DNA of 64,000 nucleotides, taken from NCBI RefSeq assembly GCF_024199925.1, contig NZ_JANADR010000001.1, forward strand, positions 6,079,501 through 6,143,500, read 5' to 3'. Positions 1-64,000 of the stretch are shown one piece after another (within the stretch, counting starts at the first letter, position 1; each line of letters opens with the position of its first letter). A model generated the notes under the pieces. It searched no databases. It worked only from the letters and a program-made list of their open reading frames with translations, and was not told the DNA's origin. This DNA is from Bradyrhizobium sp. CCGUVB1N3. Its GTDB lineage: Bacteria; Pseudomonadota; Alphaproteobacteria; Rhizobiales; Xanthobacteraceae. The position numbers and the translations under genes are program-made.

Positions 1-120
1 CTCACTCGGGTGAGGGGTCCTCTCTCCGCACCTACAATGCGAAGGCAACCCCTCACCCGGCTTCGCTTCGCGAAGGCACACCGCCGCCGCTTCACGAACA
101 GAGTGCGATGTGAGGGGCTT
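1..120. repeat. Degenerate palindromic repeat sequence
   Basis: GC-rich sequence with short inverted segments (CTCACTCGGGTGAG at the very edge; CTTCGCTTCGCGAAGG near 61-76). It resembles the small palindromic repeats found between genes elsewhere in the window (497-552, 15959-16125). It lies directly upstream of the DUF559 gene, so long open frames that start inside it are probably not real coding sequence. Confidence 0.5.
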
Positions 121-486
121 GTGCCGCAAGACCCGCATCATCGACCGGCCGCCACGCATCTGCGTGAATTCGCGAAGAAGATGCGACGAGAGCCGACGGA
201 TGCCGAAGCTGCGATGTGGCGATTGCTCAGGGATCGCCGGCTCTCCACTGTCAAGTTTCGCCGACAAGTCCCCTTCAAGAACTACATTCTCGATTTCGTC
301 TGCTTCGAGAAGCGGCTCGTCATCGAAATCGACGGTAGTCAGCACGCAGAATCGCGTAGCGATGCTACTCGGGAAGCCGCACTTGCTGCCGAAGGATTTC
401 AAATCGCCCGCTACTGGAACAACGATGTCTTGCAACAGCCCGCGGCCGTATTGGAGGACATCCTTGCCAAGCTCAGTACGCGGTAA
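121..486 (+). CDS. DUF559 domain protein (Vsr/PD-(D/E)XK-like nuclease fold)
   Basis: About 121 aa from a GTG start preceded by a GAGGGG ribosome-binding stretch; the frame is open further upstream but runs through repeat DNA. The body shows the family pattern: TDAEAAMWRLLRDRRL, then KFRRQVPFKNYILDFVC, then LVIEIDGSQHAE, ending with a YWNNDVL segment. The D of the YILDF strand and the E-x-D of the VIEIDG strand match the acidic residues of the restriction-endonuclease-like fold related to very-short-patch repair enzymes. DUF559 proteins are common in rhizobia, usually solitary and of unknown biological role. It sits between palindromic repeats just before recF, where dnaN would normally be the neighbour. 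No methylase partner is visible. Confidence 0.8.
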   Translation: MPQDPHHRPAATHLREFAKKMRREPTDAEAAMWRLLRDRRLSTVKFRRQVPFKNYILDFVCFEKRLVIEIDGSQHAESRSDATREAALAAEGFQIARYWNNDVLQQPAAVLEDILAKLSTR

Positions 487-496
487 GATACCCCTC

Positions 497-552
497 ACCC
501 GTCGCCTCACTTCGTGAGGCGCCACCCTCTCCCACAAGGGGAGAGGGTGAAG
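497..552. repeat. Palindromic intergenic repeat with two hairpins
   Basis: Contains a perfect 7-bp stem GCCTCAC/GTGAGGC (504-510 with 514-520, loop TTC) followed by a CCCTCTCC/GGAGAGGG stem around ACAAG (about 525-548). It is the same flavour of repeat as at 16090-16125. It ends just before the recF start at 577. Confidence 0.7.
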
Positions 553-576
553 AGTCCGGTTTGCGACGAACAGAGC

Positions 577-1713
577 ATGACCCCTTCCCGCATTCATCGC
601 CTGACGCTGACGCAGTTTCGCAATTACCGGGCGGCGGGGCTCGAGACGACGGCTGACATGGTGGCGCTGGTCGGCCCCAATGGTGCGGGCAAGACCAATT
701 GCATCGAGGCCATCTCGTTTCTGTCGCCGGGCCGCGGCTTGCGACGGGCGACGCTGGAGGACGTCGCCGACAATCAGGGCGACGGATCCTGGGCGGTCTC
801 CGCGCAGGTCGAGGGCGCGCTGGGCCTCGGCACGCTCGGCACCGGCATCGATGCGCCGCGCGCCGACAGCGCGGTGAGCCGGCGCTGCCGCATCGACCGC
901 GAGCCGGTCAACTCGGCGAGCGCCTTCGGCGACCACATCCGCATGGTGTGGCTGACGCCGGCGATGGACGGCCTGTTCATGGGCGCGGCCTCGGAGCGGC
1001 GGCGCTTCTTCGACCGCCTGGTGCTGGCGATTGACAGCGAGCATTCCAGCCGCATCTCGGCGCTCGAGCGTTCGCTGCGCTCGCGCAACCGGCTGCTCGA
1101 GGTGCGCAATTATGACGACCATTGGTGCGACGCCATCGAGCGCGAAACCGCCGAGCTTGCGGTCGCGGTCGCAGCGACGCGCGGCCAGACCGCTGCAAAG
1201 CTCACCGCGATGCTCAATGGCCGCGCGCAATCCTCGGCGTTCCCGTCGGCGCAAATCGCGCTCGACGGCTGGATGGAGAACGCGTTGCTTGCAGAGACCG
1301 CGACTTCGGTCGAGGACCGCTACCGCCAGATCCTACGCGACAACCGCCCGCGCGATGCGATCGCCGGCCGCACCACCGACGGGCCGCACCTCACCGATCT
1401 CCAAGTCGTCTATGCGCCGAAGGGGATGCCGGCGCGCGATGCCTCGACCGGCGAGCAGAAGGCGCTGCTGATCGGGCTCGTGCTGGCGCATGCGACGCTG
1501 GTTGCCGAGATGACCGGCATCGTGCCGCTCTTGCTGCTCGACGAGGTCGTCGCGCATCTCGATCCGCACCGCCGTGCGGCGCTGTTTGCCGAACTGCAGA
1601 AACTCGGTGCGCAGGTGTGGTTAACCGGCGCCGACCCTGCCGCTTTTGCCGAGATCGGCAGCTCCGGCGAGGTGTTCGACGTCGAGAACGGGCGCATCAC
1701 GGCGCGCCGGTAG
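577..1713 (+). CDS. recF: DNA replication and repair protein RecF
   Basis: SMC-like ATPase that helps load RecA at single-strand gaps and stalled forks, together with RecO and RecR. The 378-aa protein has the N-terminal LTLTQFRNYR strand, a Walker A motif GPNGAGKT at residues 33-40, the ABC signature STGEQKALL, and a Walker B LLLLDEVVAHLD near the C-terminus. The frame is open from 514, but that part translates the palindromic repeat; the ATG at 577 gives the normal RecF N-terminus. gyrB follows after three unrelated exported-protein genes, which look inserted into an otherwise classic recF-gyrB arrangement. Confidence 0.96.
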   Translation: MTPSRIHRLTLTQFRNYRAAGLETTADMVALVGPNGAGKTNCIEAISFLSPGRGLRRATLEDVADNQGDGSWAVSAQVEGALGLGTLGTGIDAPRADSAVSRRCRIDREPVNSASAFGDHIRMVWLTPAMDGLFMGAASERRRFFDRLVLAIDSEHSSRISALERSLRSRNRLLEVRNYDDHWCDAIERETAELAVAVAATRGQTAAKLTAMLNGRAQSSAFPSAQIALDGWMENALLAETATSVEDRYRQILRDNRPRDAIAGRTTDGPHLTDLQVVYAPKGMPARDASTGEQKALLIGLVLAHATLVAEMTGIVPLLLLDEVVAHLDPHRRAALFAELQKLGAQVWLTGADPAAFAEIGSSGEVFDVENGRITARR

Positions 1714-1720
1714 GGTCACC

Positions 1721-1836
1721 GTTGAACCTGACGGGTTCCCCCGGCGACTAGTCTCTTGAGGCCGCGCCGACAGTGTCGCAGCCGTTGCAATCGCGCGATG
1801 CCCCGATTGGCGCGCAACATCCTTGGAGATTCGACG
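1721..1836 (+). promoter_or_regulatory. Conserved upstream region, copy 1 of 3
   Basis: Begins GTTGAACCTG and contains GGCGACTAGTC, then GACAGTGTCGCAGCC, and ends with CAACATCCTTGGAGA just before the ATG. Matching blocks in the same order and at nearly the same distance from the start codon recur at 4039-4150 and 4974-5086, ahead of the two paralogous genes. It probably holds the promoter and ribosome-binding site and perhaps an operator. No sigma-factor consensus is convincing. Confidence 0.6.
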
Positions 1837-4011
1837 ATGTCGACAGTAAGGCGCGGGACGAAAGTTCCGGCACGATGGCGGCTGTTTGTGTGCGGCCTCT
1901 TCCTGGTGGCGAGTTGCCCAATCGTGGCAAGGGCCGATGACGGCTTGGTTGACGTTCGCACGCTGCCGAAACTGGAAGGCGCGGTGGAGGATGCCGCGCG
2001 CACCGAATCCCACAGTCTGCAGTATGGCGTGCCGACAGTGGTCGCGGCGACGACCGCCGCCGCGCGAAAGCTCCTGAGTGCCGACGGCTGGGTACAATTT
2101 GTCCAGCCGACCGAAGAAAACAGCCCCATCTTGATGTTCAGGAAGGGACGGCTGGGACTGCACGTCTCCTTCACGCAGGGCCTCGGCCGGCCCGATCAGT
2201 CCGTGGTGTATTATTCCGCGAACCGGATCAGCGGTAATGTGCCGTTCCCCGCGACCGCTACCGACATCGTGTTCGACGAAAATCGTCCCTATCTCAGCTG
2301 CATCGCTCCGTCGTCGTTCGATGCGACACAGGACTTCTTCGCCAAGGAAATGGCTGCGATCGGCTGGCAGCCGCTCACGGCTGAAGCAGCCGCGCGCTGG
2401 CCGAACGCCGACCTCAATGCAACCGTCGCAAATGGCGTGCGCACCTTTTACGTCCATGACGACAGCAATGGATTCTATCGACAGAAGCCGATCATGCTGA
2501 CGCTGACGCGCCGCGACGACGGCCGCACCAATGTCGAGGCCAGGATCGCGCCGTTCGCGCTGCCCGCGGACCTTCAGGCCGGCGACGACATGGCCGGCCT
2601 TCCACGCCCCAATCCGATCAAGTCGGCCCACGGCAAGGGCAGCGCCAGCTCGAATCAGCGGGAGATCACGGTGGCCGTGATTGCCGATCTGCCCGCCGTG
2701 CTCGCTTTCTACCATCGCGCGTTTGCGGCGCGCGGCTGGACGGAAGAGGGGAATGCGCCTCTTGCCGCAGGCGATGACGTCGCGCTCAAATTCTCTTCGC
2801 CCGAGGAAACCGGCGTGCTGCGGCTCGGCCGCAAGTACGACTTCACGATGGTCTATCTGACCGCGCAGGTGAAGGAATCCGTGCTCGCCGCCCGCGCCAA
2901 GGCGAAGAAGGACGCCGACGACCAATTCATGAAGGACGCGGATCAGATGGTGAAAGATGTCCTCGCCGCCGACGAAGTCCGTCGCAAGACACAGGCCGCC
3001 ACCTTGTCCGATACGCCTTTGCAGGCGCAGGCCGGCAGCACCACGCCGGTGCCGCTGCCGGAGAACGCGCAGGAAGTGGATTTCAAGGGCGATGACGGCC
3101 GGCTCGAATTCAACTCCAGCTCCAGCGTCAAGGCGATTGCCGCCTTCTACCGTACCTCGCTGAAGCAGGCGGGCTGGAAGGAACAGCCCTCGGTGATCAA
3201 CCAGCCGAACATGGCCGTGCTGGAGTTTTCCAAGGGCGGCAAGACGATCTCGTTCACGGTGATGCAGATGGGCGCCAAGGTGAATGTCAGCGCCGACGGG
3301 TCCGGCCTGCGCATGGCCGCGGCCAAGCCTGCGTCCACGGGCAAGCAGGCCGGCGGCGATCAGGCTGGCGCGCAGGCCAAAGCGTCCGCGCCACTCGAAG
3401 CGGACCCGGAGTCTGCGCTTCCCGTGCCGAAGCAGCGCACCGCGACCTCACTCGGCACTGCAAAACTGCCCGGCATCGAGGCTCCGTTCCGCCGCGAGCT
3501 CGAAGCCAGCGTGCCTGCCGAGCTCAGCGACGTGCTCTCGTTCTATCGCAGCGAACTCACCAAGCTCGGCTGGCAGGAGAAGCCGGATGGCGCGGTGGTC
3601 GCCGCCGATCGCGTGCAGCTCGCGTTTGCTTCGCCGCAGGGACCAGCCGTGCTGAAGCTCGGCCGCGCCAATGGCGAGACCTCGATCAATCTCGTGCAGA
3701 AGAACCCGGATGCCGCGACAAAAGCGGACATCATGCCCAAGCCCGGACAGGCCAAGCTGCTGCTCGGCAACATGGGAAATCAGGAGGCGCAGCTCACGAT
3801 CAACAAGCAGACCGTCAAGATCGTCGCCGGCGCTGGCGGTCCGCAATCGCCGAAGGGCCCCATGCTCGATCTGCCACCCGGCAAGTACCAGTACTCGCTG
3901 AGCGTGCCCGGCCGGCCCGCCCGCACCGAGAGCATCACGATCGCCGCGGGTGACGCCTGGGGCCTCATGGTGGGGCCGACCGGCGAGGTGCTGCCGCTCC
4001 AGATGTACTGA
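1837..4011 (+). CDS. Large exported protein with five FY/GW modules, function unknown
   Basis: 724 aa from the ATG at 1837 (GGAG upstream; the frame is open from 1756). An N-terminal RRGTKVPARWRLF stretch and hydrophobic core end in ARA-DD, a signal peptidase I type site. VASC at residues 24-27 also resembles a lipobox, but the second paralog lacks the Cys. The mature part repeats a module of about 65 residues: a helix (often FYR or FY) ending in GW, then strands ending in a hydrophobic -LxLGR- or similar segment. GW pairs fall at 84, 176, 300, 446 and 578. Modules 3 to 5 are separated by charged or Ala/Pro-rich linkers. The last ~90 residues form a beta-rich domain with LDLPPGKYQYSLSV, like PEGA or carboxypeptidase-regulatory folds. 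I do not recognise the family. Confidence 0.8.
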   Translation: MSTVRRGTKVPARWRLFVCGLFLVASCPIVARADDGLVDVRTLPKLEGAVEDAARTESHSLQYGVPTVVAATTAAARKLLSADGWVQFVQPTEENSPILMFRKGRLGLHVSFTQGLGRPDQSVVYYSANRISGNVPFPATATDIVFDENRPYLSCIAPSSFDATQDFFAKEMAAIGWQPLTAEAAARWPNADLNATVANGVRTFYVHDDSNGFYRQKPIMLTLTRRDDGRTNVEARIAPFALPADLQAGDDMAGLPRPNPIKSAHGKGSASSNQREITVAVIADLPAVLAFYHRAFAARGWTEEGNAPLAAGDDVALKFSSPEETGVLRLGRKYDFTMVYLTAQVKESVLAARAKAKKDADDQFMKDADQMVKDVLAADEVRRKTQAATLSDTPLQAQAGSTTPVPLPENAQEVDFKGDDGRLEFNSSSSVKAIAAFYRTSLKQAGWKEQPSVINQPNMAVLEFSKGGKTISFTVMQMGAKVNVSADGSGLRMAAAKPASTGKQAGGDQAGAQAKASAPLEADPESALPVPKQRTATSLGTAKLPGIEAPFRRELEASVPAELSDVLSFYRSELTKLGWQEKPDGAVVAADRVQLAFASPQGPAVLKLGRANGETSINLVQKNPDAATKADIMPKPGQAKLLLGNMGNQEAQLTINKQTVKIVAGAGGPQSPKGPMLDLPPGKYQYSLSVPGRPARTESITIAAGDAWGLMVGPTGEVLPLQMY

Positions 4012-4038
4012 ACCGCCGGCTTTGCCTGTAACGGCCAG

Positions 4039-4150
4039 GTTGAACCTGGCCGGTTCGTGCGGCGACTAGTCGTCTAGAGGCTGCGGCCACCGTGTCGCAG
4101 CCTCTGCATCGCGCGAAGATCAAGACGCGCGACATCCTTGGAGAGTAAGC
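4039..4150 (+). promoter_or_regulatory. Conserved upstream region, copy 2 of 3
   Basis: Same blocks as at 1721 in the same order. This copy has the clearest symmetry: an inverted repeat GGCCAGGTT-G-AACCTGGCC starting at 4033, the palindrome CGACTAGTCG near 4064-4073, and a 9-bp stem GAGGCTGCG/CGCAGCCTC around 4078-4105. It ends in ACATCCTTGGAGAGTAAGC before the ATG at 4151. Confidence 0.6.
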
Positions 4151-4945
4151 ATGACGAGGGTAAGGCATCGGACGAAAGCCCCGGGACGGTGGCGGCTGTT
4201 TGCATGCGGCCTCTTCTTCCTGGCTAACTCGCCGATCGCGGCACGGGCCGAAGGCCTCGTGGATATGGTGGAGGCCTATCGCGGCTGCGTCGCGCCGAGC
4301 CCGCTTGCCAGGATCACGGCTGCGATCGGATGGCAGAAGCTCACGCCAAAGCCGGGCAAAGACATGCCCGTGCCGGCGGAATCCAGCTTCAGCAGCTTCA
4401 ACACTACGGTAGCGTTCAGAATCAAGGAGCCGCTCCGGAGCACGCTCGAAGCCTGCGTGCCCGCCAAGCTCGGCAACGTGCTGGCCTTCTATCGCACCGA
4501 GCTCGGAAAGCTCGGCTGGCAGGAGAAGCCGGATGGCACGGTGGTCGCCGCGGATCAGGCGCAGCTTGCCTTCGCCTCCCCGCGGGGGCCGGCCCTGCTC
4601 AAGCTCGGCCGCAGGAACGGCAACACCTCGGTCAGTCTTGTGCAGAAGAATTCGGACGCCGCGACCAAGACGAATCTCATGCCCGTGCCCGGTCAGGCGA
4701 TGCTGGTATTCGACAATAAAGGCGACAACGAAGCCGTGCTCACCATCGACAAGCGGACGATCACGATCGCGGACGGTCAACGGAACGCGCTGAGCCTCGA
4801 TCTGCCGCCGGGCGAGTATTCCTACGAGCTGCGCGTGGCAGGCCATCCAGCTCGCGCCGACACCCTCACGATTGCCGCCGAAGACACCTGGGAGCTTACG
4901 GTGGGACCCGATGGGAACGTACGGTCGCCGCTCCAGCTGTACTGA
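4151..4945 (+). CDS. Exported protein, short paralog of the 1837-4011 product
   Basis: 264 aa with the same N-terminus (RHRTKAPGRWRLFACGLF) and an IAARA-EG cleavage site. The lipobox-like Cys is absent here, which argues for ordinary signal peptidase I processing of the family. Residues ~44-65 (GCVAPS...AAIGWQKLT) align with module 2 of the large paralog in shortened form. Residues ~97-167 are the full FYRTELGKLGWQEKPDG module (GW at 122-123), and 175-264 the beta-rich end with LDLPPGEYSYELRV. It looks like an internal-deletion derivative of a common ancestor. Expression is probably shared with the flanking paralogs through the conserved upstream region. Confidence 0.78.
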   Translation: MTRVRHRTKAPGRWRLFACGLFFLANSPIAARAEGLVDMVEAYRGCVAPSPLARITAAIGWQKLTPKPGKDMPVPAESSFSSFNTTVAFRIKEPLRSTLEACVPAKLGNVLAFYRTELGKLGWQEKPDGTVVAADQAQLAFASPRGPALLKLGRRNGNTSVSLVQKNSDAATKTNLMPVPGQAMLVFDNKGDNEAVLTIDKRTITIADGQRNALSLDLPPGEYSYELRVAGHPARADTLTIAAEDTWELTVGPDGNVRSPLQLY

Positions 4946-4973
4946 GCCCGCCGGCTTTGCCTGTAACGGCCAG

Positions 4974-5086
4974 GTTGAACCTGTCCGGTTCGTGGGGCGA
5001 CTAGTCGTCTGGAGACGGCGGCGACAGTGTCGCAACCGCTGTATCGCGCGAAGATCGCGACGCGCGACATCCTTTGGAGAGTGAGC
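4974..5086 (+). promoter_or_regulatory. Conserved upstream region, copy 3 of 3
   Basis: Third copy of the block set (GTTGAACCTG, GGCGACTAGTCGTCT, GCGACAGTGTCGC, ATCGCGCGAAGATC, GACATCCTTTGGAGAG). Here GCGACA-G-TGTCGC is a perfect 13-base palindrome. Similarity extends upstream into the 3' end of the preceding gene (CCGGCTTTGCCTGTAACGGCC), marking the unit of duplication. Confidence 0.6.
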
Positions 5087-5839
5087 ATGAAGATGGTCAA
5101 GCGCGGGACGAAAGCTCCAGCACGATGGCGGCTGTTTGCATGCGGCCTCTTCCTTCTCGCAAGCTGCCCGCTTCCGGCTCAGGCCGAGGGCTCGGTGCCG
5201 CACCTGTCGCGGCTGTACCTGGCGCAGCTGCAGGACGGGCCGCTCAAGCTCGATCCCGGTGCCGATCTGCCCGTGCCGACCCGGATCAGCCACAGACAGT
5301 TCACTTTCAACTATGCTGACGGCGTCAAGGCCCCGATCCGGCGCACGCTCAAGGCCAGCATTCCCGCCGAGCTCAGCGACGTGCTCGCCTTCTACCGCAC
5401 CGAGCTGGCGAAGCTCGGCTGGCAGGAAGTGGCAGATGGCGCCGTCGTTGCGGCCGAGCAGGCGGAGCTCTCGTTCACATCCCCGGAGGGGCCGGCGACC
5501 CTGAAGCTTGGCCGCGCGAAGGACGAGACCACGGTCGACCTTGTACAGCGGAATCCGGAGGCCGCGGCCAAGGCCAAATTCCTGCCGATAGCAGGACAAG
5601 CGCGTCTGATATTCGGCTATCTCGTGCCGGATGTGGCTTCGCTCGCGATCAACGATCAAACCATCAAGATCGCGGGCGGCGAAAATCACCCACAAACGCT
5701 GGATCTGCCGCCCGGCACCTATTCCTACGAGCTGCTCGTGTCGGGCCATCCGGTCGGCACCAATACCATCACTGTGGCCTCAGGCGAGGCTTGGTCCCTC
5801 GGGGGAGACAACGGCGATAAGCCCTCCCGGATTTACTGA
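5087..5839 (+). CDS. Exported protein, second short paralog of the 1837-4011 product
   Basis: 250 aa from the ATG at 5087, placed like the starts of both paralogs; an earlier in-frame codon at 5027 lies in the conserved upstream block. The signal peptide has LLASCPLPAQA-EG, so both a lipobox-like Cys at 27 and an AxA site exist. One FYRTELAKLGWQE module is present (GW at 111-112), followed by the beta-rich end with LDLPPGTYSYELLV. The N-terminal ~50 mature residues differ from the other paralogs, and the last residues (GDNGDKPSRIY) diverge too. Function is unknown; periplasmic or outer-membrane location is inferred from the signal peptide. Confidence 0.78.
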   Translation: MKMVKRGTKAPARWRLFACGLFLLASCPLPAQAEGSVPHLSRLYLAQLQDGPLKLDPGADLPVPTRISHRQFTFNYADGVKAPIRRTLKASIPAELSDVLAFYRTELAKLGWQEVADGAVVAAEQAELSFTSPEGPATLKLGRAKDETTVDLVQRNPEAAAKAKFLPIAGQARLIFGYLVPDVASLAINDQTIKIAGGENHPQTLDLPPGTYSYELLVSGHPVGTNTITVASGEAWSLGGDNGDKPSRIY

Positions 5840-6017
5840 ACTCCAAAGCCTTCCCCGGGGCGGCCACGGCTCCTCGGAACCGGCGCCGTCACACCGGGAA
5901 ATGCGGTCGTTTTCGACGCGAGAAGCGCCCTCGAATCGGGCTTTTCGCGGGCTTCGGAATCGGCCTTCGAACGCCTTGAAAACCGGTTAAAAATCCCTAT
6001 CTGATCAAAGGGTTGCG

Positions 6018-6048
6018 GGAGGATACTTTGCGCTAGGCGCAATCCTCC
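6018..6048 (+). promoter_or_regulatory. Hairpin in the gyrB leader
   Basis: GGAGGA (6018-6023), a 4-nt bulge, then TTGCGC-TAG-GCGCAA and TCCTCC (6043-6048): a 12-bp bulged stem with a 3-nt loop about 75 bp before the gyrB ATG. No run of T follows, so it is not a standard terminator. A weak promoter candidate lies upstream (TTGAAA at 5976, TATCTG at 5998). Confidence 0.45.
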
Positions 6049-6065
6049 TTTCATGGCACAAATAG

Positions 6066-8558
<2,493 letters not shown>

Positions 8559-8576
8559 GCAACAGGGGCAGAGGCA

Positions 8577-9872
8577 GTGGCGCCCATTCAGTACATCGTC
8601 GAGGGCGGTCACCGGCTCTCGGGCTCGATCGAGCCGTCCGGCAACAAGAATTCGGCGCTGCCGATCATCGCGGCTGCGCTGCTCACCGAGCATCCGGTGA
8701 CGCTTCAGAACGTGCCGCGCATCCGCGACACCGAGACGCTGGTCGAGCTGATCCGCTCGGTCGGCGCGTCGGCCGAATGGCGCGAGCGCAATACGCTCGT
8801 CATTCACGCCAGGAGCATCCGCGCCGCCGATCTCGACCCTGAGCTCTGCGTTCGCATCCGCGCCTCGATCCTGCTCGCAGGCCCCCTGCTCGCCCGCTGC
8901 GGCGAGGTGATGCTGCCGCCACCCGGCGGTGACGTCATCGGCCGTCGACGGCTGGACACGCATGTGCTGGCGCTGGAGCAGTTGGGCGCCAAGGTCACCG
9001 CGACCGACCGGCTGGAGTTTCGCGCGCCGAAGCTGACCGGCGCCGACGTGTTCCTGGACGAGCCGAGCGTCACCGCGACCGAGAACGCACTCGTTGCGGC
9101 CGTGGCCGCCGATGGCGTCACCTATTTGCGCAACGCCGCCTCCGAGCCGCATGTGCAGGACCTCGCCAACTTCCTGGTCGCGCTCGGCGCGAAGATCGAG
9201 GGCATCGGCACCAATACGATGATCGTGCATGGACCGGCGACGCTGGGCTCGGCGAGCTATGCGATCCAGCCCGACCACATCGAGGTCGGTTCGCTGATCG
9301 GGCTTGCCGCGGTGACACGCTCGCCCCTGCGCATCGTGCGCGCCGGCGTCGAGCATTTGCGCTCGATCCGCATGGGCTTCGAGCGGCTCGGCATCGTCTG
9401 CCGCGTCGAGGGCGACGATCTGATCGTGCCGTCCAACCAGACCCTGAAGATCCAGGACGATTTCGGCGGCCACGTGCCGAAGCTGGAAGACCAGCCCTGG
9501 CCCGCCTTCCCGGCCGACCTCATGTCGATCGCCATCGTCACCGCCACGCAATGCGAGGGCGTGATCCTGATGTTCGAGAAGATGTTCGAATCCCGGATGT
9601 TCTTCGTCGACAAACTGATCGCGATGGGCGCACGCATCGTGCTGTGCGACCCGCACCGCGCGATCATCGCGGGGCCCAGCCGCCTGCGCGGCGCCTCGAT
9701 GATCTCGCCCGATATCCGCGCCGGCATGGCCATGCTGCTTGCTGCCGTCTGCGCCGAGGGCACTTCGACGATCAACAACGCCGACCAGATCGAGCGCGGC
9801 TATGAGCGCATCGACGAGCGGCTGAACGCGCTCGGCGCCAAGATCAAGCGCGTGCCCGAGCGGAAGAGCTGA
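8577..9872 (+). CDS. murA: UDP-N-acetylglucosamine 1-carboxyvinyltransferase, Asp-type
   Basis: First committed step of peptidoglycan synthesis: transfer of enolpyruvate from PEP to UDP-GlcNAc in the cytoplasm. 431 aa from a GTG start, 18 bp after gyrB. The Lys-Asn pair is present in SGNKNSALPI (K24, N25), as is the PAFPADL segment with the catalytic Asp. In the mobile loop, where E. coli has GGCAIGAR with Cys115, this protein has GGDVIGRR with Asp119. Known MurA enzymes with Asp there (Chlamydia, Mycobacterium) are active and insensitive to fosfomycin. It could be the sole MurA or a second copy; the window cannot tell. Confidence 0.93.
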   Translation: MAPIQYIVEGGHRLSGSIEPSGNKNSALPIIAAALLTEHPVTLQNVPRIRDTETLVELIRSVGASAEWRERNTLVIHARSIRAADLDPELCVRIRASILLAGPLLARCGEVMLPPPGGDVIGRRRLDTHVLALEQLGAKVTATDRLEFRAPKLTGADVFLDEPSVTATENALVAAVAADGVTYLRNAASEPHVQDLANFLVALGAKIEGIGTNTMIVHGPATLGSASYAIQPDHIEVGSLIGLAAVTRSPLRIVRAGVEHLRSIRMGFERLGIVCRVEGDDLIVPSNQTLKIQDDFGGHVPKLEDQPWPAFPADLMSIAIVTATQCEGVILMFEKMFESRMFFVDKLIAMGARIVLCDPHRAIIAGPSRLRGASMISPDIRAGMAMLLAAVCAEGTSTINNADQIERGYERIDERLNALGAKIKRVPERKS

Positions 9873-9892
9873 GGCAGCTTCGAATCTGAAAT

Positions 9893-10022
9893 GGTCGCGT
9901 GCCCCGGACGCAGCGCAGCACGAAAGTGATGCGCTGCAGAGCCGGGGCCCATGTCGCCAGATGTACGACCGTGATTCTGGGTCCCGGCTCGCGCTTCGCG
10001 CGTCCGGGACACGGGGGCCATG
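9893..10022. repeat. Palindromic intergenic repeat
   Basis: Contains GCAGCGCA...TGCGCTGC (8-bp stem near 9910-9937) and TCCCGG...CCGGGA with an inner GCGC-TTC-GCGC hairpin (near 9982-10009). It separates murA from the MATE gene and has no coding features. It resembles widespread rhizobial palindromic repeats by eye. Confidence 0.6.
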
Positions 10023-10055
10023 TTTTCGACGCGCGGCGATGCTATTGCTTAGCAC

Positions 10056-11444
10056 ATGCTCGAAACCGTCCACCGCCCATCGCAGCAGCTCGCAGTGCCC
10101 AACCAACTCGCCGATGAGTTCGGCGAGACGTTGCGGCTGGCTGTGCCGATGATGCTGACGCAGCTCGGGCAGATCGCGATGATGACGACCGACCTCGCGC
10201 TGATCGGCCGGCTCGGCGAGGACGCGGTGGCGGCTGCGGCGCTGGCGCACACAGTCTACTTCATCAGCTTCACTTTTGGCCTCGGCCTGGTCGCCGCAGT
10301 GGCGCCGCTGGCGGCACAGGCATTTGGTGCCGGAGATCCCCAACGCATCCGGCGCTCCCTTCGCGTCGGGCTGTGGGTGGCGCTGTTGATCTCGCTGCCG
10401 ATGATGGCTTCGCCGCTCTACGGCGAGGAGATCCTGCTGGCGCTCGGACAGACGCCGCATTCGGCCGCGCTTGCGCAGCGCTATCTGTTCGGGCTCGCCT
10501 GGGGCATCGCGCCGGCACTCGGCTTCATTGCGCTGCGCGGGTTCATGGGCGCGGTGAACCGGCCGCAGCCGCCGCTGTGGATCACCTTTGCCGCGATCCC
10601 CGCCAATGCGGTGCTGGTCTATCTGCTGATCCACGGCCTGTTCGGCCTGCCGCAGCTCGGCCTGCTTGGCGCGGGGCTCGCGACCACGCTGGTCAATTTC
10701 GGCACGTTCTTCGCCGCGCTGGCCATTGCCGCGTTTCGAAAGCCGTTTTCGGACTATCATCCGCTCGTCCGTCTCTGGCAGGTCGACTGGCCCTTGATGC
10801 GCGAGCTGCTCAGCATCGGCGCGCCGATCTCGTTCGCGCTGCTGATGGAATACGGGATGTTCTCCTCAGCCGCGCTACTGATGGGACTGATCAGCACCAC
10901 CGCGCTTGCCGCCCACCAGGTCGCACTCCAGGTCACCGCCGTCTTGTTCATGATCCCGCTCGGCATCGGCATGGCGGCGACGGTGCGGGTCGGACACGCT
11001 TTCGGCCGCAACGAGCCGGCGGCAGTGAAGCGCGCGGGGCTCGTCGCGGCGCTGCTCGGAATCGCGCTCGTCGCGGCGCTAACGCTTGCCATCGTGATCG
11101 GACGATTTGCGCTCGCGCGGCTGTTCTTCGGCGGTGGCGAGACGAGCTCGGAAACGATCGAGCTGACCGCGACCCTGCTCCTGGTCGGTTCGACCTTCTT
11201 CATCGCCGACGGCCTGCAGACCATCATCGGCGGGGCGCTGCGCGGCCTCAACGACACCACGATGACGCTGGTGTTCGCCATCATCGGCTATTGGTGCGTC
11301 GGCTTCCCGACGGCCTGGCTGCTCGCCTTCAACGTCCATCTCGGCGCGGTCGGCGTCTGGATCGGGCTGTCGCTCGGGACCTTCGTCTATGCCGCCCTTC
11401 TGATCTTGCGCTTCCAGCGGCTGGCGCGCAGATTGGGGGCATGA
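10056..11444 (+). CDS. MATE family multidrug/cation antiporter
   Basis: 462-aa integral membrane protein with about 12 hydrophobic segments, the usual MATE size. Family signatures include LRLAVPMMLTQLGQIAMMTTD near the N-terminus, ALIGRLGEDAVAAAALA, and the second-half equivalents (GAPISFALLMEYGMFS, ALAAHQVALQV). It probably exports cationic drugs or metabolites in exchange for Na+ or H+, as NorM does; the substrate cannot be read from sequence. No clear ribosome-binding site precedes the ATG. Its stop overlaps the start of the DUF2867 gene (ATGA), so the two are translated together. Confidence 0.9.
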   Translation: MLETVHRPSQQLAVPNQLADEFGETLRLAVPMMLTQLGQIAMMTTDLALIGRLGEDAVAAAALAHTVYFISFTFGLGLVAAVAPLAAQAFGAGDPQRIRRSLRVGLWVALLISLPMMASPLYGEEILLALGQTPHSAALAQRYLFGLAWGIAPALGFIALRGFMGAVNRPQPPLWITFAAIPANAVLVYLLIHGLFGLPQLGLLGAGLATTLVNFGTFFAALAIAAFRKPFSDYHPLVRLWQVDWPLMRELLSIGAPISFALLMEYGMFSSAALLMGLISTTALAAHQVALQVTAVLFMIPLGIGMAATVRVGHAFGRNEPAAVKRAGLVAALLGIALVAALTLAIVIGRFALARLFFGGGETSSETIELTATLLLVGSTFFIADGLQTIIGGALRGLNDTTMTLVFAIIGYWCVGFPTAWLLAFNVHLGAVGVWIGLSLGTFVYAALLILRFQRLARRLGA

Positions 11445-11923
11445 CGCCCGTCCGCGAAGTCACCCCCGAGGTCGACGCCGACGCACTGCTCGCCGGCGCA
11501 CAGTTCATCGACGCCCATCGCGTTGCGATCGGCGGGAAGGTGCTCACCGCCCGCGAGGCCTGTGTCCGGATGGTGCTGCACGGGCCGCGCTGGATCGATA
11601 CGCTGCTGCGCCTGCGCAACATCCTGGTGACGCCCTTCGGGCTCAAGACGTCGGGCGAAGGCGCGCCGGCGCCGGGCGGCTTGATCGGGCTGTTTCCGGT
11701 GGTCAGCGAAACGCCGGAGCGCCTCGTCGCCGGCTTCGACGACTATCATCTCGACTTCCGCATCGTGGTCGATGTCGCCGGCGATTCAACGCAGAAGCAG
11801 GTGACCTCGACCACGCTCGTGCGGACGCATAATCTCTTGGGCCGTACCTATCTCACGCTGATCATGCCGTTCCACAAGCTGGTGGTGCGCGGCATGATGG
11901 GGCGGATCGTGGAGCAGGCCTGA
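11441..11923 (+). CDS. DUF2867 domain protein
   Basis: 160 aa, starting at the ATG that overlaps the MATE stop codon (ATGA), hence translational coupling. The sequence has the DUF2867 pattern: FIDAHRVAIGG, ACVRMVLHGPRWIDTLLRLRN, a LFPVVSETPERLVAGFDDYHLDFR strand pair, and VVRTHNLLGRTYLTLIMPFHK-like C-terminal residues ending in VVRGMMGRIVE. No signal peptide or membrane segment is visible. Biochemical function of the family is unknown; it sometimes occurs fused to NAD(P)-binding oxidoreductases. Pairing with a MATE exporter is the only functional hint here. Confidence 0.85.
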   Translation: MTPVREVTPEVDADALLAGAQFIDAHRVAIGGKVLTAREACVRMVLHGPRWIDTLLRLRNILVTPFGLKTSGEGAPAPGGLIGLFPVVSETPERLVAGFDDYHLDFRIVVDVAGDSTQKQVTSTTLVRTHNLLGRTYLTLIMPFHKLVVRGMMGRIVEQA

Positions 11924-12041
11924 CGACGCTGTCAGCGGGCCTCTAACTCCACGACCGTGAACCAGTTTCTCCGCGCAAGCGACTGAGACGTGACGGCCGG
12001 CAGCTATGCCGGCCTACGTTTTGCTCGCGTTCGGAGATCGC

Positions 12042-13361
12042 ATGTATCTGGGAAAATTCTTCCATCGCCCGCCCGGAGATGACGATCGCGAGCTACTGCT
12101 GATCCTGGGCGGCGATCCCATGATCATCGGCATCTACATGCGCGAGGGACAGGACGGTTCGGACGAGTTTTTGCGCGAGACCTATTCGGACGCAATCGTA
12201 GCGATCTCGGCCTTCCGGCGCGAAGCGGCCAAGCTCGTCGACGCCGGCTATTTCGAGACCAGCCACACCAAATATACGCTGCGCAACCTCCTGCCTGATC
12301 CGCAAAAAAAGCCGGATTGGCAGAAGGGCATGGACGAACTGATGATGGCCGCGCTCAGCGCGCCGCTTGCCGAGCAGGCAAAGCATCTCAAGACGCTGAA
12401 GGGCACGCCGGCCGAGCACGAGCCGCTGTATTTGTGGCTTGCCGCTCATCACGGCCTCGCGGCGGATGCAGACGCGCAACAAACGCTCCGTTTTGCCGAA
12501 CGGGCGCGCGATACGCTGGCCGCGCGACGTGCCGCCAAGCAACCGCATTACGCCTGGTCGATTTACGACAGCCAGCTGGAGGGGCGTATCCTCGAATCGC
12601 TCAGCGACGCTTTTGTGCGCGTGGGCAATCCATCCGCGGGGCTCGCGGCGATCGAGCGGGCCTGCAGGGTCGCAGCAAACCACGCGCGCATCCTGCAGCG
12701 CGCCGTCATCCTCTGCGTTTATTTTCCGGAGCGCGCGGAGGACGCCTTCGACGATGCCTATCGCTGGTCGCGCTATGGCGGCTATGAGGACATCATGGCG
12801 CTGCCCGGCTACGCGGCGTACGAGGCGGGGCGGAAAGCGGGCGCAAATGGACAATGGCGCTGGAAGGCTGCCGAAGCTGCGCGCGAGGAGGAAGTCCGCA
12901 AGGCGGAAGCCGAGCTTGGCCTTCAGCTGCCGGACGACTATCGCAAATTTCTCCTGACGCGCGGCGAAACCGAGCTCTTGGTAAGGCTCCCCGAGCACTC
13001 CGCCGAGCTGCGCTTCCATCGGCCTGCGGATCTCGCCACCGAGCGCAACAACATTCTCGACTTCGTCTCTTTCTCGGACGCAGAGAGACTCGAGAAAGCC
13101 GTGATCCATTTCCGTGAGGAATACGGCGTCTCGTTACGGCACCTGCTGCCCGTGGCCGAGCCGGCACAGGCCAGCCGTTGTCTTCTGCTCCACCTCGAAC
13201 CGGGCGAACGCTACGGCTGGTGCTATCGCTGGGATCATGACGGCGCCTGGGAGCTGGAGACGCCGGCACCGAGTTTTGACGCCGCACTCGCCGCACTCAC
13301 CGGCGGAATAGAGCAGCGCGACAAGCCGACCCTCGGCTTTCTCAACATCTATCTCGATTGA
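12042..13361 (+). CDS. Protein with WGR-like N-terminus and SMI1/KNR4 (SUKH) C-terminus
   Basis: 439 aa. The ATG at 12042 is chosen because GGAG stands 6 bases upstream; the frame is open from 12006. Residues ~10-75 (ELLLILGGDPMIIGIYMREG...AKLVDAGYFET) resemble the C-terminal half of WGR domains. Residues ~90-270 are helical and may form TPR-like repeats. Residues ~285-420 carry the SUKH pattern (EAELGLQLPDDYRKFLLTRGE, then ILDFVSFSDAERL, LLLHLEPGERYGW). SUKH proteins are often immunity proteins for secreted nuclease toxins, but no toxin gene adjoins this one. Its 3' end overlaps the convergent FUSC gene by 13 bp. Confidence 0.8.
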   Translation: MYLGKFFHRPPGDDDRELLLILGGDPMIIGIYMREGQDGSDEFLRETYSDAIVAISAFRREAAKLVDAGYFETSHTKYTLRNLLPDPQKKPDWQKGMDELMMAALSAPLAEQAKHLKTLKGTPAEHEPLYLWLAAHHGLAADADAQQTLRFAERARDTLAARRAAKQPHYAWSIYDSQLEGRILESLSDAFVRVGNPSAGLAAIERACRVAANHARILQRAVILCVYFPERAEDAFDDAYRWSRYGGYEDIMALPGYAAYEAGRKAGANGQWRWKAAEAAREEEVRKAEAELGLQLPDDYRKFLLTRGETELLVRLPEHSAELRFHRPADLATERNNILDFVSFSDAERLEKAVIHFREEYGVSLRHLLPVAEPAQASRCLLLHLEPGERYGWCYRWDHDGAWELETPAPSFDAALAALTGGIEQRDKPTLGFLNIYLD

Positions 13362-14473
13362 TCCGCGACCCGCGCCGGCTTGTCGGCCGCCGCTTCCGAC
13401 CACTCGCCGATGACGCGATCGAGATCGCAGAGATTCTGGTGCATCTGCTCCAGCGAGAAGCCGAGCGCGAAGAAGCGCTCCGCAGTATCGCCGGGCTGGC
13501 CACGGATCAGGCCGTCACGGCGGACGGCGGCGACCGCATCGGCGTAGTTCTGGACCGCGACGTGCACAGGATGGATCGGCGGCGCGCCGGCGCCGGAGCG
13601 CAACGCCGCGGCTGCCGAACGCAAAAACTGCGCGACGACAGTACCGACCTCCGACAGGGGCCCGGCGAGCCTGATCTGCACATCGGCCGGCAGCGGCACC
13701 ACGGTGGCGCGGCCGATCATCACGACGTCGTGGCGCAGCCGCAGGACGGTTCGCAGCAGGGGACCGGTGTCGGGCCCGCTCGACAGGCGCGCCGCGCGCT
13801 CGCGCTCGGCCTCGGCACCGGTGGTGTTGAGGCCCACCATCGCGGTGCCGATGCCGTCCTGGATCCGATGCAGCGCGTCGTTGTCGCGGCCGCGCGTCAG
13901 GCCGGCCAGCAGTTCGGTGAAGGCATCGGCGATCAGCTCGAGCAGGCGCGCAGCGCCGGCACGAATCTGCCGGATCGCACGCGACGGCAGCACCAGGAAA
14001 GAGACAAGCAGCCCCGTGATCGCGCCGACCGCGACCTCGCTGACGCGATCGATCGCCGAGGTCATGGGATCGGAATGATGCATGGTGGGAACCAGAAGCA
14101 CGATTACGGCGGTCACCGTCGCCGCGCTGAGACTCGGATTGATCGCGGCGATGAAGGCGAGCGGGGCGACCGACAGGACCAGAAGCCCCAACAGCCCGGC
14201 TTCGCTGGAATAGGGGATCAGGATCGCAATGGCGCCACCATAGATGGCGCCGCCGATCGTGCCGAGCATGTAGTCGCGCGTCGCCTTCAGCGAGCGCCCG
14301 ACGCTCATCTGGGTCACGATCAGCGAGGTCAGGACCGCCCAGAGCGGCAGCAGCAGATGCAGCGCGGTCGCGATCACATAAGCAGCGGTTGCCGCGACCG
14401 TGACCCGGATCGCCAGCCCCAGTTGCGTCCTTCGCGACCGGACCTGGTCGTATAGCTGCCGTGCGAATGCCAT
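13349..14473 (-). CDS. FUSC-family membrane protein (aromatic acid exporter-like)
   Basis: 374 aa from the ATG at 14473 (an in-frame ATG at 14506 is the alternative). The N-terminal half has about six hydrophobic segments, starting AIRVTVAATAAYVIATALHL, with the family's conserved stretch PLWAVLTSLIVTQMSVGRSLKATRDYMLGTIGG spread over residues ~45-75. The C-terminal half is soluble and helical. The family includes the fusaric acid resistance and p-hydroxybenzoate (AaeB) exporters; the real substrate is unknown. It converges on the SUKH gene with a 13-bp overlap and is divergent from the MmgE/PrpD gene, sharing a ~115-bp upstream region. Confidence 0.87.
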   Translation of the reverse strand: MAFARQLYDQVRSRRTQLGLAIRVTVAATAAYVIATALHLLLPLWAVLTSLIVTQMSVGRSLKATRDYMLGTIGGAIYGGAIAILIPYSSEAGLLGLLVLSVAPLAFIAAINPSLSAATVTAVIVLLVPTMHHSDPMTSAIDRVSEVAVGAITGLLVSFLVLPSRAIRQIRAGAARLLELIADAFTELLAGLTRGRDNDALHRIQDGIGTAMVGLNTTGAEAERERAARLSSGPDTGPLLRTVLRLRHDVVMIGRATVVPLPADVQIRLAGPLSEVGTVVAQFLRSAAAALRSGAGAPPIHPVHVAVQNYADAVAAVRRDGLIRGQPGDTAERFFALGFSLEQMHQNLCDLDRVIGEWSEAAADKPARVADQSR

Positions 14474-14590
14474 CGTCGAATATCCCGATCCACGTAACCG
14501 GTCCAAAGCATAGCTGATACCCGCATCCGCCGGGCGGCTTGAAAGGGGAAATCCGCCCGCCTACCCTGCCGGCCAAAACGAGGAAACACG

Positions 14591-15958
14591 ATGGCCCACG
14601 AAACCGCAACGCTCGCCGCCTACGTCGCCGATCTGAAATACGAGGATATTCCGGCCGAGGTGCTCGAGCGCGCAAAAGTGCTGACGCTCGACTTCCTCGG
14701 CAGCGCGATCCGTGCACGCCGCGAGGCGGAATCGACGCCGTCGCTGCTGAAGATGCTGGAAGCGCTGGCGCTCGACGGTAAAGGCGACTCCACGGTGTTC
14801 GGCGATGCCAAGACCTGGACGCCCGCGGTCGCCGCGCTGCTCAACGGCGCCCTCGGCCATTCCCTCGATTTCGACGACACGCATGCGGATTCCTCGCTGC
14901 ATCCGAGCGCACCGGTGGTGCCGGCCGCGTTTGCGGTCGGCGAGATGGTCGGCGCCTCCGGGCGCGACGTGCTCACTGCGATCGTCGCGGGCTATGAGGT
15001 CTGCTGCCGGCTCGGCAACGCGCTCGACCCGACCTCGCACTATGCCCGCGGCTTCCATCCGACCGCGACCGCAGGCACCTATGGCGCGGCTGCCGCCGCC
15101 GCAAAGCTGTTCGGCCTCTCCGAGACGCAGATCATCTCCGCCTTCGGCGTCTCCGGCAGCCAGGCCGCGGGCTCGCTGCAATTTCTGCTCAACGGCGCCT
15201 GGAACAAGCGCTACCAGGTCGGCGCCGCCGCGATGAACGGCGTGATCGCGGCGACGCTGGCCCGCAATGATTTCATCGGCTCGACGGAATCGGTCGAGGG
15301 CAGGCATGGCTTGCTGGTCGGCTACACCGACGACGCACATCCGGACAAGGCCATTGCCGAGCTCGGCAAGAGCTATGAGACCATGAAGATCGGCGTCAAA
15401 CCCTATCCGAGCTGCCGCTATACCCACGCCGCGATCGACGCGCTGATCGCGATGCGGCGCGAGCACAATCTGACGCCCGGGCAGGTCAAGCGCGTCGAGA
15501 TCGGCCTGCACCGCAACGGCATCACGCTGACCGGCGATGCCGCGACCAAGCGGCACCCGCGCTCGATCGTCGGCGGCCAGTTCTCGATGTACTTCACCGG
15601 CGCGCTCGCCCTCGACCAGGGCAGCTTTGGCTGGGACGATTACAATCGGCTCGGCGATGCCGCGATCGATGCGCTCGCCGACAAATTCGACGTCGTGCAG
15701 GATTCGCGGCTGGAAGGCCGCGTCCATCCCTTCGGCGCACGCGTGAGCATCACCACCGACGACGGCGTGCACGAGCGGCTCTACGCCGATCCCTCGGGCG
15801 AGCCGAACTCATTCCCGGATGCGCAGGCGATGCAGCAGAAATTCTTGACGCTGGCCCGCCCCGTGCTGAACGCGCGCGCTGAGCAATTTGCGGATGCGAT
15901 CCTGTCGCTGGAGCGATTCGATCGCGTGGCGAAGGCGACGCAGTTGGGGAGGCAGTGA
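14591..15958 (+). CDS. MmgE/PrpD family protein
   Basis: 455 aa. Members include 2-methylcitrate dehydratase (PrpD), cis-aconitate decarboxylase and iminodisuccinate epimerase. Signatures seen: LTLDFLGSAIRARR, a GALGHSLDFDDTH segment with the acidic cluster, HPSAPVVPAAFAVGE, GYEVCCRLGNAL, GFHPTATAGTYGAAAAAAKL, and KPYPSCRYTHAAIDA. These match the catalytic surface of the family. No prpB or prpC neighbours are present, so a methylcitrate-cycle role is not supported; a dehydratase or isomerase for another small acid is equally possible. Cytoplasmic; monocistronic by context. Confidence 0.9.
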   Translation: MAHETATLAAYVADLKYEDIPAEVLERAKVLTLDFLGSAIRARREAESTPSLLKMLEALALDGKGDSTVFGDAKTWTPAVAALLNGALGHSLDFDDTHADSSLHPSAPVVPAAFAVGEMVGASGRDVLTAIVAGYEVCCRLGNALDPTSHYARGFHPTATAGTYGAAAAAAKLFGLSETQIISAFGVSGSQAAGSLQFLLNGAWNKRYQVGAAAMNGVIAATLARNDFIGSTESVEGRHGLLVGYTDDAHPDKAIAELGKSYETMKIGVKPYPSCRYTHAAIDALIAMRREHNLTPGQVKRVEIGLHRNGITLTGDAATKRHPRSIVGGQFSMYFTGALALDQGSFGWDDYNRLGDAAIDALADKFDVVQDSRLEGRVHPFGARVSITTDDGVHERLYADPSGEPNSFPDAQAMQQKFLTLARPVLNARAEQFADAILSLERFDRVAKATQLGRQ

Positions 15959-16125
15959 GTCTCCGCCCCCTCTCCCCGTTCTTACGGGGCCGCGACGAGC
16001 TTCGTTCGCGCTGAGAGGGTTGGGGTGAGGGGTTCTCTCCGCGAGAGACCTGCCAGTTTAGTTCGCGGAAACAACCGCTCATCCGGCGCTTCGCGCCACC
16101 TTCTCCCACAAGGGGAGAAGGGAAG
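15959..16125. repeat. Composite palindromic repeats between convergent genes
   Basis: Holds CCTCTCCCCG-TTCTTA-CGGGG near 15968-15990 and, at 16100-16124, CTTCTCCC-ACAAG-GGGAGAAG. The first motif recurs at 17738-17764. It lies between the 3' ends of convergent genes, where such stems could also serve as transcription barriers, though no T-run follows. Confidence 0.65.
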
Positions 16126-16134
16126 AAAGCGGTG

Positions 16135-17562
16135 CTAATTCGCGCCCGCCACCTTCGCCTCGTCATGCGTTGCCGCGACCACGTCGCGGACGAGGTCGAA
16201 CACCCCGTCCACCTCCGGCGGCCAGTTCAGCGAGCGGCCGAGGCGCACGATCACCAACTGCTCCGATGGGATCACGATCGTGTACTGCCCGATCGTGCCC
16301 TTGGCGAAGAAGGCATCGCGCGGCCAGCCGTGGTCGACGCGAAACTTCGCGCCAAAGCTGTCGCCCTGATTGGTCCAGAAGCCGGCGCCGATGCCGACCC
16401 AGGCATTTGGCGTCGTCGCCGCCGAATAGTTCACCCAGCCCTCGGGCAGGATGCGCTTGCCGCCGGCAACGCCGTCATTGAGATAGAGCTGACCGAAGCG
16501 CGCCCAGTCGCGCGCGGACGCCAGCATTTCGCCGGAGCCCTCGATCGTGCCGGCGCCGTCGAGCTGAAGCGTGACGTTGACCATGCCGAGCGGCGCGAAT
16601 AGTTCGCGGCGGGCGAAGCGGAGCGCATCTGCGGGCTTACCGCCGGCGGCATTGCGGATCAGCTGCGCGAGGATGACGAAGTTGCCGTCGTGATAATTCC
16701 AGGCCGTGCCCGGCGCGGTCGCAAGCGGCGCGCGCTCGGCAAAATTGGCCATATCATCTTCTGCGTATTTCATGGCGTTGACCGGCTCGAGCGCGGAGCC
16801 GAGCGAAGCCTCCAACGAACTACCGAGCGCAAGCCCAGCGGTGTGACGCAGCAACTGATCTACGGTGATGGCATGGCGCGGATCATCAGGATTTTGCCAG
16901 GCGGCGATTGGCGCGGGCCCATCGAGCTTCAGCTTACCCTGGCGCACGAGAATGCCTGTCAGCGCTGACATCACCGACTTCGTCATGGAGAAGCCGAGCA
17001 GCTGCGTCTCCGGCCCGACACCGTCAGCATAGCGCTCGGCGATAATGCGGCCGGCCTTCATGACGACGATCGCGCGGGTGCGGCGATAGGGCGGCTGCGC
17101 GGGCTCGGTGAAGGCGCGGTCGAGCGCGGCTGTCAGCCCCTCGCTTTGCGGCGACACAATTCCCGGGCCGGCAATCTGCGGCAGCAGCGCGGGCTGCTTG
17201 TCATCGAGCGGTAGCGCAACATCGGCGATACCATGGCCGTGCTCGAGCGTGCAGCCGAGCCCCTCGCGATAGACGGCATGGCTGCGGCCGATGCCGAACA
17301 GCGACACCGTCACGTCCTTGCGCGCGCGATCGACCTGAAGATCCATCGCCCAGGTCAGGAGACCCGCGCCCGGCATCGCATCGGTGGTCTCGGCGAGGTT
17401 ACGCTGGGGATCGAGGCCGGAGACGAATGTCTCCGAGCAGAGCGTGTCGGCGATGAAGCCGGTGGCAACCTTGGGCACGTCACGCGCCCGCGCCGCGCCG
17501 AGCGCGAGGCCGGCACAGGCAATGGCGGTGGTAGCGAGGATGATCTTGCGGCGTCGGGTCAC
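16135..17562 (-). CDS. Serine hydrolase, beta-lactamase/penicillin-binding (class C-like) fold
   Basis: 475 aa from a GTG start with GGAG seven bases upstream. An N-terminal RRRKIILATTAIACAGLALGAARA looks like a signal peptide, so the product is probably periplasmic. The SxxK nucleophile motif is SMTK (in LLGFSMTKSVMSALTG), and YHDGN serves as the likely Y-x-N region. The fold is shared with esterases, D-aminopeptidases and 6-aminohexanoate-dimer hydrolases (the closest look by eye). The first ~120 mature residues form an extra domain before the catalytic one. Substrate is unknown. It lies downstream of and in line with the AraC-type gene. Confidence 0.88.
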   Translation of the reverse strand: MTRRRKIILATTAIACAGLALGAARARDVPKVATGFIADTLCSETFVSGLDPQRNLAETTDAMPGAGLLTWAMDLQVDRARKDVTVSLFGIGRSHAVYREGLGCTLEHGHGIADVALPLDDKQPALLPQIAGPGIVSPQSEGLTAALDRAFTEPAQPPYRRTRAIVVMKAGRIIAERYADGVGPETQLLGFSMTKSVMSALTGILVRQGKLKLDGPAPIAAWQNPDDPRHAITVDQLLRHTAGLALGSSLEASLGSALEPVNAMKYAEDDMANFAERAPLATAPGTAWNYHDGNFVILAQLIRNAAGGKPADALRFARRELFAPLGMVNVTLQLDGAGTIEGSGEMLASARDWARFGQLYLNDGVAGGKRILPEGWVNYSAATTPNAWVGIGAGFWTNQGDSFGAKFRVDHGWPRDAFFAKGTIGQYTIVIPSEQLVIVRLGRSLNWPPEVDGVFDLVRDVVAATHDEAKVAGAN

Positions 17563-17737
17563 GGGCTTTCTCCGGCTTCGGGGCGAGTGCCGGAGAGGGA
17601 GCCGGATACGGGCGGGAAGCGCTCGCCGGATTTGGAAAACGACCTTGTTGAAATTGATCGAGGCTGGTCGATTTCGGAATTATTTAGGTATTTCAATTGA
17701 TTATAATGGCTCTGTCGCCCGGTCGCGATGCGCTCCC

Positions 17738-17764
17738 TCGCCCCGTTCTTACGGGGAGAGGTTA
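17738..17764. repeat. Short palindromic repeat
   Basis: CCTCGCCCCG-TTCTTA-CGGGGAGAGG: the same hairpin motif as at 15968-15990. It lies between the AraC-type gene and the serine hydrolase gene, both on the minus strand. Confidence 0.6.
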
Positions 17765-17771
17765 AGAGAAC

Positions 17772-18833
17772 TCAGGCCGCATCGGCCTTGAGCCGGCGAT
17801 ATTCCGTCGGCGTCACGCCGGTGACCGCCTTGAAGGCGCGGTTGAAGGGGCCGAGCGACTGGAAGCCGGCGTCCATCGCGATGGTGATGACGGGAACCTC
17901 GGCCTGGGCGGGATCGGCGAGCGCAGCCTTGGCTTCCTCGATCCGGTGGTTGTTCAGGAACACATTGAAGTTGCGATAGCCGAGCCGCTGGTTGATCAGC
18001 CGGCGCAACCGGTATTCCGGGATCTTCAGCCGGCCCGCCAGCACGCCGATGGTGATGTTCTCCTGGCGGTAGATCCGCTCGTCCGCCATCAGCCGCATCA
18101 GGGCGTCGATCAGCTTCTGGTCGGCGGCGTCTTCAGTAGCTTGCGGGCTGAAAATGACCGCCGGTGCGGCCTCCGCGGCGACCGGAAACAGATCGGCGGC
18201 ATCGACGCGCATCATGGCGTAGGCGATGACCGCGACGATGCAGGTGAGCACGCCGGCATTGATCGTATCGGCGGCATCGCCGACGCGGTAACCCGCGACG
18301 GAGATCTGAAGCAGCGCATTCACCCCGCCATAGAGCGCGCCGGCACAGACGATGAAGACGCGAACGCGGCGGCGGCGCTCGACCAGGTCGGCCGGCCACG
18401 AGGCGATCGTCTGCCCAATCGCAAGCGCGATGAAGCCGAGCACGATCAGGTTGACCACCGTCACCGAGAACCGCACGTGGCCGCCAGGCGCAATCCAGAC
18501 GCAGCCTGCGAAGCTGAACGCCGTCACCAGCGCCCAGACCCATCCGTGCCACCAGCTTAAGCGAAACTCGTCGTCGAACAGCGCGCGCGTGAACAGCCAG
18601 AACACCACGATGTTGCCGGTCGATAGCGCAACCAGCGGCGCATGCGATGCCGGGATCCGCGACGTGACACCAACCGAATAGCTCACCGCATGCGCGGCCA
18701 AGCCCAGTGCGAGAGCAGCACCGAGCCGCCCCGCCAGCACGTTGCGAAAATCTGAGAGCAGCGACGCGGCCAGCACCAGCAGCAAAGCGACGCTGGCAGC
18801 GCGGAAGGCGAGTTCTGTTGCGGCAAGGGTCAT
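17772..18833 (-). CDS. Membrane-anchored AraC-family transcriptional regulator
   Basis: 353 aa in two parts. Residues ~1-210 contain about seven hydrophobic segments (for example ASVALLLVLAASLL, LVALSTGNIVVFWLF, VVNLIVLGFIALAIG). Residues ~245-350 are an AraC/XylS double helix-turn-helix: NITIGVLAGRLKIPEYRLRRLINQRLG, then AGFQSLGPFNRAFKAVTGVTPTEYRR. Regulators of this design sense a signal at the membrane and bind DNA on the cytoplasmic side. Its target is unknown; the serine hydrolase gene 209 bp downstream on the same strand is the obvious candidate. The start ATG has no strong ribosome-binding site. Confidence 0.9.
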   Translation of the reverse strand: MTLAATELAFRAASVALLLVLAASLLSDFRNVLAGRLGAALALGLAAHAVSYSVGVTSRIPASHAPLVALSTGNIVVFWLFTRALFDDEFRLSWWHGWVWALVTAFSFAGCVWIAPGGHVRFSVTVVNLIVLGFIALAIGQTIASWPADLVERRRRVRVFIVCAGALYGGVNALLQISVAGYRVGDAADTINAGVLTCIVAVIAYAMMRVDAADLFPVAAEAAPAVIFSPQATEDAADQKLIDALMRLMADERIYRQENITIGVLAGRLKIPEYRLRRLINQRLGYRNFNVFLNNHRIEEAKAALADPAQAEVPVITIAMDAGFQSLGPFNRAFKAVTGVTPTEYRRLKADAA

Positions 18834-18920
18834 CGGGCGACGTGAACGCGGTCTCGGTTGAAATCAGCCGAACATCGTTCGTTGAGCCGGCTTTTTCAAG
18901 GACCATCCGCATCCACAGCT

Positions 18921-19028
18921 GTCATCGCCCGGCTTGATGTTTAGACCGGACGATCCAGTATTCCGAGACGGCAGTGATTGAACCGATGGGCCGCGGCGTA
19001 CTGGATGCCCCGCCTTCGCGGAGCATGA
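18921..19028. repeat. Palindromic repeat element, copy A
   Basis: Begins GTCATCGCCC, carries CGATCCAGTATTCC, and ends CCGCGGCGTACTGGATGCC...GCATGAC; the two ends are inverted (ATCCAGTA against TACTGGAT, GTCAT against ATGAC). A sibling of about 100 bp with the same order lies at 63687-63786. The rest of the 320-bp gap between the AraC-type and pirin genes shows nothing further. Confidence 0.7.
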
Positions 19029-19153
19029 CAGCGAGTATACGGCGGTGGCGCCCGCACAACATTTAGCCTCGGCCTTTGTCGCGACGGCAATGTGAAATCC
19101 TGCTACGATCGGCCCAAGAAACTCGAGAAACTCAACTCAAGAAGGAACCCGTC

Positions 19154-20071
19154 ATGAGCTGGATGCCCGACAACGATCCCGTGCTCGGCGATCCCAAAAC
19201 ATGCGATGCGCTCGATCTCGTCATCGTGCCGCGCACCCGCGATCTCGGCGATGGATTTGAAGTCCGCCGCGCGCTGCCGCATGGCAAGCGGCAGATGGTC
19301 GGGCCATTCATCTTCTTCGATCATTTCGGCCCGGTGCAGTTCGTCTCCGGAAAGGGCATGGACGTGCGGCCGCATCCGCATATCGGCCTTGCCACCGTCA
19401 CCTATCTGTTCGACGGCGCGATCATGCATCGCGACAGCGAGGGCAACATCCAGGAGATCCAGCCCGGCGCGATGAACCTGATGACCGCAGGCCGCGGCAT
19501 CGCGCATTCCGAGCGCACGCCGGATACTGAGCGCGCCTCGGGTCAGAAAATGCTGGGCTTGCAAAGCTGGATCGCGCTGCCGGCGGCCTCGGAAGAAATC
19601 GCACCCTCGTTCCAGCACTACGCCGCCGGCGACCTGCCGATGATCTCCGAGCGCGATTTCACCGCGCGCGTGATCGCCGGCTCTGCGTTCGGCATCACCT
19701 CGCCGGTGTCGATGGTCTCGCCCTGGTTCTATACCGAGGTGACTGCGGCGGAAGGCGCGCGCGTGCCACTCGACCCCGATCACGAGGAGCGCGCGGTCTA
19801 TGTCGTCGATGGCGAGGTCGAGATCGCCAATGAACGATATGAGGGACCGCGCCTGCTGATCTTCCGGCCCGGCGACCGCATCACCGTGACGGCCGTGAGG
19901 CCGACGCGGATGATGTTTCTCGGCGGCGATGCCCTGGAGGGACCGCGCCACATCTGGTGGAATTTCGTCTCCTCCAGCAAGGAGCGGATCGAGCAGGCCA
20001 AGCAGGACTGGAAAACCGGCCGCTTTGCGGCGGTTCCGCAGGAACACGAGTTCATTCCGCTGCCGGAATAG
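19154..20071 (+). CDS. Pirin family protein
   Basis: 305 aa from the ATG at 19154; the frame is open from 19076 but lacks a good start signal there. This is a bicupin. The N-terminal cupin has the metal-binding pattern RPHPHIGLATVTYLFDGAIMHRDS spread over residues ~75-98, followed by MTAGRGIAHSER, giving the usual three His and one Glu. Some pirins have quercetinase activity, others bind transcription or metabolic partners, and most are uncharacterised. Cytoplasmic. purC follows 63 bp downstream on the same strand with no evident functional link. Confidence 0.93.
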   Translation: MSWMPDNDPVLGDPKTCDALDLVIVPRTRDLGDGFEVRRALPHGKRQMVGPFIFFDHFGPVQFVSGKGMDVRPHPHIGLATVTYLFDGAIMHRDSEGNIQEIQPGAMNLMTAGRGIAHSERTPDTERASGQKMLGLQSWIALPAASEEIAPSFQHYAAGDLPMISERDFTARVIAGSAFGITSPVSMVSPWFYTEVTAAEGARVPLDPDHEERAVYVVDGEVEIANERYEGPRLLIFRPGDRITVTAVRPTRMMFLGGDALEGPRHIWWNFVSSSKERIEQAKQDWKTGRFAAVPQEHEFIPLPE

Positions 20072-20134
20072 GCTATCCCGACTTAAGCTGCGCTGTCGCG
20101 CGGCACCAAGATCTCCTGCCTGAAAGCCCTGCCG

Positions 20135-21049
20135 ATGACCACCATGCTGACCAGCGACCTGCCGCTCCCCAAGATCGGACGCGGCAAGGTGCGCGATATC
20201 TACGCCGTCGATGACGACCGCCTGTTGCTCGTCACCACCGACCGCATCAGCGCCTTCGACGTCGTAATGGGCGAGACCATCCCGATGAAGGGCGCGGTGC
20301 TGACCCAGATCAGCGCCTTCTGGTTCAATGAGCTCGAAGGCGTGGTGCCGCATCACGTCATCAGCGCCAACACGGATGAGATCATCGCAGCCGTGCCGGC
20401 GCTGAAAGCCCACCGCGCCGACATCCTCGGCCGCGCCATGCTGTGCAAGCGCACCACGGTGTTTCCGATCGAATGCGTGATCCGCGGCTACATCTCCGGC
20501 TCCGCCTGGAAGGAATACGCGGCCTCCGGCACGCTCGCCGGCGAAAAGCTGCCGGCAGGCCTCGTCGAGAGCGAGAAGTTGAACCCTGCGATCTTCAGCC
20601 CGGCGACCAAGGCCGAGACCGGCCATGACGAGAACATCACGATCGCGAGGATGCGCGAGATCGTGGGCGACGAGGTCGCCCATACGCTGGAGAGCATGAC
20701 GCGCGCGATCTACACGCTCGGCGAGGAGCTGGCGCGCAAGCAGGGCATCATCATCGCGGACACCAAGTTCGAGTTCGGCCGCGACAAGGACGGTCGCATC
20801 ATCCTGATCGACGAGGTGATGACGCCGGACTCATCGCGCTTCTGGGCGGTCGACGCCTACAAGCCGGGCCAGCCACAGGCCAGCTTCGACAAGCAGCCGT
20901 TGCGCGACTACCTCGATGTCGAACGCCGCGCCGGCCGCTGGAACGGCGACGCCCCGCCTCCGCCGCTGCCGGCAAGCGTCGTCGAGGCGACGAGCAAGAG
21001 GTATTTGGAAGCGTATCGGCGGGTGACGGGAAGCGATCTCGCCATCTGA
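20135..21049 (+). CDS. purC: Phosphoribosylaminoimidazole-succinocarboxamide synthase (SAICAR synthase)
   Basis: ATP-dependent condensation of CAIR with aspartate in purine biosynthesis. 304 aa, matching the longer SAICAR synthases rather than the ~240-aa E. coli form. Signatures: [31 protein letters not shown], the [16 protein letters not shown] segment, ADTKFEFG and [14 protein letters not shown]. Only one copy is seen here. Rhizobia often carry a second purC (with purS/Q/L); the rest of the pathway is not in this window. Confidence 0.96.
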
Positions 21050-21369
21050 GTTTGACTTCCGTCTCGTGAGATTTACGCCACCAAGCCCTGCGATAAGGCA
21101 ACTGGCGTGACCCATTGCGGTGCGTCGGGACAATAGCTCCCGGCGCCGATCTCCAATATGATACTGGGCGTCATTGGCTCTCCGAGCACGACAGAGCGTG
21201 CCTCCGATGAAGCGACTCCTATCGCAATCGCTACGGCCGCCGCTTGCACCTAGCGCAAGCGGCTTCGGTTGCACGCCTCTCCAGACCAGCGCGAGGAAGA
21301 CCTCCAGGGACCGCGCAACGGCCCCTGGACAGCGAAAGCGCATGTGGAAGACAGCAATGGAGAAGAAAC
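21050..21369. other. Intergenic region with two short stems
   Basis: No convincing gene in 320 bp. It contains CCGCTTGC/GCAAGCGG (21240-21247 with 21255-21262) and TCCAGGG/CCCTGGA (21303-21309 with 21323-21329). Both would lie in the 5' leader of the exported protein at 21370 if transcription starts upstream. Significance unknown. Confidence 0.4.
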
Positions 21370-21822
21370 ATGACACGTATATTGGCGACAAGAATTGCAA
21401 TAGCAGTCTCGACCTTCGCCTGCGCCGCGTTGTTCTCCTTCGCCTGGTCTGAGGAGCACGGCGTCTCGATGTCGGTCGACAGCGCGCAGGCGCGGGTCGG
21501 TCGCCCGCTAACTCCCGTAAGCGCTGCCGGCGTGGCGCGTCGACAGACGCGGCGAGCCACATACGGATACGGTGCCGCCGCAGTCGGGGCGGGCGCCGCA
21601 GCAGTTGGCACAGCCGCCGCAGTCGGCACGGCCGCCGCGGTTGCTGCAACATCACCGGGATGGGGGACCGCACCCTATACGGGTACGGGCTACTACGGGG
21701 GTAACAGTCCCTACGCGTCTTACGCCTACTCGCCAGAGGACTGGCGCAGGCGAAACGGCATGGTCTGCGAACCCGGTACGCTGACCAAGATGGACGACGG
21801 CCGGATGTATCGCTGTCAGTAA
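21370..21822 (+). CDS. Small Ala/Gly/Tyr-rich exported protein
   Basis: 150 aa, start chosen at the ATG with GGAG eight bases upstream; the frame is open from 21244. The N-terminus (ATRIAIAVSTFACAALFSFAW) is a signal peptide. The middle repeats GAAAVG/TAAAVG (about residues 70-95), followed by a Gly/Tyr/Pro stretch (GWGTAPYTGTGYYGG), and the C-terminus has MVCEPGTLTKMDDGRMYRCQ-type residues with two Cys that may form a disulfide. No known domain is recognised. Similar small low-complexity exported proteins are common in Bradyrhizobium genomes (general impression, not checked). Confidence 0.65.
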   Translation: MTRILATRIAIAVSTFACAALFSFAWSEEHGVSMSVDSAQARVGRPLTPVSAAGVARRQTRRATYGYGAAAVGAGAAAVGTAAAVGTAAAVAATSPGWGTAPYTGTGYYGGNSPYASYAYSPEDWRRRNGMVCEPGTLTKMDDGRMYRCQ

Positions 21823-21988
21823 GGCCGCAAACGTATGAGCGGGAGGCGGCTTTCGAGCTGTCTCCTGCACCTTGCACCTCTGCCAGAAGACGCGCGCGCC
21901 CCGCAACCACGAGCGAGCCCTTCTGTAATTCCTCGGCTCCATCGATCCCGATCAAGCCGGGATCGCCGGCGCGAGCGTCGAATGCCGG

Positions 21989-23482
21989 TTAGATGCCGGA
22001 CATCATCACGTATTTGATCTCGACATATTCCTCCATGCCGTGATGCGAGCCCTCGCGGCCGAGACCACTCTCCTTCACGCCGCCAAAGGGCGCGACTTCC
22101 GTCGTGATCAGGCCGGTGTTGACGCCGACCATGCCCGACTCCAGCGCCTCGGCAACGCGCCAGACGCGGCCGAGGTCGCGGGAATAGAAGTAGGAGGCGA
22201 GGCCGAACGGCGAGTTGTTGCACATCGCGATCACCTCGGCTTCGTCCTTGAAACGGAACACCGGCGCGAGCGGGCCGAAGGTTTCTTCATGCGCAACGAG
22301 TGCGTCCGGCTTGACGTTGGCGAGCACCGTCGGCTCGAAGAAGCTGCCGCCGAGCGCATGGCGCTTACCGCCGGTGACGATCTTGGCGCCGCCCTTCACC
22401 GCGTCCGCAATGTGCTTCTCGACCTTGTCGACCGCTTCCAAGTTGATCAGCGGGCCCTGCACCACGCCGGCCTCGGTGCCGTCGCCGATCTTCATTGCAG
22501 CGACCTTCTTGGAAAGCTTCTCGACGAACTCGTCGTAGATCTTGTCCTGGGCATAGAGCCTGTTGGCGCAGACGCAGGTCTGGCCCATGTTGCGATATTT
22601 CGAGACGATCGCGCCCTCGACCGCGGCGTCGATATCGGCATCGTCGAACACCACGAAGGGCGCGTTGCCGCCAAGCTCGAGGCCGAGCTTCTTCACACCG
22701 ACTGAGGCTTGCTGATAAAGAATCTTGCCGACCTCGGTCGAGCCGGTGAAGCCGACGAAACGCACGGCGGGATGCTCGCACAGCACCTTGCCGATCGCCG
22801 ACGAATTGCCGGTGAGGATGTTGAACACGCCCTTCGGCACGCCGGCCTTTTCGGCGAGCGCGACCAGCGCAAGCGCCGTCAGCGGCGTTTCATTCGCGGG
22901 CTTCAGCACCACGGTGCAGCCGGCCGCGAGCGCAGGCGAGACCTTGCGGGTGATCATGGAGCAGGGAAAGTTCCACGGTGTGATCGCGCCGCAGACTCCG
23001 ATCGGCTGCTTGATCGCAAGCAGGCGCGCATCGGGGCGCTGCGTCGGGATGGTCTCGCCATAGACGCGACGTGCTTCCTCCGCGAAAAATTCGACATAGG
23101 CGCCACCGATATCGACCTCGCCGAGCGCCTCGGTCAGCGGCTTGCCCTGCTCCGAGGTGAGGATCAGTGCCAGATCTTCGCGATTGGCCGCAATCAATTC
23201 GAACCATTTGCGCAGGATATTGGAGCGCTGTTTTGCCGTCAGCTTGGCCCAGGCCGGAAACGCGCGCTCGGCGGCTTCCACCGCCTGCGTGGTCTCCGCC
23301 GTGCTCAAAACCGGGATTTTGGCGAGCTCGACACCGTTCGCCGGATTCGTCACCGGCCGCGACGCCGTGCCGACCCAGGCGCCGTCGATGTAGCAGGCCT
23401 CGCGCAGCAGCGAAGGATCCTTGAGACGGTCGCGCAGGGTTGAGGTGGCTTGCGGGGCGCGTGCGGCAGCGGTCGGGGTCAT
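21989..23482 (-). CDS. gabD: NAD(P)-dependent succinate-semialdehyde dehydrogenase
   Basis: Oxidises succinate semialdehyde to succinate in GABA catabolism. 497 aa from the ATG at 23482 (frame open to 23551). ALDH features: GAITPWNFPCSMITRKVSPALAAG around the cofactor site, VGFTGSTEVG, the general-base Glu in LELGGNAPFVVFDDAD, and the nucleophile region GQTCVCANRLY. The two Cys separated by one residue (CVC) are typical of GabD. Related semialdehyde dehydrogenases, for example glutarate semialdehyde, are not excluded. No gabT is adjacent. The product ends EEYVEIKYVMMSGI. Confidence 0.9.
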   Translation of the reverse strand: MTPTAAARAPQATSTLRDRLKDPSLLREACYIDGAWVGTASRPVTNPANGVELAKIPVLSTAETTQAVEAAERAFPAWAKLTAKQRSNILRKWFELIAANREDLALILTSEQGKPLTEALGEVDIGGAYVEFFAEEARRVYGETIPTQRPDARLLAIKQPIGVCGAITPWNFPCSMITRKVSPALAAGCTVVLKPANETPLTALALVALAEKAGVPKGVFNILTGNSSAIGKVLCEHPAVRFVGFTGSTEVGKILYQQASVGVKKLGLELGGNAPFVVFDDADIDAAVEGAIVSKYRNMGQTCVCANRLYAQDKIYDEFVEKLSKKVAAMKIGDGTEAGVVQGPLINLEAVDKVEKHIADAVKGGAKIVTGGKRHALGGSFFEPTVLANVKPDALVAHEETFGPLAPVFRFKDEAEVIAMCNNSPFGLASYFYSRDLGRVWRVAEALESGMVGVNTGLITTEVAPFGGVKESGLGREGSHHGMEEYVEIKYVMMSGI

Positions 23483-23591
23483 GACGTTGCTCCTGGACTC
23501 AGATTGGCCCGGAATATAGGGGCATGTGGCGCATAATGCACCGCCCCGCAACGCAAGTCTGCTTCAAGCTGATCCGGGGGTCGACGCTGCC

Positions 23592-23912
23592 TTAGGCCGC
23601 GCCGCTCATATAGGTCTCGCGGCGGCCGATCATGCGCTCGGCGGCCGCCTTCGCGTCGGCCTTGGTCGAGGTCGCGCAGGTCCGGTATTCGAGATCCGGC
23701 ACGGCCTTGGTGTCGCGGCGACCGAACCAGGACTTTGCGCCGACCGGCAGCAGCGCGAGCGCCTGCGCCAGATTGTCGACAGCTCCGAAGGAATATAGCG
23801 CGCCGGTGCCGGCAATCCGGACTTCGTAAATGCCTGGCGAAATCGGCGCCTCGAGGTTCTCACCCCGTCCGGCACGGGGATAGCGCCTCCATTCACTCCA
23901 GGTCGAAATCAT
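23592..23912 (-). CDS. Small uncharacterised protein, possibly GIY-YIG-like
   Basis: 106 aa with its own ATG at 23912. The sequence starts MISTWSEWRRYP, then has APISPGIYEVRIAGTGALYSFGAVDNLAQAL, and ends with DLEYRTCATSTKADAKAAAERMI. The PGIYEVR strand followed by a turn, a second strand and SFGAVDNLAQAL is the order expected of a minimal GIY-YIG core (GIY..., then YVG-x-x-x-NL), and a Glu/Arg pair follows in EYR. This resemblance is by eye only. No partner gene; it lies between gabD and a serine hydrolase gene. It could be a degenerate nuclease or a structural mimic. Confidence 0.6.
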   Translation of the reverse strand: MISTWSEWRRYPRAGRGENLEAPISPGIYEVRIAGTGALYSFGAVDNLAQALALLPVGAKSWFGRRDTKAVPDLEYRTCATSTKADAKAAAERMIGRRETYMSGAA

Positions 23913-24233
23913 TCCAAGCCCCCAGCATTTGCATCAAATCTTTGGCCGCCACGTCGATTTGGCCGTGTTCTGAACGCCTTAGTGCACAATATGTTTCAGA
24001 GCAGTATGCCCGAAGCATATCGCCTGATGCCCCGCGAGGTCACGGCGAAGTGCGGTCATCCACCGCAGATTGTGACGAGGTGTTGCCGTTTCGTCCGCTT
24101 GTCGTCCTTCGCGGGTGACCCGCCGTCAAGTCACGACATCGCGAACGCCGCAGGGGTTGAGATGCTTGCCGCACGTGGTTCGCAGGAGGACAATCGATCA
24201 CTTCCAACAATAATCAAACCGGAGGAAATGCGC
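23913..24233. other. Intergenic region, no feature seen
   Basis: 321 bp between divergent genes. It is less GC-rich than its surroundings around 23980-24000 and 24195-24220. Frames run into the downstream serine hydrolase from 23982, but without a start signal. A promoter for each flanking gene must lie here; I cannot place them with confidence. Confidence 0.4.
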
Positions 24234-25424
24234 ATGCAAAGCAAAGCCCAGATCGATCAGGTTCTGCGCCAGAAGAGCGATGCGAAGGAGATTCCCGGTG
24301 TCGTCGCCATCGCCGCGAGCGGCAACGACGTGCTCTATCAGGGCGCGTTCGGCAAGCGCGACTTGTCCAAGCCCGATGCGATGACGCTCGACAGCGTGTT
24401 CTGGATCGCCTCGATGACGAAGGCGGTCACCGCGGCCGGTGCGATGCAGCTGGTCGAACAGGGCAAGCTGTCGCTGGATGCGCCGATCGGAAAGCTCTTG
24501 CCCGATCTCGCCGCGCCCCAGGTGCTCGAAGGCTTTGACGCCAAGGGCGAGCCGAAGCTGCGGCCGGCGAAGGGAGCGATCACGCTGCGCCAGCTCATGA
24601 CCCACACCGCCGGTTTTACCTACAACGTGTGGAACGGCGACTGCGCGCAATATCTGGAGAAGACCGGAACCCCGAACATCTTCTCCTGCCAGAACGTCGC
24701 GCTGAAGACGCCGATCATGTCCGATCCCGGCACGCGCTGGGAGTATGGCATCAACATCGACTTCGTCGGCAAGGCGGTGGAAGCCGCGAGCGGCAAGCGT
24801 CTCGATGCCTATCTGCGCGACCACATGTTCAAGCCACTCGGCATGAACGATACCGGCTTCAAGATCACCGACAACATGCGCCAGCGGCTGGTCGCCACGC
24901 ATGCACGCGGCGACGATGGATCGCTGGCGCCGATCCCGTTCGAGATCGAACAGAATCCGGAATTCCACATGGGCGGCGGCGGCCTTTACGGCACTGCCGG
25001 CGACTACATCAAGTTCACCCAGATGATCCTCAACAAGGGCCGCGGCAACGGCAACCAGCTGCTGAAGCCCGAGACGGTCGCGCTGATGGGCCAGAACCAC
25101 ATCGGCGATCTCACCATTGGCAAGATGACGACGGTGGCGCCCATGTACACCAACGATGTCGATCTCTTCCCCGACATCGTGAAGAAGTGGGGGCTCTCCT
25201 TCCTGATCAATACCGCCAAGACGCCGGAAGGCCGCAGCGCCGGCAGCCTCGCCTGGGCCGGTCTCGCCAACACATATTTCTGGATCGACCCGGCTCGCGA
25301 TGTTTCCGGCGTGATCCTGATGCAGCTGTTGCCGTTCGTCGACGCCAAGTGCCTGGAGGCCTTCGCCGGCTTCGAGCGGGGCGTCTATGCCGGGCTCGAT
25401 GCAAGCGGGCAGAGGGCCGCCTAG
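24234..25424 (+). CDS. Serine hydrolase, class C beta-lactamase-like
   Basis: 396 aa; ATG at 24234 sits 7 bases after GGAGGA, whereas the ATG at 24228 would be too close. No signal peptide, so the enzyme is probably cytoplasmic. SxxK is SMTK (in FWIASMTKAVTAAGAM), and the Y-x-N motif is YGIN (RWEYGINIDFVG). The late segment with GLSFLINTAKTPEGRSAGSLAWAGLANTYFWIDP is typical of EstB-type esterases and lactonases in this superfamily. It differs from the other serine hydrolase in the window (16135-17562) in lacking both the signal peptide and the N-terminal extra domain. Substrate unknown. Confidence 0.9.
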   Translation: MQSKAQIDQVLRQKSDAKEIPGVVAIAASGNDVLYQGAFGKRDLSKPDAMTLDSVFWIASMTKAVTAAGAMQLVEQGKLSLDAPIGKLLPDLAAPQVLEGFDAKGEPKLRPAKGAITLRQLMTHTAGFTYNVWNGDCAQYLEKTGTPNIFSCQNVALKTPIMSDPGTRWEYGINIDFVGKAVEAASGKRLDAYLRDHMFKPLGMNDTGFKITDNMRQRLVATHARGDDGSLAPIPFEIEQNPEFHMGGGGLYGTAGDYIKFTQMILNKGRGNGNQLLKPETVALMGQNHIGDLTIGKMTTVAPMYTNDVDLFPDIVKKWGLSFLINTAKTPEGRSAGSLAWAGLANTYFWIDPARDVSGVILMQLLPFVDAKCLEAFAGFERGVYAGLDASGQRAA

Positions 25425-25536
25425 CCGTTTAGTATGAGGCGCGCCTTGTCGCCCGCTCATGACAGGATGTACCGTGCCCCGAAGGCTTCGCCCTCGGGGC
25501 ACGTGGCCATCATGAACCAGGCTGGAGGACACGACC

Positions 25537-27231
<1,695 letters not shown>

Positions 27232-27270
27232 GAGGAAAGTAGCTTCTCGCGAGCCGACGCTCATTCATTG

Positions 27271-27413
27271 ACGTCGTCCTGGCGAAAGCCAGGACCCATT
27301 ACCCCAAGAGGCTGCTGCTACGGACGCTCGGGCCCGATCGAGTCCAACAACGACCTGCGGGGGTAATGGGTCCTGGATCGGCGCTCGCTCCGCTCGCTTG
27401 TCCAGGACGACGT
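27271..27413. repeat. Palindromic repeat element with nested inverted repeats
   Basis: Outer arms ACGTCGTCCTGG (27271-27282) and CCAGGACGACGT (27402-27413) are perfect inverses. Inner arms CCAGGACCCATTACCCC (27289-27305) and GGGGTAATGGGTCCTGG (27360-27376) are also perfect inverses. The centre is unique and no coding frame fits. Size and structure are MITE-like or REP-like. It lies between the convergent acyl-CoA synthetase and kinase genes. Confidence 0.8.
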
Positions 27414-27447
27414 GCTGCAATTTGGCTCGGAACGCGCGACGGCGCAG

Positions 27448-28461
27448 CTACACCGTCAGCCCGCGCTGCTGCGCCAGCTCCTTCAGCGACACAAGCGGGC
27501 GGGCGCCGATGTGCTGGATCACTTCGGCGGCAGCGAGTGCGCCGAGCTGGCCGCACTGCTTGTAGGAGAGATCCCGCGCGAGACCGAACAGGAAGCCGGC
27601 AGCGAAGAGATCGCCGGCGCCGGTGGTATCGACGAGCCTGTCGATCGGCGAGGCCGGCACCGCGACGGCGTCTTCGGACGACACCACCATGCAGCCCTTC
27701 TCGCTGCGCGTGACCACGCCGAGATTGACGTCGTTGCGCAATTGCTTGAGCGCTGCGTCGAAGTCCGAGGTCATGTAGAGCGAATGCAGCTCGGACTCGT
27801 TGGCAAACACGATATCAACCGTGCCGTTCTTCATCAGCGACAGGAACTCGTCGCGATAGCGGTCGACGCAGAACGAATCCGACAGTGTCAGCGCCACCCT
27901 GCGGCCCGCATCGTGCGCAATCTTCGCTGCCTTGAGGAAAGCATCCTTGGCGTTCTTGGGGTCCCAGAGATAGCCCTCGAGATAGACGATGCGCGCGGCC
28001 GCGATCTCGGCCGGATCGATGTCGGCGGGCGACAGGTCCTGCGCCGCGCCGAGATAGGTGTTCATGGTGCGCTCGCCATCCGCCGTCACCAGGATGTAGG
28101 AGCAGCCGGTGGCCGGACCGTCGTTGGCGGCCGGTGTGTCGAAGGCAACACCGGCAGCGCGGATGTCGTGCACATAGAGCTTGCCGATCTGGTCGTCCTT
28201 GACCTTGCCGACATAGGACGCCCGCGCCCCCAGGCTCGCAACACCGACGATGGTGTTGGCAGCCGAGCCGCCCGACACTTCCGTGGCCGGACCCATATCT
28301 TTGTAGATCGCGGCGGCGCGCGCCTCATCGATCAGGGACATGCTGCCCTTGGTCATGCCATGCTTGGCGAGAAAAGCCTCGTCGGCCCGGACCAGCACGT
28401 CGAACAGTGCGTTGCCGATCCCCAAGACGTCATATTTGGCGTCATATTTCGCGTCAGCCAT
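27448..28461 (-). CDS. PfkB-family carbohydrate kinase, adenosine kinase type
   Basis: 337 aa. The ribokinase/PfkB pattern is complete: DVLGIGNALFDVLV at the N-terminus, SGGSAANTIVGVASLGARASYVGKVKDD, and the ATP/anion-hole motif DTTGAGDLFAAGFLFG containing the catalytic Asp. Bacterial proteins of this length and with the DKMSLID-like/GSMSLIDEARA N-terminal segment are annotated as adenosine kinases, phosphorylating adenosine to AMP, but the sugar specificity has not been tested here. Divergent from murJ with a 186-bp gap. Confidence 0.9.
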   Translation of the reverse strand: MADAKYDAKYDVLGIGNALFDVLVRADEAFLAKHGMTKGSMSLIDEARAAAIYKDMGPATEVSGGSAANTIVGVASLGARASYVGKVKDDQIGKLYVHDIRAAGVAFDTPAANDGPATGCSYILVTADGERTMNTYLGAAQDLSPADIDPAEIAAARIVYLEGYLWDPKNAKDAFLKAAKIAHDAGRRVALTLSDSFCVDRYRDEFLSLMKNGTVDIVFANESELHSLYMTSDFDAALKQLRNDVNLGVVTRSEKGCMVVSSEDAVAVPASPIDRLVDTTGAGDLFAAGFLFGLARDLSYKQCGQLGALAAAEVIQHIGARPLVSLKELAQQRGLTV

Positions 28462-28647
28462 TCACTTTGATCCCGTTGCCCGATTGCGGTTGCGCGGAAA
28501 ATCCGCTTCCTATCAGCTCGAAAACTTGGCTCGCGGCCTATCACGTTAGGCCCCGCACGAGCAAGCAACGAAGGGTTATCTTTTGACGCGGTTTCTTCAC
28601 GCGAACCGGGACCACTTCGCTCGAAAACGCTGTGGTATGCAGGCCCG

Positions 28648-30198
28648 ATGATCCGCTCATTCCTGACCGTCTCGACGGGAACATTGGCCTCGCGGCTGTT
28701 GGGCTTTGCCCGCGATTCCCTGATCGCGGCGCTGCTCGGGACCGGTGCCGTGGCGGACGCATTTCTCGCCGCGTTCCAGCTCGTCAACGTGGTGCGCCGG
28801 CTGCTCAGCGAAGGCGCGCTCAATGCGGCGCTGGTCCCGGCCTGGCTTGGCATCCGTGAGCGCGACGGCGAACAGGCCGCGGCGGCCTTCGCCGGCCGCG
28901 TGCTGGGAACGATCAGTGCGGCGCTGATCGGAGCCTCGATCGTGATCGCGCTCGTGATGCCGCTGATCATCACCATCATCGCGCCTGGGTTCGCCGGAAG
29001 CGACACGCGCGATCTTGCGGTGGCAAACGCCCGGCTGATGCTGCCCTACCTCGCCTTCGCCGGACCGGTCACGGTGCTGATGGGACTGCTCAACGCGCAG
29101 GGCCGCTTTGCGCTCACCGCGTTCTCCCCGCTGCTGTTCAACATCGCGCTGATCGCCGCCATCGCAGCTCTCCTGCTGGGACACGCCGATGCCCTCTTCG
29201 CCGCATGGATGCTGGCTGCGACCGTCGGCATCGCCGGCCTCTTGCAACTGTTGATGCTGGGCTCGCAGCGCAGCGCGCGCCTCGCAACGCCCTTGCGCGT
29301 GACATTCGACAAGGAGACGCGCGGCTTCTTCGGCAAGGCTATCCCCGGCATGATCGCAAGCTCGGGGCCGCAATGGCTGATGGTGGCCGGCGCCATCATC
29401 GCCTCCGCGACGCCGTCCGCAGTCTCCTGGCTCTATTTCGCCAACCGCCTGATCGAATTGCCGCTCGGCATCGTCGGCGTCGCCATGGGCACCGTGCTGG
29501 TGCCGGAGCTAACGCGCGCGACCGGCAGCGGCGACCGCGGCGCCGTGGCGCATGCCGAATCGCGCGCGCTGGAGCTCGCCGCAGGTCTCGCGCTGCCGGC
29601 GACCCTCGGCCTGATCGTGCTGGCCGAGCCGATCGTGCGGCTGCTGTTCCAGCACGGCGCGTTCGGCGCAAGCGACAGTGCGGCCACCGCACGCGCGCTG
29701 ATGGCGCTGGCGCTCGGCCTGCCCGCCCATGTGCTGATCAAGGCGCTGTCGCCGGCCTTTTTCGCGCGCGGCGACACCATCGCGCCGCTGATCGCGACCG
29801 CAAAAGGATTTGTGGTCGCCGTGGCGCTCGCGGTGGTGCTGGGCCATCTCTTCGGCGCGACGGGCATTGCAGCCAGCATCGCCAGCGGCGCCTGGAGCAG
29901 CGCGCTCTCGCTGCTCCGGAAAGGGGTGGGCGAATTCGGCTTCTCGGTCGACGCCGCCGCCCGCAAGCGGCTGCCGCGGATCGCGCTCGCGGCGCTCGCC
30001 ATGGGCGCCCTGCTCTGGCTCGCGACCGCCATCACACCCGCCGGCGGCCACACCCTGCTCGGACTGATCGTTCTCGGCCTCCAGATCGCAGGCGGCCTGG
30101 TGGCCTATGGCCTGCTCCTGAAACTGTTCGGCATTGCCTCCTGGCGCGAGGTGCGTGCCGCCTTGAGGCGGCCGGCGCATCAGGACCAGGGCGCGTGA
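28648..30198 (+). CDS. murJ: Lipid II flippase MurJ
   Basis: Moves lipid II from the inner to the outer face of the cytoplasmic membrane for peptidoglycan assembly. 516 aa with about 14 hydrophobic segments. The MurJ signature is visible: TVSTGTLASRLLGFARDSLIA, ADAFLAAFQLVNVVRRLLSEGALNAALVPAW over residues ~33-65, PGMIASSGPQWLMVAGAIIA, and ANRLIELPLGIVGVAMGTVLVPEL. Charged residues in the membrane (R18, R53-R54, E57) match those that line the MurJ cavity. trpS follows 87 bp downstream, the usual rhizobial order. Confidence 0.95.
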   Translation: MIRSFLTVSTGTLASRLLGFARDSLIAALLGTGAVADAFLAAFQLVNVVRRLLSEGALNAALVPAWLGIRERDGEQAAAAFAGRVLGTISAALIGASIVIALVMPLIITIIAPGFAGSDTRDLAVANARLMLPYLAFAGPVTVLMGLLNAQGRFALTAFSPLLFNIALIAAIAALLLGHADALFAAWMLAATVGIAGLLQLLMLGSQRSARLATPLRVTFDKETRGFFGKAIPGMIASSGPQWLMVAGAIIASATPSAVSWLYFANRLIELPLGIVGVAMGTVLVPELTRATGSGDRGAVAHAESRALELAAGLALPATLGLIVLAEPIVRLLFQHGAFGASDSAATARALMALALGLPAHVLIKALSPAFFARGDTIAPLIATAKGFVVAVALAVVLGHLFGATGIAASIASGAWSSALSLLRKGVGEFGFSVDAAARKRLPRIALAALAMGALLWLATAITPAGGHTLLGLIVLGLQIAGGLVAYGLLLKLFGIASWREVRAALRRPAHQDQGA

Positions 30199-30285
30199 GA
30201 AGCAGCGAATTACACTTGACGGAGCAGCGCCGCTGTTGGAAACGACGGCCCGTACCTTCCAGGAAAGCTTGCCAGGAAAGCTGCC

Positions 30286-31338
30286 ATGCCATTCGTTGAA
30301 CGGGTTTTTTCGGGCGTCCAGCCGACGGGCAATCTGCACCTCGGCAACTATCTCGGCGCGATCGTCAACTTCGTGAAGATGCAGGAAACGCACAACTGCA
30401 TCTATTGCGTCGTCGACATGCACGCGATCACGCAAGGCGTGGACGTCTGGGGCGGACCGGCGGAGCTCGCGCGCAACACGCGCGAGGTGACCGCGGCGTT
30501 CATCGCGGCCGGCGTCGATCCGAAGAAGCACATCGTCTTCAACCAGAGCCAGGTCGCCGGCCACGCCGAGCTCGCCTGGATCTTCAACTGCGTCGCGCGC
30601 ATGGGCTGGCTCAACCGCATGACCCAGTTCAAGGAGAAGGCCGGCAAGGACCGCGAGAACGCCTCCGTCGGCCTCTACGACTATCCCGTGCTGATGGCGG
30701 CCGACATCCTGCTTTATCGCGCCACGCACGTTCCGGTCGGCGAGGACCAGAAGCAGCATCTCGAGCTCTCGCGCGACATCGCGCAGAAGTTCAACAACGA
30801 TTTTGGCGATTCGATCCGCAGCCACGGTTTTGGCGACGGCCTGTTCTTCCCGCTGCCGGAGCCGCTGATCACGGGACCGGCGACGCGCGTGATGAGCTTG
30901 CGCGACGGCACCAAGAAAATGTCGAAGTCGGACGCGTCGGACTATTCGCGCATCAATTTGACCGACGATGCCGACACCATCGCGCAGAAGGTCCGCAAGG
31001 CAAAGACCGATCCGGAGCCGCTGCCGACGGAGGAGAAGGGCCTGGAAGCGCGCCCCGAGGCGGACAATCTCGTCGGCATCTTCGCCGCGCTGTCGGGCCG
31101 GGCGAAAGCCGACGTGCTGCGCGATTTCGGCGGCGGCCAGTTCTCCAGCTTCAAGAATGCGCTGGTCGATCTCTGCGTCACAAAGCTGGCCCCGATCGCC
31201 GGCGAGATGAAGGGCCTGGTCGCCGACCCCGGTCACATCGACGCCATCCTGAACGACGGCGCCGACCGCGCGCGCGCGATTGCGGACGAGACCATGGCGC
31301 TCTCCAAGGACATCGTCGGCTTCATCCGCAAGCGCTGA
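30286..31338 (+). CDS. trpS: Tryptophanyl-tRNA synthetase
   Basis: Class I aminoacyl-tRNA synthetase charging tRNA-Trp. 350 aa. The HIGH-type motif is GNLHLGNY after FSGVQPT, and the KMSKS loop is present exactly ([18 protein letters not shown]). The substrate-binding segments [10 protein letters not shown] and [34 protein letters not shown] span residues ~43-175. The upstream sequence repeats CCAGGAAAGCT twice (30259 and 30273), so two Shine-Dalgarno-like AGGA stretches precede the start. A universal stress protein gene follows. Confidence 0.97.
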
Positions 31339-31447
31339 TTGTTGCGCCTGCGAAGTCTGGCCGACGCCCGCGGCGCCGGCCAACGTCCCTCTCCCAAAGA
31401 CAAAGGGAGTGTGGCAGCATGCCGAGCGCGAACACGCCGGGACATGC

Positions 31448-31942
31448 ATGAGCAGCAAGCGACGATGCTTCGAGCCGGGTCACAAGCCGAAATGCCTTGT
31501 CATCGTTGACGACACCGCCGAATGGGATCGCGCGGTCTATTACGCCAGCCGTTGGGCGATTCGCGCCGACGGCGGCGTGGTGATGCTGCGCATCATTGAG
31601 ACCGAGGACCAGAACCAGCAATGGCTGGGAGTCGCCGACATCATGCGCGCCGAGGCGCAGGAGGCGGCTGGTGCCGCGCTCGACCGCGCCGCCGGCCGCG
31701 CCAACGGTATCGCCGCCATCACGCCGGAGCGTGTGATCCGGGAGGGCGCCCCGATGGAACAATTGCTCGATGTCATCGACCAGGACCCTGATATCGCGAT
31801 GCTGGTGCTCGCCGCCAATCCCGGCGCCGAGGGACCGGGTCCGCTCGTCGCGCTGCTCGCCAATGCGGTCGGCACGTTCCCCATCCCGGTGACGATCATC
31901 TCGGGCGAACTGAGCGACCCCGAGGTCGACGCGCTGTCGTAG
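31448..31942 (+). CDS. Universal stress protein family (UspA-like)
   Basis: 164 aa from the ATG at 31448; the frame is open upstream but without a likely start. Pattern: KCLVIVDDTAEWDRAVYYASRWAIRADGGVVMLRII, a helical middle, then ERVIREGAPMEQLLDVIDQDPDIAMLVLAAN and a glycine-rich GAEGPGPLVALLA loop. The G-x2-G-x9-G-S/T ATP-binding signature of UspA is only partly present, so ATP binding is uncertain. Found downstream of trpS in many Rhizobiales. Role in stress response is inferred from family only. Confidence 0.85.
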   Translation: MSSKRRCFEPGHKPKCLVIVDDTAEWDRAVYYASRWAIRADGGVVMLRIIETEDQNQQWLGVADIMRAEAQEAAGAALDRAAGRANGIAAITPERVIREGAPMEQLLDVIDQDPDIAMLVLAANPGAEGPGPLVALLANAVGTFPIPVTIISGELSDPEVDALS

Positions 31943-31966
31943 TGCGCGGCTGTTACCCCTCCCCTT

Positions 31967-32131
31967 CTTACCCTCCCCTGGAGGGGGAGGGTCGCTTCGC
32001 ATGCAGCGAAGCGGAATGCGGAGCGGGGTGGGGTGACAGTCTCTCCGCGTCGAACACCGCCCGAATAGAGAGATCACCCCACCCCGCTCGCGCTCCGCGC
32101 GATCGACCCTCCCCCTCCAGGGGAGGGTAAG
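31967..32131. repeat. 165-bp MITE-like element with perfect 28-bp terminal inverted repeats
   Basis: The ends, 31967-31994 and 32104-32131, are perfect inverses over 28 bp (starting CTTACCCTCCCCTGGAGGGG). A second perfect 16-bp inverted pair lies inside (32021-32036 with 32074-32089; GAGCGGGGTGGGGTGA). The central part is unpaired. Nothing in it codes. It fills most of the gap between the stress-protein and Nfu genes and could fold into a long RNA hairpin if transcribed. Confidence 0.88.
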
Positions 32132-32261
32132 TGGGAGCGTTCCTAACCCGCTGATCCCGCAGCGAAACCTCCCACCCGCCCCTTGACCGTGCGTTTGGCG
32201 TCGCCATCTGGTACTGAGAGCTCACGCGCCGGCCTTGAACCGGCGACGTCCGGAGAAACCC

Positions 32262-32831
32262 ATGTTCATTCAAACCGAAGCCACCCCCAATCCCGCCACG
32301 TTGAAGTTCATTCCCGGCCGCGTCGTGTCCGACGGCGGCCCCATGGAATTCGCCTCGCGTGAGGCCGCCGCCCGTTCGCCGCTGGCCGAAAGGTTGTTCG
32401 ACGTGCCCGGCGTCACCAGCGTGTTCTACGGCAGCGACTTCATCACCGTGACCAAGGCGAGCGGTGAGTGGCAGCAGCTCAAGCCCGCGATCCTCGGCGC
32501 CATCATGGAGCACTACATGTCCGGCGCGCCGCTGCTCGCCGATGGCGTCGCCGCTGGCCACGACGACCTCGACGACGAAGACGAATTTTTCGACGAGGCG
32601 GATGCCGAGACGGTCGACATGATCAAGGATCTGATCGAGACCCGCGTGCGGCCCGCGGTCGCCAATGACGGCGGCGACATCACCTTCCGCGGTTTCAAGG
32701 ACGGCGTCGTCTACCTCAACATGAAGGGCGCCTGCTCCGGCTGCCCGTCGTCGACCGCGACGCTCCAGCACGGCATCCAGAACCTGCTGAAGCATTTCGT
32801 GCCCGACGTGGTCGAAGTCCGGCCGATGTGA
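32262..32831 (+). CDS. Nfu-type iron-sulfur cluster scaffold/carrier
   Basis: 189 aa, start chosen at the ATG with CGGAG upstream. N-terminal Nfu_N domain (MFIQTEATPNPATLKFIPG, residues 1-90) and C-terminal NifU-like domain (residues ~115-189) with the cluster-binding CxxC in GACSGCPSS. The two are joined by an acidic linker (DDLDDEDEFFDEADAE). Nfu proteins accept or carry 4Fe-4S clusters to client enzymes in the cytoplasm. MiaB, a 4Fe-4S enzyme, is encoded about 2.7 kb downstream and could be a client (inference). Confidence 0.95.
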   Translation: MFIQTEATPNPATLKFIPGRVVSDGGPMEFASREAAARSPLAERLFDVPGVTSVFYGSDFITVTKASGEWQQLKPAILGAIMEHYMSGAPLLADGVAAGHDDLDDEDEFFDEADAETVDMIKDLIETRVRPAVANDGGDITFRGFKDGVVYLNMKGACSGCPSSTATLQHGIQNLLKHFVPDVVEVRPM

Positions 32832-32841
32832 TCAAGGTATC

Positions 32842-32928
32842 GTAGGGTGGGCAAAGGCGCACTTGCGCCGTGCCCACCGTCCAAGGTGAAATAGCAGTGG
32901 TGGGCACGCTTCGCTTTGCCCACCCTAC
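32842..32928. repeat. 87-bp palindromic repeat with 15-bp inverted ends
   Basis: Ends GTAGGGTGGGCAAAG (32842-32856) and CTTTGCCCACCCTAC (32914-32928) are perfect inverses. Inner segments (GGCGCA-CTT-GCGCC; GTGCCCACC against GGTGGGCAC) pair as well. No coding capacity. This is a common class of palindromic repeat in rhizobial genomes (recognised by eye). Confidence 0.8.
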
Positions 32929-32968
32929 GAAGTGCGGCGATATAAGGGGGCTGCGAGGAGTGAGTGAC

Positions 32969-33026
32969 GAATGGCGAATAGGCGCCTGGTTCGCTAAACT
33001 ATTCGCTATTCGCCACTCGCCATTCG
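32969..33026. repeat. Palindromic repeat abutting the tsaB start
   Basis: CGAATGGCGAATAG (32969-32982) is mirrored by CTATTCGCCACTCGCCATTCG (33006-33026). The tsaB ATG follows 8 bases later, so the repeat occupies the place where the ribosome-binding site should be. Confidence 0.7.
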
Positions 33027-33033
33027 CTTTTTC

Positions 33034-33729
33034 ATGCTGATCCTTGCCATCGATACTGCGCTCGACGCCTGCGCCGCAGCGATACTCGACACAGAGACCG
33101 CCGAGCTGCTCGCGCAGGAATCGCTGCCGATGAAGCGCGGGCATGCGGAAGCGCTGATGCCGCTGATCGCCCGGGTGATGCAATCGGCCGAGCTCGGCTT
33201 CACCGCGCTCGACCGCATCGCGGTCACCACCGGACCCGGCAGCTTCACGGGCCTGCGCGTCGGCATCTCGGCCGCGCGCGGACTTGCACTCGCCGCCGGC
33301 AAGCCGGCGGTGGGGCTGACGACGCTGTCGGCCTATGCTGCTGCCATCGTCAGCCAGAACAGGCCGGCGCCCGTCATCTCCGCGATCGATGCGCGGCATG
33401 ATCATGTCTATTTCCAGATCGTCGCCGGCGACGGCAACCAGCTCGTCCGGCCACGAGTTGCCGGCATCGATGAGGCGATCGCCGCCTCGCAGTTTGGCGC
33501 TCCGCACCTGGTCGGCAATGCCGCCAAGATTCTCGCCGATCGCTGGCCGAAGGACGCAGCCCCACCGGTCGCCGTCGACCCACAGGCCGCGCCCGACATC
33601 AATTGGGTGGCGTGGCTGGGTGCGGCTGCAGATCCCGATACCACGCCGGCGCGTCCGTTCTATTTGCGGGCGCCCGATGCGAAACCGGCCGCCATTCCGC
33701 CGCTCGCAGCACACGCCGCAACCTCATGA
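33034..33729 (+). CDS. tsaB: tRNA threonylcarbamoyladenosine biosynthesis protein TsaB
   Basis: Non-catalytic partner of TsaD in making t6A at position 37 of ANN-reading tRNAs. 231 aa of ASKHA fold: LAIDTALDACAAAILD at the start, KRGHAEALMPLI, and TTGPGSFTGLRVGISAARGLALA. It lacks the metal-binding His pair of TsaD (HxxxH), as expected for TsaB. A palindromic repeat ends 8 bp before the ATG, so no Shine-Dalgarno sequence is visible. Its stop overlaps the rimI start (ATGA). Confidence 0.95.
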   Translation: MLILAIDTALDACAAAILDTETAELLAQESLPMKRGHAEALMPLIARVMQSAELGFTALDRIAVTTGPGSFTGLRVGISAARGLALAAGKPAVGLTTLSAYAAAIVSQNRPAPVISAIDARHDHVYFQIVAGDGNQLVRPRVAGIDEAIAASQFGAPHLVGNAAKILADRWPKDAAPPVAVDPQAAPDINWVAWLGAAADPDTTPARPFYLRAPDAKPAAIPPLAAHAATS

Positions 33730-34211
33730 TGAATTGGCTCGCCGGATGGTGGCGCGGCGGCAGCGCCGTCGTCGAGGGCGCGACCGCGCGCGACGCTGCG
33801 CGACTCGCAGAGCTGCATGGCGCATCCTTTGCGCGCGGCTGGGGCGAGGGCGAATTCGAAAGCATGATGAGCGAGCGCAACACGCTGGTGCATCGCTTGC
33901 GATTGGGCCGCAAGACGATTGGTTTTGCGGTCTCGCGGATGGGCGCGGACGAGGCGGAAATCCTCTCCATTGCCGTCGACCAGGCCTATCGCGGCCGCGG
34001 GCTCTCCCGCGCGCTGCTCTTGACCCATCTCGGCCACCTCGCCGGTCGCGGCGTGCGCACTATATTTCTCGAAGTCGAGGAAAATAACCGGCCGGCCCGG
34101 GCGCTCTACGACGGCATCGGATTCATGGTGGTCGGGCGCCGCGAACACTACTATAAGCAGGCGAACGGGGAACAATTGAACGCACTTCTGATGCGACGTG
34201 ACTTGTCGTAA
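33726..34211 (+). CDS. rimI: Ribosomal protein S18-alanine N-acetyltransferase (GNAT)
   Basis: 161 aa. GNAT acetyl-CoA-binding motif in AEILSIAVDQAYRGRGLSRALLLTHLGHL, then the IFLEVEENNRPARALYDGIGF segment characteristic of RimI. The start ATG overlaps the tsaB stop (ATGA), so translation is coupled. The tsaB-rimI pairing is conserved in many bacteria and is the main reason to prefer RimI over a generic acetyltransferase. The protein acetylates the N-terminus of S18 in the model enzyme; here the target is inferred. Confidence 0.88.
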   Translation: MMNWLAGWWRGGSAVVEGATARDAARLAELHGASFARGWGEGEFESMMSERNTLVHRLRLGRKTIGFAVSRMGADEAEILSIAVDQAYRGRGLSRALLLTHLGHLAGRGVRTIFLEVEENNRPARALYDGIGFMVVGRREHYYKQANGEQLNALLMRRDLS

Positions 34212-34249
34212 CATCGATTGAACAAAGCGCCCGCCAGGCAGACAACCCT

Positions 34250-34705
34250 ATGACCGTGCTCAAACATTCTTCCGCGACCAAGGCGACCGGCATTGAGGCG
34301 CGCTGTGCCGCGACCGGCATGCGCATGACCGAGCAGCGCCGCGTCATCGCCCGCGTGCTCGCGGAAGCCGTGGATCATCCTGATGTCGAGGAACTCTACC
34401 GGCGCTGCGTCGCCGTCGACGACAAGATCTCGATCTCGACCGTCTATCGCACCGTAAAACTGTTCGAGGATGCCGGCATCATCGAGCGCCATGATTTCCG
34501 CGAGGGCCGCGCGCGCTACGAGCAGATGCGCGACAGCCATCACGACCACCTCATCAATCTGCGCGACGGCAAGGTGATCGAGTTCACCTCCGAAGAGATC
34601 GAGAAGCTGCAGGCGGAGATCGCCCGCAAGCTCGGCTACAAGCTGGTCGACCACCGGCTCGAGCTCTATTGCGTCCCGCTCGACGACGACAAGCCCCAGA
34701 ACTAG
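34250..34705 (+). CDS. fur: Fur-family metal-responsive regulator
   Basis: 151 aa. Winged-helix DNA-binding part with MRMTEQRRVIARVLAE and SISTVYRTVKLFEDAGII; metal-binding part with HHDHLINL (regulatory His cluster) and VDHRLELYCVP. The structural-zinc CxxC of E. coli Fur (Cys93/Cys96) is replaced by Asn103 and Asp106 (LINLRDGKV). This is characteristic of the alphaproteobacterial Fur/Mur group, which responds to Fe or Mn. Downstream of tsaB-rimI with a 38-bp gap; the HAD gene follows with overlapping stop and start. Confidence 0.93.
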   Translation: MTVLKHSSATKATGIEARCAATGMRMTEQRRVIARVLAEAVDHPDVEELYRRCVAVDDKISISTVYRTVKLFEDAGIIERHDFREGRARYEQMRDSHHDHLINLRDGKVIEFTSEEIEKLQAEIARKLGYKLVDHRLELYCVPLDDDKPQN

Positions 34706-35385
34706 TGGCGGTGGATCTCATCATCTTCGATTGCGACGGCGTGCTCGTCGACAGCGAGGTGATTTCCTGTCGCGCGCATGCGGACGTGCTGACGCGCCAC
34801 GGCTACCCGATCACGCCGGCGCAGGTGCTGGTCCGCTTCCTCGGCGTATCCGAACGAGACGCGCGGCTGATGGTCGAACAGGAAATCGGCCGCAATCTCC
34901 CCGACGATCTGGAACATCAGGTAAATGCGGCCACGCTGCAATTTTACGCCAGCGATCTGCAGGCAATCACCCATGTGGCCGGAGCGATCGGCGCAATCGA
35001 TCTGCCAAAATGTGTCGCCTCGAGCGGCACGCCGGACAAGATCCGCCACGGTCTGACTTGCACCGGGCTTTACGACCAGCTTGCGCCGCATATTTTCTCC
35101 GCCGCGCAGGTCGCACGCGGCAAGCCCGCGCCCGATCTGTTTCTGTTCGCCGCGAGGCAGATGACAGCCGCGCCCGAACGGTGCCTGGTGATCGAGGACA
35201 GCGTACCCGGGGTCACTGGTGCCCGTGCCGCCGGAATGACCGTGCTCGGTTTTCACGGCGGTAGCCACTGCCCACCGGGTCACGCCGCTAGGTTGCGCGC
35301 GGCCGGCGCCGAATTGACGTTCGATGACATGCGGCAGTTGCCGGAGCTGGTCCGGCGGGTCGCGGCGGACGCCCTGCCGGGCTGA
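34705..35385 (+). CDS. HAD-superfamily hydrolase (phosphoglycolate/hexose phosphate phosphatase-like)
   Basis: 226 aa. The nucleophile motif is DLIIFDCDGVLVDSE, with the second acidic motif IEDSVPGVTGARAAGM and the Ser/Thr and Lys motifs (ASSGTP; RGKPAPDLF). The cap type is class I helical, like beta-phosphoglucomutase or 2-deoxyglucose-6-phosphatase. Start is GTG at 34705 overlapping the fur stop codon by one base; GTG at 34711 is the alternative. Substrate unknown. Being coupled to fur, it should be co-expressed with the regulator. Confidence 0.9.
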   Translation: MAVDLIIFDCDGVLVDSEVISCRAHADVLTRHGYPITPAQVLVRFLGVSERDARLMVEQEIGRNLPDDLEHQVNAATLQFYASDLQAITHVAGAIGAIDLPKCVASSGTPDKIRHGLTCTGLYDQLAPHIFSAAQVARGKPAPDLFLFAARQMTAAPERCLVIEDSVPGVTGARAAGMTVLGFHGGSHCPPGHAARLRAAGAELTFDDMRQLPELVRRVAADALPG

Positions 35386-35407
35386 TTTCGCCCTTCTGGG
35401 CGCATGA

Positions 35408-35475
35408 ACCCGGAATCCAAAGGTTTTGGGTCGAGATTTCGGCTTCGCTCGCTCTGCGAGCGCCCCGGAATGACC
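35408..35475. repeat. Remnant of a palindromic repeat
   Basis: Carries CGCTCGC-TCT-GCGAGCG (35446-35462) flanked by CCGGAAT and CCCCGGAATGACC. The full mirrored arms are not preserved. The remaining ~80 bases to miaB show CCTATAT (35514-35520), which might be a -10 element, but no -35 fits. Confidence 0.45.
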
Positions 35476-35554
35476 TCTTTGAGGGTTCAATCGCTGGATT
35501 TTCGTCCCTTCAGCCTATATCTGAGGGCCGTTCTCCACCTCAAATCCGGGTTCC

Positions 35555-36952
35555 ATGACGCCGCCGCGCAAGCTGCACATCAAATCATATGGCTGCCAGA
35601 TGAACGTCTACGATGCCCAGCGCATGGTCGACACGCTGGCTCCGGATGGATTCGTGGAGACGGCGAGCGCTGAAGACGCCGACCTCGTCATCCTCAACAC
35701 CTGCCATATCCGCGAGAAGGCATCGGAGAAGGTCTATTCCGAGCTCGGGCGCCTGCGTGTCGCCAAGGACGAGGCGGCACGCGGTGGCCGCACCATGCAG
35801 ATCGCGGTCGCCGGCTGCGTGGCGCAGGCCGAGGGCGAGGAGATCGTGCGCCGCGCGCCGGTCGTCGATGTCGTGGTGGGCCCGCAGAGCTATCACCATC
35901 TGCCGGAGCTGTTGAAGCGCGCAGGCCATGACGGCCGCGCGATAGAGACCGAATTTCCGGCAGCCGACAAGTTCGGCTTCCTCGCCCAGCCAAAGCCTGA
36001 CGCGATCCGCGCGCGCGGCATTTCCGCCTTCGTTACCGTGCAGGAAGGCTGCGACAAGTTCTGCACCTTCTGCGTCGTGCCCTATACGCGCGGCGCCGAA
36101 GTGTCGCGTCCGGTGGCGAAGATCGTCGACGACGTGAAGCGGCTCGCCGACAACGGCGTGCGCGAGCTGACGCTGATCGGCCAGAACGTCAACGCCTATC
36201 ATGGCGGGGGACCGGACGGACAAAGCTGGCCGCTCGGCAGGCTGCTCGAGCATCTCGCACAGATTCCCGGCATCGCGCGCCTGCGCTATTCGACCAGCCA
36301 TCCCCGCGACGTCGATGACAGTTTGATTGCGGCCCACCGCGATCTGCCCGGCCTGATGCCGTTCGTGCACCTGCCGGTGCAGTCCGGCTCGGACCGGATC
36401 CTGGCGGCCATGAACCGCAAGCATACCGCCGATGATTATCGGAAAGTCATCGACCGTTTCCGGGCTGCCTGCCAAGATATTGCTTTTTCATCAGATTTTA
36501 TCGTGGGCTTCCCTGGGGAGACCGAGCAAGATTTTCGCGCGACCCTCGCACTGGTCACACAAATCGGCTACGCTGCGGCGTACTCGTTCAAATATTCGGC
36601 CCGGCCGGGAACCCCGGCCGCGGATATGCAGGAGACGGTGTCCCTAGTCGAGATGGACCAGCGATTGGAGCGGCTCCAGGAGTTGATCGACGCCCAGCAA
36701 TCGGCCTTCAACAAGGCTGCGATTGGCACAACCGTTGACGTGCTGTTCGAGCGCGAGGCGCGTAATGCCGGCCAGATCGTGGGCCGCACCGCTTACCTTC
36801 AGCCCGCGCATGTGATGGCATCGCCCGACATCATCGGAAAAATCCTGCCGGTTCGCATCGACAGCCTCGAACGCTACAGCCTGCTTGGCGAGCTCGTGAC
36901 GCCTGAGCTCGCGCAGCGGCCCGCTTTATCGCCAATCGCCACTGGAGCCTGA
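35555..36952 (+). CDS. miaB: tRNA-2-methylthio-N6-dimethylallyladenosine synthase MiaB
   Basis: Radical-SAM methylthiotransferase that adds a methylthio group to i6A37 of tRNA. 465 aa. The N-terminal UPF0004 domain supplies three Cys for the auxiliary 4Fe-4S cluster ([24 protein letters not shown]). The radical-SAM domain has the CDKFCTFC motif, with VPYTRG after it. A C-terminal TRAM domain ends the protein. It heads the block miaB-phoH-ybeY-corC-lnt, a conserved bacterial order linking tRNA modification, RNA quality control and envelope genes. Confidence 0.97.
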
Positions 36953-36956
36953 ACCC

Positions 36957-38012
36957 TTGCCAAAAAGCGCATCGGATTCGTCCTCGCTCGCTCCCAGCCG
37001 CAAATTTGACCGCGACATGCAAGTTCCGCCCGAAACCCAGGTCGTCATCGACTTCGATGACAACCGCGCCGCTTCCGCGCTGGTCGGCCCTTACGGGCAG
37101 AATCTGGCGCAGATCGAGCGCCGGCTCGGCGTCGTCGTCGATTCCAAGGGCAACCACATCACCATCGGCGGCACGCGCGACGGCTGCGACGCCGCACGGC
37201 GCGTGCTGGAGATGCTCTACGCCCAGGCGGTGAAGGGACAGGATCTCGACCAGGGCGAGGTCGAAGGCGCGATCCGCGCCGTGATCGCGCAGGGCTCGCT
37301 GTTCGAGTTCGACGCCAAGTCGGCCAAGTCGACCTTCGAAAGCATCAATTTGCGCAAGCGTCCGGTGCGCGCGCGCACCGCCGCACAGGATTCCTACATC
37401 CGCGCCCTGAAGCGCCATGAGCTGGTGTTCGGCATCGGCCCCGCCGGCACCGGCAAGACCTGGCTCGCGGTTGCCCATGCCGCGCAGCTGTTCGAGCGCA
37501 AGGAAGTCGACAAGATCATCCTGTCGCGCCCGGCGGTGGAAGCCGGCGAGCGGCTCGGCTTCCTGCCCGGCGATCTCCGCGAGAAGGTCGATCCCTATCT
37601 GCGCCCGATCTACGACGCGCTCTACGACCTGATGGACGCGCGCATCGTCGAGCGCGCGCTGCAGACCGGCGAGATCGAGATCGCGCCGCTCGCCTTCATG
37701 CGCGGCCGCACGCTGACCAATGCCGTGATCATCCTGGACGAGGCGCAAAACACCACCTCGATGCAGATGAAGATGTTCCTGACCCGTCTCGGCGAGAACA
37801 GCCGCATGATCGTGACCGGCGATCCGTCGCAGATCGACCTTCCGAACGGCCAGACCTCCGGCCTGTCGGAGGCGACCCGTCTGCTCGGCGGCGTCGAGGG
37901 CATTTCACAAGTTCATTTCACCGCCGAGGACGTGATCCGCCACGAGCTCGTGGCGCGGATCGTTGCCGCCTATGAGGGGTCGGCGCAGCGGCCGGCCGCA
38001 GGCAAGCCATAG
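36957..38012 (+). CDS. PhoH family ATPase
   Basis: 351 aa from a TTG start 4 bases after the miaB stop; the close spacing implies one transcript. The N-terminal KH-like region (VVIDFDDNRAASALVGPYGQNLAQIERRLG) precedes the P-loop domain with Walker A GPAGTGKTW and Walker B VIILDEAQNTT, plus a TGDPSQIDLP motif. PhoH-like proteins next to YbeY are thought to act in RNA metabolism, possibly as helicases or ATP-dependent RNA remodelers; the biochemical role is not firmly settled. No association with phosphate regulation is evident here. Confidence 0.95.
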   Translation: MPKSASDSSSLAPSRKFDRDMQVPPETQVVIDFDDNRAASALVGPYGQNLAQIERRLGVVVDSKGNHITIGGTRDGCDAARRVLEMLYAQAVKGQDLDQGEVEGAIRAVIAQGSLFEFDAKSAKSTFESINLRKRPVRARTAAQDSYIRALKRHELVFGIGPAGTGKTWLAVAHAAQLFERKEVDKIILSRPAVEAGERLGFLPGDLREKVDPYLRPIYDALYDLMDARIVERALQTGEIEIAPLAFMRGRTLTNAVIILDEAQNTTSMQMKMFLTRLGENSRMIVTGDPSQIDLPNGQTSGLSEATRLLGGVEGISQVHFTAEDVIRHELVARIVAAYEGSAQRPAAGKP

Positions 38013-38068
38013 CGAGAAAAGCCGGATCGAAAGACGCAAGACGAGCGCCGCCCGTTCCGAACAACACC

Positions 38069-38566
38069 ATGTCACATTCCAACCTTCCAATGACCGAGGT
38101 TCTCGTCGTTGCCGACTGCTGGCAGAACGAGCCCGATGCCGAAGCAGTGATCCAGCGCGCCATCGCCGCGGCGGCGGCTTCCGTCGACGACGACGTCTCG
38201 GACGCCGAAGTAGCCGTGATGCTGACCGATGATTCCGGCATCCGCACGCTGAACGGCAACTGGCGCGGCATCGACAAGCCGACCAACGTGCTGTCCTTTC
38301 CTGCACTCCAGCCGGAGGGCGAATGGAAGGCCGGCGATGCGCCGCGCATGCTCGGCGACATCGCCATCGCCTATGAGACGCTGCGACGCGAGGCGGACGA
38401 GGAACAGAAGCCGTTCGACCACCATTTGAGCCACCTCGCGGTGCACGGTTTCCTGCACCTGATCGGCTACGACCACGAAAACGACGCTGACGCGGAGGAG
38501 ATGGAAGCGCTCGAACAGGACGTCCTGGCCCAACTCGGTATCCCGGACCCCTATGCAGAGCGCTGA
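38069..38566 (+). CDS. ybeY: Endoribonuclease/rRNA maturation factor YbeY
   Basis: 165 aa. The zinc-binding signature is intact: HLAVHGFLHLIGYDHENDAD, with three His. TDDSGIRTLNGNWRGIDKPTNVLSFP is the usual N-terminal core. YbeY takes part in 16S rRNA 3'-end maturation, ribosome quality control and small-RNA regulation. The 56-bp gap from phoH is short, and the 3' end overlaps the start of the CorC gene by 14 bp if the ATG at 38553 is used. Confidence 0.95.
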   Translation: MSHSNLPMTEVLVVADCWQNEPDAEAVIQRAIAAAAASVDDDVSDAEVAVMLTDDSGIRTLNGNWRGIDKPTNVLSFPALQPEGEWKAGDAPRMLGDIAIAYETLRREADEEQKPFDHHLSHLAVHGFLHLIGYDHENDADAEEMEALEQDVLAQLGIPDPYAER

Positions 38567-39698
38567 CGGATCGATTGAGATGGCGGATTCCGAACCAATC
38601 CACGACAATCCGCGCAACACCCGCAACCTGCCCGCGGTGGTGCAGCCGGGCGAGATCGCGCGTCCGACCGCCGAAGGCTGGCTGATCCGCGCCATCCGCA
38701 CGCTGTTCGGCTGGAAGGCCGGATCGGTCCGCGACGACCTCCAGGTCGTGCTCGATGCCACGACGCCTGACGATGCCGGCTTTTCCGCCGTCGAGCGCAC
38801 CATGCTGCGCAACATCCTCAACCTGCATGAGCGCCGCATCGCCGACGTCATGGTGCATCGCGCCGACATCATCGCGGTGAAGCGCGACATCCCGCTCGGC
38901 GAGCTGATGGACCGCTTCGAGAGCGCAGGCCATTCCCGCTTCGTGGTCTACAACGAGACGCTCGACGATCCCGTCGGCATCGTGCACATCCGCGATCTCC
39001 TGACCTTCATGACGGCCAAGGCCCGCGTCTCGGAAGCCACCAAGACCAAACGCAAGAAGCCGCTGCCCGCCGGTCTCGATTTGCGCGCCGTCGACCTCGC
39101 GCTGCCGCTGCAGGACGCCCACATCATCCGCAAGCTGCTCTACGTGCCGCCCTCGATGCGGGCGATCGACCTGCTCGCGCAGATGCAGGCTTCGCGCATC
39201 CATCTCGCGCTCGTGGTCGACGAATATGGCGGCTCCGACGGGCTGGTCTCGCTCGAGGATATCGTCGAGCAGATCGTCGGCGAGATCGACGACGAGCATG
39301 ACAGCGACGAGCCGCCGTCGATCGTGCGCCAGCTCGACAATTCCTTCATCGCCGATGCGCGCGCGAGCCTCGACGACGTCCGCTCCGTGATCGGCGAGGA
39401 TTTCGTTACCGGCGAGGCGGGTGAAGAGGTCGAGACGCTCGGCGGCTATCTCGTCAGCTTCGTCGGCCGCCTGCCGGTGCGCGGCGAGGTGATCTCCGGC
39501 CCCGGCAATTACGAGGTCGAAGTGCTCGACGCCGATCCGCGCCGCGTCAAGCGCCTGCGCATTGCGGCTCGCAAGGAACGACCGGCACCGCGCACCCAGC
39601 GCGAAAGCCGCCGCCGCGAGGCGTCACCCGATCAAGGAACCCCGCCAACCGGCGACACGCCCAATCCGCCGCCCGGCGACGGAGCCGGCTCGCAGTGA
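38553..39698 (+). CDS. CorC/HlyC-type CBS-pair protein
   Basis: 381 aa from the ATG at 38553; the ATG at 38580 is an alternative that avoids overlap with ybeY. No membrane segment, so this is the soluble CorC form, not the transmembrane DUF21 type. It has a CBS pair (VMVHRADIIAVKRDIPLGELMDRFESAGHSRFVVY and the VPPSMRAIDLLAQMQASRIHLALVVDEYGGSDGLV region) and a C-terminal CorC_HlyC domain (YLVSFVGRLPVRGEVI). The last ~45 residues are a charged, Pro-rich tail. Implicated in Mg2+/Co2+ efflux in enterobacteria; in the ybeY-corC-lnt block its role may be broader. Confidence 0.92.
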   Translation: MQSADGSIEMADSEPIHDNPRNTRNLPAVVQPGEIARPTAEGWLIRAIRTLFGWKAGSVRDDLQVVLDATTPDDAGFSAVERTMLRNILNLHERRIADVMVHRADIIAVKRDIPLGELMDRFESAGHSRFVVYNETLDDPVGIVHIRDLLTFMTAKARVSEATKTKRKKPLPAGLDLRAVDLALPLQDAHIIRKLLYVPPSMRAIDLLAQMQASRIHLALVVDEYGGSDGLVSLEDIVEQIVGEIDDEHDSDEPPSIVRQLDNSFIADARASLDDVRSVIGEDFVTGEAGEEVETLGGYLVSFVGRLPVRGEVISGPGNYEVEVLDADPRRVKRLRIAARKERPAPRTQRESRRREASPDQGTPPTGDTPNPPPGDGAGSQ

Positions 39699-41308
39699 CC
39701 CCAGCGCAACGACTTCGGATGGTCGCGCTTGCCATCATCCTGACCTGGGGATGGAAGCGCGCGCTCATTGCCATGGCGGCCGGCGCGCTCTCGGTGCTGG
39801 CGCTGGCACCGTTCAATGCCTGGCCGGTGCTGTTCCTGACCTTCCCGGTGCTGGTCTGGCTGATCGACGGCGCCGGCGGCGGCCGGTTCGGCGGCGTTCC
39901 CGCCGCGGCGCTGACCGGCTACTGGTTCGGGCTCGGCTATTTCGTCCCCGGCCTCTACTGGATCGGCTACGCCTTCTTCGTCGATGCCCAGACCTTTGCC
40001 TGGCTGACGCCGTTCGCGGTGCTGGGCCTGCCGGCCTACCTCGCCATCTACACGGCGATCGGATTTGCGCTGGCGCGGCTGCTCTGGACCAAGGACGGCG
40101 GGCGCATTCTCGCGCTCGCGGCAAGTCTCACCGTGGCCGAGTGGTTGCGCGGCCATGCCCTGACCGGCTTTCCATGGAACGCCTTCGGCTATGCGCTGTC
40201 CGAGCCGCTGCCGCTGGCACAGACCGCGTCGCTGATCGGCCTGTGGGGCATGACGTTCCTGACGGTCGCGATCTTCGCCAGTCCCGCGGTGCTGATCGAC
40301 CGCACCGCGGATCGGAGAATGCCGTGGCGCGTGCCGGTCGCAGCGATCGCATTGCTGATCGTCATGGGCCTCTTCGGCGCGATCCGCCTGTCGCTGCATC
40401 CGACGACGATGGTGGCGGGCGCAAAGCTCCGCCTGATGCAGCCTAACCTCCAGCAGGACGCCAAATTCAACTACTCCGCCAAGGCGGAGGTGATGAAGAA
40501 ATATCTCGCCCTGTCGGACCGCGCCTCCGGACCTCAGTCGACCGGCGTACGCGATACCACCATCCTGATCTGGCCGGAATCAGCCTTTCCGTTCTTCCTG
40601 ACCCGCGAAGCCGACGCGATGGCGCAAATCGCGGACCTCCTGCCCAAGGGAACAGTGCTGATCACGGGGTCGGTTCGTGCGCCCGATCTGCCGCCCGGCA
40701 CGCGAATCACGCGTGCCTATAATTCGATCTATGTGATCGACCACGACGGCAGCGTGCTTTCAGTCTACGACAAGCTGCACCTGGTACCGTTCGGAGAATT
40801 TCTTCCCTATCAGGACCTGATGGAGAAGCTCGGCTTCGAGCAACTGACCCGGGTCCAGGGCGGCTTCATTCCCGGCACCGCGCGGCATGCGCTGCCGGTG
40901 CCGAGCGCGCCGACCGCGCTACCGCTCATCTGCTACGAGGCCATCTTTCCCGGTGACGTTGCCGGACGCGAAGAACGGCCGGGCTGGATCGTCAACCTGA
41001 CCAATGACGGCTGGTTCGGAATTTCCACCGGCCCCTACCAGCACATGGAGCAGGCGCGGATGCGCGCCATCGAGCTCGGATTGCCGCTGGTCCGCTCGGC
41101 AAATACAGGGGTTTCGGCGGTCGTCGATCCCGTGGGCCGGACCATCGCCAGCCTTGGCCTCGGCATCGAAGGCGTGCTGGATTCGGGCCTGCCCGCTGCG
41201 ATCCCGCCGACCGTGTATGCCAGGGTCGGCGACATTCCGGCCGCGATCCTCGTCGCGCTCGCCCTCATTCTTGCGGTGCGCAAGCGCGTTGCCAGACGGC
41301 TGCCCTGA
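39695..41308 (+). CDS. lnt: Apolipoprotein N-acyltransferase
   Basis: Adds the third acyl chain to the N-terminal Cys of lipoproteins at the inner membrane. 537 aa. About six hydrophobic segments in the first ~230 residues and one at the C-terminus surround a nitrilase-like domain. The catalytic Glu-Lys-Cys triad is seen in WPESAFPF, YDKLHLVPFGEFLP and ICYEAIFPG. GTG start overlaps the corC stop (GTGA), so the two are translationally coupled. Its presence fits a cell with triacylated lipoproteins. Confidence 0.96.
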   Translation: MTPAQRLRMVALAIILTWGWKRALIAMAAGALSVLALAPFNAWPVLFLTFPVLVWLIDGAGGGRFGGVPAAALTGYWFGLGYFVPGLYWIGYAFFVDAQTFAWLTPFAVLGLPAYLAIYTAIGFALARLLWTKDGGRILALAASLTVAEWLRGHALTGFPWNAFGYALSEPLPLAQTASLIGLWGMTFLTVAIFASPAVLIDRTADRRMPWRVPVAAIALLIVMGLFGAIRLSLHPTTMVAGAKLRLMQPNLQQDAKFNYSAKAEVMKKYLALSDRASGPQSTGVRDTTILIWPESAFPFFLTREADAMAQIADLLPKGTVLITGSVRAPDLPPGTRITRAYNSIYVIDHDGSVLSVYDKLHLVPFGEFLPYQDLMEKLGFEQLTRVQGGFIPGTARHALPVPSAPTALPLICYEAIFPGDVAGREERPGWIVNLTNDGWFGISTGPYQHMEQARMRAIELGLPLVRSANTGVSAVVDPVGRTIASLGLGIEGVLDSGLPAAIPPTVYARVGDIPAAILVALALILAVRKRVARRLP

Positions 41309-41334
41309 TCGCTGCCGGCGCTGCCGGTAAACTT

Positions 41335-41361
41335 TTGACAACCGTAATCCACCGGTTGACA
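41335..41361 (+). promoter_or_regulatory. Inverted repeat with two TTGACA sequences upstream of the XRE regulator
   Basis: CAACCG (41339-41344) and CGGTTG (41353-41358) form an inverted repeat with an 8-bp spacer. TTGACA occurs at 41335 and again at 41356, so the region could be a promoter with an overlapping operator. No strong -10 is seen at 16-18 bp from either. It lies 166 bp before the regulator start. The 41309-41526 gap holds no other feature. Confidence 0.4.
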
Positions 41362-41526
41362 GATCGGCGGCCCGCTCCGCATTCTGCCCTTGCTGCACCA
41401 AGACAGTGGGGCGTTGCTAAATTTCTCCGCAATGTTTCCCAAAAATCCCAAGAGAGGTTTTGGCGACGTTATCACCTGACGCATACTCCCCTGTTGCGCT
41501 AAAGGTGTCTGAGGAGGACAGAGGAG

Positions 41527-41940
41527 ATGTCGAAAGCGCCCAACCCTGTTGACAAATATGTCGGCAGCCGCGTGCGCATGCGCCGCATCATGTTGGGCAT
41601 GAGCCAGGAGAAGCTTGGCGAAGCGCTTGGCCTGACGTTCCAGCAGATCCAGAAATACGAGAAGGGCACCAACCGGGTCGGCGCGAGCCGCATTCAGCAG
41701 ATCGCGGAAATCCTCCAGGTACCGGTATCGTTCCTGTTCGAGGGCGGGCCGAGCGGCACGCCGGGCCCCGATGGGTTCAGCGAAGGCGCCTCGCCCTCCT
41801 ACGTCTCCGACTTTCTCGCCACGTCCGAAGGGCTGGCGCTGACGAAAGCCTTCACCCGGATCACCGATTCCAAGCTGCGCCGCTCGATCGTCGATCTCGT
41901 CGAGCAGATCGCCGCCCGCGAAGGTCCCGACAAGCGCTGA
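41527..41940 (+). CDS. XRE-family transcriptional regulator (PraR/PhrR-like)
   Basis: 137 aa. N-terminal helix-turn-helix typical of Cro/C1: RVRMRRIMLGMSQEKLGEALGLTFQQIQKYEKGTNRVGASRIQQIAEIL across residues ~16-65. The rest is a short helical tail. Strong ribosome-binding site (AGGAGG and GAGGAG upstream). The sequence and the position after lnt match the conserved alphaproteobacterial regulator known as PraR or PhrR in rhizobia, which controls symbiotic, surface or stress functions in those species. Binding sites in this genome are unknown. Confidence 0.9.
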   Translation: MSKAPNPVDKYVGSRVRMRRIMLGMSQEKLGEALGLTFQQIQKYEKGTNRVGASRIQQIAEILQVPVSFLFEGGPSGTPGPDGFSEGASPSYVSDFLATSEGLALTKAFTRITDSKLRRSIVDLVEQIAAREGPDKR

Positions 41941-42059
41941 CGCGCCCTGCATTGGGGCCATGAGGCTGCGCCAAATCCGGCCTTTGTCACGATGTTTGGT
42001 CCGCGTATAAGGCGCGCGACCCTCCATGACATTCCTCACCCCGAGGCACAGGCGACGAC

Positions 42060-43187
42060 ATGTCCAGCTCAAATCCGTTCGACACTGCGAGCATCCTTGA
42101 GGGCATCCGCCACTGGGTGGAGATCGAGACGCCGACGGAAGCGCCTGAGCAGGTCAACAAGCTGATGTCTGTCGTCACCGAGCAGCATCGCGACCTGCCC
42201 GTCACGACCGAACGCGTCGCGGGCATCAATGGCTGCGGTGATCATCTCGTGGTGCGCTCGGCATGGGGACAGGACAAACCCGGCATCCTCGTGCTCAGCC
42301 ATCTCGACACCGTACACCCCATGGGCTTCATCGAGCGCCTGCCCTTCAAGGTCGAGGGCGACAGTGCCTTCGGCCCCGGCATCTACGACATGAAGGGCGG
42401 CGCCTATATCGCCCATCACGCCTTCCGCAACCTCTGCGCCACGTCCGACCGCTCGCCGCTCGGCATCACCCACATGTTCACCTCGGACGAGGAGATCGGC
42501 AGTCCGACCTCGCGCGCGCTGATCGAAGCGGAAGGACGCAAGGCCAAATATGTTCTGGTGACGGAGCCCGCGCGCGACGGCGGCAAGATCGTCACCGGGC
42601 GCAAGGGTGTCGGGCGTTTCGAAGTGTTCATCAAGGGCGTGCCCGCGCATGCGGGCTCGCGGCCCGAGGATGGCCGCAGCGCCATCCGCGAGCTCGCCAA
42701 CATCATCCACGCACTTGAAGGAATGAACGATCTCGAGCGTGGCGTCACCGTCAATGTCGGCGTGGTGCGCGGTGGCACGCGGCCCAACGTCACGCCGGAA
42801 GAAGCCTATGCCGAGGTCGACCTGCGCGTGCTCAGCCATGCCGACGCCGAAGAATTCGTCGGAAAGATTCTTGGACTGACCTCGAAGACCGAAGGCGTCG
42901 CCGTCAGGGTCACCGGCGACCTCAACCGACCGCCCTACGAAAAGAGCAATTCCGGCGCGTCGCTCTATGAGCACGCGAAAACGCTGGCGGGCGAGCTCGG
43001 CTTCGATCTGATCGACACCCACACCGGCGGCGGCTCGGACGGCAATTTCACCGCGGCCCATACCGCAACGCTCGACGGACTTGGCGTCGACGGCAAGGGC
43101 GCGCACACCCATTATGAGCAGCTCTACGTCTCCTCGCTCGAGCCGCGCGCGCGGCTGCTCTATCGCCTGTACCAGACGCTGCGATGA
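42060..43187 (+). CDS. M20 family metallopeptidase (glutamate carboxypeptidase-like)
   Basis: 375 aa. Metal-binding residues of the family are visible: LSHLDTVHP (His-x-Asp), GPGIYDMKGG (bridging Asp), TSDEEIGS (catalytic Glu pair), and the late THTGGGSDGN followed by GKGAHTHYEQLY. There is a typical dimerisation (lid) segment in the middle (VFIKGVPAHAGSRPEDGRSA). No signal peptide, so the enzyme is cytoplasmic, unlike the secreted carboxypeptidase G2 it resembles. Physiological substrate unknown. It overlaps trmB by 4 bp (ATGA). Confidence 0.92.
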   Translation: MSSSNPFDTASILEGIRHWVEIETPTEAPEQVNKLMSVVTEQHRDLPVTTERVAGINGCGDHLVVRSAWGQDKPGILVLSHLDTVHPMGFIERLPFKVEGDSAFGPGIYDMKGGAYIAHHAFRNLCATSDRSPLGITHMFTSDEEIGSPTSRALIEAEGRKAKYVLVTEPARDGGKIVTGRKGVGRFEVFIKGVPAHAGSRPEDGRSAIRELANIIHALEGMNDLERGVTVNVGVVRGGTRPNVTPEEAYAEVDLRVLSHADAEEFVGKILGLTSKTEGVAVRVTGDLNRPPYEKSNSGASLYEHAKTLAGELGFDLIDTHTGGGSDGNFTAAHTATLDGLGVDGKGAHTHYEQLYVSSLEPRARLLYRLYQTLR

Positions 43188-43897
43188 GCGAGCGCAGATC
43201 GGATCCGGCTCGCGCTGACGACGGCGAGCGCGCGTTCTTCGGCCGCCGCAAGGGGCACAAGCTCCGCCAGCACCAGGCCGACCTCGTCGCGCATCTGCTG
43301 CCGCATCTTGCGCTCGACATCACGCAACAGGCGCCTGCGAATGCGTGCGCGATCTTCGATCCCGCCGCACAAGCGCTGCGGCTCGAGATCGGCTTCGGCG
43401 GCGGCGAGCATCTGGCGGCGGAGGCGCAAACCTTTCCGGCCACCGGCTTCATCGGCTGCGAGCCCTATGTCAACGGCATGGCCAAAATCCTCGCGCAGAT
43501 CGAGGCGCACAATATCGGCAATATCCGCCTGTTCGCAGGCGATGCGGCCGAGCTGCTCACCTGGTTGCCGAGCTCTTCGCTGTCGCGGATCGACCTGATT
43601 CATCCCGATCCCTGGCCGAAGCGGCGGCACTGGAAGCGGCGCTTCGTCCAGGACAAGACCATAGCCGCGATGGCGCGCGTGCTGAGAAGCGGCGGAGAAT
43701 TCCGCTTCGTCTGCGACATCGACGATTACTGCGCCTGGACGCTGTCGCATCTCGCCCGCGCGCCGGATTTCGTCTGGCTCGCCGAGCGCGCCGACGATTT
43801 TCGGCAGCCCTGGGAGGGCTACACCATGACGCGCTACGGCAGAAAGGCCGAGCGCGAGGGCCGCAGGGCGGCGTATTTGCGATTCCGGAGAGTCTGA
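43184..43897 (+). CDS. trmB: tRNA (guanine-N7-)-methyltransferase
   Basis: Methylates G46 of tRNAs using SAM. 237 aa. SAM-binding motif LEIGFGGGEHLAAEA, then IGCEPYVNGMAKIL and the TrmB-specific active-site segment LIHPDPWPKRRHWKRRFVQ. A short basic N-terminus with FFGRRKGHKLR also fits. The start overlaps the M20 peptidase stop codon. The following gene is convergent, with only 3 bp between stop codons. Confidence 0.96.
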   Translation: MSERRSDPARADDGERAFFGRRKGHKLRQHQADLVAHLLPHLALDITQQAPANACAIFDPAAQALRLEIGFGGGEHLAAEAQTFPATGFIGCEPYVNGMAKILAQIEAHNIGNIRLFAGDAAELLTWLPSSSLSRIDLIHPDPWPKRRHWKRRFVQDKTIAAMARVLRSGGEFRFVCDIDDYCAWTLSHLARAPDFVWLAERADDFRQPWEGYTMTRYGRKAEREGRRAAYLRFRRV

Positions 43898-43900
43898 GCC

Positions 43901-44983
43901 TCAGATCGTCTGACGGCTGCGCCAGAAATTCACGACGCGATCGGCGGTCGACGGCATCAGCTTGGTGAAGTTCATTCGCGCCACCTCGATGTCGGCATCT
44001 GCGGGCGCGCGCTGCGGGCCGTACCACAACAGGATCAGGGCGCGCACGGTCGGCCAGCCGAGATTCAAGACCCGGCCCAGGACCAGGATCGGGTCGTAGC
44101 GGTCGCCCGCGATCAGACGGTCGAGGACGGAGAGCCTGACGCCGGACATCGCGGACAGCGCAGCGATGGATTCCTCATATTTGTGGGCCTTGGCGAAGCC
44201 GAGCAGCGCGCTTTCGCCGAGATGGCCTTCGCGATTGAGACCGAGCACGGTGCGCTGCGCTGCCGAGAAGTCGCGCCGCGGACCTTGCGGCAGCGAGGCC
44301 TCTTCGATCTCGTTCATCGCCCGCCTGATCTCCATCTGGCGCGCAGGCTTGACCACGCTCGACAGACGACGGCGGATGACATCGAGCGTTCCGCCCAGAA
44401 GCTCCTTGAGCTGGTCGCCGGAGAGATCGTCGCGCTGGCCGATCTTGAGCGTCAGCACACCGTCCTGCGCCGCGCGCTTGATCAGCTCCGAATAGCCTCC
44501 TGCCGAGAACATCGCACCGGCGTTGCCGGCAGCACGCCGCACCACGTCGCGATCGCCGCGCTCGACCAGCACATCGGTGATCTCTGCGGACAGGACGGGC
44601 CGCTCGGTCATGGCGAGAAGGTGGCCCTGACCTTTCAGGCGCGCGATCTCGATCAGCGCGGCCTCGTCGAGCATCGGCGAGCGGCGCAGCACGGGGCCCG
44701 CCACCTGAATTTCGTTTTCGCGCGCGAGCTGACCGACGAGATGGCGCGGCGCGTTCCCCACGCGCGAAAACCGTTCGGCGAGATCGATGCGCGCCGTCAG
44801 ATCGGCATGCGGAACGAGGTCGATCAGGAGATTGTCGAAGAGATCGACGAGATCAGGCCTGAGCTTGGCGGCGTCCTGGAAGAACAGTGCGGCGATGGCG
44901 CGCGCAATGTCGCTGCGACGCCTGGGGTCGCCGCGCCTGACGATCTCGTCCAGTCCGGGAATGAGCGACGTGGCAACGGTCAT
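43901..44983 (-). CDS. DUF2336 domain protein
   Basis: About 360 aa from the ATG at 44983; an in-frame GTG at 45007 is the alternative. Largely helical and charged. The family pattern is visible: a long N-terminal HEAT-like helical stretch (RSDIARAIAALFFQDAAKLRPDLVDLFDNLLIDL...), the RRSPMLDEAALIEIA segment, and VRRAAGNAGAMFSAGGYSELIKRA. DUF2336 proteins are abundant in Rhizobiales; their function is unknown. Its 5' end faces rimP, whose promoter lies in the shared 341-bp region. Confidence 0.88.
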   Translation of the reverse strand: MTVATSLIPGLDEIVRRGDPRRRSDIARAIAALFFQDAAKLRPDLVDLFDNLLIDLVPHADLTARIDLAERFSRVGNAPRHLVGQLARENEIQVAGPVLRRSPMLDEAALIEIARLKGQGHLLAMTERPVLSAEITDVLVERGDRDVVRRAAGNAGAMFSAGGYSELIKRAAQDGVLTLKIGQRDDLSGDQLKELLGGTLDVIRRRLSSVVKPARQMEIRRAMNEIEEASLPQGPRRDFSAAQRTVLGLNREGHLGESALLGFAKAHKYEESIAALSAMSGVRLSVLDRLIAGDRYDPILVLGRVLNLGWPTVRALILLWYGPQRAPADADIEVARMNFTKLMPSTADRVVNFWRSRQTI

Positions 44984-45124
44984 GAAACGCAAACTCGCAT
45001 TGGGCACGCCGGGAGTACACGAGAAGCCTTAAAATGCACCGCCAGCAGGCAATTTAGGCCATCCTTGGTGAAGGAACGGTTAGGCCGGGGACCGCATAAA
45101 AAGGCGCTCCTGGGGTGGCCGGGC

Positions 45125-45153
45125 CTTGTCGAGAGGGGCAAAAAGCGCTATAT
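45125..45153 (+). promoter_or_regulatory. Promoter of the rimP-nusA-infB operon
   Basis: A -35 element CTTGTC (45125-45130) and -10 element CTATAT (45148-45153) are 17 bp apart, close to the alphaproteobacterial housekeeping consensus (CTTGAC, CTATAT). Transcription would start near 45160 and pass through the terminator-like hairpin at 45190-45219 before reaching rimP. Confidence 0.65.
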
Positions 45154-45189
45154 CCCCGCCAACTTATCTTCTCATACGATCGGTATTGA

Positions 45190-45219
45190 GAGTGGGCCCG
45201 GAAGGACCCGCTCTTTTTT
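45190..45219 (+). terminator. Intrinsic terminator/attenuator in the rimP leader
   Basis: GAGTGGG (45190-45196) pairs with CCCGCTC (45207-45213, one G-U pair) across a 10-nt loop, immediately followed by six T. It lies about 105 bp upstream of rimP and downstream of the predicted start site, so it fits an attenuator. A rimP leader RNA with a terminator at its 3' end has been described for Alphaproteobacteria; I think this is a member (from memory). Confidence 0.75.
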
Positions 45220-45324
45220 ATTACCTGCATCGACGACGAGATCGGGCGACCACGTTGGTAAGGGTCGACCGACCCCACGAGTTCCCTAAGCAGCTTAAAG
45301 CAAGCGTTAACCACTAGAAGCGTC

Positions 45325-46092
45325 TTGACCCCTGATATGATCGAACCGAGCCCTGGTTCCACAGATACCGAGCTATTGGCCGAGCCGCGGCTCGTGGTCG
45401 AGCCGGGCGTGGCCGCGCGGGTCTCGGCGATCGCGGGCCCCGTGCTGCAAGGCATGGGCTATCGCCTGGTGCGAATCCGCATCTCCGGGGAAGCCGGCTG
45501 CACGGTCCAGGTCATGGCGGAGCGGCCGGACGGCTCGATGCAGATCGAGGATTGCGAGGCGATCTCGCGGGCGCTGTCGCCGGTGCTCGACGTCGCCGAT
45601 CCCATCGACCGCGCCTATCGGCTGGAGATTTCCTCGCCGGGTATCGACCGCCCGCTGGTGCGCCGCTCCGATTTCGAGCGCCATCTGGGGCATCTGCTGA
45701 AGATCGAGATGGCCGTCGCCCATGACGGTCGCAAGCGCTTCCGCGGCACCATTGCCGGCATCGAAGGCGACCGCGTTCGCATCACGCGCGACGAGGTCAA
45801 GGCGGGCGAGGATGCCGACCTTCTCCTGGTGATGGAGGATATCGGCGAGGCGCGGCTGGTTCTGACCGATGAGCTGATCGCGCAGTCCATGCGCCGGGGC
45901 AAGGCGCAGGAGCGCGAGATGCGCCGCAATCTCGGCCTGGAGCCGCCGCAACCGGCGCACGCCAAGATCAGCGAACAGACGACCAAGAACACCAAGCCGA
46001 AAAAGAAGCCGGCACCGAAGAACACCAAGCAACATCGCCTGGCCGCCGAACGTGCGCGGCGCGGCGAAATCGAGCCTGACGAAGGAGACTAG
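45325..46092 (+). CDS. rimP: Ribosome maturation factor RimP
   Basis: Assists assembly of the 30S subunit. 255 aa from a TTG at 45325; an ATG at 45337 is a possible alternative. Core domain: [43 protein letters not shown], and the conserved [12 protein letters not shown]. The final ~60 residues form an unusually long Lys/Pro-rich tail ([19 protein letters not shown]), longer than E. coli RimP (about 150 aa). First gene of the rimP-nusA-ylxR-infB operon, controlled by the promoter and attenuator just upstream. Confidence 0.94.
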
Positions 46093-46094
46093 CC

Positions 46095-47705
46095 ATGGCA
46101 GTCAGCGCCAATCGACTTGAATTGCTGCAGATCGCCGACGCCGTTGCGCGCGAGAAATCGATCGACCGCGGCATCGTCATTGCCGCGATGGAGGACGCCA
46201 TCGCGAAGGCGGCGCGCGCCCGTTACGGCAGCGAGACCGACGTTCACGCCGAGATCGATCCCAAGAAGGGCGAGCTCCGGCTGTCGCGCCACATGCTGGT
46301 CGTCGACAAGGTCGAAAATCACTCCAACCAGATTTCACTGGTCGATGCGCAGCGCGCCAATCCCGGCGCCCAGGTCGGCGACACCATTGCCGACACGCTG
46401 CCGCCGCTGGAATATGGTCGCATCGCCGCGCAGTCGGCCAAGCAGGTCATCGTGCAGAAGGTGCGCGAGGCCGAGCGCGACCGGCAGTACCAGGAATTCA
46501 AGGACCGCATCGGCGACATCGTCAACGGCGTCGTCAAGCGCGTCGAATATGGCAGCGTGATCGTCGATCTCGGCCGTGGCGAAGCCATCATCCGCCGCGA
46601 CGAGATGCTGCCGCGCGAAGTGTTCCGCAATGGCGACCGCGTCCGCGCCTATATCTTCGACGTGCGCCGTGAGACCCGCGGCCCGCAGATCTTCCTGTCC
46701 CGCACCCATCCGCAGTTCATGGCGAAGCTGTTCGCGCAGGAAGTGCCGGAAATCTATGACGGCATCGTCGAGATCAAGGCGGTGGCCCGCGATCCCGGCT
46801 CGCGCGCGAAAATCGGCGTGATTTCCCGCGATTCCTCGGTCGATCCGGTCGGCGCCTGCGTCGGTATGCGCGGCTCGCGCGTGCAGGCCGTGGTGAACGA
46901 ATTGCAGGGCGAGAAGATCGACATCATCCCCTGGTCGCCGGATATCGCGACCTTCGTGGTCAACGCGCTGGCGCCGGCCGAAGTGTCCAAGGTGGTCATC
47001 GACGAGGACCGCGAGCGCATCGAGGTCGTCGTTCCCGACCAAAACAACCAGCTGTCGCTGGCGATCGGCCGTCGCGGCCAGAACGTCCGCCTCGCCTCGC
47101 AGCTCACCGGCTGGGACATCGACATCCTGACCGAGCAGGAGGAATCCGAGCGCCGCCAGGCCGACTTCGAGAACTCCACCCGCGTCTTCATGGAATCGCT
47201 CAATGTCGACGAAGTGGTCGGTCAGTTGCTGGCGTCCGAAGGCTTCACCTCGGTCGAGGAACTGGCGATGGTCGACGTCAAGGAACTCGCGGGCATCGAA
47301 GGTTTCGACGAGGAGACCGCGCAGGAGCTGCAGAACCGCGCGCGCGAATATCTCGATCAGCAGGAAGCCGAACTCGAGGCCAAGCGCAAGGAACTCGGCG
47401 TCGAGGACGCCGTCAAGGATGTGCCCGGCGTCACCTCGAAGATGCTGGTGAAGTTCGGCGAGAACGACATCAAGACCGTCGACGACCTCGCCGGCTGCGC
47501 CACCGACGATCTGGTCGGCTGGACCGAACGCAAGGAGGGCGGCGAGCAGACCAAGCATACCGGCGCGCTCGATGGCATCGACATCTCCCGCGACGATGCG
47601 GAAGCGATGATCATGCAGGCGCGCGTCAAGGCCGGCTGGATCACCGAGGCCGACCTCGCCAAGCCCGCTGAGGACGCCGAGGCGTCCGAACAGCAGCCGG
47701 CTTAA
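46095..47705 (+). CDS. nusA: Transcription termination/antitermination factor NusA
   Basis: RNA polymerase-associated factor that modulates pausing, termination and antitermination. 536 aa, ATG preceded by GGAG. Order of domains: N-terminal polymerase-binding region (LELLQIADAVAREKSIDRGIV), S1 (VNGVVKRVEYGSVIVDLG), two KH domains (IGVISRDSSVDPVGACVGMRGSRV, LSLAIGRRGQNVRLASQLTGW), and two C-terminal helix-hairpin-helix (AR-type) repeats around LLASEGFTSVEELAMVD and KTVDDLAGCATDD. Two bp after rimP; YlxR follows after 24 bp. Confidence 0.97.
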   Translation: MAVSANRLELLQIADAVAREKSIDRGIVIAAMEDAIAKAARARYGSETDVHAEIDPKKGELRLSRHMLVVDKVENHSNQISLVDAQRANPGAQVGDTIADTLPPLEYGRIAAQSAKQVIVQKVREAERDRQYQEFKDRIGDIVNGVVKRVEYGSVIVDLGRGEAIIRRDEMLPREVFRNGDRVRAYIFDVRRETRGPQIFLSRTHPQFMAKLFAQEVPEIYDGIVEIKAVARDPGSRAKIGVISRDSSVDPVGACVGMRGSRVQAVVNELQGEKIDIIPWSPDIATFVVNALAPAEVSKVVIDEDRERIEVVVPDQNNQLSLAIGRRGQNVRLASQLTGWDIDILTEQEESERRQADFENSTRVFMESLNVDEVVGQLLASEGFTSVEELAMVDVKELAGIEGFDEETAQELQNRAREYLDQQEAELEAKRKELGVEDAVKDVPGVTSKMLVKFGENDIKTVDDLAGCATDDLVGWTERKEGGEQTKHTGALDGIDISRDDAEAMIMQARVKAGWITEADLAKPAEDAEASEQQPA

Positions 47706-47729
47706 GGGCAATCAGGAGATGTCGCCCGG

Positions 47730-48413
47730 ATGCTTGCCAGCACTGACCCCGAACTCGACCATGGACCGCGGACCGAAAGGTCCGCGACCATGCGCATGTG
47801 CGTGGTCAGTCGAAAGGTCCGGCCGATCGACGAGCTGATCCGCTTCGTCGTTTCACCCCAGGGCGACATTGTTCCCGACCTCAAGCGCAAGCTGCCCGGC
47901 CGGGGTATGTGGATATCGGCTTCGCGGCAGGCGGTTGCGGAAGCCGTGCGCCGTCACCATTTTAAAAAAGCCTTCAAGCGCGACCTGCGCATTCCTCCGA
48001 CGCTTCCCGCTGATACGGAAACGCTCCTGGTTCGGAGCGTGACCGAGGCACTGGCGATTGTAGCCAAAGCGGGCCAAGTCGTGGCCGGCTTCGGCAAGGT
48101 CGAAAGTGCGCTTCGGGAGGGGGCGGTTGCAGCCCTGATCCACGCCAGTGACGGGGCCGAGGACGGAAACCGCAAATTGGGCGCGCTGGCGCGGCAAAAT
48201 GAGGGGAAACGCGGCGACAAGCCGCAAATTCCCGTCGTCACCGCATTGAAATCGGCAGAATTGGATTTGGCACTGGGCAGGTCAAATGTGATACATGCTG
48301 CGCTGCTCGCGGGCCCGGCGAGCAGGACATTCCTGTCACGTAGCCAGATGCTGGTCCGATACCGGATGGCGGACGATGACGAGACTGCCGAAAAGCGCGG
48401 CCAGGATTTCTGA
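47730..48413 (+). CDS. YlxR (DUF448) RNA-binding protein with L7Ae-like C-terminus
   Basis: 227 aa. Residues ~20-90 are YlxR-like: RMCVVSRKVRPIDELIRFVV, then GRGMWISASRQAV. Residues ~100-190 resemble the L7Ae/YlxQ ribosomal protein fold (LVRSVTEALAIVAKAGQVVAGFGKVESALREG, AALIHASDGAEDGNRKL). In some bacteria these are two genes (ylxR and ylxQ) in the nusA-infB operon; here they form one protein, as in other Alphaproteobacteria. Basic and probably RNA-binding; ylxR has been proposed as an RNase P modulator in Gram-positive species. Confidence 0.9.
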   Translation: MLASTDPELDHGPRTERSATMRMCVVSRKVRPIDELIRFVVSPQGDIVPDLKRKLPGRGMWISASRQAVAEAVRRHHFKKAFKRDLRIPPTLPADTETLLVRSVTEALAIVAKAGQVVAGFGKVESALREGAVAALIHASDGAEDGNRKLGALARQNEGKRGDKPQIPVVTALKSAELDLALGRSNVIHAALLAGPASRTFLSRSQMLVRYRMADDDETAEKRGQDF

Positions 48414-48483
48414 AGACAAACGACGACCGGTATGACGGTGCGGCAACGCACAACGACAACAAGATCAGGATTAGGACTGCTGA

Positions 48484-51168
48484 ATGGTTGATACCAAGAC
48501 CCCTGGCGACAAGAAGCTGAGCGTTCCGAGCAAGACGCTGACGCTCAAGCCGCGCGTCGAAACGGGCACCGTGCGCCAGAGCTTCAGCCATGGCCGCAGC
48601 AAGCAGGTTGTGGTCGAGAAGCGCGGCAAGCGCCGGATCGGAGACACCGGTCCCGAGCCGCACGTGCCTGAGGTCGCAAAGCCCGCGCCGGCGGCACCTG
48701 CCCCGCGCCCGGCCGCACCGCCCCCTGCCCCGCCGCGCAACGCCAATTCCGGCGTGGTGCTGCGCACCCTGACCGAGGACGAACGTTCCGCCCGCGCCAG
48801 CGCGCTGGCCGACGCCAAGCTGCGTGAGGTCGAGGAGCGCCGCCAGGCCGAAGAGGAGGCCCAGCGCCGCGCCGTCCGCGAAACCGCCGAGCGCGCCGAG
48901 CGCGAGGCTGCGGAAGCCCGCCGCAAGGCCGAGGACGAACGTCATCGCCACGAAGACGAAGCCAAGCGGAAGGCCGAGATCGAGGCCAAGAAACGTTTTG
49001 GCGAAGGCGAGCAGCCGCAATCTGCCGCACGTACTGCGACGGCGGCACCGGCGGCTCCTGCGCCGCGACCCGGGACGGCCAGTGCACGGCCGACGGCCTC
49101 CGCGGCCCGGCCCGCAACGACCACACAGCGGCCGGCCGGCCCTCCAGGTCGCGCTCCCGCAGTCGCGGCCGGACCGGACGAGGACGAGGGTCCGCGCCAG
49201 ATCCGTCGCGGTCCCGGCGGCGCCGCGCGTCCTGTGGCAGCCCCCAAGACCACCCACAAGCCCGGCCCGCAGAAGGAGCGCGGCCGCCTGACGGTCGTCA
49301 CCGCGCTCAATGCCGACGAGGTGCGCGAGCGCTCGATCGCCTCGTTCCGCCGCCGCACCCAGCGACTGAAGGGCCACGCCTCGAACGAGCCGAAGGAAAA
49401 GCTGATCCGCGAGGTGATCATCCCGGAGGCGATCACCATCCAGGAACTCGCCAACCGCATGTCCGAGCGCGCGGTCGACGTCATCCGCATGCTGATGAAG
49501 CAGGGCGCGATGCACAAGATCACCGACGTGATCGACGCCGACACCGCGCAGCTCATCGCCGAGGAGCTCGGTCACACGGTGAAGCGTGTTGCCGCCTCCG
49601 ACGTCGAAGAGGGCCTGTTCGACGTCGTCGACGATTCCACCGATACCGAGACGCGTTCGCCGGTCGTGACCGTGATGGGCCACGTCGACCACGGCAAGAC
49701 CTCGCTGCTCGACGCGCTCCGTCACGCCAACGTGGTCTCGGGCGAAGCCGGCGGCATCACCCAGCATATCGGCGCCTATCAGGTGACTTCGCCCGAAACC
49801 GGCAAGAAGATCACCTTCATCGACACGCCCGGCCACGCCGCGTTCACCGCAATGCGCGCCCGCGGCGCCAAGGTCACCGACATCGTCGTGCTGGTGGTCG
49901 CGGCCGACGACGGCGTGATGCCGCAGACGGTCGAGGCCATCAACCACGCCAAGGCGGCGCGGGTGCCGATCATCGTGGCGATCAACAAGATCGACAAGCC
50001 CGATGCCAAGCCCGAGCGCGTGCGCACCGAGCTGCTCCAGCACGAGGTGCAGGTCGAGTCGTTCGGCGGCGAAGTGGTCGACGTCGAGGTCTCCGCCAAG
50101 AACAAGACCAATCTCGACAAGCTCCTGGAGATGATCGCGCTGCAGGCCGAAATTCTCGACCTGAAGACCAATTCGCAGCGCCCGGCCGAAGGCACCGTGA
50201 TCGAGGCCAAGCTCGATCGCGGCCGCGGCCCGGTCGCGACCGTGCTGGTCCAGCGCGGCACCTTGCAGGTCGGTGACATTATCGTCGCCGGCGCCGAGAT
50301 GGGTCGCGTCCGCGCGCTCATTTCGGATCAGGGCGAGACGGTGGACGAGGCCGGCCCTTCCGTGCCGGTCGAGGTGCTCGGCTTCAACGGCCCGCCCGAG
50401 GCCGGCGATCGTCTCGCGGTCGTCGAGAACGAAGCCCGCGCCCGCCAGATCACCAGCTACCGCGCGCACCAGAAGCGCGAGAACGCGGCAGCCTCGATCT
50501 CCGGCATGCGCGGCTCGCTCGAGCAGATGATGTCGCAGTTGAAGACCGCGGGCCGCAAGGAGTTCCCGCTGATCGTCAAGGCCGACGTGCAGGGTTCGCT
50601 CGAAGCGATCCTCGGCTCGCTCGAGAAGCTCGGCACCGAGGAAGTCGCAGCCCGCATCCTGCATGCTGGTGTCGGCGGCATCTCGGAATCCGACGTCACG
50701 CTCGCGGAAGGCTTCAACGCCGCGATCATCGGCTTCTCGGTTCGCGCCAACAAGGAGGCGGCCGCGGCTGCCAAGCGCAACGGCATCGAGATCCGCTACT
50801 ACAACATCATCTACGACCTCGTGGATGACGTGAAGAAGGCGATGAGCGGCCTGCTCGCGCCGACCTTGCGCGAAACCATGCTGGGCAATGCCGAGATCCT
50901 GGAGATCTTCAACATCTCCAAGGTCGGCAAGGTCGCCGGCTGCCGCGTCACCGACGGCACCGTGGAACGCGGCGCCAATGTGCGCCTGATCCGCGACAAC
51001 GTCGTCGTGCACGAAGGCAAGCTGTCGACGCTGAAGCGCTTCAAGGACGAAGTGAAGGAAGTGCAGGCCGGCCAGGAATGCGGCATGGCCTTCGAGAGCT
51101 ACCACGACATGCGCGTGGGCGACGTGATCGAGTGTTATCGAGTGGAGACGATCCAGCGCTCCCTGTAA
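48484..51168 (+). CDS. infB: Translation initiation factor IF-2
   Basis: GTPase that delivers fMet-tRNA to the 30S subunit and promotes subunit joining. 894 aa. A long N-terminal part (~1-300) contains charged EAEERR-rich coiled coil and Ala/Pro-rich low-complexity stretches, then the IF2_N domain ([20 protein letters not shown]). The G domain has [28 protein letters not shown] and NKIDKPDAK; domains II-IV follow, ending [18 protein letters not shown]. The long N-terminus matches rhizobial IF-2. Downstream of ylxR by 70 bp; rbfA follows with a hairpin-bearing gap. Confidence 0.97.
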
Positions 51169-51221
51169 GTCCAAATCTTACCGAAGCGCCCGGATCTTTT
51201 TGAACTGAAATTGCGAGAGCG

Positions 51222-51304
51222 CGATGGCCGGATTCATTCCGGCCATCGACGTCTCGTTCGTTTCAACATGACAAACGACAATGCCCGTGTCCCATCACGG
51301 GCAT
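51222..51304 (+). promoter_or_regulatory. Two strong hairpins between infB and rbfA
   Basis: CGATGGCCGG (51222-51231) and CCGGCCATCG (51239-51248) are perfect inverses with a 7-nt loop. ATGCCCGTG (51281-51289) and CACGGGCAT (51296-51304) are perfect inverses with a 6-nt loop. Neither is followed by a clear T-run, so they may be RNA processing or stabilising structures rather than terminators. They sit 20 bp or more upstream of the rbfA start. Confidence 0.7.
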
Positions 51305-51324
51305 GACGAGGTGATTTTCAAAGA

Positions 51325-51756
51325 ATGCCCCGCCACCATCAGAAAAAGAGCTCCGCGCCCGGCGGCTCGCAGCGGCAGTTGCGCGTCGGCGAGCAGGTTC
51401 GCCATGCGATGGCCGATATTCTGGCGCACGGCAGTGCGCATGATGCGGATCTCGAAGGCCACATCATCACCGTGCCGGAGGTACGGATGTCGCCGGATTT
51501 GAAGCTCGCGACCATCTACGTGATGCCGCTCGGCGGCCGCGACACCGAGCGCGTGATTGCCGCGCTCGATCGCAACAAGAAATTCCTGCGCGGCGAAGTC
51601 GCGCGGCGCGTTAACCTGAAATTTGCACCTGACATTCGCTTCCGCGTCGACGAGCGATTCGACGAAGCGGAACGGATCGAGAAATTATTGCGAACGCCTG
51701 CGGTGCAAAAAGACCTGGAACAGGATCCGGATTCGGATCGGGAAGAAGAACAGTGA
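51325..51756 (+). CDS. rbfA: 30S ribosome-binding factor A
   Basis: KH-like protein that binds the 30S subunit during late maturation. 143 aa. Conserved core: [43 protein letters not shown], and [31 protein letters not shown] stands upstream as ribosome-binding site. Its TGA stop overlaps the truB ATG by one base (TGATG). Confidence 0.95.
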
Positions 51757-52871
51757 TGACGGACCCGGCTCACGGTGCAATCGGCACCGAAGACGCTGAT
51801 TCGCGCGACGTGCAGAAAAATAATTTTGCCGAGCTGCGCGGCGACGCCACGCCGCATTCGCAGGAGCGCCGCGTCAACAACGATCCGCGCGCCAAGCAGC
51901 AGAAGAACAATCAGCCGCGCCGCGACCGGCGCGACGTGCACGGCTGGGTCGTGCTCGACAAGCCGATCGGAATGACCTCGACGCAGGCTGTTGCCGTGGT
52001 GAAGCGTCTGTTCCAGGCCAAGCGCGCCGGCCACGCCGGCACGCTCGACCCGCTCGCCTCCGGCGGCCTGCCGATCGCGCTCGGGGAGGCCACCAAGACC
52101 GTGCCCTTCGTGATGGACGGCCGCAAGCGCTACCGCTTCACCGTCTGCTGGGGCGAGGAGCGCGATACCGACGATATCGAGGGCCGGGCGACCGCCACCT
52201 CCGACCAGCGCCCGACCCGCGAGGCCATCCTGGCGCTGCTGCCCCGATTCACCGGCGTCATCGAGCAGGTCCCACCGCGCTATTCCGCGATCAAGGTCCA
52301 GGGCGAGCGTGCCTACGACCTGGCACGCGACGGCGAGGTTGTGGAACTGGCCCCCCGCCCAGTCGAGATCCACCATTTATCCCTTGTAGATCAACCAGAT
52401 AACGATCGAGCGGTATTCGAGGCCGAATGCGGCAAGGGGACCTATGTCCGTGCGCTGGCCCGGGATATGGGCCGGCTTCTCGGCACTTACGGCCATATTT
52501 GCGCGCTGCGGCGGACCCTGGTCGGCCCATTTGGCGAGAACGACATGATTCTGCTGGATCAGTTGGAGGCTTTGTGCCATAGAGCCGCGTCCGGCGAGGG
52601 CAGCCTCGCCGACGCGCTTTTGCCCGTTGAGACCGCGCTGGACGACATCCCGGCACTGGCCGTCACTCGGGCTGATGCGGCAAGGCTCCATCGGGGCCAG
52701 GCCGTTTTGTTGCGCGGACGGGATGCGCCCAATTGTAGTGGCACAGTCTATGTCACGGTGGCAGGCCGTCTTTTGGCGCTTGCTGAAGTTGGCAATGGCG
52801 AAATCATCCCCAAGCGTGTGTTCAACCTGACCGGCCTGACTGCCAGCGCCGGTCGCAACGAGAGAAATTGA
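51756..52871 (+). CDS. truB: tRNA pseudouridine(55) synthase TruB
   Basis: Makes pseudouridine 55 in the T loop of tRNAs. 371 aa from the ATG at 51756; a GTG three bases earlier is also in frame. The TruB core starts at [18 protein letters not shown] near residue 65, with the catalytic Asp in [19 protein letters not shown] and the [16 protein letters not shown] strand. The first ~60 residues are a charged, unstructured-looking extension ([18 protein letters not shown]) with no match in E. coli TruB. rpsO follows 2 bp after its stop. Confidence 0.93.
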
Positions 52872-52873
52872 CG

Positions 52874-53143
52874 ATGTCGATTGCCGCAGAACGCAAAGCG
52901 GAAGTCATCAAGACGAATGCCACCAAGGCCGGCGACACCGGCTCGCCCGAGGTCCAGGTCGCGATCCTTTCGGAACGCATCAACAACCTCACGAACCATT
53001 TCAAGACCCACGTGAAGGACAACCATTCGCGCCGTGGCCTCTTGAAGCTCGTGTCGACGCGCCGTTCGCTCCTCGACTATCTGAAGAAGAGGGACGAGGC
53101 GCGATACAAGGCGCTGCTCGAGAAGCACAACATTCGTCGTTAA
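52874..53143 (+). CDS. rpsO: 30S ribosomal protein S15
   Basis: 89 aa, the canonical S15 length; an upstream TTG at 52868 in the same frame overlaps truB and is rejected. Conserved sequence: [34 protein letters not shown], the [20 protein letters not shown] segment that contacts 16S rRNA, and [13 protein letters not shown]15 binds the central domain of 16S rRNA early in assembly. It is followed by a clear intrinsic terminator and then a structured leader before pnp. Confidence 0.97.
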
Positions 53144-53151
53144 GAGCTCTT

Positions 53152-53176
53152 GCGCGCGCCACCGGCGCGCGTTTTT
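53152..53176 (+). terminator. Intrinsic terminator after rpsO
   Basis: CGCGCGCC (53153-53160) and GGCGCGCG (53164-53171) form an 8-bp perfect stem with a 3-nt loop, followed by five T. It lies 9 bases after the rpsO stop codon. Transcription of pnp must either read through it or start in the 346-bp leader downstream. Confidence 0.88.
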
Positions 53177-53350
53177 GCGCGTGGTTTCGAACGAAAGCAC
53201 TTTTTTCAAGGTTTTTGATCGAGGCTCACGCGCATGTCGGGTGCGGGCCAATACCGATTCGCATCCGGGGCATGATGGTCGAAGGCCGCGATTAGGCGTT
53301 CGCGTTCATGCCGACTGACCAGTCCAGCAGCAATCCGGCGGCTGGGCGCA

Positions 53351-53393
53351 ACGGGCAAGGCGCCCGTATGACCCGAAAGGATGGACGCCATCC
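53351..53393 (+). promoter_or_regulatory. Two small stems in the pnp leader
   Basis: ACGGGC (53351-53356) pairs with GCCCGT (53362-53367), and GGATGG (53379-53384) pairs with CCATCC (53388-53393). With the large hairpin that follows they form a compact array of three stems, 53351-53474. No promoter is convincing in the rest of the 53177-53350 stretch. Confidence 0.55.
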
Positions 53394-53400
53394 GAAATCC

Positions 53401-53474
53401 AAAAACCATGGCAGGATCGCAGGACGCTGATCACCCGCTTCGATCAGCGTCCCGCAATCTTGCGCATGGTTTTT
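53401..53474 (+). promoter_or_regulatory. Long hairpin in the pnp 5' leader (possible RNase III site)
   Basis: The outer arms AAAAACCATG (53401-53410) and CATGGTTTTT (53465-53474) are perfect inverses. The inner arms GGACGCTGATC (53422-53432) and GATCAGCGTCC (53442-53452) are also perfect inverses, with a 9-nt loop. Between them the middle segments pair imperfectly, so the whole can fold as a stem of about 30 bp. In E. coli the pnp leader is a long double-stranded structure cut by RNase III and used for PNPase autoregulation; an equivalent role is inferred. The pnp ATG follows 48 bases later. Confidence 0.78.
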
Positions 53475-53522
53475 GTTTTTCGACGCGCCCCTTCTTTCGA
53501 GAACCCATGAAAGAAGACATCT

Positions 53523-55685
<2,163 letters not shown>

Positions 55686-55710
55686 ATCTCTTACGCATTG
55701 GAAACACGAA

Positions 55711-55735
55711 GGGCGGCCTCTCGGCCGCCCTTTTT
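55711..55735 (+). terminator. Intrinsic terminator after pnp
   Basis: GGGCGGCC (55711-55718) and GGCCGCCC (55723-55730) form a perfect 8-bp stem with a 4-nt loop, followed by five T. It is 25 bases past the pnp stop codon. Because katG on the opposite strand ends at 55759, the symmetric stem might also end katG transcription, but only the + strand has a T-run directly after the stem. Confidence 0.9.
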
Positions 55736-55758
55736 GTTTGTGCTGACGTGTTGAACGG

Positions 55759-58020
<2,262 letters not shown>

Positions 58021-58028
58021 ATTTTCTG

Positions 58029-58967
58029 ATGATCAATCTGACGCTGCGGCAGCTCCGGTATTTCGATGCGCTGGCGCGTCTTGGCCATTTCGGGCGCGCG
58101 GCGGAAGCCTGCTCGATCTCGCAGCCGGCGCTGTCGATGCAGATCAAGGAAATGGAGGAAACGCTCGGCGGGTTGCTGCTCGAGCGCAGCGCGCGCCAGG
58201 TCGCACTCACGCGCTTCGGCGAGGAACTCGCCCAGCGCGTGCGCGAAATCCTGCGCTCGGTCGATGAGCTCGGCGACTTCGCGCGCGCCTCGCGCGACCG
58301 CTTCGCCGGCCGCCTGCGCATCGGCATGATCCCGACGATCGCGCCCTATCTCCTGCCCACGATCACCAAGAACCTCACGCGCCTGCATCCGGAGCTCGAC
58401 ATCCGCGTGCGCGAGACGATGACACCCAGGCTGATCCAGGAGCTGACCGAAGGCCGGCTCGACACCGCGATCGTCGCCCTGCCGGTCTCCGAACCATCGC
58501 TGACCGAAGTTGCGCTGTTCGAGGAAAAATTTCTGCTGGTGCGGCCGGGCACGGATGAGGGAACGCCGGTGCCCTCACGCGAGATGATGCGCGAGATGCG
58601 GCTCTTGCTGCTCGAGGAGGGACATTGTTTCCGCGACCAGGCGCTGTCGTTCTGCAACATGCAATCGGCCCCGCCGCGCGAGATGCTGGATGCGAACTCG
58701 CTGTCGACGCTGGTTCAGATGGTCAGCGCCGGCATCGGCGTGACCTTGATCCCGGAAATGGCCCTGCCGGTCGAGACGCGCTCGGCCTCCGTGTCGGTCG
58801 CGCGCTTCGCCGATCCGCAGCCCTCGCGCACCATCGGCATGGTCTGGCGCAGGACCAGCCCGCTGGCGCGGCAGTTGCTGCAAATCTCCGAGGTGGTGTG
58901 CCTGTCGGCCGGCAAGGTGCGCGCACGGCACGCGGCGAGCGCCATTCCGCGCAATCCCAGGGCCTGA
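58029..58967 (+). CDS. oxyR: LysR-family hydrogen peroxide sensor OxyR
   Basis: 312 aa. The N-terminal helix-turn-helix is typical (LRQLRYFDALARLGHFGRAAEACSISQPALSMQIKEME), followed by the effector domain. The redox pair is present: Cys200 in EEGHCFRDQ and Cys209 in ALSFC, equivalent to the E. coli Cys199/Cys208 disulfide switch. It is divergent from katG. This is the best-supported regulatory pair in the window. Confidence 0.96.
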   Translation: MINLTLRQLRYFDALARLGHFGRAAEACSISQPALSMQIKEMEETLGGLLLERSARQVALTRFGEELAQRVREILRSVDELGDFARASRDRFAGRLRIGMIPTIAPYLLPTITKNLTRLHPELDIRVRETMTPRLIQELTEGRLDTAIVALPVSEPSLTEVALFEEKFLLVRPGTDEGTPVPSREMMREMRLLLLEEGHCFRDQALSFCNMQSAPPREMLDANSLSTLVQMVSAGIGVTLIPEMALPVETRSASVSVARFADPQPSRTIGMVWRRTSPLARQLLQISEVVCLSAGKVRARHAASAIPRNPRA

Positions 58968-58990
58968 TCGGCGCGCGGCAGATCGTACCC

Positions 58991-59479
58991 ATGTCCACTC
59001 CGGTCATCCGCCCCGCCGAGCCGCACGAATACGACGAGATCGCCCGCGTATGGATGGAGAGCTGGGTCTCGACCGGCTTGGCAGAGGCGAGCAATTTCCT
59101 GCTCGCAAACCTGCGCGCGCGCCTGCGACGCGAGATCGAGGACGGCTGGAGCCTGTTCGTTGCCGACGACAACGGCACCATCGCCGCCATGCTGGCACTG
59201 CATCTGCCAAAACTCTATCTCGACCAGCTCTTCGTCGCACCCGCCTATCAGGGCCGCTCGCTGGGCCGGCAGTTGCTCGCGTTTGCGCGAGCGCAGATGC
59301 CCGACGAAATCGAACTGCGCTGCGTGCGCGAGAACGATAAGGCCTGGCGCTGGTATGAGCGCGAGGGCTTTTTGTTCGAATGGGAAGAGATCGCGACGGC
59401 GACGGGCTTCATGATGAAGTGCTATCGGTGGCGCAGAAAGAACGGCATCGATCGATTGCCAGGCAGTGTCTCAGTTTGA
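58991..59479 (+). CDS. GNAT family acetyltransferase
   Basis: 162 aa from the ATG at 58991, 23 bp after oxyR. Acetyl-CoA motif A: YLDQLFVAPAYQGRSLGRQLLAFARAQM (residues ~77-104), then ELRCVRENDKAWRWYEREGF. The spacing and the ENDKAWRWYEREGF ending are of the RimI-like/PhnO type; the substrate is unknown. It may be co-transcribed with oxyR, but a role in peroxide response is speculative. Confidence 0.88.
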   Translation: MSTPVIRPAEPHEYDEIARVWMESWVSTGLAEASNFLLANLRARLRREIEDGWSLFVADDNGTIAAMLALHLPKLYLDQLFVAPAYQGRSLGRQLLAFARAQMPDEIELRCVRENDKAWRWYEREGFLFEWEEIATATGFMMKCYRWRRKNGIDRLPGSVSV

Positions 59480-59530
59480 ACTTAAGGGCTGCCTGCGATA
59501 GCCTCGCGATGCTCGCGACGGGAGAACAAT

Positions 59531-59950
59531 TTGCCGAGGTTCAAGCTTCATTCTCCGGGCGCTTGGGGCGAAAAGAACGCCAGAGAATACAGCTATTCGA
59601 TGGTGTTGGAGATCGATGGCCGGGTTGAGTTATCCGGCCAAGGCGGCTGGCATCCCGATACGCTCGATTTCCCGGTCGGCGTTCCGATTGAGGCAGAGAT
59701 CAATCAAGCCTTCGATAATGTGGCCTTCATGCTGAACGAGGTCGGGCTTGATTGGGCAAACGTCGCTCACATCAACTCATACCATACGCCGGAACCGGAC
59801 GGGACGATCCTCGCAGCTACAGCAGAGATGGCGCGGCAGTTTCGCCTTCGCATGCCCGATCATAAGCCGATCTGGACCTGCCTAGGCGTCGCGGTACTTG
59901 GCGATCCTAAGATGCACGTCGAAATCCGCGTCACGGCCTTTAGAGAGTGA
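59531..59950 (+). CDS. RidA/YjgF-family protein lacking the catalytic Arg
   Basis: 139 aa from a TTG start with GGAG six bases upstream. The YjgF fold is recognisable (YSYSMVLEIDGRVELSGQGG, EAEINQAFDNVAFMLNEVGLDWANVAHINSYHT, VEIRVTAF). RidA imine deaminases use an Arg equivalent to E. coli Arg105 in PARSCVEV; here the aligned segment is PIWTCLGV with Trp115. It therefore belongs to a Rid subgroup for which deaminase activity should not be assumed. Role unknown. Confidence 0.88.
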   Translation: MPRFKLHSPGAWGEKNAREYSYSMVLEIDGRVELSGQGGWHPDTLDFPVGVPIEAEINQAFDNVAFMLNEVGLDWANVAHINSYHTPEPDGTILAATAEMARQFRLRMPDHKPIWTCLGVAVLGDPKMHVEIRVTAFRE

Positions 59951-60115
59951 CGGCAACGCGCTTTCTGTAGGGGCCGCACTTTCCGTATAGAAAGGCAAGG
60001 TTGACCAACTTCTCGCGTGAAGCATGCATCGCCACCCCAGCCGTAGCGACTTGCCAAGTTGCACGAGACGCGCGATGCACGAGGAAAATCGCGTCCCGAT
60101 GAAAGGTGAGATCCC

Positions 60116-60712
60116 ATGATCAAACTCTACTGGTCGCCCCGCTCGCGCTCCTTCTCCGCGCTCTGGCTGATGGAAGAAACCGGCCTGCCCTATGAGCGTG
60201 TGCTGACCGACATCACGACGGGCGCGCAGAAGGCGCCGGAGTATTTGAAGATCAATCCGATGGGCAAGGTGCCGGCTCTGGTCGACGGCGATGCCGCGCT
60301 CGGCGAGGCGGCCGCGATCTGCGCCTATGTCGCCGATCGCTACCCGGAGACGAAGCTCGCGCCGGTGCCGACCGATCCGCGTCGCGCGCGATACCTGCAA
60401 TGGCTGTTCTTCGGGCCAGGCTGCATCGAGCCCGGGTTGATCCAGATCTTCACCAAGCTCGAGGTGCCAACTTCGACGGCGGCCTGGGGCAGCGCGACGC
60501 AAGTGTTCGACGTCCTCGACACCGCGCTGGCCAAGGGACCATGGATCCTTGGCGACGAGTTCACCGCCGCCGACATCGTGATCGGCTCGGGGCTGAATTT
60601 CGCCGTGCGGATGTTCAAGATGGTGCCGCCGCGGCCGTCGTTCGACGCCTATATCGCCCGCTGCGTGGCGCGGCCGGCCTTCCAGCGCGCGGAGAAGATC
60701 GCGGCGGGGTGA
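60116..60712 (+). CDS. Glutathione S-transferase family protein
   Basis: 198 aa. N-terminal thioredoxin-like domain: KLYWSPRSRSFSALWLMEETGLPYE, NPMGKVPALVDG (cis-Pro) and GEAAAICAYVADRYP. C-terminal helical domain with FTAADIVIGSGLNFAVRM. The likely catalytic Ser/Arg lies in SPRSRS at the start of helix 1. Class cannot be assigned confidently; bacterial beta- or theta-like classes are possible. AGGTGA upstream. Role inferred: conjugation or reduction of electrophiles or peroxides. Confidence 0.93.
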   Translation: MIKLYWSPRSRSFSALWLMEETGLPYERVLTDITTGAQKAPEYLKINPMGKVPALVDGDAALGEAAAICAYVADRYPETKLAPVPTDPRRARYLQWLFFGPGCIEPGLIQIFTKLEVPTSTAAWGSATQVFDVLDTALAKGPWILGDEFTAADIVIGSGLNFAVRMFKMVPPRPSFDAYIARCVARPAFQRAEKIAAG

Positions 60713-60733
60713 GGCGAGGTCGAGCCGCCGCGC

Positions 60734-62725
60734 TCAGAGCTTCACCTTTAGGACGGCCAATCCGGATTGCTGAAGAAGACCGGACGATGTGGTGTGCATG
60801 CCGTATCGAATGCCGAGATCAACGCGATCGCTGCCGGCGACGACCAGTCCGAGACCTGCGGAGTAGATCCAGGGCGAGAGACCGAGGCCATTGGTGACGA
60901 AGGTATCGCCACCTCCCGCAAAGGCGGCTTTGATCTGCAACCCCTGATTCAAGACGTTATAGCCGATCCCGAGATCGGCAGTGAGATAAGCTTGCCTCGC
61001 GAACTCATACGCGCTCCTGAGCCCTGCCGTGAGCGTCAGCTCACGATAGTCTTGCGAATCGACATTGAGGCTGAAGCCGCCGGCGCCGTTTTCCTGATAG
61101 GCGGGCGAACGCACCTGCCCGTAGTCTAATCGCAATGACGGCACAAGCGTAAGTCCCCCGCTGATCTGGACCTGCTGCTTGATCGCGGCGCCGGCGTGAC
61201 CGCTGTAGGAACGATAGCTTGCCGCGGCAGTGCCGTTGACGAAGGTCAACGAGCGGTTTTCACCGTTGTCATTCAGTGCGCCATCGAGCTGGGCCTCGAG
61301 CTGAACGTCGCGGCTGACCGCGTAGGCGCCGTAGAGTCCCATCTGGTATGAATCGATTGCGAGCCGATTGGGGACGGCGTCCTCGCTCCCCGTCACGGTC
61401 TGATGGGAATAGGCAAACACGCCGCCGAGAAGGGTGCGCGGAGAAACCGTCGCATCGACCCCCATAACGACGCCGCCACCGGACGCATTGTATCCGGGAA
61501 CACCGTCCAGGCTGCCTTGCCGAACGATGCCGCCGAGCGGCTTCATCCAGATGTTCTGCTCGGGCGCAACGCCGGAGTTGAGCCCACGGACGTCGTCGAG
61601 ACGTCCCATGACGGCCTGCTGAAACGCGCGCTGGGCGGCATAGGTTGCCTGCGATGCCGCACCGGTGAGAACCGGCAAGGTCTGATTGACGGCATTGGAA
61701 AGGCTCGGACCACTCAGATTGTCGAGGGTGATGAATCCCGGCACCATGGCGCCCGTCCAGCCGAGCGACGTCGTCGACATCCGGTAAAGCATGTCCGCGG
61801 CCGCGAGCCCTGCCCGGTTGTTCTGGGCGCGCAGGGTGTCGGCATAGGGCTGAATCAGGGACAGGTAGGCTATAGCGCCGGTCGGATTGCCCGTCAGGTC
61901 GTAGGCGCTGACCAGCATCTGCGAACCCGACGCGTCACCGCTCGCCGCCCCGTAGAGGCTGGTGAGCGTGCCACGTGACAGCGTGTTGAAGAGGACGTTG
62001 CCCTCTGGTGTCACCGAGCCCAGCAGGGTGAAACTGGCGGCACCGCCGGCGGGCGCGAAGCCGGCGCCCCAGAAATATCCGTTCTGATAATTCGTGATCA
62101 CGAAACGTCCGGGAGCGGACGTGCCAAACAAGGTGGGGCTGACGATGCGCCATGGCGTGCCCGCCGTCCACGCCCATTGCGGGACCGAATTGGCCGGGAC
62201 GGCCTGCGAGGGCGGCGGGGTGAACGTCGCGGGATCGTAAGGCAGCATGTAGGCCCAATGCGTCACGAGCAGGCTGTCTCCCGTGATCATCTGCATTTCC
62301 ATCTCGGTCACGCCGTTGATGATTCGCATGTTACCGAGGCCGACGGTCACGGCACCGCCCGAGGTCGGTGTGAACAGCATCGTGATCTGACCCGCCGTCG
62401 TCACGAAGCCCTGGATCGTGGACGTGTCGGTCGCGAGCGCCGACCCGATCTTGAGCTGCGCAACGCTCGCCCCGGTGAATGATCCATTCGTCGCGGTGGA
62501 TAGCGACCACAGCGTCTGATCGCCGATCGGAATCGGATTCGAAAAACCGGTATTCGGCGCAGCGTAGGCCAGCAATTGTGCCGTCGGCACGTACCAGTGC
62601 GTATTGGACAGGGTCGAATCCCAGATCGCCGACTGTGCCAGGATAGGGAAGCTCCCGCAGGTCAGGGCAGCGCCCGCAATGGACGCGAGCACACCCGCGC
62701 GACAGATCGCACACACCATCGGCAA
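60734..62725 (-). CDS. Autotransporter (type Va) outer membrane protein
   Basis: 663 aa from a TTG start six bases after an AAGGAA sequence; an ATG at 62719 is the alternative. Signal peptide in the first ~31 residues (AGVLASIAGAALTCGSFPILAQS). The passenger, residues ~32-385, is Ser/Thr/Gly-rich and has no obvious repeat or RGD-type motif, which is unusual. The C-terminal ~275 residues (from NIWMKPLGGIVRQGSLDG) form the beta-barrel, with alternating hydrophobic strands, and end in VLKVKL. Autotransporters carry adhesins, proteases or esterases; no catalytic motif is visible here. On the minus strand upstream of fabI's 3' end, not obviously in its operon. Confidence 0.88.
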   Translation of the reverse strand: MPMVCAICRAGVLASIAGAALTCGSFPILAQSAIWDSTLSNTHWYVPTAQLLAYAAPNTGFSNPIPIGDQTLWSLSTATNGSFTGASVAQLKIGSALATDTSTIQGFVTTAGQITMLFTPTSGGAVTVGLGNMRIINGVTEMEMQMITGDSLLVTHWAYMLPYDPATFTPPPSQAVPANSVPQWAWTAGTPWRIVSPTLFGTSAPGRFVITNYQNGYFWGAGFAPAGGAASFTLLGSVTPEGNVLFNTLSRGTLTSLYGAASGDASGSQMLVSAYDLTGNPTGAIAYLSLIQPYADTLRAQNNRAGLAAADMLYRMSTTSLGWTGAMVPGFITLDNLSGPSLSNAVNQTLPVLTGAASQATYAAQRAFQQAVMGRLDDVRGLNSGVAPEQNIWMKPLGGIVRQGSLDGVPGYNASGGGVVMGVDATVSPRTLLGGVFAYSHQTVTGSEDAVPNRLAIDSYQMGLYGAYAVSRDVQLEAQLDGALNDNGENRSLTFVNGTAAASYRSYSGHAGAAIKQQVQISGGLTLVPSLRLDYGQVRSPAYQENGAGGFSLNVDSQDYRELTLTAGLRSAYEFARQAYLTADLGIGYNVLNQGLQIKAAFAGGGDTFVTNGLGLSPWIYSAGLGLVVAGSDRVDLGIRYGMHTTSSGLLQQSGLAVLKVKL

Positions 62726-62865
62726 GATCGTTCCTTCCGAACCGCGGGTCGCGCCGCCGGTCGTGCGGCGCTACCGGGCGCAGGAAACATCATCTTGTTG
62801 CCGAGTCTGCCCCATGATCGTGGGGTGCGAGGAAGCGCCGCGGCCCCAGGCGGGCCTCGGAAGGC

Positions 62866-63663
62866 TCATTCCGCCTTCAGATCTTCCGGCTTCGGCATCA
62901 GGACGATGTTGTAGCCGGAATCGACATAGTGGATCTCGCCGGTCACGCCGCCGGAGAGATCCGACAGCAGATACAGCGCCGAGCCGCCGAGCTCGTCGAG
63001 CGTGACGCCGCGGCGAAGCGGCGAGTGCTTTTGCATGAACGCAAACATCGCACGCGCTTCGCCGATGCCGGAGCCGGCGAGCGTACGGATCGGGCCTGCG
63101 GAGATCGCGTTGACGCGGATGCCGCGCGGTCCGAAATCGGAGGCGAGATAGCGCACGGAGGCTTCCAGCGCGGCCTTGGCAACGCCCATCACGTTGTAGT
63201 TCGGCATCGATCGCTCCGAGGCGCCGAAGGTCAGCGTGATCATGCTGCCGCCCTCCGTCATCAGCTCGGCAGCTCGTTTTGCGACCTCCGTGAACGAGAA
63301 ACAGGAGATCACCATGGTGCGCGAGAAATTCTCTCGGCTGGTGTCGGCGTAGCGGCCCTTCAGCTCGTTCTTGTCGGCAAAGCCGATCGCGTGGATGACG
63401 AAGTCGAGCTGGCCCCATTTTTCGCGCAAGACAGCGAATGTAGCGTCGACGCTGGCGATGTCCTCGACATCGCAAGGCAGCACCAACTCGACTCCGAGAG
63501 ACTCCGCGAGCGGCTTGACGCGCTTGCCCAAAGCGTCACCCTGGAAGGTGAAGGCGAGCTCGGCGCCGTGGGCGTGCAGCGTCTTGGCCATGCCCCAGGC
63601 GATCGAGTGATCATTGGCGATGCCCATGATCAGACCGCGCTTGCCTTTCATCAGACCTTCCAT
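62866..63663 (-). CDS. fabI: Enoyl-[acyl-carrier-protein] reductase (NADH) FabI
   Basis: Last step of each fatty acid elongation cycle. 265 aa, numbering matching E. coli FabI. Cofactor segment KRGLIMGIANDHSIAWGMAK; catalytic Tyr156 and Lys163 in PNYNVMGVAKAAL. Position 146, Tyr in E. coli, is Phe (LTFGASE). The first GAV-type Gly motif is the variant typical of FabI. It lies 135 bp downstream of the fabB 3' end, matching the rhizobial irr-fabA-fabB-fabI order. It is the enzyme inhibited by triclosan and diazaborines. Confidence 0.94.
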   Translation of the reverse strand: MEGLMKGKRGLIMGIANDHSIAWGMAKTLHAHGAELAFTFQGDALGKRVKPLAESLGVELVLPCDVEDIASVDATFAVLREKWGQLDFVIHAIGFADKNELKGRYADTSRENFSRTMVISCFSFTEVAKRAAELMTEGGSMITLTFGASERSMPNYNVMGVAKAALEASVRYLASDFGPRGIRVNAISAGPIRTLAGSGIGEARAMFAFMQKHSPLRRGVTLDELGGSALYLLSDLSGGVTGEIHYVDSGYNIVLMPKPEDLKAE

Positions 63664-63686
63664 TGCCTCGTCGCTCCCATTTCGAC

Positions 63687-63786
63687 GTCATCGCCCGCGA
63701 AAGCGGGCGATCCAGTATTCCAGGACGGTTCGTGATAAATCGAGAGGCCGCGGCGTACTGGATGCCCCGCCTTCGCGGGGCATGAC
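63687..63786. repeat. Palindromic repeat element, copy B
   Basis: Ends GTCAT...ATGAC; carries two small hairpins (CCCGC-GAAA-GCGGG and CCCCGC-CTTC-GCGGGG) around CGATCCAGTATTCC and CCGCGGCGTACTGGAT. It is the sibling of copy A at 18921-19028, sharing block order and most bases. It lies between fabB and fabI, inside what should be one transcription unit. Confidence 0.75.
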
Positions 63787-63798
63787 CAAATCAACCAA

Positions 63799-64000
63799 TC
63801 ACACATCCAACCGGCTGAACACCAGCGTGGCGTTGGTGCCGCCGAAGCCGAACGAGTTCGACAGCACGGTGCCGATTTTGACGTTGTCGATGCGCTTGCG
63901 CACGATCGGCATGTCGGCGAACACCGGATCGAGCTCCTGGATGTGCGCGCTCTCGCAGATGAAGCCGTTGTTCATCATCAGCAGCGAATAGATCGCTTCC
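63799..64000 (-). CDS. fabB: 3-oxoacyl-ACP synthase I (FabB), C-terminal part only
   Basis: Partial: 66 codons plus the stop (TGA at 63801-63799), with the 5' end beyond the window edge. The fragment reads [50 protein letters not shown], with the conserved [11 protein letters not shown] motif (around the catalytic His's neighbours) of KAS I/II. Its position ahead of fabI on the minus strand and the shape of the C-terminus point to FabB rather than FabF. Condenses malonyl-ACP with acyl-ACP; in E. coli FabB is essential for unsaturated fatty acids. Confidence 0.85.

Follow-up and report, generated by a model that had tools for sequence, protein, structure and literature searches.

What do three consecutive genes encoding exported-protein-like products do between recF and gyrB, and which signal do they obey? 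We addressed this question in a 64,000-nt stretch of the genome of Bradyrhizobium sp. CCGUVB1N3 (hereafter the window, whose numbering is used throughout; the features of the insertion all lie on the + strand). The tandem trio comprises gene 1 (1837-4011; ORF1, 724 aa), gene 2 (4151-4945; ORF2, 264 aa) and gene 3 (5087-5839; ORF3, 250 aa), with recF (514-1713, RecF/SMC_N domain) on one side and gyrB (6123-8558, DNA_gyraseB) on the other.

Results

A trio of related, predicted exported proteins

A preliminary description of this DNA had proposed three similar genes for exported proteins with a common N-terminus, and our comparisons bear this out. The similarity of the proteins is far greater than chance (50% identity between ORF2 and ORF3, E 1e-81; 57% between ORF1 and ORF2, E 3e-72; 54% between ORF1 and ORF3, E 2e-65), ORF1 and ORF3 are identical at 24 of 34 positions of the common N-terminus, and all three proteins start with a signal-peptide-like sequence, so that export is predicted. 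In gene 3 this start contains the lipobox-like sequence LASC; a lipobox-like sequence is present in 82 of 117 short homologues and 45 of 118 long homologues. At the level of the coding sequence, the trio evidently evolves under purifying selection, dN/dS being 0.24-0.48 across the five pairs of orthologues compared.

Gene 1 had been read as five copies of a repeated FY/GW module. Modules 2 (2245-2556; profile match 2242-2415), 3 (2602-2877), 4 (3052-3306) and 5 (3442-3714, delimited also by comparison with ORF2 and ORF3) are indeed related by sequence, as profile comparison with hhalign gave 98.7% for modules 3 and 5 (E 1.5e-16), 91% for 4 and 5, 82% for 2 and 3, 71% for 2 and 4, 69% for 2 and 5, and 43% for 3 and 4. 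The module profile also matches the single modules of gene 2 (4427-4654) and gene 3 (5321-5566), both delimited by alignment and profile. It does not match the divergent module 1 (2002-2232), for which hhalign detected no relation to the other ORF1 modules (best 6.5%) and whose order of strands and helices in the AlphaFold model is that of the others. Since the sequence relation covers modules 2-5 only, the first of the five modules rests on predicted structure. A long predicted helix (2875-3003; H347-389 of the AlphaFold model) occupies the interval between modules 3 and 4.

The shortened piece of module 2 noted in gene 2 was recovered as a 39-nt remnant (4307-4345) with 79% identity to 2341-2379. 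The beta-rich end common to the trio is a predicted beta-sandwich, in gene 1 from the AlphaFold model and structure comparison (3727-4008, ending in LPLQMY), in gene 2 from predicted structure (4685-4942) and in gene 3 by alignment with gene 2 (5588-5836).

Relatives by sequence and by fold

Scans of the three proteins against NCBIfam and against a Pfam set lacking PF27226 gave no match over the cut-off. The precomputed tag PF27226.1 is carried by the ORF1 entry (P0121) and, among the matches listed, by 120 of 120 ORF1 homologues together with many two-module relatives, as against 0 of 120 short-gene homologues. By profile comparison, the module is also related to an unnamed lipoprotein family found in 57 of 240 alphaproteobacterial genomes (hhalign 97.6%, E 4e-12, over 82 columns; 50-92% with single modules), the controls with module 1, the linker and the C-terminus all remaining below 1%. 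These lipoproteins have a lipobox followed by FxQFxDIPIP...FYxxEMPxFGW..., with a single module and no C-terminal beta-sandwich seen. The ORF lists of 18 of their loci revealed no neighbours in common, and those of trio relatives outside the genus no shared neighbour partner. The earlier statement that the trio belongs to no characterised family thus holds for function, but has to be amended for sequence, given the PF27226.1 tag on ORF1 homologues and the relatives in the unnamed lipoprotein family. Weak matches to fvmX5 (FtsH ternary system X5) in 17 of 34 members (best E 6.5e-4) were rejected, five members having rescored at 14.8-17.7 bits against a cut-off of 24.2.

The predicted fold of the module resembles DcrB and PsbP (Mog1-PsbP-like fold), the structure matches including DcrB (9.4), SciW (9.2), EagT6 (8.2) and 6v05_C (7.3; chain C of a Bam complex, BamC by chain letter) as well as PsbP by Foldseek. 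The likeness to DcrB, Eag proteins and PsbP is one of predicted fold without sequence support, and its tandem repetition sets the module apart from them. Neither the three proteins nor genome G000 gave a match to the DcrB family (PF08786), and hhalign with that family, for which only four sequences were compared, gave 0.1%. For the C-terminal domain, candidate likenesses are AlgF domains, the extracellular domain of PepT and the luminal domain of HGSNAT, from which the trio differs in its conserved PLQMY-type terminus and in the lack of a Pfam match; none of the three proteins matched AlgF in a Pfam search run to E 10, whose filters drop most weak matches. Sequence searches of the PDB with ORF1, the module profile and a two-module profile returned nothing meaningful (best E 0.11). 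KICSTOR and FimD, which had the top Foldseek E-values for ORF1, were disregarded as long low-TM alignments.

Each gene is preceded by a conserved promoter-like motif

Of the features first reported, the shared upstream regions carry the most weight, and they were correctly recognised. Element 1 (1714-1836) fills the gap between the recF stop and the gene 1 start codon (profile match 1711-1834, E 3e-29); elements 2 (4012-4150) and 3 (4946-5086) were delimited by nucleotide and profile comparison. Over 139 nt, regions 2 and 3 share 90% identity, compared with 70% over 570 nt for the module and C-terminal coding DNA. When the 10.4-Mb genome was searched with the element of gene 2, matches at E <= 0.001 came from the trio alone, three in all.

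Within each element, the two-block motif TTGAACC-N16-CGACT precedes the gene and is arranged like a promoter for an alternative (ECF-type) sigma factor, with an AAC-containing -35 block, a CG-containing -10 block, a fixed distance of 16-17 nt and a position upstream of starts. Motif scan and conservation place predicted promoter 1 (TTGAACC-N16-CGACTA) at 1722-1750, promoter 2 at 4040-4068 and promoter 3 at 4975-5003. The window contains 3 matches against 0.02 expected; conservation was measured over 135 upstream elements, the block spacing is 16 in 157 of 157 cases, and a start codon follows 71-90 nt downstream in 138 of these 157. We infer that the motif is a promoter for an alternative sigma factor. 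No sigma-70 consensus promoter was found in 1600-6200. A structured RNA in the element was considered and rejected (no Rfam match; inconsistent folding z of -0.67, -3.3 and -0.06).

The passages available from PMC3420878 give tGTAACc-N16-CGAA as the promoter consensus of ECF group 16 (EcfF of Bradyrhizobium), which shares with the trio motif the AACC of the -35 block, the CGA of the -10 block and the 16-nt spacer, and differs from it in the TTGAACC and CGACT blocks; EcfF targets, among them methionine sulfoxide reductase genes, have GTAAC(g,a)-N14-15-(c,t)CG(t,a). Passages of a transcript-start study (PMC4842269) present only RpoD- and RpoN-like motifs. The trio motif was not found in the passages available from PMC3420878, PMC4842269, PMC6180224 and PMC9731502 or by keyword searches, and a literature search on the genes themselves found nothing, bll0825 and bll0826 matching unrelated work only.

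The motif is common to the trio and envelope-stress genes

Across seven genomes the motif was counted 114 times versus 23 for the reversed control, and it also precedes dispersed family members. In the form KTGAAC-N17-CGACYA it lies before LemA, PspA-like, caspase-like and signal-peptidase genes, LemA being concerned in 5 of the 7 genomes and the PspA-like gene in 4, so that envelope-stress genes have it in common in several genomes. This survey covers 81 of 101 non-family occurrences (78 stretches), the other 20 being mostly coding-looking. Downstream genes and starts were taken from ORFs, and coding status from ORF length and GC3, which places some sites before caspase-like genes 'inside' an opposite ORF; the caspase cluster of 11 was counted as 9 because the starts of L332 and L357 are unlike caspases. 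Beyond the genus, counts of the pattern were 11 vs 2 in G270, 6 vs 1 in G398, and 15 vs 8 in the other eight genomes summed. As judged from these genome comparisons, the sharing of the motif between the trio and envelope-stress genes is well supported, and the gene set would represent an envelope-stress regulon.

ECF sigma factors are usually autoregulated. Over the 30 of 48 sigma loci scanned, one ECF sigma gene (L297/L433, 3401-3970) carries the motif with one mismatch (0.18 expected), and the strict motif precedes none. This candidate adjoins an anti-sigma-like gene and a subtilase gene.

The recF-gyrB insertion is widespread in the genus and varies in gene number

Family genes lie between recF and gyrB at 69 of 72 fetched loci. 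The site is empty in seven other genomes of the genus (G003, G004, G006, G009, G010, G013, G015), where the interval measures 236-492 nt; the gyrB upstream region at the right edge of the insertion (5919-6122) is retained there, with 76-85% identity to G003, G004, G006, G009, G013 and G015. The supposed lineage-specific insertion is indeed an insertion, but one widespread in the genus and not confined to a strain. In other members of the order, the normally tight recF-gyrB neighbourhood is found in G039 and G041 (69 and 81 nt) but not in G047 and G048, which have ORF-sized gaps.

The number of family genes, counted per interval as C-terminal domain matches that may include fragments, varies among loci. 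Where recF and gyrB diverge most, the carriers contain no short family genes but a single large one in each of L111, L113, L116 and G270 (another genus) and two large ones in L117 and L118, a distribution that favours the suggested duplication and shortening of one ancestral gene. The upstream copies appear to recombine, with 96% identity for w2/Ec3 versus 90% for w3/Ec3 and 94% for Ec2/Ec3.

Discussion

Given its predicted export and a promoter-like signal in common with membrane-stress genes, the trio is likely an undescribed part of the upkeep of damaged cell envelopes in these soil bacteria. We infer that its products act in the periplasm as effectors of an envelope-stress regulon not described before, and the resemblance of the predicted module fold to DcrB, Eag chaperones and PsbP suggests that the modules bind proteins or membrane segments without catalysis. 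Stress would release the sigma factor from its anti-sigma partner, RNA polymerase would start separately at each gene of the trio, the exported modules would serve as binding domains without enzymatic activity, and gene number would tune dose and binding range. That the trio encodes predicted-periplasmic proteins, co-expressed with membrane-stress genes from ECF-type promoters, whose non-enzymatic binding modules protect or sort envelope proteins, has in our estimate about an even chance of being right. We are equally divided on the broader proposal of a TTGAAC-N17-CGACYA regulon in Bradyrhizobium and near relatives, perhaps governed by the candidate ECF sigma factor, that would join LemA, PspA-like, exported caspase-like and signal peptidase genes with an expandable FY/GW array forming a new class of periplasmic stress effectors.

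The two conserved blocks might instead be an operator site bound by a regulatory protein, for instance a response regulator, in which case co-regulation would still hold. The partly conserved dyad GAACC-N5-GGTTC within the element (G 0.82, G 0.72, T 0.99, T 0.93, C 0.84) and the lack of the strict motif before any scanned sigma gene speak for such an operator, but the dyad is missing in L116-L118 and L144-L146, where GAAC and CGAC are kept 17 nt apart, an ECF geometry comparable to group 16 in the passages available from PMC3420878. The sites proposed for the envelope regulator ChvI in passages of PMC9731502 (TTGC-N3-GCAA; N-GCC-N8-GCC) are also unlike the trio motif, and we regard an operator as unlikely. 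It is a rather remote prospect that the trio encodes extracellular or surface proteins of variable copy number, adhesin-like or polysaccharide-associated; in that case the AlgF-like C-terminus, together with the acyltransferase and sulfatase genes in the neighbourhood, would suggest modification of envelope polysaccharide.

A homogenised, neutrally drifting repeat array that occupies an insertion hotspot and now has little function could account for the apparent recombination of upstream copies, the differing gene numbers and the empty sites; the dN/dS values and the conservation of the promoter blocks at dispersed members run counter to it, and we give it little credence. That the trio encodes chaperones of the Eag type, serving toxins that have membrane segments, is hardly credible: Eag chaperones are cytoplasmic whereas the N-termini of the trio are signal-peptide-like, and no type VI effector gene is among the immediate neighbours (recF, gyrB, an EPSP-synthase-type gene).

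In the reading that we favour, of periplasmic effectors of an envelope-stress regulon, three hypothetical genes join a co-regulated set in which their membership can be tested, and a concrete promoter sequence with a candidate sigma factor offers a means of finding the stress signal. To our knowledge, bacterial exported caspase-like proteins have few known physiological contexts; if the promoter is common with LemA and PspA-like genes, they would be placed in membrane stress. An unnamed, widespread alphaproteobacterial lipoprotein domain is now united with multi-module proteins, so that structure or function established for one may be transferable to the other, and the filled and empty recF-gyrB sites of related strains provide a natural presence/absence comparison.

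Gene array and insertion site

The window (G000:C1:6079501-6143500 in the source genome) contains, between recF and gyrB, three genes in the same orientation, with 724, 264 and 250 codons (ORF1, 1837-4011; ORF2, 4151-4945; ORF3, 5087-5839; plus strand). The source genome is a Bradyrhizobium, and the closest named relatives in the homologue listings are Bradyrhizobium proteins. Alignments confirmed that the three proteins have in common a signal-peptide-like start, an FY(R)...GW module and a C-terminal domain with LDLPPGxYxYxL. Of the five modules initially described for ORF1, modules 2-5 are mutually related by profile comparison, and module 1 agrees with the others in predicted topology only. 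Searched with the module profile, the 10.4-Mb genome yields six matches at E <= 0.001: ORF1 modules 2-5, plus one module each in ORF2 and ORF3. The genes are under purifying selection (dN/dS 0.24-0.48 in five orthologue pairs). Immediately upstream of recF lies a DUF559 (restriction-endonuclease-like) gene (10-486).

The recF-gyrB insertion noted in the preliminary description is widespread in the genus. From named records, 72 loci were retrieved by homology; 69 of them carry family genes at this site, in one (7 loci), two (31), three (30) or four (1) copies, counted as C-terminal-domain matches; L082 and L084, both among the 69, belong to one genome. Two of the other loci are cut off by a contig edge beyond recF; the third, from a Pseudolabrys MAG, has neither flank in reach. 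Within the genus, 21 of 36 genomes have a match (G023 and G034 only at dispersed-paralogue score). Eight of the 15 matchless genomes were examined: in seven, recF and gyrB are 236-492 nt apart with no family gene between them, and in the eighth (G019) an acyltransferase lies there. The gyrB upstream region (5919-6122) of filled sites aligns at 76-85% with that of six empty ones, which places the insertion between this region and the recF stop. One large gene occupies the same site in G270, a genome from another genus of the family.

The interval is an insertion hotspot: an AT3-SGNH acyltransferase gene lies there in G022, G019 and G001 (L189:6686-8572, L186:2888-4753 and L197:7497-9377), either sharing it with module genes or standing without them; L015 (G031) has a partial copy. 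A sulfatase gene (Pfam) separates the large and third module genes in L093 (11100-13703), and a similar stretch, apparently split into several frames, is present at L087:7751-10356. On one contig of 1033411 bases (G011; L082/L084), the recF-module-gyrB block occurs twice, ~600 kb apart with equal scores, either an assembly duplicate or a real duplication.

An unnamed lipoprotein with a single FY/GW module is found in 57 of 240 alphaproteobacterial genomes (L210:1375-1971, L211:1447-1953, L213:739-1395; relatives L219-L248), with no common neighbours among the loci listed. A two-module relative in a genome of another class (L209:1477-2145) is flanked by genes that look, by eye, Tad-type pseudopilin-like.

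A promoter-like motif precedes each gene

The DNA shared upstream of the trio genes has 135 copies with E <= 1e-5, distributed over 67 of the 73 sequences (the window and 72 loci). TTGAACC and CGACT are 98-100% conserved across these copies, other positions 35-100%, and a ribosome-site-like GGAG is equally constant. An exact-pattern count gave 157 TTGAACC/CGACT pairs, all 157 spaced by 16 nt, and 0 on the opposite strand. Because the upstream copies are homologous, such constancy is in itself little proof. Stronger support comes from the 29-nt form KTGAAC-N17-CGACYA, which occurs three times in the window, once before each gene, against 0.02 expected, and from the persistence of the blocks where the element profile detects nothing else (L111, L113, L116-L118, L144, L146, L128). 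The G270 copy has one mismatch, L147 and L148 show CCAC, and relatives of the trio from elsewhere in the order, outside the family, lack the motif. Individual upstream copies look homogenised (w2/Ec3 96% vs w3/Ec3 90% identity). Overall, the shared regulatory element is very probably real.

General-stress promoters have the form GGAAC...CGTT. The layout of our motif fits an ECF promoter: PMC3420878 gives tGTAACc-N16-CGAA as the ECF group 16 consensus, and GTAAC(g,a)-N14-15-(c,t)CG(t,a) for the targets of the Bradyrhizobium group 16 factor EcfF. None of the published motifs compared is identical to TTGAACC-N16-CGACT.

A candidate sigma factor and regulon

At 30 of the 48 loci of the genome with a Sigma70_r4_2 match, a search for sites close to the gene start, allowing up to one mismatch, yielded one candidate, an ECF-type sigma gene (L433:3401-3970, minus strand). 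Its site, TCGAACC-N16-CGACCA, is 46 nt upstream of the earliest possible start; 0.18 such sites would be expected across the positions searched. After it come an anti-sigma-like gene (scoring 34.5 bits against an NCBIfam anti-sigma model, short of that model's cut-off) and a gene for a subtilase. Roughly 4 kb away, an NrsF gene accompanies a second ECF sigma gene (both groups, L433:998-3970 and 6843-8028; G000:C1:2574998-2582027). An ECF-type sigma factor likely acts at the motif.

Seven genomes of the genus contain 114 occurrences of the pattern, versus 23 of a reversed control. Thirteen of the 114 lie, by position, at family genes; among 81 examined of the 101 others, 57 fall outside probable coding ORFs, and the genes behind them recur between genomes. 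Pfam assignments, made on one member of each type and two of the caspases, give LemA, Peptidase_C14 caspase domain (one such protein also with a peptidoglycan-binding domain), PspA/IM30, S26 signal peptidase, DUF2157 and DUF3592 (29-nt form at L333, L331, L329, L330, L348, L345 and L342); further motif-bearing genes encode exported unknowns. Judged by N-terminal sequence, the genes behind the motif in G270 are one LemA-like, two caspase-like and one of these exported unknowns; in G398 a caspase-like gene follows it. LemA and PspA are membrane-stress proteins, and an envelope-stress role is somewhat favoured, a little less firmly than the action of an ECF sigma factor.

Periplasmic effectors of an envelope-stress regulon are known as a kind. 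The preliminary description recognised no characterised family, and likewise no description of the module family, the gene array or the promoter set was found in the literature and databases searched. Beyond the observed genes, modules, insertion, selection, motif and recurrence of motif and gene types, we propose that each gene would be transcribed from its own promoter by an alternative sigma factor, and that the proteins, predicted to be exported, may serve as envelope-stress effectors with a binding function. A binding or holding activity, taken singly, is a tentative suggestion; we give the joint reading of regulon and binding even chances, because its core is the regulon and not the final binding step. 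One promoter per gene together with varying gene number suggests that dose and specificity may be tuned through recombination.
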